Position numbers and translations under genes: made by a program. From positions 1 through 46,231 of the forward strand of contig MGOS01000053.1 in assembly GCA_001797185.1 (NCBI GenBank): 46,231 nucleotides of DNA, given 5' to 3'. Each line of letters opens with the position of its first letter. The stretch's first letter is position 1. Positions 1 through 46,231 of this stretch are shown here, piece after piece. Below the pieces are notes generated by a model. That model was not told the origin of the DNA, did no database searches, and was given only the letters and a program-made list of their open reading frames with translations. This DNA comes from Clostridiales bacterium GWB2_37_7. Its GTDB lineage: Bacteria > Bacillota > Clostridia > Lutisporales > Lutisporaceae.

Positions 1-315
1 TTGGATAACATGTTATGGGATAGAAAGCTAATAAAGGAGCTATTTGATTTTGAATATCGGTGGGAAGTATATAAGCCTGCAGAACAGCGCCAGTATGGAT
101 ACTATGTATTGCCCATATTATATGGCAGCCGTTTTATTGCAAGGTTTGAACCTGTTTTGGATAAGGAAAATAATAGTTTGATTATAAAAAATTGGTGGTG
201 GGAGTCCGGAATAAAAGTGACAGCAAAAATGCGCAATGAGCTGCAGCTAAGCATGAAACGGTTTATGGACTTTACCGGAGCGCAAAGCATTTATCAGGAT
301 CTATCTATTTTTTAG
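1..315 (+). CDS. YcaQ-like winged-helix DNA glycosylase family protein, C-terminal fragment
   Basis: Only the last ~104 residues are present; the reading frame is open to the window edge, so the TTG at base 1 is probably an internal Leu codon. The motif YGYYVLPILYGSRFIARFEP followed by an acidic loop and a NWWWE segment is what I recognise from the C-terminal part of the winged-helix family that includes the interstrand-crosslink glycosylase YcaQ. The family unhooks or repairs damaged DNA in the cytoplasm. The catalytic N-terminal part is outside the window, so activity cannot be judged. It ends before the promoter of the next gene and is not part of that operon. Confidence 0.7.
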   Translation: MDNMLWDRKLIKELFDFEYRWEVYKPAEQRQYGYYVLPILYGSRFIARFEPVLDKENNSLIIKNWWWESGIKVTAKMRNELQLSMKRFMDFTGAQSIYQDLSIF

Positions 316-334
316 CTTAGCTATTATATTTTTA

Positions 335-363
335 TTGACAATGTGACCATGTGGTCATATAAT
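335..363 (+). promoter_or_regulatory. Consensus sigma-A promoter of the tetR-ABC operon
   Basis: TTGACA (335-340) and TATAAT (358-363) are both perfect hexamers with a 17-bp spacer. The spacer is almost entirely filled by the inverted repeat at 344-357, so a bound repressor would exclude RNA polymerase. Transcription would start near 370 and run into the TetR gene. Confidence 0.85.
344..357 (+). promoter_or_regulatory. Probable TetR operator O1, inside the promoter spacer
   Basis: TGACCATGTGGTCA is a near-perfect 14-bp inverted repeat with one mismatch at the centre, placed between -35 and -10. TetR-family repressors usually bind such palindromes next to their own gene. Binding by the adjacent regulator is inferred. 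Confidence 0.7.
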
Positions 364-377
364 AAAATCAAGACATA

Positions 378-391
378 TGACTAGGTGGTCG
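378..391 (+). promoter_or_regulatory. Probable TetR operator O2, downstream of the -10
   Basis: TGACTAGGTGGTCG matches O1 at 11 of 14 positions and lies 34 bp away centre to centre, in the 5' leader just before the ribosome site. Two similarly oriented copies suggest a pair of repressor dimers. The segment also contains a short stem, CTAGG (381-385) with CCTAG (392-396). Confidence 0.55.
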
Positions 392-412
392 CCTAGAAAG
401 GAGCATGAACAT

Positions 413-1042
413 ATGCCAAAGCAAACTTTCTTTAACCTACCTGAAGAGAAAAAAGAAAAGCTCATAGAAACTGCTATTGATGAGTTTTCAAAGCAAAGCT
501 TCAAAAATGCCAGCATTAATAAAATTGCTGAAAATGCGGGTGTGGCAAAGGGCAGTTTATATCAATACTTTGAAGACAAAAAGGATTTGTACAAACATAT
601 TTTCGATATTGCAGGAAGTAAGAAGCAGGAATATTTAATAGGTTGGATGCATCAATTACAGCACTTAGATTTTATAGAAATCATTAGAGAGCTGTATGTC
701 AAAGGAATTGAATTTGCTCTTGAGAATCCAAAGCTGGCAGCACTAGCCAATCATTTCATAAAGGAAAGCGATGTAAAATTTAAAGAAGAAATTATGGGAG
801 TGGGAATAGAGAAAAGCAATCTCTTTTTTGAGGAACTGATAGAAAATGCAAAGAAAAATGGTGAGGTAAGCAAGGAAATAGATACGAAGGTTGGAGCTTA
901 CATCATCACAAATTTGAATACTTCCATCATGGATTATACGCTCAATAAAATGGAATATGAGGATATTTTAAAACATAAAGAAATGCTACTAGATAATGTG
1001 GACAAAATGCTGTTTATTATTAGAAATGGGTTTAAGTCTTAG
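413..1042 (+). CDS. TetR/AcrR-family transcriptional regulator
   Basis: A 209-residue regulator. The N-terminal TetR DNA-binding domain is clear: a helix-turn-helix around residues 25-50 containing NKIAENAGVAKGSLYQYFEDK and a following FxxKxxL-like helix. The rest is the helical ligand and dimer domain. I start at ATG 413 because AGAAAGGAG lies 9 bases upstream; an in-frame ATG at 377 lies inside the second operator and lacks a ribosome site. The gene sits directly in front of an ABC-2 type exporter operon, so it probably represses that operon and itself and is relieved by an exported compound. The ligand cannot be predicted. Confidence 0.9.
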   Translation: MPKQTFFNLPEEKKEKLIETAIDEFSKQSFKNASINKIAENAGVAKGSLYQYFEDKKDLYKHIFDIAGSKKQEYLIGWMHQLQHLDFIEIIRELYVKGIEFALENPKLAALANHFIKESDVKFKEEIMGVGIEKSNLFFEELIENAKKNGEVSKEIDTKVGAYIITNLNTSIMDYTLNKMEYEDILKHKEMLLDNVDKMLFIIRNGFKS

Positions 1043-1060
1043 ATAGGGGAGGTGAAAAAA

Positions 1061-1183
1061 ATGCCATTATGGGGTTGGATCATTTTATTACTGATTGTTT
1101 CTGCAATCATGCTACCCATTAAGATGAGAATATTAAAGAAGATGACTCAAAAGAAGAAACAACCATTTGATGAGGAAGAGTAA
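1061..1183 (+). CDS. 40-residue single-pass membrane microprotein
   Basis: A short ORF preceded by AGGGGAGGTG at ideal spacing and lying in the gap between the TetR gene and the ABC ATPase. Residues 4-20 (WGWIILLLIVSAIMLP) form one membrane helix. A very basic stretch follows (KMRILKKMTQKKK) and the tail is acidic (DEEE). The positive-inside rule places the C-terminus in the cytoplasm. Its stop lies 16 bases before the ATPase start, so it is surely co-transcribed. I know no function for it; a small accessory or stabilising subunit of the exporter is a guess from position. Confidence 0.75.
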   Translation: MPLWGWIILLLIVSAIMLPIKMRILKKMTQKKKQPFDEEE

Positions 1184-1199
1184 GAATGGAGGCATTTTA

Positions 1200-2054
1200 A
1201 TGATAAGTGTTAAGGCTTTATATCATTCTTATACAAAGGATGAAAGCTATGCAGTTAAAAATGTTAGCTTTGATATACAAAAGGGTGAAATATTTGGATT
1301 TTTGGGACCCAGTGGAGCTGGAAAATCTACTACACAAAAGATATTGATTGGATTGATATCTCTACAAAAAGGTCAGGTTGCCATAGATGGGATGGACATT
1401 AAAAAAACGAATAGAGCCTTATTTGACAAAATCGGAGTATCCTTTGAACGTGCAAATGTCTATAAAAAGCTTACAGGAGTAGAGAACTTAAAATTCTTCA
1501 GTGAAATGTTTGGTGTGCCTACGGAGAATCCTTTGAAGCTACTCAAAATGGTAGGCTTAGAGGATGCTGCAAATAAAAAAGCAGGAGACTATTCTAAGGG
1601 AATGCTCCAGAGATTGGTATTTGCCAGGTCCATGATAAGCAATCCCAAGATATGGTTCTTAGATGAACCGACCTCCGGTTTGGACCCAAATACAACCAGT
1701 ATTATTAAAGGAATTATAAAGGAAAGGCAAGAGCAGGGTACAACGATTTTTCTAACAACTCATAACATGCATATTGCTGAAGTGCTTTGTGATAGAGTTG
1801 CCTTTATAACCAATGGAGAAATTAGTGCCATTGATTCTCCTAGAAACCTGAAGTTAAAATACGGTGAAAAGCTTGCAAGCATTGAATATATAGAAAATGC
1901 CATCCTCAAGAAAGCGTATCTATCCTTGACAGATGAAGGGCATAAGAAGAAGCTCAACGACATAATATCAAGCTGCAAGGTTGAGACAATGCATACACAG
2001 GAGGCGACCTTGGAGGAGATATTTATTAAGATAACAGGCAAGGAGTTGAAATAA
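1200..2054 (+). CDS. ABC transporter ATP-binding protein (ABC-2 exporter type)
   Basis: A 284-residue nucleotide-binding subunit. Visible motifs are Walker A GPSGAGKST (residues 36-44), the signature YSKGMLQR, Walker B IWFLDEPTSGLDP and the H-loop TTHNM. A C-terminal extension of ~70 residues is typical of drug and antibiotic exporters of the CcmA/DrrA class. ATG 1200 is preferred because GGAGG lies 7 bases upstream; the longer frame from 1167 overlaps the microprotein. It precedes two ABC-2 permease genes and would power them as a heterodimeric exporter. The substrate is unknown; control by TetR suggests efflux of a toxic or signalling compound. Confidence 0.92.
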   Translation: MISVKALYHSYTKDESYAVKNVSFDIQKGEIFGFLGPSGAGKSTTQKILIGLISLQKGQVAIDGMDIKKTNRALFDKIGVSFERANVYKKLTGVENLKFFSEMFGVPTENPLKLLKMVGLEDAANKKAGDYSKGMLQRLVFARSMISNPKIWFLDEPTSGLDPNTTSIIKGIIKERQEQGTTIFLTTHNMHIAEVLCDRVAFITNGEISAIDSPRNLKLKYGEKLASIEYIENAILKKAYLSLTDEGHKKKLNDIISSCKVETMHTQEATLEEIFIKITGKELK

Positions 2055-2055
2055 G

Positions 2056-3096
2056 TTGAAAAGGTTATTTGGACTCCTAAAAAAAGATTTTTTGGTAGCA
2101 TATAGAGGCTATTTCTTTCTTATCATGCTAGTGGTTGCCCTAATATTAGTTGTTGTTACCAATTGGCTTATACCTGAAAAAGCCAATTTAGATGTCAAAG
2201 TACTGTATGCAGTAGAGGGTGAAAGAACTGAAAGAATGAATTCCTTGCTTGGATTCCTGCAAGGCGCTGAAGGAAGCCAGCGTCTGGATTCTAAGTCTGC
2301 TGTCATAGAGCTTATGCAAGGAGATAAGAATACAATAGGTGTAATAATAAGAGAGGCAGCAGAAAAACCTGTTATAGAGATCGTGCTGCAGGGCTATGAA
2401 AATCAGCAGAGTAGGAATGCGTTGGCACTTTCTTTAAGTGCAGCAATAGATGCCCAAAATATTGATTACAGCAATATAGAAAATGTGACATTGCAGGCTG
2501 TGGAACAGCCGGAAATACCATTGAACAAAAGCTTTGTACCTTTGATGATACTAAATGAGCCAGTTATGTTAGGCTTTATATTTCTGGCAACCCTAATATT
2601 CATGGAAAAGGAAGAGAACACAATCAGAGCATATTTGGTATCTCCAGTGAGAATCTGGGAATATCTGTTGTCCAAGATAATCATTATGGCAGCACTTGCC
2701 TTGATTTCTACTATCTTGATTACAGTTTTTACAGTAGGAATACACGTAAATTGGATTATGCTGCTTGCTATAGTGACAGCAGGCAGTGTATTTGGAGCGG
2801 CTTCTGCAATGTTTATAGCTGTCTTTTTTGACAATTTGTCTAAAGCGATGATTTGGATAATATCAATAAGCCTCATATTTACTATACCGATGGCAGCATA
2901 CTTTATACCAAGCTTTTCTCCATGGTTTATTACAATACTGCCTACTTATGATTTAATGTTTGCCATAAGGGAAGCAATTTATCCTGCAGGAAATCCGCAA
3001 ATATTCTACCAGAGCTTTATAACATTAACGATCATAAACGCAGCTCTTTATATAATGTCAATTGCACTATATCAAAGAAGCTTACTTAGGGATTAG
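2056..3096 (+). CDS. ABC-2 type permease, subunit 1
   Basis: A 346-residue membrane protein with one N-terminal membrane helix (about residues 17-37), a ~120-residue extracytoplasmic domain and five further helices in the C-terminal half. This is the usual ABC-2 exporter layout. The start codon is TTG, one base after the ATPase stop, with AAGGAG at 2040-2045 inside the ATPase gene. Coupled translation with the ATPase is therefore likely. It resembles the next gene in architecture, and the two probably form the heterodimeric membrane channel. Confidence 0.88.
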   Translation: MKRLFGLLKKDFLVAYRGYFFLIMLVVALILVVVTNWLIPEKANLDVKVLYAVEGERTERMNSLLGFLQGAEGSQRLDSKSAVIELMQGDKNTIGVIIREAAEKPVIEIVLQGYENQQSRNALALSLSAAIDAQNIDYSNIENVTLQAVEQPEIPLNKSFVPLMILNEPVMLGFIFLATLIFMEKEENTIRAYLVSPVRIWEYLLSKIIIMAALALISTILITVFTVGIHVNWIMLLAIVTAGSVFGAASAMFIAVFFDNLSKAMIWIISISLIFTIPMAAYFIPSFSPWFITILPTYDLMFAIREAIYPAGNPQIFYQSFITLTIINAALYIMSIALYQRSLLRD

Positions 3097-3110
3097 GAGG
3101 CGTAAGTGTA

Positions 3111-4106
3111 ATGAAAAGGCTATTAGCAATATTTAGACGAGATTTAAAAAGCAGCGTCAGAGAGTTTTTGCTGCTATACATTATACTGGCTCCCATTGTT
3201 ATTGTAATTGGCTTGCGCTTCTTTATTCCAAGTGTAAATGCCATTTCCTTTCAATTTGCACTAGATAAAAGCATAGGAGAAACAGTAATAGCAGAGTTCG
3301 AAAAATATGGCAGGGTAGAGCTGTTGGATGGAAGAAAAGCAATAGAAAACAGAGTAGTCAAGGCTGACGATATCTTTGGAGTTATACAGAATCAAGAGGA
3401 TGATTATGTAGTAATATCTCAGGGTAATGAAGATGAAGGTACAAGCACCATCGCTCAGCAGATAATAGGAAATATGAACAGTGAAGAGGAGGCATTGGCT
3501 GTTACCTATAGTGATATAGGTGCGAAGATGTCCTCGATAACGATATATGGAGCAAGCTCTGTCATACTTATGGCAATTATATTGGCAGGCATGGTTATAG
3601 GGCTTAATATAATTGAAGAAAAGGAAGCAAATACGATGAACGCCTTAAGTGTAACGCCTATGAGGAAATTGGAATTCATTGTAGGAAAGAGCTTAATTGG
3701 GCTAGTACTTCCAGTCGTAGAAGCACTATTTGTAGTATGGATTCTTAACTTACAAAACGTTCATATAGGGATGCTTCTGACAATGACACTTGCTAGTTCC
3801 CTAATAGCGATTATTTTCGGTTTTCTCATAGGGGTATTCAGCAGCAATCAAATAGCAGGTATTGCAAACATGAAATTCTTGCTTCTATTTGTTTCAGCAT
3901 CCTTTATTGGTGCTGTGGTCTTGCCAGCCGGTACACAGTACTTTTTATATTGGTCTCCGTTATACTGGAGCACAATAGGTCTGATCAAGGTTATAACCAA
4001 TGAAGTCACATGGCTGCAAATTTTTCAATATACCTTATGGATACTGGGCCTGACTATTTTGATATTCTTACTAAGTGCAGGTAAAATCAAAAAAGGGCTG
4101 ACATAA
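3111..4106 (+). CDS. ABC-2 type permease, subunit 2
   Basis: A 331-residue membrane protein with the same plan as its upstream neighbour: an N-terminal helix (about residues 21-41), an extracytoplasmic domain, then a C-terminal bundle starting near residue 148 with a conserved-looking IIEEKEANTMNALSVTPM coupling segment. An AGGAGG site lies just upstream of ATG 3111, 14 bases after the previous stop. It is the last gene of the TetR-controlled operon and is followed by a strong hairpin. It would pair with subunit 1; the exported substrate is not evident. Confidence 0.88.
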   Translation: MKRLLAIFRRDLKSSVREFLLLYIILAPIVIVIGLRFFIPSVNAISFQFALDKSIGETVIAEFEKYGRVELLDGRKAIENRVVKADDIFGVIQNQEDDYVVISQGNEDEGTSTIAQQIIGNMNSEEEALAVTYSDIGAKMSSITIYGASSVILMAIILAGMVIGLNIIEEKEANTMNALSVTPMRKLEFIVGKSLIGLVLPVVEALFVVWILNLQNVHIGMLLTMTLASSLIAIIFGFLIGVFSSNQIAGIANMKFLLLFVSASFIGAVVLPAGTQYFLYWSPLYWSTIGLIKVITNEVTWLQIFQYTLWILGLTILIFLLSAGKIKKGLT

Positions 4107-4108
4107 AA

Positions 4109-4150
4109 TGCAAGCTCCCTTAGCAGATTTTTTGACTAAGTGAGCTTGCA
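4109..4150. terminator. Bidirectional terminator between converging genes
   Basis: Arms of 15 bases (4109-4123 and 4136-4150) pair with one mismatch around a 12-base loop. A TTTA run follows on the plus strand, and the minus strand reads TTTTAT after the stem. It lies between the exporter operon and the converging PqqD-like gene. Confidence 0.75.
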
Positions 4151-4154
4151 TTTA

Positions 4155-4535
4155 CTACAGATTTGCATTAGAATTGCTTAAATCGGATTTCTTTTTAAAT
4201 CTAATCCAGCCTCTTCTACTTAAGAATCTTAGATACACTGTCAGTCTTTCGTATACTGGCTCACAGTCCTTATCAAATTCTTTTATTAGTATCTGACCGA
4301 TTCGATATACATTATTGCTGCCATCAATCAGCTGCCAAACCCTTGTGCAAAGCTTATCAAGCCTAATATCTCTAATGGTTGGCTTTCTGGTTAGCCATGC
4401 GACAAACCTATCTATAAGATTATCATGCTTGAAGATTGGATATATAACATTATCTTTCTGCATCCAATTGCTGCGATTTTTCATCGGTATATAAAGCATG
4501 AAATTATTTTCATTCTTTTTCTTTTTAAATATCAT
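4155..4535 (-). CDS. PqqD-family peptide-chaperone-like protein
   Basis: A 126-residue protein. The segment from LDKLCTRVWQLIDGSNNVYR through IGQILIKEFDK to VYLRFLSRRGWIRF has the winged-helix pattern of PqqD, the small domain that holds precursor peptides (RiPP recognition element) for radical-SAM enzymes. The N-terminal ~45 residues are basic and polar. The start is supported by GAGGTG on the minus strand. There is no radical-SAM enzyme or obvious precursor peptide beside it, so it is an orphan PqqD here. The only radical-SAM gene in the window belongs to the AOR locus 34 kb away. A function outside peptide modification is possible. Confidence 0.75.
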   Translation of the reverse strand: MIFKKKKNENNFMLYIPMKNRSNWMQKDNVIYPIFKHDNLIDRFVAWLTRKPTIRDIRLDKLCTRVWQLIDGSNNVYRIGQILIKEFDKDCEPVYERLTVYLRFLSRRGWIRFKKKSDLSNSNANL

Positions 4536-4656
4536 ATAATCACCTCGAATCAGCTGTGGTATTTTACGTTACTGAAATTTCTCAATTCAATGTAATATCT
4601 AATAATTATTATGGGTATATTTAGAATTCCTCATTTTAATAGCTTTATTCTATATA

Positions 4657-4697
4657 TTTCGTGCTAAACAATTTACATTCGCTAAAATAGCACGAAA
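4657..4697. repeat. Inverted repeat pair 1 in the intergenic region
   Basis: TTTCGTGCTA (4657-4666) and TAGCACGAAA (4688-4697) are perfect 10-base arms around a 21-base loop. The segment lies in the 332-bp gap between the PqqD-like gene and the RNase Z-like gene. No T-run follows, so it is more likely a protein-binding or RNA structure than a terminator. Confidence 0.55.
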
Positions 4698-4713
4698 TCT
4701 TATCCACTGTTTA

Positions 4714-4765
4714 TAAATCGCACAAAATACTTATTCTTTCAATGTTAAAACTTTAGTGCGATTTA
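4714..4765. repeat. Inverted repeat pair 2, related to pair 1
   Basis: TAAATCGCAC (4714-4723) and GTGCGATTTA (4756-4765) are perfect 10-base arms with a 32-base loop. The text after the right arm of pair 1 (GCACGAAATCTTAT) resembles the text after the left arm of pair 2 (GCACAAAATACTTAT), so the two look like diverged copies of one unit. The rest of the gap, to 4867, is AT-rich and otherwise featureless. Confidence 0.5.
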
Positions 4766-4867
4766 TCTGCTTTATACAAGTTTTTATAAACAATCAACAT
4801 ACGGATTTATTTATTAAAGTTACTCCATAATAATATTAAGTGAAGATATTAATTGTGAGGTGGTACT

Positions 4868-5812
4868 ATGCTCGATATTGCTTTGCTTGGCTGTGGTGGG
4901 AGTATGCCTATGCCTGAACGATATTTATCAGCTTTGCTTTTAAACTATAGAGGAAGAAAAATACTGGTAGACTGTGGAGAAGGTACTCAGGTATCCATGA
5001 GGTTATTGGGATGGGGATTTAAAACAATTGATGTTATTTGCATCAGTCATGGACATGGTGATCACACAGTGGGATTGCCGGGACTATTATCTACTATAGG
5101 AAACAGCGGCAGGATAGCGCCTCTTACAATAATAGGACCGGAGGGAATAACTGAAATTGTTAAGGGCCTGCGTGTAGTTGCCCCCTATCTTCCCTACGAA
5201 ATAAATATAATAGAGAATCCATTGGAGCCTATAAAGCTTGGCATAAATGTAGATGGAATTGAATTGAACGGTGAATTAGTAGAATTAGATATAAGAGCAT
5301 TGAAGGTTGATCACTCAGCACCCTGTCTGAGCTATAGCTTTTATATCAGGAGAAGACCAAGGTTTGATATCAGCAAGGCGATATCAAATAAGGTACCTAA
5401 AGTTGTTTGGAATATGCTTCAAAAGACAGGAGCCGTTGAGCATGCAGGGGTACTATATACACCTGATATGGTGTTGGGAGATGAGAGGCAAGGCATAAAA
5501 ATATGCATTGTGACGGATACTCGTCCAACTGAAGAGCTTCCTGGATTTATTAGGGAGAGTGATTTATTTATATGTGAAGGGACTTATGGGGCGGAAGAGG
5601 ATCTAGATAAGGCAGTAAAAAACAAGCATATGATATTTCGAGAAGCTGCTGAATTAGCATGTTCAGGGTATGTAAAGGAATTGCTGCTCACTCATTTTAG
5701 TCCTGTTATGCAGAATCCGGAGCATTACTTATTGAATGCTGAGTCGATATTTAAAAATGTGACAATTGGTAAGGACAGACTCATAAAAACCATAAGGTTT
5801 AAAAGTGAATAA
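4868..5812 (+). CDS. RNase Z-family metallo-beta-lactamase hydrolase
   Basis: A 314-residue protein close to RNase Z size. It has the family N-terminus (LLGCGGSMPMPERYLSALLL, then VDCGEGTQ), the zinc motif HGHGDH at residues 61-66, a second His in KVDHSAPCLSYSF, the Asp in VTDTRP and the final LTHFSP His. These are the two-zinc ligands used to trim tRNA 3' ends. The gene has its own GAGGTGG ribosome site and stands alone. RNase Z is the best fit. A more divergent phosphodiesterase is possible because the start region lacks the usual RNxSS text. Confidence 0.82.
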   Translation: MLDIALLGCGGSMPMPERYLSALLLNYRGRKILVDCGEGTQVSMRLLGWGFKTIDVICISHGHGDHTVGLPGLLSTIGNSGRIAPLTIIGPEGITEIVKGLRVVAPYLPYEINIIENPLEPIKLGINVDGIELNGELVELDIRALKVDHSAPCLSYSFYIRRRPRFDISKAISNKVPKVVWNMLQKTGAVEHAGVLYTPDMVLGDERQGIKICIVTDTRPTEELPGFIRESDLFICEGTYGAEEDLDKAVKNKHMIFREAAELACSGYVKELLLTHFSPVMQNPEHYLLNAESIFKNVTIGKDRLIKTIRFKSE

Positions 5813-5814
5813 AA

Positions 5815-5840
5815 AAGGTGAAGCATAATTGCTTCACCTT
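5815..5840. terminator. Bidirectional terminator
   Basis: Perfect 11-base arms AAGGTGAAGCA (5815-5825) and TGCTTCACCTT (5830-5840) flank a TAAT loop. An A-run precedes the stem, which becomes a T-run on the minus strand. It serves both the RNase Z-like gene and the converging secreted-protein gene. Confidence 0.85.
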
Positions 5841-5859
5841 AAACTGTTGTTTTTGTTGT

Positions 5860-7600
5860 TTAGAAATTCTTTATCTCAAAAGTTCCTGTTACAGAGGAGC
5901 TAGCGTCCATCTTGAAAGTTTGAGCATATTCTTGTGAAGAGAAGTAAATATTTCCTTCAACCTTTGTGCCTATCAACTCGAAGCCAGGAGCGGAAACATA
6001 AAGGTCACCTATGAAGGTTCCTTTTGATATATTAGCATTCGGGCTCTTTATGAAGAACTTTGGAACTGACAAGATGAAGCTGTTTGTTACATTTCTCTTA
6101 TCATCTTGAGTGTAAAGAGCAATCTTACGCTTTTCGCCTTTTGTCTTGTCATCCTTACTATAGAATATACCATCTAAAGTAAGGTCTTTTGTGAAGTACA
6201 TATCTCTAAGAGTAGAAGGAATCCAAGAACCTTCTGCACTGATTGCCTTCTCAAAAGCTGCATTAGTATCTACTATTGAAGCAGTTGCCACAGTATCAAC
6301 TACTGCGTATATCTTATTTCCAGTAATGGAGCTAGCTGCATCCATTTTGAAAGTATCCATAGCTTCTCTAGTAGTGAAAATTACATTTCCATCTACCTTA
6401 GCAGCAATTAGATTGAAGTTAGGTGCTGAAACGTAAACATCACCCTTGAATGTTCCTTTTGAAATATTAGCATTTGGGCTCTTAACAGTTAACTTTGGTG
6501 CTGTTAATGTAAATGAACGAGTTGTAACTTTTTTAGCGTCTTGAGTATAAAGAGCAATCTTACGCTTAAGACCTTTTGCCTTGTCATTCTTGTCATAGAA
6601 AACACCATCTAAAACAAGCTCTTTATCAAAAGTTAAGTCTCTAAGAGTAGAAGGAATCCAAGAACCTTCTGCGCTTATTGCCTTCTCAAAAGCTGCATTG
6701 TCACGTACTATTGAAGCAGTTGCTACAGCATCAACATCTGCAAGTATTTGCTTGCCTGTGATGGAGCTAGCAGCATCCATTTTGAAAGTGTCCTTAGCTT
6801 CTTGAGTTGTAAAAATTACGTTTCCGTCTACTTTAGCAACAATTAGATTGAAGTTAGGTGCTGAAACGTAAACATCACCCTTGAATGTTCCTTTTGAAAT
6901 ATTAGCATTTGGGCTCTTAACAATTAACTTTGGTGCTGTTAATGTAAATGAACGAGTTGTAACTTTTTTAGCGTCTTGAGTATAAAGAGCAATCTTACGC
7001 TTTTCGCCTTTTGCCTTGTCATTCTTGTCATAGAAAACACCATCTAAAACAAGCTCTTTATCAAAAGTTAAGTCTCTAAGAACAGAAGGAATCCAAGAAC
7101 CTTCTACGCTTATTGCCTTCTCAAAAGCTGCATTGTCACGTACTATTGAAGCAGTTGCCACAGCATCAACATCTGCAAGTATTTGCTTGCCTGTGATGGA
7201 GCTAGCTGCATCCATAGTGAAAGTATCCTTAGCTGCTTGAGTTGTGAAAATTACATTTCCATTAACCTTTTGACCTACTAATTTGAAGTTTATAGCACTA
7301 ACATAAATATCACCATTGAATGTTCCTTTTTCAAGGCTAGCCATTGGGCTCTTAATAGTTATTGATGGTGCTGTTAAACTGAAGCTTGCAGTTACATTAC
7401 GCTTATCGTCTTGAGTGTAAAGACCTATCTTACGTTGAATAGCATCTATTCCTGTAACCTTGTCTTTCTTACCGTTCTTGAAAACGCCATCTAGAACAAG
7501 AGCTTTATCAGTAGTAAGGTCTTTAAGTGTAGTAACAATCCATTCGCCATCTGCACTAATTCCTTTTTCAAAAGCAGCTACATTGTCTACTAATGATGCA
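5860..7600 (-). repeat. Four tandem 435-bp coding repeats
   Basis: The same text recurs at exact 435-bp steps; for example AGAACCTTCT begins at 6226, 6661 and 7096. The units covering about 6300-6730 and 6735-7170 differ at only a few positions, while the outermost copies are more diverged. This points to recent duplication or gene conversion of the inner units. Confidence 0.8.
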
Positions 7601-7875
7601 GTAGTCACAACATCTACAACTGGCGCTGGAGCCGGTGTTGGTGCAGGCGTTGGTACTGGTGCAGGCACTGGAGCTGGCTTTGGCGCTGGAGCCGGTGTTG
7701 GTTTTGGTGTTGGTGTTGGCTTTGGAGCCGGTGCTGGTGCCGGTACTGGTGCTTCACCAGTAGCAGCAGCTACTACGTCTACCCCAGTTTGGTTCACTGT
7801 TACTGTATCAGCAGCATAAACAGCTGATGATAATAGCATTGTTGCAGCAACGGTCATAGCTAGAAGCTTTCTCAT
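5860..7875 (-). CDS. Secreted repeat protein with Pro-rich linker and four 145-residue repeats
   Basis: A 671-residue exported protein. Residues 1-21 are a signal peptide (MRKLLAMTVAATMLLSSAVYA). About residues 43-88 are a Pro/Ala/Lys linker (PAPAPAPKPTPTPKPTPAP). Four repeats of ~145 residues follow to the end. Each contains a block like AAFEKAISAEGSWIPSTLRD, KRKIALYTQD, ANISKGTFKGDVYVSAPNF, GNVIFTTQEAKDTFKMD and ASSITG. The alternating beta pattern suggests a solenoid or stacked beta-sandwich. I recognise no named domain, sortase signal or S-layer homology domain. The two central repeats are almost identical at DNA level. Duplicated promoter-like elements upstream suggest high expression, as for an abundant surface or matrix protein. 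GGGGG precedes the start. Confidence 0.85.
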   Translation of the reverse strand: MRKLLAMTVAATMLLSSAVYAADTVTVNQTGVDVVAAATGEAPVPAPAPAPKPTPTPKPTPAPAPKPAPVPAPVPTPAPTPAPAPVVDVVTTASLVDNVAAFEKGISADGEWIVTTLKDLTTDKALVLDGVFKNGKKDKVTGIDAIQRKIGLYTQDDKRNVTASFSLTAPSITIKSPMASLEKGTFNGDIYVSAINFKLVGQKVNGNVIFTTQAAKDTFTMDAASSITGKQILADVDAVATASIVRDNAAFEKAISVEGSWIPSVLRDLTFDKELVLDGVFYDKNDKAKGEKRKIALYTQDAKKVTTRSFTLTAPKLIVKSPNANISKGTFKGDVYVSAPNFNLIVAKVDGNVIFTTQEAKDTFKMDAASSITGKQILADVDAVATASIVRDNAAFEKAISAEGSWIPSTLRDLTFDKELVLDGVFYDKNDKAKGLKRKIALYTQDAKKVTTRSFTLTAPKLTVKSPNANISKGTFKGDVYVSAPNFNLIAAKVDGNVIFTTREAMDTFKMDAASSITGNKIYAVVDTVATASIVDTNAAFEKAISAEGSWIPSTLRDMYFTKDLTLDGIFYSKDDKTKGEKRKIALYTQDDKRNVTNSFILSVPKFFIKSPNANISKGTFIGDLYVSAPGFELIGTKVEGNIYFSSQEYAQTFKMDASSSVTGTFEIKNF

Positions 7876-7910
7876 TTTGTATCCCCCTTATAAATTTTTG
7901 GCTAAGCTTG

Positions 7911-7939
7911 TTATAAATTTGACTAATTAGTATACAAAC
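7911..7939 (-). promoter_or_regulatory. Promoter-like repeat copy A of the secreted-protein gene
   Basis: On the minus strand this unit reads TTGTAT, 16 bases, TATAAC, which resembles -35 and -10 elements pointing at the secreted-protein gene, 36 bases from its start codon. The 29-bp unit is repeated at 7972-8000. Confidence 0.5.
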
Positions 7940-7971
7940 TACCAAAAGTATGCCTAATTGGTTACACTTTG

Positions 7972-8000
7972 TGATAAAATTGACTAACTAAGATACAAAT
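7972..8000 (-). promoter_or_regulatory. Promoter-like repeat copy B, upstream of copy A
   Basis: This unit matches copy A at roughly 22-23 of 29 positions and reads TTGTAT, 16 bases, TATCAC on the minus strand. A third partial copy sharing the AAATGACTAA core lies at 8012-8029. The layout suggests duplicated promoters or a repeated regulator site. Confidence 0.45.
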
Positions 8001-8039
8001 CTATAAAGCTTGCTATAAAATGACTAAGCCTAAATAATA

Positions 8040-8046
8040 TTCGACA
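8040..8046 (-). promoter_or_regulatory. Possible Spo0A box
   Basis: TTCGACA is the complement of TGTCGAA, the core Spo0A binding heptamer. It lies between the divergent secreted-protein and ferredoxin-type genes. A heptamer occurs by chance in a window this size, so only the placement in a regulatory region supports it. Confidence 0.25.
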
Positions 8047-8237
8047 GAGAATTGGATTTTCCTGCATGCCAGGCTAAAACTTGTATTATATTTTTAATAT
8101 ATATGATTGAGTGGAGATATATAGAATAGTAATGTAAACTCAATAGCTGTTCAATCGCATACATAGGTGCTATACAATTTAATTTACAATATACCCCCAT
8201 TATGGTATATTCAAGAAAAAGCACTGGTGGTGTAAGA

Positions 8238-9518
8238 ATGTCTCATATTGCAGCAAAATCAGCTTATAAGAATTTAGAGGAACGAATAAATAGATTTCCA
8301 CAGGGAGCACCGCCCTCAGAAAGTCTTTACAAGATTTTGAGCATATTGTTCAGCGAAAAGGAAGCAGCTTTGGTAGCGCAGCTTCCTATTAAGCCTTTCA
8401 CAGCAAAGACTGCAGGTAGAATATGGCATATGAGTGAATTAGGAGCTCATAAAATTTTGGAAGAGCTGGCAGGCAGAGCAATTCTTTTAGATGTAGACAA
8501 CAACGGCGTTCAACAGTATATGCTGCCTCCGCCCATGGCAGGTTTTTTTGAATTTTCAATGATGAGAACTAGAAATGATATAGATCAAAAACTATTGGCG
8601 GAGCTTTTTCATCAATATTTGAATGTGGAAGAAGATTTTATAAAAGAACTCTTCTTGGCTACCGAAACACGTTTGGGAAGAGTTTTTGTTCAGGAGTCGG
8701 TGCTGACAAATGATGATGAGGTGCAGATCCTGGATTTTGAGAGAGCAAGCCATATCATCAAGACTGCAGAGCATATAGGCATAAGCACCTGTTATTGCAG
8801 ACATAAGATGGAGCACATGAACAAAGTCTGCCATGCACCTATGGATATATGTATGACCTTTGGCAGTACAGCAGCTTCGCTTATTAAGCATAATTATGCC
8901 AGGCAGGTCGATACTTCCGAAGGAATTGAACTTCTACACCTGGCCTATGAAAACAATCTGGTACAATGCGGGGAAAATGTAAGGCAGGGAGTTACTTTTA
9001 TATGCAATTGCTGCGGCTGCTGCTGTGAAGGTTTGATTGCAGCACGAAAATTTGGTATGCTGCATCCGGTTCAGACAACGGCTTTTTTACCTAGAATCAA
9101 CAATGAAAATTGTAATAAATGCGGCTTATGCATCAAAACCTGCCCTATAGGAGCCATAGATAGGGTAGAGAACCGGGACCAGTGGGGCAATGAGCATACA
9201 GAAATTAACATAAATAAAGAGGTTTGCTTGGGCTGTGGTGTTTGTGTCAGAAGCTGCTTCAAGCAAGGTATAAAATTACATCGCAGGCAGGAGAAAATTA
9301 TAACTCCGGTAAATTCTGTACATAGAGTAGTTCAGATGGCCATTGAAAAAGGACAACTCCAAGAGCTAATATTTGACAACAAGGCTTTGGGAAGTCACAG
9401 AGCTATGGCTGCAATATTGGGAGCAATCCTGAAGCTTCCCTCTGCTAAACAGACTATGGCAAGTAAGCAGCTTAAGTCAGTTTTCTTAGATAAGCTTCTT
9501 AGTAAGACCGTGAAATGA
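8238..9518 (+). CDS. Cys-rich 4Fe-4S dicluster protein with winged-helix-like N-terminus
   Basis: A 426-residue cytoplasmic iron-sulfur protein. About residues 30-110 look like a helical, winged-helix type region (IWHMSELGAHKILEELAGRAIL). A Cys/His segment follows (STCYCRHKMEHMNKVC, then MDICMTFG) and a striking CNCCGCCC cluster. Near residues 290-350 are two ferredoxin motifs, CNKCGLCIKTCP and CLGCGVCVRSCF, each able to hold a 4Fe-4S cluster. I prefer ATG 8238 because GGTGGTG sits just upstream; an in-frame ATG at 8202 has no ribosome site. An electron-transfer or redox-sensing role fits, but the partner is unknown. The desulfidase-family gene follows at ~100 bases. Confidence 0.82.
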   Translation: MSHIAAKSAYKNLEERINRFPQGAPPSESLYKILSILFSEKEAALVAQLPIKPFTAKTAGRIWHMSELGAHKILEELAGRAILLDVDNNGVQQYMLPPPMAGFFEFSMMRTRNDIDQKLLAELFHQYLNVEEDFIKELFLATETRLGRVFVQESVLTNDDEVQILDFERASHIIKTAEHIGISTCYCRHKMEHMNKVCHAPMDICMTFGSTAASLIKHNYARQVDTSEGIELLHLAYENNLVQCGENVRQGVTFICNCCGCCCEGLIAARKFGMLHPVQTTAFLPRINNENCNKCGLCIKTCPIGAIDRVENRDQWGNEHTEININKEVCLGCGVCVRSCFKQGIKLHRRQEKIITPVNSVHRVVQMAIEKGQLQELIFDNKALGSHRAMAAILGAILKLPSAKQTMASKQLKSVFLDKLLSKTVK

Positions 9519-9623
9519 TGATGGCAAGGCTTCTAATGCTATGGCTGCTTTGCGGAAGCAAACTCGTTCCTTGTAGAGAGAAGTATATAATACTATATAT
9601 ATAAAATAAAAGGGGGAATAAAA

Positions 9624-10928
9624 ATGTATTCAGCAACTTCAAGAGCACTTATTGACATACTCCATGCTGAGGTAAAACCAGCTTTGGGATGTACAGAGCC
9701 CGGGGCGGTGGCTTTGGCTGCCACTCGGGCGAGGGAACTCCTAAATGAAGAAGTTGAGACCTGTGAGATTTTTGTAAGTTCTAATATTTACAAAAATGGG
9801 ATGGGGGTAGGTATTCCGGGCACGGATCAGGTAGGACTTTTAGCAGCAGCCTGCATGGGAATAACGGGAGGAGAATCCTCTCTAGGTCTCAGCGCATTGG
9901 AAAGTGTGGACACATCTAGCATGAAGGAAGCATTGAAGCTCATTCAGAGTGGCATTGTAAATATTCGCGTTCATGATACCATTGATAAGATATATATAGA
10001 AGTTTGTATGCGAGGCCATTCAAATACAGCTAAGGTAATAATAAATGGAAGACATGATCAATTTGTACATATATCAAGAAATGATGAAGTATTTCTTCAT
10101 GTTGATTTAGATTATGGTGTTGAAGTAGTGAGTCACTCCGTGTTGGCAGAGTTGACAATTAAAGAGCTGATACAGGAAATAGAAACGTTAAACCACGAGG
10201 ATATATGCTTTATGCTTGAAGGTTTAAATATGAATAAGCAAATTTGCTTGGTAGGCCTAAGAAATAGAGTGGGTGCCGGTGTGGGCTATTCAATGCAAAA
10301 AGCCTTGGAAGAAGGAATGATAGGGGATGATGTCATTAATAAAGCCATTATTATGACTTCTGCAGCCTCTGATGCAAGGATGTCAGGAGCAAAGCTGCCT
10401 GTCATGAGCTCCAATGGCAGCGGCAATCACGGCCTGACTGCAATACTGCCCATCGCAGCCTATGATGAGAAATTTCCCCAAAGTGATGAGCGGCTGGCAA
10501 AGGCACTTGCCATTAGTCATTTAGTTACAGCATATATCAAGAATTATACGGGTAGGTTGTCTGCCGTTTGCGGCTGCGGAGTAGCGGCTTCCACTGGATC
10601 AGCTGCCGGAATTGCTTGGCTTATGAACCTCAACTATAAGCAGATAGAGGGAGCAATATTAAATATGATCGGAAATCTCAGCGGCATGATATGTGATGGA
10701 GCAAAGGCAGGCTGTGCTTATAAGCTGGCCAGCGCTGCAGGAGCCGCTATACAGAGCGCACTATATGTGAAGTATGGCTCGGTAATTCCTAGTCTAAATG
10801 GAATCATAGGCAGCACAGTAGAGGAAAGTATACGCAACTTGGGCATAGTCAGCGATAAAGGCATGACTATTACAGATAAGGTTATAGTAGAGGTTATGGA
10901 CTCCTCGCATTGTAAGATGATGAATTAA
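9624..10928 (+). CDS. L-cysteine desulfidase / UPF0597 (YhaM, CdsB-like) family protein
   Basis: A 434-residue protein with the family text LHAEVKPALGCTEPGAVALA near the N-terminus, NIYKNGMGVGIPGTDQVG, and a Cys-rich block CGCGVAASTGSAAGI with later MICDGAKAGCAYK. These cysteines bind the 4Fe-4S cluster in serine-dehydratase-alpha-like enzymes. Characterised members break L-cysteine into pyruvate, sulfide and ammonia; others may act on serine or remain untested. It has an AGGGGGAA ribosome site and ends at a strong terminator. It could supply sulfide or pyruvate; substrate choice cannot be read from sequence alone. Confidence 0.88.
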   Translation: MYSATSRALIDILHAEVKPALGCTEPGAVALAATRARELLNEEVETCEIFVSSNIYKNGMGVGIPGTDQVGLLAAACMGITGGESSLGLSALESVDTSSMKEALKLIQSGIVNIRVHDTIDKIYIEVCMRGHSNTAKVIINGRHDQFVHISRNDEVFLHVDLDYGVEVVSHSVLAELTIKELIQEIETLNHEDICFMLEGLNMNKQICLVGLRNRVGAGVGYSMQKALEEGMIGDDVINKAIIMTSAASDARMSGAKLPVMSSNGSGNHGLTAILPIAAYDEKFPQSDERLAKALAISHLVTAYIKNYTGRLSAVCGCGVAASTGSAAGIAWLMNLNYKQIEGAILNMIGNLSGMICDGAKAGCAYKLASAAGAAIQSALYVKYGSVIPSLNGIIGSTVEESIRNLGIVSDKGMTITDKVIVEVMDSSHCKMMN

Positions 10929-10934
10929 AAGAAG

Positions 10935-10964
10935 AAGGGTCAGTTCAAGGATGAACTGACCCTT
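10935..10964. terminator. Bidirectional terminator
   Basis: Perfect 13-base arms, AAGGGTCAGTTCA (10935-10947) and TGAACTGACCCTT (10952-10964), flank an AGGA loop. It separates the desulfidase-family gene from the converging ferritin-like gene. Confidence 0.85.
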
Positions 10965-10970
10965 AACATC

Positions 10971-11393
10971 TTATATTAACTGATTTAGCTTCTCAACAAT
11001 CCTTACATTTTCAATCAGCATTTCTTCGGCCAACTTCTGATTTGAGGCATCAGAAAGATTAACCATAATTTCTCCATATGCTTGAATACCTATTTCTTCC
11101 CCTGCTGCAGCAGTTTTTATTATGCTATTGTTTATATATTTTTTGGGGGTGACCTTGTGCTTAACCTCTGCCATGATGCCTGGGAGACCTGAAGTATGTG
11201 CGGGATTGCCGCCGAGCTGTTGAATTCTCTCAGAAAGCTGTATAGCATGAAATTGATGCTGCTGCTGCATATCCATTAACTTTTTCTTTGTTTCTTCATC
11301 CTCTGTATCTTTTATATAGTGGTCAAAGCTCTCGATAGCCATATGCTCGCCCTTCAAAGCTGTGTTCAATTCTCTTATATCATTACGATTCAT
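10971..11393 (-). CDS. Ferritin-like DUF2383-type helical protein
   Basis: A 140-residue protein of four predicted helices. It carries ferritin-like signatures: LKGEHMAIESFDHYI in helix 1, KKKLMDMQQQHQFHAIQLSE in helix 2, AAAGEEIGIQAYGEI in helix 3 and a final EEMLIENVRIVEKLNQLI helix. The E..H pairs could bind metal. This fits the family of small ferritin-fold proteins (DUF2383) seen in spore-formers, whose function is poorly known. ATG 11393 is preferred because AAAGGAG lies ~10 bases upstream on the minus strand; a longer frame reaches 11441 without a ribosome site. It is a single gene facing the desulfidase gene. Confidence 0.72.
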   Translation of the reverse strand: MNRNDIRELNTALKGEHMAIESFDHYIKDTEDEETKKKLMDMQQQHQFHAIQLSERIQQLGGNPAHTSGLPGIMAEVKHKVTPKKYINNSIIKTAAAGEEIGIQAYGEIMVNLSDASNQKLAEEMLIENVRIVEKLNQLI

Positions 11394-11682
11394 CTTGAAT
11401 GGCTCCTTTCTAATTTGTGTTTCAAAAACACTTCTTTCCATTATTAGTCTTTCAAATCAATTGACTTTCATTCCTTGGATTTATTTTACATATAAGGATT
11501 TGCTGATGATTGCAAAATCAATTTGTGGTAATATAATTGTGGGTCCAATAACTGATAAGCTTCTAAAAAATACATTTTATATTATGAAACTAAAGGGTAG
11601 AAACCGATTATTTCAAGGCTTAAAGTTAATAATATAATGCGCAATCGTGTCATGGATCAAAAGAATTCAACGGGAGGCTCCT

Positions 11683-13095
11683 ATGCTTTTTAGCAGTTTA
11701 ATGTTTATATTTGTTTTTCTTCCCACGGTAATATTTCTATATTATATATCACCAGCAAAGCTAAAAAACTTTGTTTTATTGATTTTCAGTTTGTTTTTCT
11801 ATGGCTATGGTGAGCCAAAAAGTCTTTTTATAATGCTTCTTTCTATATCAATGAATTATCTGTTTGGACTTTTGGTAGACAAATATAGAAGCAGCAAGAC
11901 CCAGGCCTACACCATATTAACCTTGTCAGCCATCGGAAATCTGTCAATTATAGGCTATTATAAATATACTGATTTTTTTATTGAAAACTTTAATGCGTTG
12001 TTTGGCTTGTCTGTTCCCTTGCTGCATGTCATAATGCCCATAGGAATTTCCTTTTTTACTTTTCAGGGCATGAGCTATGTTATAGATGTTTATCGAGCAC
12101 AAGGCAAGGCACAGAAAAACCCGCTGAATGTGGCATTATATATATCACTTTTTCCTCAGCTTATCGCCGGACCTATTGTTCGATATCAAACAGTGGCAGA
12201 ACAAATCAATGAACGTCATGTTGACCTTGATAAATTTGCAAGCGGTATAGAAAAATTTATTTTGGGGCTTAGCAAAAAGGTTTTGATTGCAAACAGCATG
12301 GGACTTATAGCCGATGAGGTTTTTGCATTTCCAACATCTCAGCTGTCTGTCTTATTGTCTTGGGTAGGCGTATTGGCATATACTGCACAAATATACTTTG
12401 ACTTCTCCGGTTACTCTGATATGGCAATCGGGCTGGGAAGAATGTTTGGTTTTGAATTTTTTGAGAATTTCAATTACCCATATATATCCAAATCAATTAC
12501 AGAGTTTTGGAGGCGCTGGCATATATCCCTCTGTAGTTGGTTTAGAGACTATGTATATATTCCCTTAGGAGGAAACAGGGCAAGTCGGAGTAAGTTAATT
12601 AGAAATATAATGATAGTTTGGCTGCTGACAGGCTTATGGCATGGTGCCGCATGGAATTTCATAGTTTGGGGCTTGTATTTTGCATTGCTGCTGCTGCTGG
12701 AGAAATTTTTAATAGGAAGATTCCTGCAGAAGCTGTGGCTGCCGCTGCAACATCTATATGCACTGTTATTTATAGTATTGGGATGGCTTTGGTTCCGAGC
12801 GGAAAGTCTAAGCTATGCAATTGGATATCTGACATCAATGCTTGGACTGGGAGGGCAGCCGATAATAAGTACTCAAGCACTTTATTATATTGTTGAATAT
12901 AAATTTGAGTTTATTGCTGCCATTGTTGCGTCTATGCCTATTTATCCGCTGCTGCAAGCAAAATTAAAAAATAGTGGTATTGGACTGTTCTTAAATTATT
13001 ATATTAAATATTTAGTGCTTATTGTATTATTTGGTCTTTGTATCATGTACTTGTTAAATTCTACTTTCAATCCATTCATTTACTTTAGATTCTAA
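11683..13095 (+). CDS. MBOAT-family O-acyltransferase (AlgI/DltB-like)
   Basis: A 470-residue polytopic membrane protein of about 11-12 helices. Diagnostic text is ITEFWRRWHISLCSWFRDYV, then YIPLGGNRASRSK, then LLTGLWHGAAWNFIVWG, which holds the catalytic membrane His of membrane-bound O-acyltransferases. GGGAGG precedes ATG 11683; an upstream GTG at 11647 is less likely. In AlgI-type systems this protein passes an acyl group, usually acetyl, across the membrane for transfer to a polysaccharide. The next gene encodes the expected extracytoplasmic partner. No polymer-synthesis genes are nearby, so the glycan is unknown. Confidence 0.9.
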   Translation: MLFSSLMFIFVFLPTVIFLYYISPAKLKNFVLLIFSLFFYGYGEPKSLFIMLLSISMNYLFGLLVDKYRSSKTQAYTILTLSAIGNLSIIGYYKYTDFFIENFNALFGLSVPLLHVIMPIGISFFTFQGMSYVIDVYRAQGKAQKNPLNVALYISLFPQLIAGPIVRYQTVAEQINERHVDLDKFASGIEKFILGLSKKVLIANSMGLIADEVFAFPTSQLSVLLSWVGVLAYTAQIYFDFSGYSDMAIGLGRMFGFEFFENFNYPYISKSITEFWRRWHISLCSWFRDYVYIPLGGNRASRSKLIRNIMIVWLLTGLWHGAAWNFIVWGLYFALLLLLEKFLIGRFLQKLWLPLQHLYALLFIVLGWLWFRAESLSYAIGYLTSMLGLGGQPIISTQALYYIVEYKFEFIAAIVASMPIYPLLQAKLKNSGIGLFLNYYIKYLVLIVLFGLCIMYLLNSTFNPFIYFRF

Positions 13096-13108
13096 GGAGA
13101 TATTGAAG

Positions 13109-14314
13109 ATGAAAAGGTTCGGACAGATAATTCTCATAATTATGTTCTTGAGTATCATTTTTATTATTCCAATGCTTACAAAGCTTCAGAAGAACCAAGC
13201 TATATCACAATTCGAAAACAGAAAGCTTGCAGAAGCTCCTGTATTTACTGAGACCAGTTTGCTAAATGGAGAGTATTTCGGCAAATGGGAAACCTATTTG
13301 TCTGATCACATATATGGCAGAAACGCTTGGATCAAAAACTATATAACTATGAATATGCTGGTGCTTGGCAAAGAGAAATTGAATGATATAGTAATAGGTA
13401 AGAAAGGTTTTTTACTTCCTTTTCTCAATTATGATGATAAGTATTATTCAATTAACAAAGAGGAAAACCTAAGCAAAATGGCAGAACAGCTTAAGGAGCT
13501 TCAGGATAAGCTTGCTCAAAAGGGAGGAAGCTTCTATTTTGTGGGCGTGCCTAGCCAAGCGTCCTATCATAAAGAGGAGTATCCGAAACAGCTTCAGATT
13601 AGCAACAATCTGATGTATAAAACAGAACAACTGTTGTTCGATAAGTTAGATCAGCTAGATGTATCATATATTAATATGAATAATGTATTTCGCAATAAGC
13701 CTGAAATTGAATATTATTATAAGACAGACCATCATTATAACTTTGAAGGGGCCTATGCTACCTATTATGAGATCATCAAAACTGTTAAACAAAAGGTGGA
13801 TCAAAGAGTCCAGCCTCCCCTAGAAAAAGCAGATTTGGATATAGTCACGTTGCCGAACCCCTTTGGGGGATCGCGCAATAGGCAGATTTACTATATGTTT
13901 CCAACGCAAGAAAAAATTAAAATCGCTTACCCCAAAAACAAAATACCCTATGAGAAATTTAACAATGGCAAACCTGATAACAAGCTATACTACCTAAGTG
14001 AGAACAAAGCAGCAATGATTAATTACGGAGTATACATGGGCGGGGATTGGGCTGAAACAGTCATAAAGACAAATAATGACATGCTGCCTAATTTGCTTGT
14101 GTTTGGAGACTCTTTTACCAATGCAATTGAGCCTCTGTTGTATAACCATTTCAACGAGACAAGAATTCTAGACTTAAGGTATTACGATAAAATGAGTTTA
14201 TATGAATATATTGATAAATATAAACCGGATATAGTATTGATGCTTAGGGATGATTTAAATTATGGAAACCTTGAGGGAAACGGAAGCTTTAAGGGCAAAA
14301 ATATAAAGAATTAA
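13109..14314 (+). CDS. DHHW/AlgJ-like exported acyltransferase partner
   Basis: A 401-residue protein with an N-terminal membrane anchor (about residues 5-23). It has an SGNH-like extracytoplasmic domain with the catalytic-pair text YKTDHHYNFEGAY and a later VFGDSFTNAIEPLL block carrying the nucleophilic Ser. These are the features of AlgJ/AlgX and DHHW proteins that complete acetyl transfer to polysaccharides. ATG 13109 is chosen because AAGGAG is 9 bases away; TTG 13103 is too close to it. It follows the MBOAT gene by 13 bases, and the two form an acetylation unit. The acceptor could be cell-wall or exopolysaccharide. Confidence 0.82.
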   Translation: MKRFGQIILIIMFLSIIFIIPMLTKLQKNQAISQFENRKLAEAPVFTETSLLNGEYFGKWETYLSDHIYGRNAWIKNYITMNMLVLGKEKLNDIVIGKKGFLLPFLNYDDKYYSINKEENLSKMAEQLKELQDKLAQKGGSFYFVGVPSQASYHKEEYPKQLQISNNLMYKTEQLLFDKLDQLDVSYINMNNVFRNKPEIEYYYKTDHHYNFEGAYATYYEIIKTVKQKVDQRVQPPLEKADLDIVTLPNPFGGSRNRQIYYMFPTQEKIKIAYPKNKIPYEKFNNGKPDNKLYYLSENKAAMINYGVYMGGDWAETVIKTNNDMLPNLLVFGDSFTNAIEPLLYNHFNETRILDLRYYDKMSLYEYIDKYKPDIVLMLRDDLNYGNLEGNGSFKGKNIKN

Positions 14315-14340
14315 TTCTATTTAATTTTGGGGGATCACAA

Positions 14341-15729
14341 ATGAAAGTGGATATGAAGCTCTGGCATACCTATGCCATTTTTGCAGCTTGCATAGCTCTT
14401 ATTGCAGCATGTGTGTTGCTGAACATTTCATTGATTTATGGCTTCGCTGCAGGGATTCTATTGTGTTGCGGCATATTTGCATATAAGGGTGTTAGGGTTA
14501 TTGAATTATTGTCCATGATGAAAAAGGGTTTGGGAGAGTGCAAAATACTATATGCCTTGATTCTGCTTATTGGAGTTACCGTATCGATTTGGATAGCCTC
14601 AGGAGTAGTGCCTTCTATGATTTACTACGGCTTCGAATACCTGAAGGAAATGAATTTTGTATTAGCAGCTTTTTTAATAATATCCATTAGTTCCATTTTT
14701 ATGGGAACCGCGGTTGGTACTGTCAGCACCATAGGTATTGCAATATTAGGCATAGGCAGAGGCTTAGGTATACCAACACCTATATTGCTGGGGGCTGTAG
14801 TATCTGGAGCCTTTGTTGCGGACAAACTTTCTCCTATATCAGGATTGATTAACTTGACTCTTTCTACAGTCAAAACAGATTACAAAACAGTCATAAAATC
14901 AATGCTAGTGACTTTTGTACCAGCAATGCTTATTAGTTCGGTAATTTATTATGCATTGGGAGTAAAATATAGTACAGGGCTGGATTTAACAAGGATTTTG
15001 GAACTGCAGAACAGCTTAAAAGAAGGTTTTTATATATCACCATGGCTGCTGCTGATGCCGCTGCTGATTGTAATCATGTCTTCTATGGGCGTTAGGATCA
15101 TCTATTCAATTATTGCAGGACTATCTGGCGGAGCGATAATAACGGCTATACTTCAGCGTTTGAGCTTTGCTGAAATAGCAAGGGCTATCATGTTTGGCTA
15201 TCGTGCCGCTACACCCTCACAGCAGTTAAATGAGCTATTGATAAGCGGTGGTGTAGTATCAATGATTGAGGTTGTTCTGATAGTAATGGGTGCTATAGCT
15301 TTAAGCAGTTTGCTTGAGGGTACAGGTCTTATTGAAAGAGTTATGAGCAGGATGATAGCTGAAACGAATAATAAGGGCAGTCTGATCATAAATACAGGTA
15401 TTATCAGCAGCACCTTGACTGTGGTAACCTGCGATCAAACCATGGGAATCGTGCTTCCAGGCAGATTATTAAGGCACAAGTTTGATGAGTTAAAGCTGAA
15501 TAGGGGGATTTTGGCGCGTACCATTTCTGATACAGGTACGATCATTGCACCCTTGATGCCATGGAATGTAAATGCGTTGATTATCACTGTAATAGTAGGT
15601 TCCTCCATAGCATATCAGCCATATGCTGTACTTTGCTATATCTCGCCAATCATCACCTTCATGGTGGGGCTGTATTATAAGTACAGGGAGAAACGGGTCA
15701 AGGGTAAGTACGCCGGGAATTATAGTTAA
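14341..15729 (+). CDS. NhaC-type Na+/H+ antiporter
   Basis: A 462-residue membrane protein with about 11-12 helices. The central segment FMGTAVGTVSTIGIAILGIG followed by GAVVSGAFVADKLSPIS is the conserved NhaC core, where the Asp/Lys region carries ions. A second half-domain contains VTCDQTMGIVLPGRLL and RTISDTGTIIAPLMPWN. Such carriers exchange sodium for protons, or related amine or organic-acid solutes. The ribosome site TTGGGGGATC precedes ATG 14341, 26 bases after the acyltransferase partner. It may be the last gene of that transcript, though no functional link is evident. Confidence 0.88.
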   Translation: MKVDMKLWHTYAIFAACIALIAACVLLNISLIYGFAAGILLCCGIFAYKGVRVIELLSMMKKGLGECKILYALILLIGVTVSIWIASGVVPSMIYYGFEYLKEMNFVLAAFLIISISSIFMGTAVGTVSTIGIAILGIGRGLGIPTPILLGAVVSGAFVADKLSPISGLINLTLSTVKTDYKTVIKSMLVTFVPAMLISSVIYYALGVKYSTGLDLTRILELQNSLKEGFYISPWLLLMPLLIVIMSSMGVRIIYSIIAGLSGGAIITAILQRLSFAEIARAIMFGYRAATPSQQLNELLISGGVVSMIEVVLIVMGAIALSSLLEGTGLIERVMSRMIAETNNKGSLIINTGIISSTLTVVTCDQTMGIVLPGRLLRHKFDELKLNRGILARTISDTGTIIAPLMPWNVNALIITVIVGSSIAYQPYAVLCYISPIITFMVGLYYKYREKRVKGKYAGNYS

Positions 15730-15753
15730 GGTGTTATAACAAGATTTATTGAA

Positions 15754-15780
15754 AGTTTTTTGCACTTGTTGCAAAAAACT
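15754..15780 (+). terminator. Hairpin downstream of nhaC
   Basis: AGTTTTTTGCA (15754-15764) pairs perfectly with TGCAAAAAACT (15770-15780) around a 5-base loop. No strong T-run follows. The A/T composition of the arms makes it usable on either strand. Confidence 0.5.
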
Positions 15781-15794
15781 ACCCAAGGCGTTTC

Positions 15795-15826
15795 AACGAG
15801 GCAGGGGGATATATTTTTGCCTCGTT
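15795..15826 (+). terminator. Second hairpin downstream of nhaC
   Basis: AACGAGGCA (15795-15803) pairs perfectly with TGCCTCGTT (15818-15826) around a G-rich 14-base loop. A T/A-rich stretch follows. Together with the preceding hairpin it probably ends the MBOAT-DHHW-nhaC transcript. Confidence 0.55.
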
Positions 15827-15951
15827 ATATTCTTTGCTCTATAATTAGTGTTTATAATATATCAAATGTTGAGTTTATTTCAAGAATAAAATATGATAGG
15901 TATATGGGGTTAAAATAGAATATAAAACAGTTGCTTTAAGGGGGTTAAGCT

Positions 15952-16851
15952 GTGACAGAAAATCGCAAGGCTCTGTTGGCATACTTGGCGGTATGCTTTT
16001 TTTGGGGCTCTACCTATCTTGCTATCAGAATTGGGGTGCAGGATTCACCACCTTTGGTGTTTGCAGGCATTCGTTTTATAATTGCAGGTAGTCTGATGCT
16101 GGGCTATTGCAAGCTAAAGGGATACACGCTTCCAAGTGAACGAGCGGACATTGTTAATATGGCAATAGTAGGGCTTTTGATGCTTCTGGGAGGAAATGGA
16201 CTGGTGGTTTATGCAGAACAGTGGGTAAGTTCAGGAATAGCTTCATTAATCATTGCTACTGTTCCGCTGTTTATGGCAGTCATTGAATTTTTCTTTCTAC
16301 GAAATGTAAAGATGGATTTTAAGTCCATAAGCGGATTGCTACTAGGTTTTGGCGGGGTTGCTTATTTGATGATAGGAGATGCAGCAGCTGTTATAGATTT
16401 AAAGGGACTAGTTACGCTGATGCTTGCCAGTATTTTCTGGGCAGCCGGTTCTGTACATTCAAAAGGCATCAAATTTAAGGGGCATATATTTGCGAATATA
16501 GGGACTCAAATGTTGGCAGGTGGAATTGGACTTACAATTGCGTCTCTAGTAAAGGGTGAATTTGCAGAGCTGCATTTTACATTAAATTCCCTATTGGCAA
16601 TATTGTATTTAATTGTTTTTGGATCCATTGTGGGCTATAGCTGCTATATATACATTTTGCAGAAATGGACGGCAGCTAAGGCAGGCACCTATGCCTATGT
16701 CAATCCAATTGTAGCAATCATGTTAGGTGCCCTGTTGCTTGGAGAGCCAATTACTCTACCTGTATTGATATCAATGGCCATCGTAATATTGGGCATCGTT
16801 TTGGTACAAAGTTCAAAATCGGAATATATTAAAATGAACAAGAAGGAGTAG
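15952..16851 (+). CDS. EamA/DMT-family transporter
   Basis: A 299-residue protein with ten predicted membrane helices arranged as two EamA repeats. The first opens with LAYLAVCFFWGSTYLAIRIG and the second with LVTLMLASIFWAAGSVHSKG. It ends in the typical VAIMLGALLLGEPITLPV and QSSK tail. Family members export amino acids, amines or other metabolites. The start codon is GTG with AAGGGGG just upstream. It is a monocistron whose stop codon is inside the next terminator. The substrate cannot be inferred. Confidence 0.9.
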   Translation: MTENRKALLAYLAVCFFWGSTYLAIRIGVQDSPPLVFAGIRFIIAGSLMLGYCKLKGYTLPSERADIVNMAIVGLLMLLGGNGLVVYAEQWVSSGIASLIIATVPLFMAVIEFFFLRNVKMDFKSISGLLLGFGGVAYLMIGDAAAVIDLKGLVTLMLASIFWAAGSVHSKGIKFKGHIFANIGTQMLAGGIGLTIASLVKGEFAELHFTLNSLLAILYLIVFGSIVGYSCYIYILQKWTAAKAGTYAYVNPIVAIMLGALLLGEPITLPVLISMAIVILGIVLVQSSKSEYIKMNKKE

Positions 16852-16876
16852 GACATAACATACCTACTCTTATTTT
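16846..16876 (+). terminator. Rho-independent terminator overlapping the EamA stop
   Basis: GAGTAGG (16846-16852) pairs with CCTACTC (16863-16869) and is followed by TTATTTTTTATT. The stem includes the stop codon of the EamA gene. Confidence 0.75.
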
Positions 16877-16884
16877 TTATTGCC

Positions 16885-16930
16885 ATTTGCAAAGCAAATC
16901 CAGGCAAAAGGCGAAGGCGCTCGATGCGCC
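16885..16930. other. Structured, GC-richer intergenic segment of unknown role
   Basis: ATTTGC (16885-16890) pairs with GCAAAT (16894-16899), and GGCGC (16916-16920) with GCGCC (16926-16930). The stretch 16900-16945 is clearly richer in G and C than the surroundings. It precedes the promoter at 16962, so it is not part of the kinase transcript. I considered a c-di-GMP riboswitch, but its core motifs are not complete. Confidence 0.4.
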
Positions 16931-16961
16931 GAGACTTTTATTCGGGGACATGGGCAATAAA

Positions 16962-16989
16962 TTGACATATTTCCCATTTGTTATACAAT
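16962..16989 (+). promoter_or_regulatory. Sigma-A promoter of the receiver-kinase gene
   Basis: TTGACA (16962-16967), 16 bases, then TACAAT (16984-16989). Transcription would begin near 16996, about 30 bases before GTG 17025. This supports the short gene start over the longer open frame from 16887. Confidence 0.6.
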
Positions 16990-17024
16990 ATATACAGGAA
17001 GTTTTTTGTTTATGGGGTGATGAT

Positions 17025-18296
17025 GTGGAAAGGACAGCAAGCTATACAATATTGATAGTGGATGACAATAGAAATAACCTTTTTTCTTTAAGAAGCTTAA
17101 TAGAGGAGCATATTGATGCTCGTGTTTTAGAAACTGAATGCGGCGACAAGGCTCTCCAAGAGCTTCTTAAGAATGAGGTAGACTTGATAATATTGGATAT
17201 ACAGATGAAAGAAATGAATGGCTTTGAAATAGCTTCTCTCATAAAACAAAGAAAGAAAACCAGAGATATCCCTATTGTTTTTCTGACTGCCTCATACACC
17301 AATGAAGAGTTTAAGAGAAGGGGGTTTGAGATAGGGGCGGTGGATTATCTAACCAAGCCTATTGATGAATATCAGCTGATAAATAGAATAAATGTTTATC
17401 TACGGATAATAGAGAAGGAAAGAAATCTTAACCTAGAGCTAGAGAGTAAGGTAAAGGAGCAAACTGCAGAGCTTCGCAAGGCAAAGGAAGAAGCGGAAGC
17501 TGCCAACGATGCAAAAAGCATGTTTTTGGCCAATATATCTCATGAACTAAGAACCCCCTTGAATATCATCATGAGCATAAACCAGATGCTTAGGTTGTAT
17601 TTAAAAAAAGATGAGTTGAACAGAGAACAAATAGAGAAGAAGGTAACGCTTCAAGTACAGAACTGTTACAGGCTTTTAAGGTTGGTAAACAATCTTATAG
17701 ATATAACAAAAATTGATTCTGGTCATTTTGAGCTTATAAAAAGAAAAGGAAATATTGTTCAGGTGGTGGAGTCTATTACCATGAGTGTTGTAGAGTATAT
17801 TGAAGACAAAGGCATAAGCTTAGTTTTCGATACAGATATAGAAGAAAAAACAATGTGGTTTGATCCGGATGCTATAGAGAGAATCGTATTAAATTTACTT
17901 TCAAATGCTATTAAATTTACTCCCATCGGAGGAGATATATTTGTTGAACTTCATAGTATGGAAGACGGAGTGCAAATATTTATAAAGGATTCAGGCATTG
18001 GAATCGATGCAGAAAAAATAAACCTTATATTTGAACGCTTCAAGCAGGTGGACGAGCTGTTGACCAGGCGTCATGAGGGCAGTGGTATAGGTCTTAGCTT
18101 AGTCAAGTCTTTGGTACAAATGCATGGGGGAAGTATAAAGGTGCAGAGCGAATACTTAAAAGGGACAGAGTTCATCATTGAGCTGCCGGAAAGCAGAGGA
18201 GCAGAAACAGAACCTTGTGCGGCAAACTCAGTTTATGATGATAAGCAAAGAGTAGTTGAGAAGATAAATATAGAGTTTTCTGATATATATTTTTAA
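17025..18296 (+). CDS. Cytoplasmic histidine kinase with N-terminal receiver domain
   Basis: A 423-residue protein. Residues 5-120 are a receiver domain: acidic pair in ILIVDDN, phospho-acceptor Asp58 in LDIQMKEMNG, Thr in VFLTAS and Lys in YLTKPID. A short coiled coil (about 125-160) leads to the HisKA motif SHELRTPLNI with His173. The ATPase domain has NLLSNAIKF, DSGIGID and GSGIGLSLVK. No membrane segment is present. The start is a GTG with GGGGTGA upstream and a promoter at 16962. This receiver-to-kinase order suggests that phosphorylation of the receiver tunes the kinase. It precedes a giant hybrid kinase by 26 bases. Confidence 0.88.
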   Translation: MERTASYTILIVDDNRNNLFSLRSLIEEHIDARVLETECGDKALQELLKNEVDLIILDIQMKEMNGFEIASLIKQRKKTRDIPIVFLTASYTNEEFKRRGFEIGAVDYLTKPIDEYQLINRINVYLRIIEKERNLNLELESKVKEQTAELRKAKEEAEAANDAKSMFLANISHELRTPLNIIMSINQMLRLYLKKDELNREQIEKKVTLQVQNCYRLLRLVNNLIDITKIDSGHFELIKRKGNIVQVVESITMSVVEYIEDKGISLVFDTDIEEKTMWFDPDAIERIVLNLLSNAIKFTPIGGDIFVELHSMEDGVQIFIKDSGIGIDAEKINLIFERFKQVDELLTRRHEGSGIGLSLVKSLVQMHGGSIKVQSEYLKGTEFIIELPESRGAETEPCAANSVYDDKQRVVEKINIEFSDIYF

Positions 18297-18322
18297 ACAG
18301 GCAAGAACAAGGGGGGGTATTA

Positions 18323-21300
18323 ATGAAGCGCTTGACTATAAGAGGCAGACTTATAGCTGCCTTGCTAATTTTTACGACGATATTTACAAGCTTTGGGATA
18401 TTTACAATTGTAAAGATTAGGGAATTGGAAAGTGTGACAACTAGCATATATGATGATCCTTTGAAGGTCTCTTCAGCGGCAATAGAAGCTAGGGTAAATA
18501 TTATTAAAATGCAAGCACAGATAAAGGACATATTGCTTCTCACAGATCATAAGTTAATTCGAGAAAAAGATTTGCAGCGTATTATCTTGATGAACAGAAT
18601 ATATGAAAATCTTGATAATATTAGAGACCATTCTACATATGGAGAATCCCTGGATTTGGAAATTAAAACCAGAAAAAGCTTTATGAAATGGCACCAAAAC
18701 CATGAGTTGATGCTGAATGAAATGCTCTACGGAAATATGGATAAAGCCAAGGAAATAAGTATATACAATATGGAGCTGATAGATCATATAGAAGTAAACC
18801 TCAGCAAAATTGACAGCAATGCAAAACTTAGAGCAGCAGAATTGGTACAACAAGCTAATCGTGTTCAAAAAGATTTGGAGATTATGCTAATTGTACTAAA
18901 TATAGGATTGGTCGCATTTTTTACGATACTATTTACCTTTGTAATCAGGAGCATCGTTACGTCTATAAATAAACTGCAAAATATCATGAATGAAAGTGCA
19001 GTAACCGGTGTGTTGAGACCCGCGGAAATGGAAGGCGACAATGAAATTGCAGGGATTGCAAAACACTACAATGCATTAATACAAAAGCTACGAAATCAGT
19101 TTTGGTTAAAGGATGGCCAGAACTTGCTTAACCAGGAGATATCAGCGGCATCTGGCTTAAAGGATATGACGCAACGCTCCTTAAACTATATAGTTAAAAA
19201 CCTAGGAGCTGGTAAAGGGGCCTTATACCTATATAATGAGAATAACAAGCTTCTGGAGCTTCATTCATCTTATGCATATACAGAAAAGGAGCTGAGGTTT
19301 GGAAGCTATGTTTTGGGGGAGGGAATAATAGGTCAAGTTGGATTGGATGGAACCCCTATTTATATGGAGAATATTAGAGATTATGAAGGCTATATTACTA
19401 CAGGGGTAACCCTGGAAGCTGCTATCAGCATATATGCCTTTCCTTTGCTATTTGAGGATAAGCTGCATGGAGTAATTGAGCTGGCATCCTTCGAGGGTTT
19501 TGATGAATTGAAACGGGAGTTCTTGAGAGAAGCAGGAGTTATTATAGCAGCCAACATATATTCGGAGATTCAAAATCAGAAGGTTAAGAACCTATTAAAA
19601 ATATCGGAAAAAGCGCAGATGGAAGCAAGATATAGTGCGAGCCAACTCCTTAGAACAAATCAAATACTAGAGGAGCAGCAGCTTCGTTTGCAGCAGCAAA
19701 GTGAGGAATTACAGCAAACTAATTCTGAGCTGGAGGAGCAGCAGCAGCTTTTACAGCAACAAAGTGAAGAGCTGCAGCAGACAAATATGCAATTGGAAGA
19801 GCAGCAAATGTTGATGGAGGAACAAGCAAAACTGCTTAACATAAAAAATCAGCAGATGGAATCCTCCGGTCTTGAGCTTTTGAGGCACTCAAGACAGTTG
19901 GAGGCAGCAAATAAATATAAGTCTCAATTCCTTGCAAATATGTCTCATGAACTTCGTACGCCTTTGAACTCAATCATACTGCTTTCAAGACTTCTTATGA
20001 AAAATGAAAACAAACAATTGAGCAAGCATGAACTTGTAAAGCTAGAGGTTATATATGGATCGGGGCAGGAACTTTTGAGACTGATAAACGATGTATTAGA
20101 CTTATCAAAAATTGAAGCGGGCAAGATGGACGTCAACAATGAAGAGTTTCACACAAGAGATCTACTCAAGGAGCTTAAGCATATGTTTGATGGAGAGGCT
20201 CAAGAAAGAGAGATAAAGCTTCAATGCAAAGACTATGTAAATGATAAGGTTAATGGAGATTACAACAAAACCGCACAGATTGCTAGAAACTTAATTTCAA
20301 ATGCCATCAAGTTTACAAGTGAAGGCAATGTGAGCATTGATATAAGGCCACATGAAAGCAATGACATAAAAATTATAATAACTGATACAGGAATAGGAAT
20401 ATCAAAAGAGAATATTAACAAAATATTTGAAGAATTTCAACAAGGAGACGGCTCTATCTCAAGAAAATACGGTGGAACAGGCTTGGGACTGTCTATCTCA
20501 AAGAAATTAGCGGAAGTAATAAATGGAGAAATACTTGTTGAGAGTGAAGAGGGCAAGGGCAGCAGCTTCTCTCTGCTATTAAGAAATGTGAAGAAATCTT
20601 CAGATACTAAGACAGATGAATTAATGCTTGTAAGTAAATCAACGGATGAAGCTGCTGCTGCAAACGATGCGAAAAAGGTGATATTGATTATAGAGGAGGA
20701 TGTTGTTTTTGCGAACTATATCAAGGGGATTAATGATAGCATGGGCTTTTCAACTGTTATAGCAGCTACGGGTAGAGAGGGTCTTGATAGAGTAAGCAGC
20801 ACTAGAATAGACGCGATATTATTGGACTTGGTATTGTCGGATATCAGTGGAATAGAGGTTCTGCGAGAAATCAGAAGTACACAAGAGTTAAGAAATATAC
20901 CAGTACATATTGTATCGCCGAGGGATAGAAGCAATCTGCCTCAAAAAATGGGTGCTGTGGGTTGCAAGCAAAAGCCTTTAGGAAAAGAAGAAATTTCTGA
21001 AATTATATCAGGGATGGTAAATATAAAAACAAAATCGCCAAAAAGATTATTGATTGTTGAAGACAACGAGAAACAGCGGAATGCAATGAAAGAGCTATTG
21101 GAGGGTGTAGATACCATTGTAGAAACAGCAGATACGGAGGAGCTTGCCAAATCCCGAATTGAACAAAACGATTACCATGCGATCATACTTGATCTGGAAT
21201 TAGCATCAGGCAATGGTGCAAATATATGCAAATTCATGGCAATGAAGGAATATGAGATACCTGTAATTGTTTATACCGGTAAGGATTTAACAGTAGAACA

Positions 21301-21835
21301 AGAAAAGGAAATAAAAAAATATGCTGACAGCATAATAATAAAAACTGCCAATTCTGATGATCGTTTATTGGATGAGGTAACCTTGTTTCTACACAAGATA
21401 AAGAAAAATAATCCTACGCCACACTATCTTATTTCCAAAACGAATAAACAGCATGCCTTAACTTTAGAAAACAAAAAAATTCTTATTGCAGATGATGATG
21501 CAAGAAACATATTTGTCTTAGCATCTGCATTGGAGGACTTTGGAGCAGAAATATTGGAGACTGAAAACGGGAAGGAAGCCTTAGAAATATTGGAACATCA
21601 GCAAGTAGACATGGTTCTTATGGATATAATGATGCCGGTAATGGATGGGTATCAAGCCATAAAAGCAATCAGAAACAATGAAAAATACAATAACATTCCT
21701 ATTATAGCAATTACAGCTAAGTCATTGAAGGATGATAGAGACAAGTGCATAGCTGCTGGAGCAAATGACTATATATCTAAACCCGTGGACTACGATACAT
21801 TGGTGAGATTAATAAAAGCATGGATAAGCAAATAG
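18323..21835 (+). CDS. Membrane hybrid histidine kinase with HAMP, GAF and three receivers
   Basis: A 1170-residue sensor. A membrane helix (about 10-28) is followed by a four-helix-type extracytoplasmic domain and a second helix near 190-212. A HAMP region, a GAF domain (about 275-420) and a Gln-rich coiled coil (about 445-515) with 21-residue repeats such as LEEQQQLLQQQSEELQQTN come next. HisKA has His542 in SHELRTPLNS, and the ATPase has NLISNAIKF and GGTGLGLSI. Three receivers end the protein (about 785-900, 910-1030, 1050-1168); Asp1101 lies in the last, the most canonical. Its stop overlaps the frame of the CheR-type gene. Multistep phosphorelay is likely; the signal is unknown. Confidence 0.9.
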   Translation: MKRLTIRGRLIAALLIFTTIFTSFGIFTIVKIRELESVTTSIYDDPLKVSSAAIEARVNIIKMQAQIKDILLLTDHKLIREKDLQRIILMNRIYENLDNIRDHSTYGESLDLEIKTRKSFMKWHQNHELMLNEMLYGNMDKAKEISIYNMELIDHIEVNLSKIDSNAKLRAAELVQQANRVQKDLEIMLIVLNIGLVAFFTILFTFVIRSIVTSINKLQNIMNESAVTGVLRPAEMEGDNEIAGIAKHYNALIQKLRNQFWLKDGQNLLNQEISAASGLKDMTQRSLNYIVKNLGAGKGALYLYNENNKLLELHSSYAYTEKELRFGSYVLGEGIIGQVGLDGTPIYMENIRDYEGYITTGVTLEAAISIYAFPLLFEDKLHGVIELASFEGFDELKREFLREAGVIIAANIYSEIQNQKVKNLLKISEKAQMEARYSASQLLRTNQILEEQQLRLQQQSEELQQTNSELEEQQQLLQQQSEELQQTNMQLEEQQMLMEEQAKLLNIKNQQMESSGLELLRHSRQLEAANKYKSQFLANMSHELRTPLNSIILLSRLLMKNENKQLSKHELVKLEVIYGSGQELLRLINDVLDLSKIEAGKMDVNNEEFHTRDLLKELKHMFDGEAQEREIKLQCKDYVNDKVNGDYNKTAQIARNLISNAIKFTSEGNVSIDIRPHESNDIKIIITDTGIGISKENINKIFEEFQQGDGSISRKYGGTGLGLSISKKLAEVINGEILVESEEGKGSSFSLLLRNVKKSSDTKTDELMLVSKSTDEAAAANDAKKVILIIEEDVVFANYIKGINDSMGFSTVIAATGREGLDRVSSTRIDAILLDLVLSDISGIEVLREIRSTQELRNIPVHIVSPRDRSNLPQKMGAVGCKQKPLGKEEISEIISGMVNIKTKSPKRLLIVEDNEKQRNAMKELLEGVDTIVETADTEELAKSRIEQNDYHAIILDLELASGNGANICKFMAMKEYEIPVIVYTGKDLTVEQEKEIKKYADSIIIKTANSDDRLLDEVTLFLHKIKKNNPTPHYLISKTNKQHALTLENKKILIADDDARNIFVLASALEDFGAEILETENGKEALEILEHQQVDMVLMDIMMPVMDGYQAIKAIRNNEKYNNIPIIAITAKSLKDDRDKCIAAGANDYISKPVDYDTLVRLIKAWISK

Positions 21836-21852
21836 AAGAAAAGGATTTAAAC

Positions 21853-22986
21853 ATGAAAATAAATCTATATTATGACGCAGAAAATATTTGCCATTTAACT
21901 GTTATGGGAGAAATCGAGAGCCTTTGTGAGGAGAAATACTTTCTAGAGTTGATAGAAGAGGTTAAATCTAAGATTTTACATATCACCTTTCTGGATGCGA
22001 GTATCCTTGGAAACAGGATTATAGAATCCCTTTATCAGCTTCAACAAAAAGATAGCCTAAAGTTGTTTATACTAAAAGCATATTTGTTTTCATATTTGTA
22101 TAGTTTGGGAATACAAAGTAAATTTATCACCAGTAAATCCTTAATAGAAAACAATACTGAGAAGCCTTACAATACGGAGAAAGAAGATGTAAAGCAGTTT
22201 TTGGAAGATATAAAAGAGCGTTATGGTTATGACTATACATTGTATCAAATCGAAAGCATTATCCGAAGAATACAAGCATGTATGCTGAAGGAAAATGTTA
22301 AAAGCTTTGGACAATTCCGACGAGCAATCTTACAAAACGAGCAATTGTTTGAGCAGCTGTTTTTACATTTTTCGGTGAATACAACAGAGTTTTTTAGAAA
22401 TCCTGAGGTATTTTATGAAATAAGAAGTAAAATTGTGCCTTACTTAAGTACTTATCCTCATATAAAGATATGGTGTGCAGGTTGTTCAACAGGGCAGGAA
22501 CCATATTCTTTAGCGATATTGTTAAATGAAACAGGACTCCTAAAAAAAACACAAATATATGCAACAGATATAAATCCCTACGTAATTGAGGAAGCCAAAA
22601 ATGGCTTATATCCTTTAAAGAGCTTGGAAAAGAATATTAAGAACTATAGACAATCCGGAGCAAATGGCAGCTTTATGGATAGCTTTACAGTTAAGGGTGA
22701 GTATATGGAGATAAATGATAATCTAAAGGAAAAAATACTGTTTTTTCAACATAGTTTGGGTGGAAATGGTATATTAAATGAATTTCAGCTTATTATGTGT
22801 AGGAATGTCTTGATATATTTTACCCCATTGCTTCAGAGGATAGTGCTTAAAAATTTCGCGAACTCTTTGGATTGCAATGGCTTTCTGGTGCTGGGAAAAA
22901 GTGAGGGCATACTGCAAAATAATGGGCATGAATTTTTCAATGATTTTAATAAGTCTTATAAGTTATACAAGAAAATAGAAAAATAA
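21853..22986 (+). CDS. CheR-type methyltransferase with STAS-like N-terminal domain
   Basis: A 377-residue protein. The C-terminal ~260 residues are CheR: an N-subdomain (YQIESIIRRIQACMLKEN, then FSVNTTEFFRNPEVF), a SAM-binding site in IKIWCAGCSTGQEPYSLAI, YATDINPYVIEEA and the final MCRNVLIYF. The first ~110 residues do not belong to CheR. The pattern ILHITFLDASILGNRIIESL with FILKAYLFSYLYSLGIQSKF resembles a STAS domain. ATG 21853 has AAAAGGAT upstream; ATG 21820 lies inside the kinase gene without a ribosome site. No chemoreceptor or CheB is nearby, so methylation of a non-chemotaxis partner is possible. Confidence 0.85.
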   Translation: MKINLYYDAENICHLTVMGEIESLCEEKYFLELIEEVKSKILHITFLDASILGNRIIESLYQLQQKDSLKLFILKAYLFSYLYSLGIQSKFITSKSLIENNTEKPYNTEKEDVKQFLEDIKERYGYDYTLYQIESIIRRIQACMLKENVKSFGQFRRAILQNEQLFEQLFLHFSVNTTEFFRNPEVFYEIRSKIVPYLSTYPHIKIWCAGCSTGQEPYSLAILLNETGLLKKTQIYATDINPYVIEEAKNGLYPLKSLEKNIKNYRQSGANGSFMDSFTVKGEYMEINDNLKEKILFFQHSLGGNGILNEFQLIMCRNVLIYFTPLLQRIVLKNFANSLDCNGFLVLGKSEGILQNNGHEFFNDFNKSYKLYKKIEK

Positions 22987-23020
22987 GCAAAGGCTCTATG
23001 AGAACCTTTGCTTATTTTTC
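22981..23020 (+). terminator. Strong terminator after the CheR-type gene
   Basis: Perfect 13-base arms AAATAAGCAAAGG (22981-22993) and CCTTTGCTTATTT (23005-23017) end in a T-run. The stem includes the stop codon of the gene. Confidence 0.88.
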
Positions 23021-23316
23021 TAACTCAACAGACTAAAAAATTTCTACAGGCAGCTTTGAGATAAATGTGAAGATCCTTATACCCAATTGTGAAACATCCT
23101 GTGGAACATAAGGTTTATAAAAGAGCTGCTTACAAAATCTATTTGGTTATTATTAACATAAAGTATAAAGCAGATATTAACATAAAAAATCACTGAATAT
23201 GTACTTTGTACCTTGTATTTCCTATTAAAAAATAATAAAAAAGTTTTATGTGAATATTCCATTAAATATATTTTAATGTTATGATGAACTTGATTACTAT
23301 TTGGGGGGTGCTGTTG
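23018..23316. other. AT-rich upstream region of the MASE3 kinase with a direct repeat
   Basis: TATTAACATAAA occurs twice, at 23151-23162 and 23175-23186, a 24-bp step. This could be a pair of regulator sites. I see no ORF, no RNA gene and no promoter of convincing quality in the rest of the stretch. Confidence 0.4.
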
Positions 23317-25587
23317 ATGTTTTCATTTAAGAATAGAAATCAGGGTCTTATAAGTCCTAGGATGTCTATAATCGCCCAATTCATTTCCATGCTTTTAATT
23401 TCAATTGTTGTAGCTTTGTTGGTACAGCAAAACTGGATTAAAAACCTCAACCTATATCATACAGTTCTTGAATTAGCTGGTATTTTTATTGCGCTTGCAA
23501 TCTTTATTTCAGTTTGGTTTACCTATGATAAATGCCAGGACGGCAGCTATATTCTAGGATTTGGATATCTAGCAGCAGCCATTTTTAGTGCCTTTCATGT
23601 CTATTATTATGTAAAGTTTGATCCAACAGCTATAACTTATTTAGATCTTTCTGCAAGGTTTTGGATTTTGGGTAGACTGGCAGAGTCGATAACGATTTTA
23701 TTAGCAGTAAGCTTCTGTAGAATCTTTGTTTCAAAGTACTTAAATCTGTTGATTACCTTGGCAGTAGCTGTTGGGGTATCGTATTTTGTGGTAGTTTATA
23801 ACAATATGTTGCCACTGCTAATGACAGCAGAAGGAGACACTCCCTCAAGGATATTTATTGGATATATGATTATTGTTATAAATGTCATCAGCTTGTGGGG
23901 TATGAGAGATAAATTGCATGACAAAGGTAAAATAACATATAGATATATATTTGTATCTCTTTTGTTGAGTATTAGTGCAGAAATTTGCCTTATATTATAT
24001 AGCTTGATAAACAATTTTATAGGGTCTGTTGGGCAAATATTGAAGGTTATATCTTATTTTTATTTATTTAAGGGTATATATATCAGTACAATAATATTTC
24101 CTTATGATGAGCTGGCGCTAAAGAATAAAAATATGGAAGCAGTAAATGCAAAGTTAAGTAAAATGAGCAGTACAATGAAGGATATGCTAGATGCGTTGCC
24201 CATTGCTGTGCAGAAATATGACAGTAAAGGCAGGCTAAAATACACAAATAAGAAGTTCGAAGAGCTGCTTCAATGTGATAGAAAACAATTGGAGAACTTA
24301 TCAGTGTTGGATGTAGCAAATATGTTTGCAATGGATATTTATGATGAGAATACACTAGAAGCACAGTTAAGCAAGTGTCGTACAACTAATGTCATTGAAT
24401 CTTTTAGAACATTAAAGGGTGAAACGAAACAATTATCTGTAAAATCTCAGAGCATAAGAAATGGGACTTTGCTTATGTTTAGCGACGCAAAAAAAGAGCA
24501 GGAGCTTCAGAATCTTAATATACAGGCAGAAACAATATTGAACGCCATCAACAATGGCATAATGATGATTAATGAGAGCAGGAAGATTATACTATTTAAT
24601 AAAGTTTTTGAAGATATCTATGAAATTGATAAGAAACAGATAATAGGTAGGGACATAGATTACTTAAACCAACAGACTAGCTTTGAAGCCAAGCAGCTGC
24701 CTGATAAAATGCTAAATGAGAGCATGTCAAGCCAAGCATTTGATGTTACAATCACATCCTTTAAGGGCAACAAAAAGGAGCTGAACTTCTGTGTATCTCC
24801 AATTAAAAATTTAGTGGGAGATATTATTGGAGAAATTACCATAGGGACTGATGAAACAGAAAATAAAAAAGAACAAAAAAGGATCATGCAACAAGAAAAA
24901 CTGGCACTACTAGGGCAAATGGGTGCTGGAATAGTTCATGAAACAAGGAATTTTCTTACAACTATAAAAGGAAGATGTCAGCTTATTGATATGCATACGA
25001 CAGATGAAGTTATCAAGAAACACTCAAGTAAAATAAATAGTGATGTAGAAGAGGTCAATAGAATAATGAGTGAGTTCCTATTTTTATCTAAGCCAAGGGA
25101 AATTGATCTCGTAGAGGTTTCTATACATGATGTTTTTGAGTCCATCAAAGGTATGGTGGAGGCTTCATCCTTGATAAGAGGAGTAAAGTTTGAGCTTATA
25201 CTGTGTGATGATGATAGATATCTGTTGTGCGATGAGTCACAATTAAAACAAGTGATGCTCAATATTTGCAAGAATGGTATTGATGCCATGACGAACCAGC
25301 CAAATGCTAAGCTAGTAGTAGAAACATACATAAATGAAAAAAATAATGAAGTAAATATAAGTATAAAGGATAATGGTAGGGGCATTGAGAAGGAAGAGCT
25401 AAATAAGATAGGGACACCCTTCTTTACTACTAAGAGAACAGGAACAGGACTAGGCTTAAGTGTATGCTATAAAATAATCAGAGACCACGGGGGTAGAATA
25501 GATGTGCAAAGTGAGTTGGGAAAGGGCACTTCTTTTACCATTATATTGCCCTGCATTGAATATGAAGAGCAAGAGGAAATCATATAG
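23317..25587 (+). CDS. MASE3-type membrane sensor histidine kinase with PAS domains
   Basis: A 756-residue kinase. The N-terminal ~250 residues hold about eight membrane helices with MASE3-like text (YDKCQDGSYILGFGYLAAAI, then FSAFHVYYYVKFDP). Two PAS-like modules follow (about 290-400 and 410-520). The dimerisation domain carries His541 in AGIVHETRNFLTTIKGRCQL, the style of sporulation kinases, and the ATPase has NICKNGIDAM, DNGRGIE and GTGLGLSVCYKII. GGGGGG lies 5-10 bases before ATG 23317; 23281 is less likely. There is no receiver and no partner response regulator, so an orphan kinase feeding Spo0A is the favoured but unproven reading. Confidence 0.85.
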   Translation: MFSFKNRNQGLISPRMSIIAQFISMLLISIVVALLVQQNWIKNLNLYHTVLELAGIFIALAIFISVWFTYDKCQDGSYILGFGYLAAAIFSAFHVYYYVKFDPTAITYLDLSARFWILGRLAESITILLAVSFCRIFVSKYLNLLITLAVAVGVSYFVVVYNNMLPLLMTAEGDTPSRIFIGYMIIVINVISLWGMRDKLHDKGKITYRYIFVSLLLSISAEICLILYSLINNFIGSVGQILKVISYFYLFKGIYISTIIFPYDELALKNKNMEAVNAKLSKMSSTMKDMLDALPIAVQKYDSKGRLKYTNKKFEELLQCDRKQLENLSVLDVANMFAMDIYDENTLEAQLSKCRTTNVIESFRTLKGETKQLSVKSQSIRNGTLLMFSDAKKEQELQNLNIQAETILNAINNGIMMINESRKIILFNKVFEDIYEIDKKQIIGRDIDYLNQQTSFEAKQLPDKMLNESMSSQAFDVTITSFKGNKKELNFCVSPIKNLVGDIIGEITIGTDETENKKEQKRIMQQEKLALLGQMGAGIVHETRNFLTTIKGRCQLIDMHTTDEVIKKHSSKINSDVEEVNRIMSEFLFLSKPREIDLVEVSIHDVFESIKGMVEASSLIRGVKFELILCDDDRYLLCDESQLKQVMLNICKNGIDAMTNQPNAKLVVETYINEKNNEVNISIKDNGRGIEKEELNKIGTPFFTTKRTGTGLGLSVCYKIIRDHGGRIDVQSELGKGTSFTIILPCIEYEEQEEII

Positions 25588-25642
25588 CATGCAGTTTTTG
25601 GGATGGATGCAGAGAAGTATATCATAAAGCGAATATAACGAG

Positions 25643-25671
25643 GCTGAGGAAAATTCCTTGGCATTTTTTTT
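25643..25671 (+). terminator. Terminator after the MASE3 kinase
   Basis: GCTGAGGAA (25643-25651) pairs with TTCCTTGGC (25654-25662), allowing G-T pairs at the base. It is followed by a run of eight T. Confidence 0.8.
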
Positions 25672-25819
25672 GTAAATCATTACTTTACAATCAGGGGTTG
25701 TTTATTTATCATAAAGATATGGTAAATTATTCTTAAATATGTATATATTAGTAAGGTTGGCGTTGTAAAGCTTTGGTATAAATTGTGTAAGACTATAAAT
25801 TAGCTTTGGGGGAATTAGC

Positions 25820-28543
25820 ATGAAAGCAGTTGAACAGGTATACCAGGCTCTGCTTAAGCTAGAGCAGAAAATGAATAAAGGAGTCTCTGCCAATGAAATA
25901 AGCCAAGCAATAAACACAGATAGGGCTAATGTCAGCAGATATCTAAATCGCCTTTTTGATGAGAAGAGAGTGGAACGGTTAGAGGGAAGACCTGTATTGT
26001 TTTGCAGCAAAAAGCATAATCATCAAGCTATGCTTGTATTTGATGGCGAAAGCAGTCTTGATAAAGTAGCAGCGATACAATCCAGCCTCCAAGCACCTAT
26101 CCAGCAAGCAAAGGCAGCTATAATTTATCCTCCAAAAGGTCTGCACACTTTGTTATTGGGTGAGACTGGCGTAGGGAAGTCAATGTTCGCAGAATTGATG
26201 TATCAATTTGCAAAGGAGTCACTTACTGTTAAGGAGAACGCTCCGTTCATTCGTTTTAATTGTGCAGACTATGCAGAAAATCCTCAATTGCTTGTTTCAC
26301 AGATATTCGGAGTAAAAAAAGGTGCCTATACAGGAGCGGATAGAGATCGGGAAGGATTGATTGGGAAGGCTGACGGTGGATTCTTGTTTCTTGATGAGGT
26401 TCATAGGCTTTCGCCGCAAGGTCAGGAGATGCTTTTTACCTTTATTGATAAGGGAATATTTCGCCCTTTGGGTGAAACGGAAGAATCATATAGCTCAGAG
26501 GTCAGAATCATAGCAGCAACTACAGAACAACCACAATCATATCTATTAAATACCTTTACTCGCAGAATCCCTATGATAATAGAGCTTCCTTCCTTAAAAA
26601 ATAAGGATTTGACAGAACGATATCACCTTATAGAGCTTTTTATTAAGCAAGAGTCAAAGCGTATAGGCAAGAGTATAAATGCGGAAAAAAACGCGGTAAT
26701 CTCTTTTCTATTATATGATTGTCCCAACAATATAGGGCAGCTGAAAAGCGATATACAGCTAACTTGTGCCAAGTCCTTTATAAACTATAAAGCAAAAAAT
26801 GAAGACTCAATATTGATCACTTCTACAGATTTGCCTCAACATGTGCGCAAGGGCATGTTGATGATACATGAGCACCGAAACGATATTGAGTTTCTACTTA
26901 AAAGTAAAAGTCCAACAATTAAGTTTAGTGACCAACATGCAGAGAACTATGACACAATCACTGAATCAAAGATCAATGAGGATTTCTATGATATTATAGA
27001 ACACAAGCTGGAAACGCTAAAAAGCAGTGGTATGAAAAGTGAAGAAATAAGCTATGCCATTAATATGGGTATAGAAGCGCATTTCAAGAAATACTTGGGA
27101 GATATACCTGTTGTAATGCAAAGCAAGGATCTTAGAAACATAGTAGATCAAGAGATCCTGACAGTAGCAGAGAAAGTGTTGAAATTTGCAGAACAGAGCT
27201 TGGGAAGAGTATATGAAGAGAAAATACATATTGGCTTGGCTCTGCATTTACATGGTTTTGTAGAAAGAATAAAAAAGGGAGTAAAGATATATCATCCCAA
27301 GCTCAATATGATCAGAGTAGAATATCCGCAGGAATTTATGGCAGCCATGGAAGCCGCCAAAATACTTGATAGCAGCTTTGATATACATACACCTTTGGAT
27401 GAGATCGGATATATTGCCCTGTTCTTGTTTTCCAAGCCTTATGAGGTCTACAAACAAGAAAAAAGCATCGTAGGCGTGCTTGTGATGATGCATGGAAATT
27501 CAACAGCCGACAGCATGGTACAGTTATGTAATGCGATGATAGGAGTAAATCATGCCGTCGCTTTAGATATGCCCTTAGATATGAATCCAATGATTATGTA
27601 TGAATATGCCAAGGAAAAGGTAAGACAGATGGACATGGGAAGAGGGGTAATGCTGCTAGTGGATATGGGTTCTTTGACAAGCTTTGGGCAAATGCTGCAG
27701 GAGGAAACCGGAATAATAGTAAAAACAATAGATATGACAAGCACTGCCGTTGTTATTGATGTGTGCAGGAAGGCTGTGTTAGGCAGAGATATACATTATA
27801 TTTATGATAGTATAAAGCCTGCTAAAGCTTATCATTATGCAGAAAACACCCAGGAGAATAGCTATAAAAATAACATTATAATAACAGCCTGCTTTACGGG
27901 AGAAGGAGCATCTGAAAGACTAAAGTGTATTATTGAAGAGAGCTTAAAAACTGAAGCCATCAAAATAATACCTTTAAACATCATGAATAAAAAGGAATTT
28001 TTAGCCAAGATAGAGCAATGCAGAGAAGGGAATAAAATACTAGCAATAGTCAGCACTATAGACATTGATATGGAGGGTGTACCCTTTGTGTCGGCAGCAG
28101 AGATATTGACAGGAAATGGTCTTTGCAGAATAAGGGAGATCATTGATATCGAGAAAAATTATCTTAAGATCGCAAATTCCTTGAAAAGTCATATAAGGAT
28201 AGACAGCGAAGCTTTGGTAGAATGCCTTAGAGATACTTTGGCAGCATTTGAGAGCAGATTGGGTCTATATATAAAGGAAGAGGTCAAAATTGGTATTCTG
28301 CTGCACATGTGCTTCCTTCTTGACAAGTTAAAGAGCGGAGGTAAAGAGATCTTGTTTGAAGGGTTGCAGGATTTTAGGGAACTGTATACCAAAGAGCTTG
28401 CAATAGTAAGAGGCTGCATCAAGAGTATTGAATCAAAATATAAGGTGCAGATTGGAGAGCATGAGGAAGCATATATATGCAAGATGCTGCTGTCTAATGG
28501 AGATATGCTGCAAGAAATTGTTAAAAATAATAAGACTGTGTAG
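25820..28543 (+). CDS. LevR/CelR-type sigma-54-dependent PTS regulator
   Basis: A 907-residue activator. Residues 1-60 are a helix-turn-helix domain (NEISQAINTDRANVSRYLNR). The AAA+ domain has Walker A GETGVGKS (114-121), the sigma-54 contact loop GAYTGA (168-173, with Tyr in place of Phe) and Walker B FLFLDE (188-193). Then come a PRD (about 380-500), an EIIA-Man-like domain with HGNSTA His (about 555-690), an EIIB-like domain (about 695-790) and a second PRD to the end. It precedes a PTS operon whose promoter is of the -24/-12 class, so it is the expected activator. PTS components would switch it by phosphorylating the PRD and EII histidines. Confidence 0.92.
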   Translation: MKAVEQVYQALLKLEQKMNKGVSANEISQAINTDRANVSRYLNRLFDEKRVERLEGRPVLFCSKKHNHQAMLVFDGESSLDKVAAIQSSLQAPIQQAKAAIIYPPKGLHTLLLGETGVGKSMFAELMYQFAKESLTVKENAPFIRFNCADYAENPQLLVSQIFGVKKGAYTGADRDREGLIGKADGGFLFLDEVHRLSPQGQEMLFTFIDKGIFRPLGETEESYSSEVRIIAATTEQPQSYLLNTFTRRIPMIIELPSLKNKDLTERYHLIELFIKQESKRIGKSINAEKNAVISFLLYDCPNNIGQLKSDIQLTCAKSFINYKAKNEDSILITSTDLPQHVRKGMLMIHEHRNDIEFLLKSKSPTIKFSDQHAENYDTITESKINEDFYDIIEHKLETLKSSGMKSEEISYAINMGIEAHFKKYLGDIPVVMQSKDLRNIVDQEILTVAEKVLKFAEQSLGRVYEEKIHIGLALHLHGFVERIKKGVKIYHPKLNMIRVEYPQEFMAAMEAAKILDSSFDIHTPLDEIGYIALFLFSKPYEVYKQEKSIVGVLVMMHGNSTADSMVQLCNAMIGVNHAVALDMPLDMNPMIMYEYAKEKVRQMDMGRGVMLLVDMGSLTSFGQMLQEETGIIVKTIDMTSTAVVIDVCRKAVLGRDIHYIYDSIKPAKAYHYAENTQENSYKNNIIITACFTGEGASERLKCIIEESLKTEAIKIIPLNIMNKKEFLAKIEQCREGNKILAIVSTIDIDMEGVPFVSAAEILTGNGLCRIREIIDIEKNYLKIANSLKSHIRIDSEALVECLRDTLAAFESRLGLYIKEEVKIGILLHMCFLLDKLKSGGKEILFEGLQDFRELYTKELAIVRGCIKSIESKYKVQIGEHEEAYICKMLLSNGDMLQEIVKNNKTV

Positions 28544-28559
28544 AGTGTGTAAAGTGTGT

Positions 28560-28598
28560 AAGGGAGTGTGCAAAGGAATTGCACACTCCCTTTTGTTT
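28560..28598 (+). terminator. Terminator after the LevR-type regulator
   Basis: Perfect 14-base arms AAGGGAGTGTGCAA (28560-28573) and TTGCACACTCCCTT (28579-28592) are followed by TTGTTTCT. A short direct repeat of AGTGTGTAA precedes it. It insulates the regulator from the structural operon. Confidence 0.85.
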
Positions 28599-28691
28599 CT
28601 GTTATTGATAAGTTTTAAAAATAGATCCGTGAAATAGCATGAATGCAGCAATAGGGGCTGATTCATAAATATAAATTCCAGCTGTGCAATT

Positions 28692-28707
28692 TGGCATTAT
28701 ATTTGCT
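28692..28707 (+). promoter_or_regulatory. Sigma-54 (-24/-12) promoter of the PTS operon
   Basis: TGGCATTATATTTGCT fits the sigma-54 consensus TGGCAc-N5-TTGCw with exact GG to GC spacing. Transcription would start near 28718, about 32 bases before the HPr start codon. The LevR-type activator is the gene just upstream. Confidence 0.88.
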
Positions 28708-28749
28708 GTACTGTAGTATGTAAAACATTTGAGAGGTGTGGATACTTAT

Positions 28750-29016
28750 ATGGAAAAATTAAATGTTATAGTGGAAAGCAAATGTGGACTGCATGCTAGA
28801 CCGGCCAGCCTGGTTGTAAGTACCGCAAACAAATTTTCTTCAAATATAACCCTTAAGAAGCAGGGCAGAGCTGCCAATGCAAAAAGTATTTTGGGGGTAT
28901 TGAGTATTGCTGCTGTAAATGGGGATGAGCTTGAGGTAATTGTAGAGGGGCAGGACGAAGCGGAGGCTGTCAGCGCCTTCAAGGACCTTTTTGGTAATCA
29001 ACTATTAAATGAGTAG
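28750..29016 (+). CDS. HPr-family phosphocarrier of the PTS operon
   Basis: An 88-residue protein of exact HPr size. With ATG 28750 as the start, the active His is residue 15 in GLHARPASLV and the regulatory Ser is residue 46 in AKSILGV, as in canonical HPr. This settles the start; upstream in-frame TTG and GTG codons are not needed. HPr passes phosphate from enzyme I to the EIIA of PTS systems; Ser46 is the HPr-kinase site in Firmicutes. Being the first gene of a sugar operon rather than next to enzyme I suggests a dedicated paralogue. It may also phosphorylate the PRDs of the regulator. Confidence 0.9.
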   Translation: MEKLNVIVESKCGLHARPASLVVSTANKFSSNITLKKQGRAANAKSILGVLSIAAVNGDELEVIVEGQDEAEAVSAFKDLFGNQLLNE

Positions 29017-29100
29017 CTTGATGAGGCTTATTTAAATTATGGGGGTGAGATGGGATTATTGCATTTTTAAGCATTAATTGTAAGAAGGAGCGTGTTCACC

Positions 29101-29412
29101 TTGAAAAAAATAGTGTTGGTTTGTTCGGCAGGGATGTCCACTAGCTTATTGGTTACAAAGATGAAGGATGCTGCCAAAAGTCAGGGCATCGAAACGGAGA
29201 TAACAGCTGTTCCAGAGGTAGAGGCAAAGAACAATACAAGTGGCACAGATGTGGTGTTGTTGGCGCCTCAGGTAAGATACCTTTTGAATAGGATGAAGAA
29301 GGATTTGGAGCCTCAGGGGATACCTGTTGCAGTCATCGAGAGTATTAACTACGGCATGATGAACGGTGAGGCAGTAATAAAGCAAGCCATGGAATTAATG
29401 AAAAATAAATAA
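29101..29412 (+). CDS. PTS lactose/cellobiose-family EIIB
   Basis: A 103-residue protein with the phosphocysteine loop VLVCSAGMSTSLLVTKM (Cys8), then the VVLLAPQVRYLL and PVAVIESINYGMMNGE segments typical of Lac/Cel EIIB. It receives phosphate from EIIA and passes it to the sugar entering through EIIC. The start is TTG 29101, with AAGGAG ten bases upstream; GTG 29092 is too close to that site. The enzyme class imports beta-linked disaccharides, including cellobiose, lactose and chitobiose. Confidence 0.9.
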   Translation: MKKIVLVCSAGMSTSLLVTKMKDAAKSQGIETEITAVPEVEAKNNTSGTDVVLLAPQVRYLLNRMKKDLEPQGIPVAVIESINYGMMNGEAVIKQAMELMKNK

Positions 29413-29437
29413 CTACTAAAATTAAAGGGGGATTAGT

Positions 29438-30727
29438 ATGAGAAGGTTTATGGAATTCATGGAAAGGCATTTTGTTCCAATCGCAGCCAGAATAGGAGGT
29501 CAAAGACACCTGGTAGCAATACGAGACGGTTTTGTAAGTATTATGCCCTTGATTCTGGCAGGCTCTTTTGCAGTATTGCTTAACAACACATTATTTGTTT
29601 GGCTGCCTGCATTGAACTTCTTATCAGGTATTAACGGAAATGTATGGTGGGGAACCTTCGCAATCATGACATTATTGGTAGTTTTTTCAACAAGTTACCA
29701 TCTCGCAAAGGGCTACAATGTTGACGCATTGGCAGCAGGCTTAATTTCAGTAGGAGCGTTTTTGGTAGTTACCCCTCAAGCCCATGGTGATGCAGGTTGG
29801 GGCTATATCCATTGGGGATATTTAAATGCCACCGGGCTTTTTACAGGAATTATTGTTGCACTTATTGCCACAGAAATTTTCGTTAAACTCATTAAGAAAA
29901 ATATTATTATCAAAATGCCGGACAATGTGCCTCCTGCAGTAGGAAAAGCTTTTGCAGCTGTAATACCGGGTGTTGTAACATTATTTACCTTTGGGTTATT
30001 GACATTTATCATAACAAAGCTTAATGCAAACAGCTTGTATGACTTGATTTATAATGCAATACAAAAACCTCTGCAAGGCTTTAGTCAGGGTGTAGGTTCC
30101 GCTATCGTACTTGCTATGCTGATTAATTTGTTCTGGTTCTTCGGACTGCATGGGGCAAATATAATGGATCCGATCATGAACTCCTTATATCTGCCAGCTC
30201 TTGAAGCAAATGCTGGAGCGATACAGCAGGGGCTTCAAGCGCCAAATGCTATCACAAGAGTATTCTTTGATACCTATGTTCATCTAGGAGGATCTGGTGC
30301 GACTCTTGCCTTGATACTAGCTATATATCTGGTGAGTAAAAAAAGAAGAGAGTACAAAGAAGTGGCAAAGCTTTCTACCCCGTTGGGCCTGTTCCAAATC
30401 AACGAATCAATGATGTTTGGAATTCCGATAGTTCTTAACCCATTGATGTTCATACCGTTTATTATCATACCGGGTGTATTGACCTTTACAGCTTGGTTAG
30501 CAACAGTTTCGGGATTGATCCCTCCAACTTATGTAGCAATTCCGTGGATCACTCCTGTTGGTATAGGAGCCTTCCTTGCAACAGGTGGAAGCTTCATGGC
30601 AGGATTGGTAGCCCTTGCAAACTTTGCACTGGCTACAGTAATATATCTACCCTTTGTCATGTTATCAGAGCGTATCAGTACGGAAAAAAATGAAGAAGTG
30701 AAAAGTGATAATAAGTTAAGTGCATAA
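29438..30727 (+). CDS. PTS lactose/cellobiose-family EIIC permease
   Basis: A 429-residue membrane protein with about ten helices. It opens with MERHFVPIAARIGGQRHLVAIRDGF, the signature of Lac/Cel EIIC, and has LFWFFGLHGANIMDPIM and INESMMFGIPIVLNP, which form the sugar site. It follows EIIB by 25 bases. EIIC binds the extracellular disaccharide and presents it to EIIB for phosphorylation during import. The operon context points to a GlcNAc-containing disaccharide. Confidence 0.92.
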   Translation: MRRFMEFMERHFVPIAARIGGQRHLVAIRDGFVSIMPLILAGSFAVLLNNTLFVWLPALNFLSGINGNVWWGTFAIMTLLVVFSTSYHLAKGYNVDALAAGLISVGAFLVVTPQAHGDAGWGYIHWGYLNATGLFTGIIVALIATEIFVKLIKKNIIIKMPDNVPPAVGKAFAAVIPGVVTLFTFGLLTFIITKLNANSLYDLIYNAIQKPLQGFSQGVGSAIVLAMLINLFWFFGLHGANIMDPIMNSLYLPALEANAGAIQQGLQAPNAITRVFFDTYVHLGGSGATLALILAIYLVSKKRREYKEVAKLSTPLGLFQINESMMFGIPIVLNPLMFIPFIIIPGVLTFTAWLATVSGLIPPTYVAIPWITPVGIGAFLATGGSFMAGLVALANFALATVIYLPFVMLSERISTEKNEEVKSDNKLSA

Positions 30728-31061
30728 ATGTAATGTAGGGGCAGCTGCCTATTAGGCTGCTGATAGAGAGCATTAAAAATAAAAGCATTGTATACAGCGC
30801 AAAATATGCAGCTTGGTTGTACTTGGCTGCTTGTGAGACTAAAAAGTCCTACCTGATTCAAAGAGGCATCCTTGCCTCTGAATCAGCGTCTGGCATCGTG
30901 CCAGCCTTACGAACTTTATAGCCTCCCTTCACAGAGTACAACACAAACTGCATAACAATGCGCCTTAATACAAAATTTTTATTTTTCTTCAAATGTGTCA
31001 TCAATCTGAAGAGCATCTGACCCCATATCCTTTAAACGTTAAATTTAAGTGAGGATGTTCT
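30728..31061. other. Structured intergenic segment between EIIC and the GH4 gene
   Basis: No ORF is supported in this 334-bp gap. It holds a long imperfect hairpin (CTGATTC 30853-30859 with GAATCAG 30880-30886, and inner AGAGGCA with TGCCTCT) and a second hairpin CTGGCA (30890-30895) with TGCCAG (30899-30904). Just before them GACT (30837-30840) and AGTC (30845-30848) can pair. The middle is richer in G and C than the ends. No T-run follows, so it is not a plain terminator. It could be an mRNA processing site, a small RNA or the scar of a mobile element. Confidence 0.5.
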
Positions 31062-32393
31062 ATGAATAATAGATTAAAAATAGTTGTTATAGGCGGCGGA
31101 AGCAGCTATACACCGGAGCTGGTGGAGGGTTTGATCAAAAGATTCCATGAGCTTCCTATAGCTGAATTGCATCTGGTTGATATTGAAGACGGCAAGCACA
31201 AGCTTGATATAATATATGACTTGACACAAAGGATGATTGCAAAGGCAGGTCTCTGCATTGAGGTTCGCAAAACTGTGAATCGACGTGAAGCCTTAAGTGA
31301 TGCAGACTTTGTAGTAACACAAATAAGGGTGGGGGGGCTTAAGTGCAGAGCGAATGATGAGAAGTTGCCTCTTAAGCATAATCTGATTGGTCAAGAGACC
31401 AATGGTGCAGGAGGCTTTGCTAAGGCTCTGCGTACAATTCCTGCAATATTGGACATATGCAAGGACATAGAGGAACTTGCGCCAAATGCGTGGCTTATTA
31501 ATTTTACAAACCCTGCCGGCATTATCACAGAGGCAGTTACTCGTTATAGTAAAGTGAAGGTTATAGGTCTTTGCAATGTACCTCTTGGCATGATAAACAA
31601 TGTGGCGCAAATATTAGAGGTTGCAAGCAGCAGGATAAATATAGACTTTGTGGGTCTGAATCATATGGTTTTTGGAAAGGATATATATCTGGATGGAAAT
31701 AAAATAACAGACCTTGTATTAAAAAGAGTATGTGATGGAGCTTATATGTCCATGAACAATATACCAGATCTGAATTGGAGTGTGGACTTTATCAAGGCAC
31801 TCAGGCTATTGCCCTGTCCTTATCACAGATATTATTTTATGACAGATAAAATGCTGGATGAAGAAAGAAAAGCCATAGAGGATGGAAGCGGGGTAAGGGC
31901 TGAGCAGGTACAGAAAATAGAGCATGAGTTATTTGAGTTATACAAGGAACCCATGCTTGATGTAAAGCCTGCTGTATTGGAAAAAAGAGGCGGAGCATAC
32001 TACTCTGAAGCTGCAGTTTCTTTGATAAGCTCTATACATAATGACAAAAAAGCGATCCATGCCGTAAATGTTCGTAATAACAGTGCCATTGCCAATTTGC
32101 CTGAAGATGTAATTGTAGAAGTAAATGCAGTAATAGGAAGAAACGGTGCAATACCAATAACAACAGGGCAGCTGCCTATTCACATAAATGGATTGATTCA
32201 AAGCATAAAGTCCTTTGAGCTGCTAACAGTCGAGGCAGCAGTATTGGGCGATTATTACAAGGCCTTGATGGCTTTGACTATAAATCCCTTGATTGGAGCT
32301 ATAGACATAGCAAAAAAGGTGTTAGATGAAATTTTACAGCAAAACATCAGCTATTTGCCTCAATTTAAAAAAGAGCTTCGGGAAAAGGAGTAA
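31062..32393 (+). CDS. Glycoside hydrolase family 4 (6-phospho-beta-glucosidase type)
   Basis: A 443-residue GH4 enzyme. Visible are the NAD-binding IVVIGGGSSYTPELVEGL, QIRVGGLKCRANDEKLPL, GQETNGAGGF, the metal site LCNVPLGM with its Cys, and GLNHMVFG. GH4 enzymes open phospho-disaccharides by an NAD- and Mn-dependent redox elimination in the cytoplasm. Known members act on cellobiose-6-phosphate, and ChbF acts on deacetylated chitobiose-6-phosphate. With EIIA, nagA and nagB downstream, an amino-sugar phospho-disaccharide is plausible. GTGAGGATG lies upstream of the start. Confidence 0.92.
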   Translation: MNNRLKIVVIGGGSSYTPELVEGLIKRFHELPIAELHLVDIEDGKHKLDIIYDLTQRMIAKAGLCIEVRKTVNRREALSDADFVVTQIRVGGLKCRANDEKLPLKHNLIGQETNGAGGFAKALRTIPAILDICKDIEELAPNAWLINFTNPAGIITEAVTRYSKVKVIGLCNVPLGMINNVAQILEVASSRINIDFVGLNHMVFGKDIYLDGNKITDLVLKRVCDGAYMSMNNIPDLNWSVDFIKALRLLPCPYHRYYFMTDKMLDEERKAIEDGSGVRAEQVQKIEHELFELYKEPMLDVKPAVLEKRGGAYYSEAAVSLISSIHNDKKAIHAVNVRNNSAIANLPEDVIVEVNAVIGRNGAIPITTGQLPIHINGLIQSIKSFELLTVEAAVLGDYYKALMALTINPLIGAIDIAKKVLDEILQQNISYLPQFKKELREKE

Positions 32394-32398
32394 AAAAT

Positions 32399-32743
32399 AT
32401 GGATTATGAAATGAAAATATTTACAATTATTGCACACAGCGGAGAAGCTAAAAGCTCATGTATGGAAGCTATTAGCCATGCAAAACAGGGTGAATTTGAA
32501 AAGGCGGAAAAATGCATTGCAGAAGCCAACAGCAAGCTGAGATTAGCCCACGAAAGCCAAACAGCACTTATTCAGTCAGAGGCTCAGGGCAAAGAAACAA
32601 AATTGACCTTGCTTATGATACATGCTCAGGATCATTTTATGAATACTATGACAGTAAGAGATTTGGCAGGAGAGTTCATAGAAATGTACAAGTCTATCAG
32701 AAATAATACTGGCAATTATCCACAATATGAGGTAAATAAATGA
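32399..32743 (+). CDS. PTS lactose/cellobiose-family EIIA
   Basis: A 114-residue helical protein with the Lac/Cel EIIA features: IIAHSGEAKSSCMEAI near the start and the phospho-His motif MIHAQDHFM (His75/79 region). It receives phosphate from HPr and transfers it to EIIB Cys8. The gene follows GH4 by 5 bases with GGAG before it, and its stop overlaps the next start as ATGA. EIIA is separated from EIIB and EIIC, but a single transcript would still supply all PTS parts. Confidence 0.9.
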   Translation: MDYEMKIFTIIAHSGEAKSSCMEAISHAKQGEFEKAEKCIAEANSKLRLAHESQTALIQSEAQGKETKLTLLMIHAQDHFMNTMTVRDLAGEFIEMYKSIRNNTGNYPQYEVNK

Positions 32744-33822
32744 AGAAGCTGGGAATATCGATATATCCTGAAAGAGCTGCATCGTCTGTTTGGATGGAAT
32801 ATCTTAACTTGGCAGCGAAATATGGTTACACCAGAGTATTTACCTGTTTGATATCCGTAGAAGGCGATAAGGACAAGGTGATAAAGGATTTCATAGACAT
32901 AACTTCCCATGCAAAAAAGCTTGGTATGGAGATTATAGCTGATGTAAGTCCTGCAGTATTCAAAGAACTGGGTATCAGCTATCATGATCTCAGTTTTTTT
33001 CAAAGCCTTCAGCTAACAGGACTGAGGCTGGATGAGGGATTTGGCGGAATGGAAGAAAGCATCATGACGCTAAACCCCTATGGTTTAAAGATTGAAATAA
33101 ACATGAGCAGTGGTACTAAATATTTGGATAATATTATATCCTTCAAGCCTAACAAGGATAATCTTATAAGCTGCCACAATTTCTATCCCCATCGCTACAC
33201 AGGGCTTTCTAGAGAGCACTTCCTGAAATGCTCTAGGCAATTCAAGGAACAAGGGATTAAGACGGCTGCTTTTGTGTCTTCAAAGACTGGGGAGCTTGGA
33301 CCTTGGCCAGTTCAGGAGGGTTTATGCACCTTGGAAGAGCATAGATATCTGGCTATAGGGGTTCAAACTAAAGATTTGTTTAACACAGAGCTTATTGATG
33401 ATGTTATAATTGCCAACGCCTTTGCTTCGGAGGAAGAATTGAAATGCTTGAGTAAGCTGGACAGGAATATTTTGACTTTAAATATTGAATTAGAGAGCAA
33501 TATTCCAAATATATATAGTAAAATTGTATTAGAAGAGCTTCATTTCAACAGAGGAGATGTATCAGAATATATGATACGATCAACCCAAAGCAGGGTGAAG
33601 TATAAAGGCAGTGATTTTCCACTGTTTAATCCCGCTGCAATCAAAAGAGGAGATGTACTTATCGAAAGCTCCTTGTATGACAGATATGCAGGAGAAATGC
33701 AAATTGCCCTGAGGGATATGGAGAACAGTGGTAAAACCAATATTGTAGGAAGAATTGTGCAGGAAGAAGTTTTTCTTCTGGATAAGGTACGGCCTTGGCA
33801 AAAGTTTAAGCTAAAAGTATAA
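32740..33822 (+). CDS. MupG-type 6-phospho-N-acetylmuramidase (DUF871 family)
   Basis: A 360-residue protein. The N-terminal barrel opens with KKLGISIYPERAASSVWMEY and has TRVFTCLISVEGD, IIADVSPAV, GLRLDEGFG, EINMSSGT, CHNFYPHRYTGLS and TAAFVSSKTGELGPWPVQEG. These are signatures of the DUF871 family, whose characterised member MupG cleaves MurNAc-6-phosphate-GlcNAc. A smaller C-terminal domain (about residues 245-360) completes it. It overlaps EIIA by 4 bases. The context suggests that PTS-imported MurNAc-GlcNAc is split here; the MurNAc-6P etherase MurQ is not in the window. Confidence 0.88.
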   Translation: MKKLGISIYPERAASSVWMEYLNLAAKYGYTRVFTCLISVEGDKDKVIKDFIDITSHAKKLGMEIIADVSPAVFKELGISYHDLSFFQSLQLTGLRLDEGFGGMEESIMTLNPYGLKIEINMSSGTKYLDNIISFKPNKDNLISCHNFYPHRYTGLSREHFLKCSRQFKEQGIKTAAFVSSKTGELGPWPVQEGLCTLEEHRYLAIGVQTKDLFNTELIDDVIIANAFASEEELKCLSKLDRNILTLNIELESNIPNIYSKIVLEELHFNRGDVSEYMIRSTQSRVKYKGSDFPLFNPAAIKRGDVLIESSLYDRYAGEMQIALRDMENSGKTNIVGRIVQEEVFLLDKVRPWQKFKLKV

Positions 33823-33832
33823 ACAGGACGTG

Positions 33833-34969
33833 ATGCTGAATATGAAAGCAATAGTAAATGGTAAGATTATTTTAAAGGATGAAATAATAGAAAACAAAGT
33901 ATTGCTGTATGACAGCAAAATTATTGCAATACAAGATGATCTGGAGCATATGCAGGGGGTAGAATTAATAGATGCTGATAGCTGCTATGTTTCACCGGGA
34001 TTTACCGATATCCACACTCATGGAGCCTTTGGCTGTGATGCCATGGATGAGGATGTTAATGCTTTAAGCACGATCAGCAAAGGTTTGTGTCAATATGGTG
34101 TAACCAGCTTTTTACCTACTACCATGTCAGCAGATAAGAAAAACCTACAAAGAGCATTGGATAATATTCGCAAAGCTGCAAGTTGGGAACCAAAAGGTGC
34201 AAAGGTTCTGGGGGCTCACATGGAGGGTCCTTTTATCAATCCCCTTCGCAAGGGCGCTCATGCGGAAAAGTTTATTATTAAGGCTGAATATGAATTGATT
34301 AAGGACTATTTAGACATTATAAAGCTAATAACCATAGCCCCTGAAATAGAGGGCAATATGGATTTTATAAATGATATGCACCGGCATAGTCATATCAGTT
34401 TTTCCATAGGTCATTCCAATGCTACTTATGAGGAAGCGTTGACTGCTATTGAGTCAGGCATCAAAAGCGCTACGCACTTATTTAATGCAATGGCTGGTAT
34501 GAATCATCGCGAGCCGGGAGTCGTAGGTGCTGTACTAAACAGCGATATCTACTGTGAACTTATAGCAGATAAAATACATGTGCATCCTGTCATGTTCAAG
34601 CTGTTGATGAAGGTTAAAGGCAGTGACAGAATAATACTCATTACAGATGCCATGAGAGCTACCTGCATGAAGCAGGGTGTTTATGACCTGGGAGGCCAGC
34701 AGGTTACTGTAAAGCAAGGTTCAGCCAGGCTGGCAGATGGAACTCTTGCAGGCAGTGTGCTGCGTTTGGATGAAGCGATTAGAAATATAATAGAAAACAC
34801 GGAGCTGTCATTGCCTGAAGCAATAGCAACAGTTACAATAAATCCAGCAAAGCTAATTGGATTGTATGATGAAATTGGAAGTCTCGAAGCAGGTAAAAGT
34901 GCAGATATCACTATTTTTGATGAAAAAATTAATATAAAAACCACTATAATTAATGGAAAGCAAATGTAG
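33833..34969 (+). CDS. nagA: N-acetylglucosamine-6-phosphate deacetylase
   Basis: A 378-residue amidohydrolase. Motifs in order: metal site FTDIHTHGAFGCDAMDED, GAHMEGPFINPLRKGAHAE with the Glu ligand, SIGHSNATYEEAL and THLFNAMAGMNHREPGVVG, then the catalytic Asp in LITDAMRAT. It removes acetate from GlcNAc-6-phosphate in the cytoplasm and feeds NagB. I take ATG 33833 as the start, with AGGA just upstream. GTG 33830 and ATG 33842 remain possible. It lies between the MupG and NagB genes in one transcript. Confidence 0.93.
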   Translation: MLNMKAIVNGKIILKDEIIENKVLLYDSKIIAIQDDLEHMQGVELIDADSCYVSPGFTDIHTHGAFGCDAMDEDVNALSTISKGLCQYGVTSFLPTTMSADKKNLQRALDNIRKAASWEPKGAKVLGAHMEGPFINPLRKGAHAEKFIIKAEYELIKDYLDIIKLITIAPEIEGNMDFINDMHRHSHISFSIGHSNATYEEALTAIESGIKSATHLFNAMAGMNHREPGVVGAVLNSDIYCELIADKIHVHPVMFKLLMKVKGSDRIILITDAMRATCMKQGVYDLGGQQVTVKQGSARLADGTLAGSVLRLDEAIRNIIENTELSLPEAIATVTINPAKLIGLYDEIGSLEAGKSADITIFDEKINIKTTIINGKQM

Positions 34970-35014
34970 GGGCTGGTCTTTGTGCCAGCCAGTAACTTTA
35001 TCCGGAGGTACAGT

Positions 35015-35740
35015 ATGCGCATTATAACCGTAAAAGATTATGAGGAACTGAGTAAAAAAGCAGCCAACATATTGGCAAGCCAGATTACTTTGAAGCCAAA
35101 CAGCGTTTTGGGTTTAGCCACGGGCTCGACTCCTGTAGGAGCCTATAGAGAGTTGGTCCGTATTTACAAAGAAGGAGACATAAATTTTTCTGAAGTAGTA
35201 ACCTTTAATCTCGATGAGTATTATGGTTTGGACAAAGAGAATCTACAGAGTTACTATTACTTCATGCGCGATAATATATTCAAATTTGTTAACATAAATA
35301 TAAACAATATTCATATACCCGATGGTAGGGCAAAAAATATCGAGCAAGAATGTATAGGATATGAGGATAAGATAAAACAAGCAGGAGGCATCGATTTGCA
35401 GCTGTTGGGAATAGGAAGAAACGGTCATATAGGCTTTAATGAGCCGGATGTGAAGTTTGAGGCTCAGACGCATTTGGTAACCTTGGATGAGGATACCATA
35501 GAAGCAAATTCACGTTTTTTTGCCTCTATGGAGGAGGTACCGGACCAAGCCATAAGCATGGGGATAAAGACCATCATGCATTCAAGAAAGATACTTCTTC
35601 TTGCCAGTGGGGAAGAAAAGGCAGAAACGATCAATAATATGATCAATGGCAAAATCACACCGGAGTTGCCGGCGTCAGTACTGCAGCTGCATCCTGACGT
35701 AATCGTGCTGCTCGATGAAAAGGCAGCCAGCAAATTATAA
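35015..35740 (+). CDS. nagB: Glucosamine-6-phosphate deaminase
   Basis: A 241-residue enzyme with GLATGSTPVGAYREL near the N-terminus, VTFNLDEYYGL carrying the catalytic Asp, and LLGIGRNGHIGFNEP with the active-site His. It converts GlcN-6-phosphate to fructose-6-phosphate plus ammonia, the entry into glycolysis. ATG 35015 is preferred because CGGAGG sits at good spacing; the longer frame from 34982 has none. It ends the PTS operon. No clear terminator follows, and the next 10 bases already hold the first regulatory site of the AOR gene. Confidence 0.94.
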   Translation: MRIITVKDYEELSKKAANILASQITLKPNSVLGLATGSTPVGAYRELVRIYKEGDINFSEVVTFNLDEYYGLDKENLQSYYYFMRDNIFKFVNININNIHIPDGRAKNIEQECIGYEDKIKQAGGIDLQLLGIGRNGHIGFNEPDVKFEAQTHLVTLDEDTIEANSRFFASMEEVPDQAISMGIKTIMHSRKILLLASGEEKAETINNMINGKITPELPASVLQLHPDVIVLLDEKAASKL

Positions 35741-35749
35741 TTATGAGTT

Positions 35750-35764
35750 GTTCCGATATGTAAC
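35750..35764 (+). promoter_or_regulatory. Upstream activator site 1 of the AOR gene (degenerate)
   Basis: GTTCCGATATGTAAC is an imperfect copy of the GTTCC-N5-GGAAC inverted repeat seen twice just downstream. Its centre is 18 bp from that of site 2. Confidence 0.5.
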
Positions 35765-35767
35765 GTT

Positions 35768-35782
35768 GTTCCGTTGTGGAAC
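35768..35782 (+). promoter_or_regulatory. Upstream activator site 2 of the AOR gene
   Basis: GTTCCGTTGTGGAAC is a perfect 5-base inverted repeat with a 5-base spacer. It sits ~140 bp before the -24/-12 promoter, the usual distance for a sigma-54 enhancer. Confidence 0.75.
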
Positions 35783-35802
35783 ATGTGATATTGCACAATC
35801 GT

Positions 35803-35817
35803 GTTCCATGATGGAAC
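35803..35817 (+). promoter_or_regulatory. Upstream activator site 3 of the AOR gene
   Basis: GTTCCATGATGGAAC has the same arms and spacing as site 2 and lies 35 bp from it, near three helical turns. The likely binder is the Fis-type activator encoded at 40089-41984. Confidence 0.75.
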
Positions 35818-35910
35818 GTTTTGTAATTAAATATATAACAAAATAAAGTTCATTTCATTAAAACGTTGTTTTATCATGCTTCTACGTATAAATGACGCCT
35901 CATAAATAGT

Positions 35911-35926
35911 TGGCACAGAAATTGCA
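35911..35926 (+). promoter_or_regulatory. Sigma-54 (-24/-12) promoter of the AOR gene
   Basis: TGGCACAGAAATTGCA is a full match to the sigma-54 consensus, with exact spacing of the GG and GC pairs. Transcription would begin near 35937, about 39 bases before ATG 35976. Confidence 0.92.
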
Positions 35927-35975
35927 ATATAAAATTGTAGAAAGATTTAGACAAAATCATTTGGGAGGTAATGTA

Positions 35976-37715
35976 ATGAACAAATTTATAAGAGTGGACA
36001 TGACAACATTGAACGTTACTACTGATGAAGTACCTGTTAAATATGTAGGACTGGGAGGGCGTGCACTTACTTCCAACTTTGTTGCTGACGAAGTCAAGCC
36101 TACTTGCCATGCTTTAGGCAAAAACAACAAAATAATTTTTGCCCCTGGTTTACTTAGTGGCACTACAGCTCCTAATTCAGGACGTATTTCAGTCGGAGCC
36201 AAGAGCCCGCTGACCGGTACAATCAAAGAAAGCAACTCTGGTGGTTCTTTTTCACAAAAGATGGCTAAACTGGGCATTAAAGCTTTAGTTATTGAAGGAA
36301 TGCCAGCCGGTGATAAGTTCTATATTGTTAAAATTGATATAAACGGTGTAACGATTGAAGAAGCCCCAGCTGAGATTCTTGGAGGCTGTGGAAACTACAA
36401 GGCTATTGAAGTGTTAAGCGCAAAATACGGCCAAAAAGTCGGTATCGCGCTAGCTGGCCCTGCAGGTGAAAATCGTCTGCCTTCTGCTAATATTTCTTTC
36501 AAAGATCCAGACGGTAATATCCGTAGTGCCGGTCGCGGTGGTTTAGGTGCAGTATTGGGTTCCAAGAAGGTAAAAGCCCTCGTTATTGACGAAACAGGAG
36601 CCGGTGCTGTTCCTATTGCAGATCCTGAAAAATTTAAAGCAGCCGCTAAAGTATTCGCTAAAGCACTTCTGGATCACCCGGTCTCGGGTCAAGGATTGGC
36701 AGCGTATGGTACTGATGTATTGGTTAATATCTTGAATGAAGCTGGCGGTCTACCAGCCAATAACTTCACAGCCGGTCGTATAGAGCATAATGACTGTATC
36801 TCCGGTGAAACTTTGAATGCCACCATTACAGAACGTGGTGGTGATGGTAAAGTATCTCATGGATGCCATCCCGGTTGTGTCATCAGATGTTCGCAGTGGT
36901 ATCCTGACAAGCAAGGAAAATACATCACTAGTGGTTTTGAGTATGAGACTATCTGGGGCCTTGGAGCTGATGCAGGTATCAAGGATTTAGATGACATTGC
37001 ATACATCGACCGTGCAATGGACGACTTAGGTATAGATAGTATAGAAACTGCTGTTGCTATCGCTACTGCAATGGAAGGCGGCCTGCTGCCTTGGGGTGAC
37101 GGTAAAGCCGTGTTGGAGGCGGTTAATCAAATTTACGAGCCTACGCCATTAGGACGAATTCTTGCTAGTGGTACATCTGTTGTAGGTAAGGTTTGTGGTC
37201 TGTTCAGAGTTCCAGTAGTAAAAGATCAAGGTATCCCTGCTTACGACCCGCGCCCAGTCAAGGGTATCGGACTGACTTATGCTACTACCCCAATGGGCGC
37301 TGACCATACTGCAGGATACTGTATCTCCGGTAACATATTAAAGGTAGGCGCTAATATAGATCCACTTAAGAAAGACGGCCAAATCGAATATGCCCGTGCT
37401 ATGCAAATCGGAACAGCTGCTGTTGACAGTACCGGTATGTGTCTATTCGTTTACTTCGGCATAGCTGACAATCCTGGTGGATACCAAGCTCTGATCGACA
37501 TGATCAATGCACAATACGGTATAGCTTTGACTGCTGTCGATGTTGACAAACTGGGTGAATCCGTTCTTAAGGTTGAGCGTGCTTTCAACAAAGCAGCCGG
37601 TTTCACTAACGCACACGATCGTCTGCCTGAATTCTTCGAATATGAGCCATGTCCTCCGCACAATGTGGTTTGGGACTTTACTCCTGAAGAAATCGACGAA
37701 GTTTACAATTTTTAA
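35976..37715 (+). CDS. aor: Aldehyde ferredoxin oxidoreductase (tungsten-type)
   Basis: A 579-residue AOR-family enzyme. The N-terminal pterin domain runs MNKFIRVDMTTLNVTTDEVP to about residue 200, with RISVGAKSPLTGTIKESNSG and GRGGLGAVLGSKKVKAL. The cluster Cys segment reads HGCHPGCVIRCS, where the first two Cys are three apart rather than the more familiar two. DSTGMCLF supplies the last ligand. AOR interconverts aldehydes and acids with ferredoxin, using a bis-pterin tungsten cofactor. GGGAGG precedes ATG 35976. Arg is coded almost only by CGT/CGC here, unlike the AGA-rich neighbours, which suggests very high expression or transfer. Confidence 0.92.
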   Translation: MNKFIRVDMTTLNVTTDEVPVKYVGLGGRALTSNFVADEVKPTCHALGKNNKIIFAPGLLSGTTAPNSGRISVGAKSPLTGTIKESNSGGSFSQKMAKLGIKALVIEGMPAGDKFYIVKIDINGVTIEEAPAEILGGCGNYKAIEVLSAKYGQKVGIALAGPAGENRLPSANISFKDPDGNIRSAGRGGLGAVLGSKKVKALVIDETGAGAVPIADPEKFKAAAKVFAKALLDHPVSGQGLAAYGTDVLVNILNEAGGLPANNFTAGRIEHNDCISGETLNATITERGGDGKVSHGCHPGCVIRCSQWYPDKQGKYITSGFEYETIWGLGADAGIKDLDDIAYIDRAMDDLGIDSIETAVAIATAMEGGLLPWGDGKAVLEAVNQIYEPTPLGRILASGTSVVGKVCGLFRVPVVKDQGIPAYDPRPVKGIGLTYATTPMGADHTAGYCISGNILKVGANIDPLKKDGQIEYARAMQIGTAAVDSTGMCLFVYFGIADNPGGYQALIDMINAQYGIALTAVDVDKLGESVLKVERAFNKAAGFTNAHDRLPEFFEYEPCPPHNVVWDFTPEEIDEVYNF

Positions 37716-37771
37716 TTAGATCTCCGCTTTTAGCCATCTTGGCTTCGTGGAGTACAATATCCTCATAAAAT

Positions 37772-37791
37772 AGCCGGACCTAGGTCCGGCT
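37772..37791 (+). terminator. Strong hairpin between aor and its maturation genes
   Basis: AGCCGGACCTAGGTCCGGCT is a perfect 20-base palindrome followed by CCAAATTTTTC. A weaker stem, AGCCA (37732-37736) with TGGCT (37740-37744) inside CTCC/GGAG, lies just after the aor stop. It probably ends most aor transcripts and lets a fraction continue, giving more AOR than maturase. Confidence 0.75.
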
Positions 37792-37873
37792 CCAAATTTT
37801 TCAGTACTATCGGAGAAGTGTAGAGAATCGTTTTTACAAGGTAGGTTAGAATATTCAGAGGGGGTAAATTTGT

Positions 37874-38203
37874 ATGTCGGAACAAAGCAGAAAAACGATT
37901 GAGGTCAGAGGCTTTCTTCATTTGGATGCTGTTTTTCGAAAAAAAGGCACCATCCCTTTAATCATGGGGCTTGAGGACCCAATTACAGGTATTGAACTGG
38001 CAGCGAAACTGGAGATTACTTTGGATGAAATTGAAGTCATTTTTGTAAACGGTTTTGTCCAGGAATTAGATTATATGATTTATCCGGGCGATCGGATAGC
38101 TTTTCTACCGCCAGGCTGTCCCGGACCATATCGGATAGCTTTGGGATTTTATGGAAAAAACAAGAGTAACGAATCAAACTTTAAAATAAAGAAAAAGGAG
38201 TAG
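37874..38203 (+). CDS. MoaD/ThiS-like protein of the AOR locus, without a Gly-Gly end
   Basis: A 109-residue protein. Residues 8-95 follow a ubiquitin-like beta-grasp pattern: TIEVRGFLHLD, TGIELAAKLEITLDEIEVIFVNG, YPGDRIAFLPPGCPG. This resembles the MoaD/ThiS proteins found with AOR genes. However, the chain runs past the fold with a basic tail (KNKSNESNFKIKKKE) and lacks the Gly-Gly terminus needed for thiocarboxylate chemistry. It may be a structural partner or a regulatory paralogue of the true carrier at 39481. GGGGG stands before ATG 37874. Confidence 0.7.
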   Translation: MSEQSRKTIEVRGFLHLDAVFRKKGTIPLIMGLEDPITGIELAAKLEITLDEIEVIFVNGFVQELDYMIYPGDRIAFLPPGCPGPYRIALGFYGKNKSNESNFKIKKKE

Positions 38204-38232
38204 TTGTTCCTTAGCATCTAGGAGGATATAAG

Positions 38233-39432
38233 ATGAAAAAAGAGCTTAAGACCTTGGGAACTGAGCTTTTTGTAGTGGGTGAAAGGGTTCGGATTTCCAA
38301 GGATGGTTATATGAAGCTGCCTATACCCATGGAAGAGGAACAAGAAGCAATATTTATTTCCACAGAGGGTGGTTACCGGTTAATCCCGCTGCTGCCGGAT
38401 GCAAAAAGGATATATATCGAAGTCACCACAGAATGTAATTTTGCATGTATAACCTGTATTCGCAGTTCCTGGCATGATAGACTGCTGCACATGGAGTGGG
38501 AGACTTTTGAAAAGATACTGGAAAGTCTTAAAGAACTGCCGGAACTGGAGTCGGTACATTTTGGTGGTTTCGGTGAGCCCATGATGCATCCAAGGATTTT
38601 TGATATGCTGCGGGCAGTGAAGAAACTTGGACTCAAGGCAGAAATGATTACCAATGGTTCGTATTTAAATAAGGAAAATATTCAAAAATTGATTGATCTG
38701 GAATTGGATGTTCTCTTTACTTCCTTGGACAGTCCTGAGGAAGAGGAATATAATGAAATACGTCAAGGCGCCAATTTTCAAAGCGTTTCTCAAAGTATTG
38801 CAAATTTGCAGGCTATGAAACAGGAACGAAAGACCAGAAAGCCGGAACTAGGGATTGAGTTTGTAGCCATGAAAAAGAATTATGCCAGACTGCCGAAGCT
38901 GATCCAAATGGCTTATGATCTCAAAGCCAGTCAGATCATCATAAGCAATCTGCTGCCTTACCACGAATCCATGAAGGATGAAATTGTTTATGATATAGAT
39001 GATACAGGTTGCATGTTTGGAAAAGATTCTTTGAAGACCACTGTTTGGGCTCAGATGTCCAATATGAAGTTAAGGACGGAACGCAGCTGTAAGTTTGCGA
39101 AGGATAAATCCTTATGCATCAACTACCAGGGTAACGTCAGTCCCTGCTATGCCTTGATGCATTCCTACGAGTGCTATATCTATGGAAGAAAAAAGCAAAT
39201 GTACCCCTGCTATATGGGCAATGTCAATGAAAAGAAACTTCAGGAGATTTGGATGGATCCTGGGTATGTCAACTTCAGGCGGGCTGTCAATGAAAACCTT
39301 TTCCCTTCCTGTACGGACTGCAAATCCAGGGATGGATGCAGCTATACCGATAGCAATGAAATGGATTGCTGGGGCAACAGTCCCTCCTGTGGAGAGTGTC
39401 TCTGGGCTAGAAGGATAATCGCTTGCCCATAG
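38233..39432 (+). CDS. Radical-SAM maturase of tungsten-cofactor oxidoreductases
   Basis: A 399-residue enzyme. The radical-SAM cluster motif is CNFACITC (CX3CX2C) near residue 70, followed by the GGFGEPMMHP glycine motif. The C-terminal third is Cys-rich in SPASM style: CKFAKDKSLC, SPCYALMHSYEC, MYPCYMGNV, CTDCKSRDGC, CWGNSPSCGEC. Proteins of this type sit beside AOR-family genes and are named as their maturases, though the reaction is not well known. AGGAGG precedes the start. It is flanked by two MoaD-like genes, one transcript with them. Confidence 0.87.
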   Translation: MKKELKTLGTELFVVGERVRISKDGYMKLPIPMEEEQEAIFISTEGGYRLIPLLPDAKRIYIEVTTECNFACITCIRSSWHDRLLHMEWETFEKILESLKELPELESVHFGGFGEPMMHPRIFDMLRAVKKLGLKAEMITNGSYLNKENIQKLIDLELDVLFTSLDSPEEEEYNEIRQGANFQSVSQSIANLQAMKQERKTRKPELGIEFVAMKKNYARLPKLIQMAYDLKASQIIISNLLPYHESMKDEIVYDIDDTGCMFGKDSLKTTVWAQMSNMKLRTERSCKFAKDKSLCINYQGNVSPCYALMHSYECYIYGRKKQMYPCYMGNVNEKKLQEIWMDPGYVNFRRAVNENLFPSCTDCKSRDGCSYTDSNEMDCWGNSPSCGECLWARRIIACP

Positions 39433-39480
39433 GCAATATTATTAAGTGAATCCAACCATATAATGATAAGAGGTGATTAG

Positions 39481-39705
39481 GTGCAGATAAAAGTAAAGCT
39501 CTTTGCGACACTTAGAGAAAATCGTGAGAAAGAGATGATGATGGATCTAGTACAGGGAGCGACTCCGAAGGATATCATTGAACGCCTAAATATTCGGGCA
39601 GAGGAAGCAGCAATAATAATGATCAACGGAAGAGGTGCGAATTCTGATCAGGTTTTGGAGGATAATGATACGGTGTCTATTTTCCCGCCTGTAGGAGGCG
39701 GCTAA
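39481..39705 (+). CDS. MoaD-like sulfur carrier of the AOR locus
   Basis: A 74-residue ubiquitin-fold protein: QIKVKLFATLRENR at the start, TPKDIIERLNI in the middle, and the end NDTVSIFPPVGGG, where the C-terminal Gly-Gly forms the thiocarboxylate. MoaD donates sulfur to make the dithiolene of molybdopterin or tungstopterin. The start is GTG, after AGAGGTGATTAG. The local copy is probably dedicated to the tungsten cofactor of AOR. A terminator follows 17 bases downstream. Confidence 0.85.
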   Translation: MQIKVKLFATLRENREKEMMMDLVQGATPKDIIERLNIRAEEAAIIMINGRGANSDQVLEDNDTVSIFPPVGGG

Positions 39706-39721
39706 ACAAGTTTGAAATCTT

Positions 39722-39776
39722 AAACAGATAGAGGTTTGAGTAGAAATACGAAATTCCCGCTATCTGTTTTTTTATG
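39722..39776 (+). terminator. Terminator of the AOR accessory transcript
   Basis: AAACAGATAG (39722-39731) pairs with CTATCTGTTT (39760-39769), and the stem is followed by TTTT. The loop is long, 28 bases. Confidence 0.75.
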
Positions 39777-39829
39777 GCAAAACAGTAAGCTTTCCGAAAA
39801 AGTATATAGCATAACTAATTATACATCTC

Positions 39830-39887
39830 GCATGAATATTATGCATATTGTGACCATACTAAAATACCAGAAATGGTCAAATCATGC
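39830..39887. repeat. Nested inverted repeats in the convergent intergenic region
   Basis: TGACCAT (39851-39857) faces ATGGTCA (39873-39879), and GCATGA (39830-39835) faces TCATGC (39882-39887). Both are perfect. They lie between converging genes, so a promoter operator is less likely than an RNA structure. The rest of 39770-40088 holds no convincing gene; one open frame of ~40 codons at 39991-40122 has GGGGG before it but no standard start codon. Confidence 0.4.
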
Positions 39888-40088
39888 TTTTGTTTTACCG
39901 TGATTTTGGTAATACAATTTTTTACTTTTTAATGCACAACACTAATATTAAGCAACATCTGTGCCAAATCATAAAAAATTAGGGGGTTTTATAATCGTTG
40001 AGTTACTGAGTTACATCAGAAGCATAAAAGCAATCGGTCCTGCCAAATCAAGAACGCTCTATTTTGGAGCAATTAAGTCTCATTACAG

Positions 40089-41984
40089 TTATTCTATTTC
40101 GGAACGACGTTCTGTATCGTGACAATGGATATCGTATTTTTCAAGTTTTCGATAAAGTGTATTTCTACCAACTCCTAAAATTTTAGCTGCAGCTGTAACA
40201 TTGCCATGAGATTCATTTAAAACGGTGATAATATGCTGTTTTTCCACTTGCTCCAAGCTCAAATTAATGCTTTGCTTATTAGTGTGATTTAAATTAACTT
40301 TTTTGCCAAGGAAGTTTGGTTGAACAGATTCTGTGTTGACAATTAATTCGATAACATTTTCCAATTCTCTGATATTGCCCTGCCATTCATGTTTTTTCAG
40401 AAAGTCCAAGTATTCCGGTGATATAGCTACTCTTCTTTTGTTCAACCTTTTGGAGGTTTTTTCCATGTAGTAGTCAAAAAGCAAAGGTATATCATCTGCC
40501 CGTTCTCTTAGTGGTGGTAGATATATAGGAAGTACATTTAATCTATAGTAAAGATCTTTCCTGAAATTACCTGCTGCTACTTCTTTCTTTAAATTCTTGT
40601 TGGTAGCGGCAATAATTCTGACGTTGACAGGGATCTGTCTGTGACTTCCTATTCTGGTTATTACACCTTCCTCGATTACTCTAAGAAGCTTGATTTGCAT
40701 ATCTATTGGCATTTCTCCGATTTCATCCAAGAAAATTGTACCTTCATCGGCAAGTTCAAATTTGCCTGCATTGCCGCCTCGTTTTGCACCGGTAAAGGCG
40801 CCTTCCTCGTAGCCAAATAGTTCAGACTCAATGAGTGTTCTGGGTATTGCCCCGCAATTTACCGCAATAAAAGGCTCTTCCTTTCGAATGCTGTAATTGT
40901 GAATAGATTGCGCAAAAACCTCTTTACCCGTTCCACTTTCTCCAGTAATTAAAATTGTAGAACTGCTATCGGCAATTTTTTTTGCGTACTCAATAGTTCT
41001 TAAGAATTCTTCGTTTTTTCCTATGATTTTATCAAAGGTATAAATAGCTTGACCGCTCAGTATCTTACCTGCAAGCTTTCTGCTTTTTTTAAGCTCATAG
41101 AATATGTGAATGATCTCGATAATTTCTTTGTCGGAATTGAATATGGGGGAGGCAGTAAGAGTAAACTGAATCTTATTTGCTCGTGCCTTTACGTTTACAT
41201 CCTTGTCTACATAGCTTTCTCTTGCTGTAAGCTTGACAACAACCTCATTCCAGCCTTCGATCAAATTCCATACCTTCATGTTCTTGATTTCATATTCACT
41301 ATAGCCAAACATTTTAACAATCTGCTTGTTCATAGAAGTGATGTTGCCTGATAAATCCGAGGTCAAAATACCTGAGGATACTGAATCAAATATGCTTTCT
41401 ATATGTTTTTTTGATATCGTCAATATTGAATTTATATCATTTACCTCTAACATACGTTCAATTGCATTTGCTGCTGCCACTACCATTCCCAAGGTATGGG
41501 GATGAACGTTTTCGCTGTATCCTGTTAAATCGATAATTCCGATTATTTTACCATTGGCATCCTTTATTGGTGCAGCCGAGCAGGTCCACTTGTGGTAAGC
41601 CTTGATAAAATGCTCCGCGCCTGATACTTGAACAGGCTGACCTTCACTTATAACCATGCTCATGGCATTGGTACCAATACTATCTTCATCCATATATGCG
41701 CCAGGTATCATTTTGAGCCTGTTTGCCTCTGATAGTATTTTTTCATCACCTGTGACGCTGAGGATACAGCCTTCGGCATCATTTAGTATGACAAAAAAAT
41801 CCGAGCCCCTGACAAAATCGTATAGATGCTCCAAAAAAGGAGCTGCTGTCTTTATAAGTTCTTTGTTTTGTTCAAGTTTTTGTATTAAAGTCTTGCCTTC
41901 TAATACCCTCGTGCTAAATATATTCTCCGGCTTGACTCCTTTGGTAATACACCTTACATGGGACGCTTCGATGCACTTGTTCAT
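40089..41984 (-). CDS. AcoR-like sigma-54-dependent activator (GAF-PAS-AAA-Fis)
   Basis: A 631-residue activator. The N-terminal GAF-like domain covers about residues 50-195 (EGCILSVTGD, then DEDSIGTNAMSMV and WTCSAAPIKD, typical of AcoR-type regulators). A PAS domain follows (about 205-310). The AAA+ domain has Walker A GESGTGKE, the sigma-54 loop GAFTGA and Walker B GTIFLDEIGEMP. A Fis-type helix-turn-helix ends it (NVTAAAKILGVGRNTLYRKL). ATG 41984 is preferred over 41996, where the GAGG abuts the codon. It is the best candidate to bind the GTTCC-N5-GGAAC sites of aor and respond to an aldehyde or acid signal. Confidence 0.92.
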   Translation of the reverse strand: MNKCIEASHVRCITKGVKPENIFSTRVLEGKTLIQKLEQNKELIKTAAPFLEHLYDFVRGSDFFVILNDAEGCILSVTGDEKILSEANRLKMIPGAYMDEDSIGTNAMSMVISEGQPVQVSGAEHFIKAYHKWTCSAAPIKDANGKIIGIIDLTGYSENVHPHTLGMVVAAANAIERMLEVNDINSILTISKKHIESIFDSVSSGILTSDLSGNITSMNKQIVKMFGYSEYEIKNMKVWNLIEGWNEVVVKLTARESYVDKDVNVKARANKIQFTLTASPIFNSDKEIIEIIHIFYELKKSRKLAGKILSGQAIYTFDKIIGKNEEFLRTIEYAKKIADSSSTILITGESGTGKEVFAQSIHNYSIRKEEPFIAVNCGAIPRTLIESELFGYEEGAFTGAKRGGNAGKFELADEGTIFLDEIGEMPIDMQIKLLRVIEEGVITRIGSHRQIPVNVRIIAATNKNLKKEVAAGNFRKDLYYRLNVLPIYLPPLRERADDIPLLFDYYMEKTSKRLNKRRVAISPEYLDFLKKHEWQGNIRELENVIELIVNTESVQPNFLGKKVNLNHTNKQSINLSLEQVEKQHIITVLNESHGNVTAAAKILGVGRNTLYRKLEKYDIHCHDTERRSEIE

Positions 41985-42101
41985 TTTATTCACCATCCTC
42001 TTGACACAACTGTTTATATGGATTAGAGTATAAATTCTTTATATATTCCAATAATCCTTTAAAGTAAAAGTAAACAATGAAAGTTTTTGGAATAAATCCC
42101 A

Positions 42102-42128
42102 CAAAACCTATTGACAAAGTAGGTTTTG
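42102..42128 (+). promoter_or_regulatory. Inverted-repeat operator overlapping the -35 of the amino-acid ABC operon
   Basis: CAAAACCTA (42102-42110) and TAGGTTTTG (42120-42128) are perfect 9-base arms around TTGACAAAG. The loop contains the whole -35 hexamer. A repressor here would block the promoter. Its identity is unknown. Confidence 0.65.
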
Positions 42129-42139
42129 GACATTATAAT
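42111..42139 (+). promoter_or_regulatory. Consensus sigma-A promoter of the amino-acid ABC operon
   Basis: TTGACA (42111-42116), 17 bases, TATAAT (42134-42139); both hexamers are perfect. Transcription would start near 42146 and leave an ~89-base leader before ATG 42235. I see no riboswitch or antiterminator in that leader. Confidence 0.85.
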
Positions 42140-42234
42140 TAAAAACATAGTAAACAGATAGGAATAGTCAATATGTTATCTGAAGCCAAATTTAGTACAA
42201 TAATTCTAAATCATTTAAAAATGGAGGAAGCAAA

Positions 42235-43059
42235 ATGAAAAAAAGAGTTCTACTGGTAACAGCAATCATAACAATAATGGCACTGGTATTTGTGGGTTGC
42301 AGTGCAGCAAAGCAAACAGCAGCAACAAATGAGCCTGCTGCTGAAGTAAAACAGGAGAGTTTGTTAGACAAAATAAAAGCGGAGGGCGTAATTAAGATAG
42401 GAACAGAGGGAACATATGCACCGTTTACGTTCCATGACAAAGATGGCAAGCTTACAGGCTTTGATGTTGAAATTGCAGAAGAAATAGCAAATAGACTTGG
42501 TGTAAAGGCAGAATTTATAGAAACAAAATGGGACGGTATGTTTGCAGGACTTGATGCGAAAAGATTTGATGCGGTAGTGAATCAAGTTACTATAAGACCT
42601 GACAGAATTGAAAAATACGATTTCTCTGATTCATATATAGTATCTAAGGCAGTATTAATTGTTCATGGTGACAATAATGAAATAAAGAGCTTTGAAGACC
42701 TAAAGGGCAAAAAATCAGGTCAAACACTAACAAGCAACCTGGCAGAAATTGCAACATCCTTTGGAGCAGAGCTAGTGCAGGTTGATGGCTTTAATCAATC
42801 AATAGATCTTTTGACATCAAAGAGAATAGACGCAACAATAAATGACAGCTTATCCTTCTTGGATTTTAAAACACAAAAACCAGATACTGCTATAAAGGTT
42901 GTTGCTGAGATGGACACAAAAGATGAGAACGGAATATTGTTCAACAAAGGCAATCAAGAACTTGTAGAGGCAGTTAATAAGGCTTTGGCAGATATGAAGG
43001 CTGATGGAAAATACTTAGAGATTTCACAAAAATGGTTTGGTGAAGACGTTTCAAAATAG
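42235..43059 (+). CDS. Polar amino-acid ABC transporter substrate-binding lipoprotein
   Basis: A 274-residue lipoprotein. A signal peptide ends in LVFVGC, making Cys22 the lipidated residue. The mature domain is solute-binding family 3: GVIKIGTEGTYAPFTFHDKDG, GFDVEIAEEIANRLGV, WDGMFAGLDAKRFDAVVNQV and later FNKGNQELVEAVNKALADM. It captures an amino acid such as cystine, glutamine or arginine outside the membrane and hands it to the permease. Ribosome site AATGGAGGAAG precedes ATG 42235. First of three co-transcribed transporter genes. Confidence 0.9.
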   Translation: MKKRVLLVTAIITIMALVFVGCSAAKQTAATNEPAAEVKQESLLDKIKAEGVIKIGTEGTYAPFTFHDKDGKLTGFDVEIAEEIANRLGVKAEFIETKWDGMFAGLDAKRFDAVVNQVTIRPDRIEKYDFSDSYIVSKAVLIVHGDNNEIKSFEDLKGKKSGQTLTSNLAEIATSFGAELVQVDGFNQSIDLLTSKRIDATINDSLSFLDFKTQKPDTAIKVVAEMDTKDENGILFNKGNQELVEAVNKALADMKADGKYLEISQKWFGEDVSK

Positions 43060-43079
43060 TTTTAGAAGGGTGAGTAAAA

Positions 43080-43763
43080 GTGGACGATAGAATGGTAAGG
43101 GTGATTGGAATACTTATTGACTCCTTTATCCCTCTTTTAAAGGCAGGTGTGATGTTTACAGTACCACTTACCATCATCTCGTTTATACTGGGATTGATTG
43201 TTGCCTTTACTGTTGCAATCATAAGAGTTACAAATTTTAAGCCCTTAAATGGAATTGTAAAGTTTTACGTGTGGATAGTAAGAGGAACACCATTATTGGT
43301 GCAGCTGTTTATAATTTTTTACGGACTGCCAAGCATTGGCATCATTCTGAGTGCTTTGGTATCGGCAATAATAGGTTTTACCTTAAGTGTCGGAGCTTAC
43401 GGCTCAGAAATTATAAGAGCAGCTATATTATCTGTACCTAAGGGACAGTGGGAAGCAGCTCATGCATTGGGTTTATCAAAATCTCAAACTCTACTGTATA
43501 TAATACTTCCACAGGCTATTAAAGTAGCTATACCTCCAATTGCGAATTCATTCATTAGCTTGGTTAAGGATACTTCTTTAGCAGCAGCAGTTACATTTTC
43601 GGATCTTTTTCAGGTTGCACAGCAGATTACAGCAAGGACCTATGAACCACTTTGGCTTTATATGGAAGCAGCATTTATTTACCTGATATTCTGTTCAGTA
43701 CTTACAATGATACAGTCTAAATTGGAAGTAAGATTTATGAAAAGTGGGTATTCACATGATTAG
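43080..43763 (+). CDS. Polar amino-acid ABC transporter permease
   Basis: A 227-residue membrane protein with about five helices. [20 protein letters not shown] is the family signature, and the EAA loop, which contacts the ATPase, reads [20 protein letters not shown]. It starts at GTG with AAGGGTGAG in front. It would form a homodimer channel with the upstream binding protein and the downstream ATPase. The stop overlaps the start of the ATPase gene by 8 bases. Confidence 0.9.
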
Positions 43764-44508
43764 ATTAGAAAATGTATATAAAAGCTTTGGAAGCTTGGAG
43801 GTTCTGAAAAATATAAACCTGACCATAGAAAAGGGAGAGGTTGTATGTATAATAGGACCTAGCGGCTCAGGCAAAAGTACTCTCTTGAGATCCCTAAATC
43901 ATCTAGAGAGAATAACAAGCGGCAAATTATATATTGATAATGAGCTTGTAGATGAGAGAGCGAATGACAGGGATATTCATAAATTTTCCCCTAAAAGGGT
44001 TTCGGAGATTTGCTCAGAGCTTGGTATGGTGTTTCAGCGATTCAACCTTTTTCCACATATGACAGTATTGGAGAATGTAATGCTTGCACCTAGGAAGGTA
44101 AGAAATCTTACCAAGAAAGAAGCTGAGGAAGCCGCTCTTGAATTAGTGGCAAAGGTGGGATTGACAGATAAGAAGGACGAATATCCTTCGAGGCTTTCTG
44201 GAGGACAGCAGCAGAGAGTAGCTATAGCCAGAGCCCTAGCTATGGAGCCGAAAATAATGCTCTTTGATGAACCAACCTCAGCGCTAGACCCTGAATTGGT
44301 CATTGAGGTGCTTGATGTTATGAAAGCTCTAGCCAGTGAAGGGATGACGATGTTGGTTGTAACCCATGAAATGGGTTTTGCAAGGGAAGTGGCTGATAGA
44401 GTTGTATTTATGGATAAGGGTGAAATCGTAGAAATTGATAGCCCTGAAAACATATTCAATAACCCTTCTCAAAATAGAACAAGAGAATTCTTAAGCAGAA
44501 TACTTTAG
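43756..44508 (+). CDS. Polar amino-acid ABC transporter ATP-binding protein
   Basis: A 250-residue ATPase with Walker [10 protein letters not shown] (residues 34-42), Q-loop [13 protein letters not shown], signature [15 protein letters not shown], Walker [14 protein letters not shown] and H-loop VVTHEMG. This is the GlnQ/ArtP/TcyC class. Its start overlaps the permease stop; GTG 43744 is the longer alternative, and neither has a strong ribosome site, so coupling is likely. It powers uptake with the two upstream genes. The exact amino acid cannot be told. Confidence 0.92.
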
Positions 44509-44553
44509 AATAACTTGTTTTTGTGGTGCCAGGCACCACAAAAACAAGTTATT
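44509..44553. repeat. 45-bp perfect palindrome, REP-like element or terminator
   Basis: Two 22-base arms (44509-44530 and 44532-44553) match perfectly around a single A. The core is GTGGTGCCAGGCACCAC, with AACTTGTTTTT outside. It starts immediately after the ATPase stop codon. The hairpin can terminate transcription, but its length and core resemble dispersed palindromic repeats associated with IS200/REP-type transposition. Confidence 0.8.
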
Positions 44554-44582
44554 GAGGTTTCCCTATCACCATTAAAATTTAC

Positions 44583-44611
44583 TTGCATATACACATCAAG
44601 TGCCATATAAT
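44583..44611 (+). promoter_or_regulatory. Sigma-A promoter of the MGMT-like gene
   Basis: TTGCAT (44583-44588), 17 bases, TATAAT (44606-44611). The leader contains a short hairpin, ACTCTATC with GATAGGGT (44654-44674). Confidence 0.6.
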
Positions 44612-44698
44612 AGTAATGTTAGTGGCAGAGAATTTGATATTTATTTCTTATTAACTCTATCTTGCGGATAGGGTTTAGTATTTTGTGGAGGAATAGTT

Positions 44699-45007
44699 AT
44701 GAATTCCACCTTTGTTAAGATCTATGACATAGTTTCGCAGATACCTGTCGGTAAGGTAGCAACCTACGGACAGATTGCTGTATTAGCCGGCTTGCCAAGA
44801 GGTGCCAGAGTTGTGGGCTGGGCAATGAGGGCTGTTCCCGAGAATTGGGTACTTCCCTGTCATAGAGTAGTGAATAAATCAGGCAATATGGCTCCTGAAT
44901 ATGCCTTTGGCGGTCAGGAAGTTCAACGAAGTCTGTTGGAAGCAGAGGGAGTAACCTTTAATATAAATGGTTTGATAAATATGGAAGAGAATTTATGGAA
45001 ACCATAG
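44699..45007 (+). CDS. MGMT-family DNA-binding protein (alkyltransferase-like size)
   Basis: A 102-residue protein equal to the C-terminal DNA-binding domain of O6-methylguanine-DNA methyltransferases: IPVGKVATYGQIAVLAGLP, then RVVGWAMRA, then VLPCHRVVNKSGN. The PCHR motif keeps the alkyl-accepting Cys, whereas many stand-alone alkyltransferase-like (Atl) proteins have Trp there. Gly and the final EGV segment also fit. It could repair or flag alkylated guanine. GGAGG lies in front of ATG 44699, and a promoter stands at 44583. It is not clear that the small domain alone is an active methyltransferase. Confidence 0.85.
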   Translation: MNSTFVKIYDIVSQIPVGKVATYGQIAVLAGLPRGARVVGWAMRAVPENWVLPCHRVVNKSGNMAPEYAFGGQEVQRSLLEAEGVTFNINGLINMEENLWKP

Positions 45008-45104
45008 CTTTGAAGTTAAATGACATTGATTTACGTATCGCTTATTTAATTTCAAATATGGGTTATAATACTAATGATCAATAAAAGTTGAAAGAAGGAT
45101 GACA

Positions 45105-46231
45105 ATGGAAGAAAAGAAATTTAACCAGTTAGGTTTAGGAGAGAAAGTACTAAAAGCAATTGACGATATGGGGTTTGAAGAACCCTCCCATATACAAGCT
45201 GAAATAATTCCAGTAGTGTTGGAAGGTTTTGACGTAATAGGTCAAGCGCAAACCGGTACAGGCAAGACCTTAGCATTTGGTGCACCAATTTTGACCAATA
45301 TGAAAAGGGTTGAAGGTAAAATAAGCTGTATTATACTTGCTCCTACAAGAGAGCTGGCTATACAGGTTAATGACGAGATTATCAGAATTGCAAAGCATAC
45401 AAAAGTGAGACTCTTGCCGGTATATGGCGGTCAACCAATCGACAGGCAGATTAGGGCTATTAGAAGTGGCATTGATATAATTGTAGGTACCCCAGGCAGA
45501 GTGCTGGATTTAATAAGAAGGAGAATTATAGACCTTGGGGATATTCAATTCTTGGTGCTTGATGAAGCGGATGAAATGCTAAATATGGGCTTCATAGAAG
45601 ACATTGAGGAAATAATTAAGAACTGCAGCAAAGAAAGACAGACAATGCTTTTCTCTGCTACAATGCCAGATGAAATCAGGAAGCTATCAAAGAAGTACAT
45701 GAAGGCAGATACAAAGCATGTATCAATTGTAAAGAGTACTATGACAGTTTCTACAGTTGAGCAGTTTTACTTTGAAGTGAAGCAAAATAACAGGTTTGAA
45801 TCATTCTGTAGAATTTTAGATGTAGATGAGCCTGCAACAGCTATTATTTTCTGTAAGACCAAAAAAGGTGTTGATGAGCTGGTTGAGTCCATGCAAGCAA
45901 GAGGCTACAATGTAGAGGGCATGCACGGAGATATGAATCAGAGTCAAAGAATGAACACCCTTAGAAAGTTTAAGGAAGGGAATTTAGAATTCCTGGTAGC
46001 TACGGACGTAGCAGCAAGAGGGATAGATGTTGAGGACATTACTCATGTAATAAACTATGATTTGCCTCAGGATATTGAGTCTTATGTTCATAGAATAGGC
46101 AGAACAGGCAGAGCCAACAAGACAGGTACTGCTTATACGCTGGTTACAGCTAGAGAATACATGACTCTTAAGCAAATAGAGAAGATGACAAAGAGTAAGA
46201 TTAAGAGAAAAGATATACCTACAATTGATGA
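45105..46231 (+). CDS. DEAD-box ATP-dependent RNA helicase, 3' end outside the window
   Basis: The first 375 residues are present; the frame is open to the window end. Motifs are complete: Q-motif near GFEEPSHIQAEI, motif I AQTGTGKT, Ia APTRELA, Ib TPGRVLD, motif II LDEADEM, motif III FSATM, IV IIFCKTKKGV, V VATDVAARGID and VI HRIGRTGRA. It unwinds RNA for ribosome assembly or mRNA decay, as in the DeaD/CshA group. AAGGAT lies 5-10 bases before ATG 45105. A C-terminal RNA-binding domain, which would fix the subtype, is beyond the edge. Confidence 0.95.
   Translation, partial: MEEKKFNQLGLGEKVLKAIDDMGFEEPSHIQAEIIPVVLEGFDVIGQAQTGTGKTLAFGAPILTNMKRVEGKISCIILAPTRELAIQVNDEIIRIAKHTKVRLLPVYGGQPIDRQIRAIRSGIDIIVGTPGRVLDLIRRRIIDLGDIQFLVLDEADEMLNMGFIEDIEEIIKNCSKERQTMLFSATMPDEIRKLSKKYMKADTKHVSIVKSTMTVSTVEQFYFEVKQNNRFESFCRILDVDEPATAIIFCKTKKGVDELVESMQARGYNVEGMHGDMNQSQRMNTLRKFKEGNLEFLVATDVAARGIDVEDITHVINYDLPQDIESYVHRIGRTGRANKTGTAYTLVTAREYMTLKQIEKMTKSKIKRKDIPTID

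Follow-up and report, generated by a model that had tools for sequence, protein, structure and literature searches.

A secreted protein of four tandem, predicted beta-solenoid units from a Clostridiales bacterium as a possible surface part of flavin-based electron export

Gram-positive bacteria that export electrons by way of flavins are believed to depend on PplA-like FMN-bind lipoproteins, and the motif glycine is conserved in the known substrates of ApbE. The ApbE flavinylation motif reads D-x-x-[S/T]-G-A-[S/T] (PMC12052999; PMC8238504); changes of its Gly or Asp to Ala still allow flavinylation, with the Gly-to-Ala change keeping about half of it (PMC12052999). In lactic acid bacteria, iron reduction has been linked to NDH-2 and to PplA, a flavin lipoprotein, and some species that carry the locus genes, such as Lactococcus, lack PplA (PMC8837199). 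PF07456 corresponds to EetB, the FAD exporter family of the Listeria system, which colocalises with apbE (PMC9973259). Here, we describe a secreted tandem-repeat protein encoded in a 46,231-nucleotide stretch of DNA from Clostridiales bacterium GWB2_37_7 (the window), which we regard, with a probability of roughly 55%, as a wall-zone surface module of a flavin-dependent extracellular electron transfer system.

The gene occupies positions 5860..7875 on the minus strand, and its translation is a protein of 671 residues that is predicted to be secreted and contains four tandem units. Direct reading of the sequence places a Sec signal peptide at residues 1-21 (7813..7875, minus), which ends in SSAVYA followed by AD and has no lipobox cysteine of the PplA type; relatives share the same N-terminus. 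A stretch of 46 residues rich in Pro, Ala, Lys and Thr follows (residues 42-87; 7615..7752, minus), a putative stalk or wall-spanning linker, and leads into unit 1 (149 residues, 7156..7602), unit 2 (145 residues, 6721..7155), unit 3 (145 residues, 6286..6720) and unit 4 (141 residues, 5863..6285), all on the minus strand. A Pfam scan combined with sequence reading found no lipobox, LPXTG, SLH or peptidoglycan-binding anchor, and the C-terminus (VTGTFEIKNF) lacks an LPXTG motif with a hydrophobic tail, which sets the protein apart from S-layer and sortase-anchored proteins. The Pfam scan likewise returned no PG_binding_1 (PF01471) domain and no FMN_bind (PF04205) match at E<=1. The initial annotation had described a secreted protein with a Pro-rich stretch and no anchor motif, and all three features are borne out. 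Because no anchor was recognised, we can only infer that the protein is retained at the cell surface.

The flanking genes, for an RNase Z-type hydrolase and a 4Fe-4S protein, are unrelated and run in the opposite direction, and an intrinsic terminator-like hairpin of 11 pairs followed by a T-run lies just downstream of the gene (5815..5840, minus); an operon with these neighbours was rejected. Two 31-bp direct repeats upstream of the gene (7908-7938 and 7969-7999; 84% identical, 61 bp apart) are possibly operator sites. Elsewhere in the window, a 63-bp tandem repeat of 2.2 copies (19666-19806) lies within an ORF of 1170 residues (18323-21835).

Tandem Repeats Finder detected the array with a period of 435, 2.9 copies and a score of 1900, far above chance. 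The exact 435-bp spacing noted at first holds for units 2 and 3 and the start of unit 4, but unit 1, in which a loop is four residues longer, measures 447 bp and unit 4 measures 423 bp. The near-identity of the inner copies is also largely upheld, since units 2 and 3 share 92.6% of their DNA over 435 bp, compared with 64-74% for all other unit pairs; this identity is, however, neither uniform nor in register with the domains. A lag-435 identity scan located a 367-bp core (6840..7206, minus) that shares 97.5% identity with the block one 435-bp period away (6405-6771); it begins within the last part of unit 1 and spans most of unit 2. This core, which ignores domain borders, marks a recent duplication or conversion by which the two central copies arose or were homogenised. 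Nei-Gojobori counts gave a dS of 0.17 and a dN of 0.045 for units 2 and 3 (dN/dS ~0.27), and a dS of 0.64-0.87 for the pairs of units 1 and 2 and units 3 and 4; these counts indicate that the unit coding sequence is under purifying selection.

The unit is present in 15 of 22 genomes of the source organism's family, in 38 of 391 genomes of the class, in 8 of 399 genomes of a phylum sample, and in 23 of 121 genomes of another family, f108. The initial annotation expected copy number to vary between strains, and between species it does vary: with one genome compared per species, proteins carry between one and four units, plus one half copy. Outside the source family, the unit mostly occurs once, in a lipoprotein with a lipobox-like LxGC, sometimes twice, and in one ORF three times; proteins with several units are common in the source family itself and among some Clostridium relatives. 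The source genome itself also encodes a single-copy unit lipoprotein (at C15). The nearest named relatives come from Lutispora sp. BIN23 (L008) and a Clostridia MAG (L010). Three units together with a PG_binding_1 region occur in L007 and L009, as read from sequence, and in L008, where Pfam identifies the domain; L011 has two units. PG_binding_1, also matched by Pfam in L042 and L011, follows the Pro-rich stretch and precedes the units, a position in which the window protein, unlike these surface proteins, carries no such domain.

In a congener (L067), the syntenic locus contains a gene with three units and a PG-binding region and, next to it, a four-unit gene like that of the window. The latter (L067:10444-12418) is broken by a frameshift and a short deletion in unit 2, while the adjoining three-unit paralogue is intact; the broken gene may be a pseudogene or, as the genome is a draft, an assembly fault. 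Two further genera (G014 and G015) each keep three diverged units that are orthologous by position. In the unit tree, these pair accordingly, and window units 2, 3 and 4 group with G011a_u2 (88/87 support). Copy-number variability between species is thus not rampant, given the four units of L067 and the positional orthologues of G014 and G015. These same observations, together with the purifying selection on units 2 and 3, speak against a repeat protein that differs between strains and gains antigenic or adhesive diversity from changes in its copy number. The 435-bp repeats with their 97.5% core would permit recombination, and similar homogenised neighbouring units occur in two Clostridium species, but we consider this explanation improbable.

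Within the source family, two loci (L079 and L080) show a single-copy lipoprotein gene followed on the same strand by genes for a LytS-like kinase, a LytTR-like regulator and a CstA-like transporter, a neighbourhood not seen outside this family. A phage or plasmid origin was set aside after a search that covered plasmid records, among which the only match came from an apparently mis-assigned one. The record in question (L018, NZ_CP151545.1) is named as Pseudomonas aeruginosa plasmid pHN232-2 but reads like Gram-positive, Enterococcus-like DNA, carries a unit lipoprotein together with genes for a branched-chain aminotransferase, an oligopeptide-binding protein and transporters, and is probably mis-assigned or contaminated.

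The unit resembles no known family. Searches of Pfam, NCBIfam and PHROG returned only low-complexity matches to Pro-rich sequence or weak chance ones, phmmer matches to the PDB were essentially confined to the Pro-rich region, and the unit profile found nothing credible in the PDB, where its best match, chymotrypsin at E=0.03, was taken as chance. The structure prediction of one repeat that the initial annotation had proposed gave a confident result: the AlphaFold2 model of unit 2, built on an alignment of 76 sequences, reached a pLDDT of 96.1 and a pTM of 0.89 and consists almost entirely of short beta strands with two short helices. Foldseek with this model gave no PDB match at E<0.1 and none better than E=0.3 among viral models; its weak matches were mostly beta-solenoids, namely the SV2A luminal domain, pectate lyases, ice-binding proteins and bactofilin, and also included tapirin. 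On these searches, an explanation by a known domain was rejected, in agreement with the original view of an undescribed type. The unit is confidently modelled as an undescribed small beta-solenoid domain of ~140 residues, without a close solved neighbour. The bactofilin family (PF04519) is also built on a small beta-solenoid, and 4 of 28 units match it weakly in Pfam (best E 6e-5); the window protein and the first scanned window unit, however, have no PF04519 match, the Foldseek comparison with BacA gave E=0.58 and a TM of 0.35, and the unit protein is exported rather than cytoskeletal. The window protein, therefore, does not belong to the bactofilin class, which combines the PF04519 match with the fold.

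A model of two consecutive units reached a pTM of only 0.56, with a pLDDT below 50 at the junction (residues 141-146). As the linker is disordered and the overall score low, the units have no fixed arrangement relative to one another, and in the models they resemble separate beads strung on short, flexible linkers. A continuous beta-helical fibre is not supported by this low-confidence linker. Many adhesins and structural proteins have beta-solenoid folds, and the presence of tapirin, bactofilin and ice-binding proteins among the weak Foldseek matches would suit a surface domain of general adhesive or structural function that binds, for example, minerals, glycans or wall polymers and whose link to flavins reflects lineage bias. 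This alternative gains from the neighbourhoods of most unit loci, which lack flavin genes, and loses from the fusions, gene adjacencies and within-family co-occurrence described below; in the balance, we judge it possible but clearly less probable than the electron-transfer reading.

Several relatives fuse the unit to domains that point towards flavins. Proteins L008, L038 and L041-L044 combine a signal peptide, one or two domains of ~138 residues with D-[AV]-V-S-G-[AS]-T, the motif at which ApbE attaches flavin, and one to three units, several of them also with PG_binding_1; such fusions occur in the source organism's own family. The fused domains have a Pfam match below threshold (E=0.002), and their profile found no relative in the PDB. 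In size and in their occurrence as pairs, they agree with the FMN-bind2 subtype described previously (PMC11334425), and motif, size, pairing and the sub-threshold match together suggest that they are FMN-bind2-like. In the source genome, a separate protein with a PG-binding-like domain and the motif DIVAGAT shares 59% of the N-terminal 57 residues with the window protein. Since it has the same N-terminus and carries the PG-binding-like domain and DIVAGAT apart from the units, parts that are fused in relatives appear here as separate proteins. In two divergent relatives (L045 and L046), the unit is joined to a C-terminal region with AIASVS or AITSVS in the SGAT position, possibly an FMN-bind-like domain that has lost its flavin site.

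Gene neighbourhoods provide a second line of evidence. Unit lipoprotein genes directly adjoin an electron-transfer cluster in three different families. In G260 (L084), the order is ApbE, UbiA, NDH-2, NusG_II, EetB-type PF07456 and polyprenyl synthase, then the unit; in G202 (L103), a two-unit lipoprotein adjoins ApbE, NDH-2, NusG_II, PF07456 and polyprenyl synthase; and in G304 (L109), the unit lies with NDH-2, polyprenyl synthase and UbiA, that is, with NDH-2 and quinone genes only, so that ApbE, NusG_II and EetB are part of the cluster in two of the three. A rough model puts the chance of at least three such adjacencies among 60-80 loci at ~0.001-0.002. The likeness to the PplA/FLEET systems of Listeria, Enterococcus and lactobacilli, in which exported surface (lipo)proteins are encoded at a locus with NDH-2, quinone, EetB and ApbE genes, lies in the three unit relatives in or beside such a cluster. 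In contrast to PplA, the unit is a predicted beta-solenoid that lacks both an FMN_bind domain and a strict DxxSGAT, and the window protein is neither a lipoprotein nor encoded in that locus: its gene adjoins no NDH-2, EetB, ApbE or quinone gene. The source genome has a cluster of ApbE, NusG_II, PF07456 and polyprenyl synthase genes at C71, without the unit. The absence of an electron-transfer neighbour, a strict motif and an FMN_bind domain in the window gene counts against the flavin reading, as does the position of most unit loci away from ApbE.

All 66 unit genomes tested encode ApbE (38 from the class, 5 further ones from the phylum and 23 from f108), including the source genome (G000:C71, E=3.9e-95). 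Within the class, ApbE occurs in 38 of 38 genomes with the unit compared with 248 of 353 others (p=4e-6), in the phylum sample in 7 of 7 unit genomes, and in f108 in 23 of 23 compared with 64 of 98 others (p=2e-4). Owing to Rnf, ApbE and FMN_bind occur widely among Clostridia; the co-occurrence is, therefore, partly phylogenetic, and phylogeny inflates the p values for the class and for f108. A test at the level of genera within the class gave p=0.016. In one genus (g314), a strong ApbE match (E<1e-80, a split between strong and weak chosen after seeing the data) was found in 5 of 5 unit genomes and in none of 4 unit-less ones (p=0.008). The suggestion that the protein forms a matrix or released fibre finds no support in these results, which comprise a flexible unit junction, lipoprotein and PG_binding_1 relatives, flavin-linked neighbourhoods, fusions and co-occurrence; what the analysis adds to the initial annotation is the link of the unit family to flavin-based extracellular electron transfer.

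The units also share a conserved opening. Among the 84 of 85 units that could be anchored, nearly all begin with D/E-x-x-[T/S/A]-[T/S]-[A/P]-[S/T]. Its first position is Asp in 79 and Glu in 4, and the Ala/Pro and the final Ser/Thr are present in all 84; no other position around the linker is as well conserved as the Asp, the Ala/Pro and the final Ser/Thr, while residues upstream are near random. In the window protein, the heptads (all minus strand) are DVVTTAS in unit 1 (residues 88-94; 7594..7614), DAVATAS in unit 2 (residues 237-243; 7147..7167) and in unit 3 (residues 382-388; 6712..6732), and DTVATAS in unit 4 (residues 527-533; 6277..6297). A fifth heptad, DVVAAAT (residues 33-39; 7759..7779), resembles the ApbE motif but for one Gly and is conserved as DVVSAAT, close to the mature N-terminus, in paralogues whose other domains differ. 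The protein thus has five near-matches, all without the Gly, and no strict D-x-x-[S/T]-G-A-[S/T].

This layout raises the possibility that the units form a new class of ApbE substrate, with FMN covalently attached to the last Ser/Thr of the heptad and a flavin chain of four or five sites. It would be a sub-case of the electron-transfer reading, with which its probability overlaps. Except for the replacement of Gly by Thr/Ser, the heptad follows the ApbE motif, and the strict DAVSGAS occurs in L042, and EVVSGAS in L018; the tolerance of ApbE for Gly-to-Ala and Asp-to-Ala changes (PMC12052999) and the location of the invariant Asp within the linker that AlphaFold leaves disordered are in keeping with it. 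The co-occurrence in 66 of 66 genomes also favours it, as does the G260 cluster, whose ApbE has no other strict-motif protein within ~9 kb, in a genome with a single FMN_bind protein. Against it stand the lack of the Gly in 82 of 84 units, the change of Ala to Pro in 9 of 84, and the Ala, instead of Ser/Thr, at heptad position 4 of window units 2-4; moreover, the unit has no known FMN-binding fold, and a bare heptad would hold the flavin unshielded. Compared with the multi-flavinylated FMN-bind proteins (FMN-bind1 and FMN-bind2; SaFMN3 and CbFMN4), whose extracytosolic tandem domains are likewise modelled as beads on a string (PMC11334425) and which the FMN-bind2-like pairs fused to units in relatives resemble, the unit differs in fold and in its motif, and its flavinylation is putative. 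On the whole, we regard flavinylated units as somewhat unlikely, and the same doubt attaches to the extended proposal that ApbE accepts the Gly-less heptad and the tandem protein acts as a flavin wire that crosses the Gram-positive wall and whose copy number is tuned by recombination.

The electron-transfer reading draws together the three cluster adjacencies, the SGAT fusions, the co-occurrence with ApbE and the conserved heptad. According to it, the Sec signal would export the window protein, the Pro-rich stretch would be a spacer that traverses the cell wall or runs along it, and the four beta-solenoid units, joined by their short linkers, would be displayed there. The unit would belong with the ApbE-flavinylation apparatus of NDH-2, demethylmenaquinone genes, the EetB FAD exporter, ApbE and FMN-bind proteins, either as a scaffold or acceptor-contact module paired with flavinylated partners or as itself a flavin carrier at the opening heptad. 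Repeating the unit in tandem would provide more sites or a longer reach, and the central copies would have arisen or been homogenised recently by recombination at the 435-bp repeat.

The window protein may thus be an unrecognised cell-surface part of the flavin-based electron-export machinery. Because the unit lies beside the cluster in three families, is fused to SGAT domains elsewhere and, among the genomes tested, was found only in those with ApbE, its family is a concrete candidate for the missing surface component where the locus genes occur without PplA. The heptads offer a sharp test of how far recognition by ApbE can depart from DxxSGAT, and if the units only scaffold, they would still represent an unannotated surface family across Bacillota.
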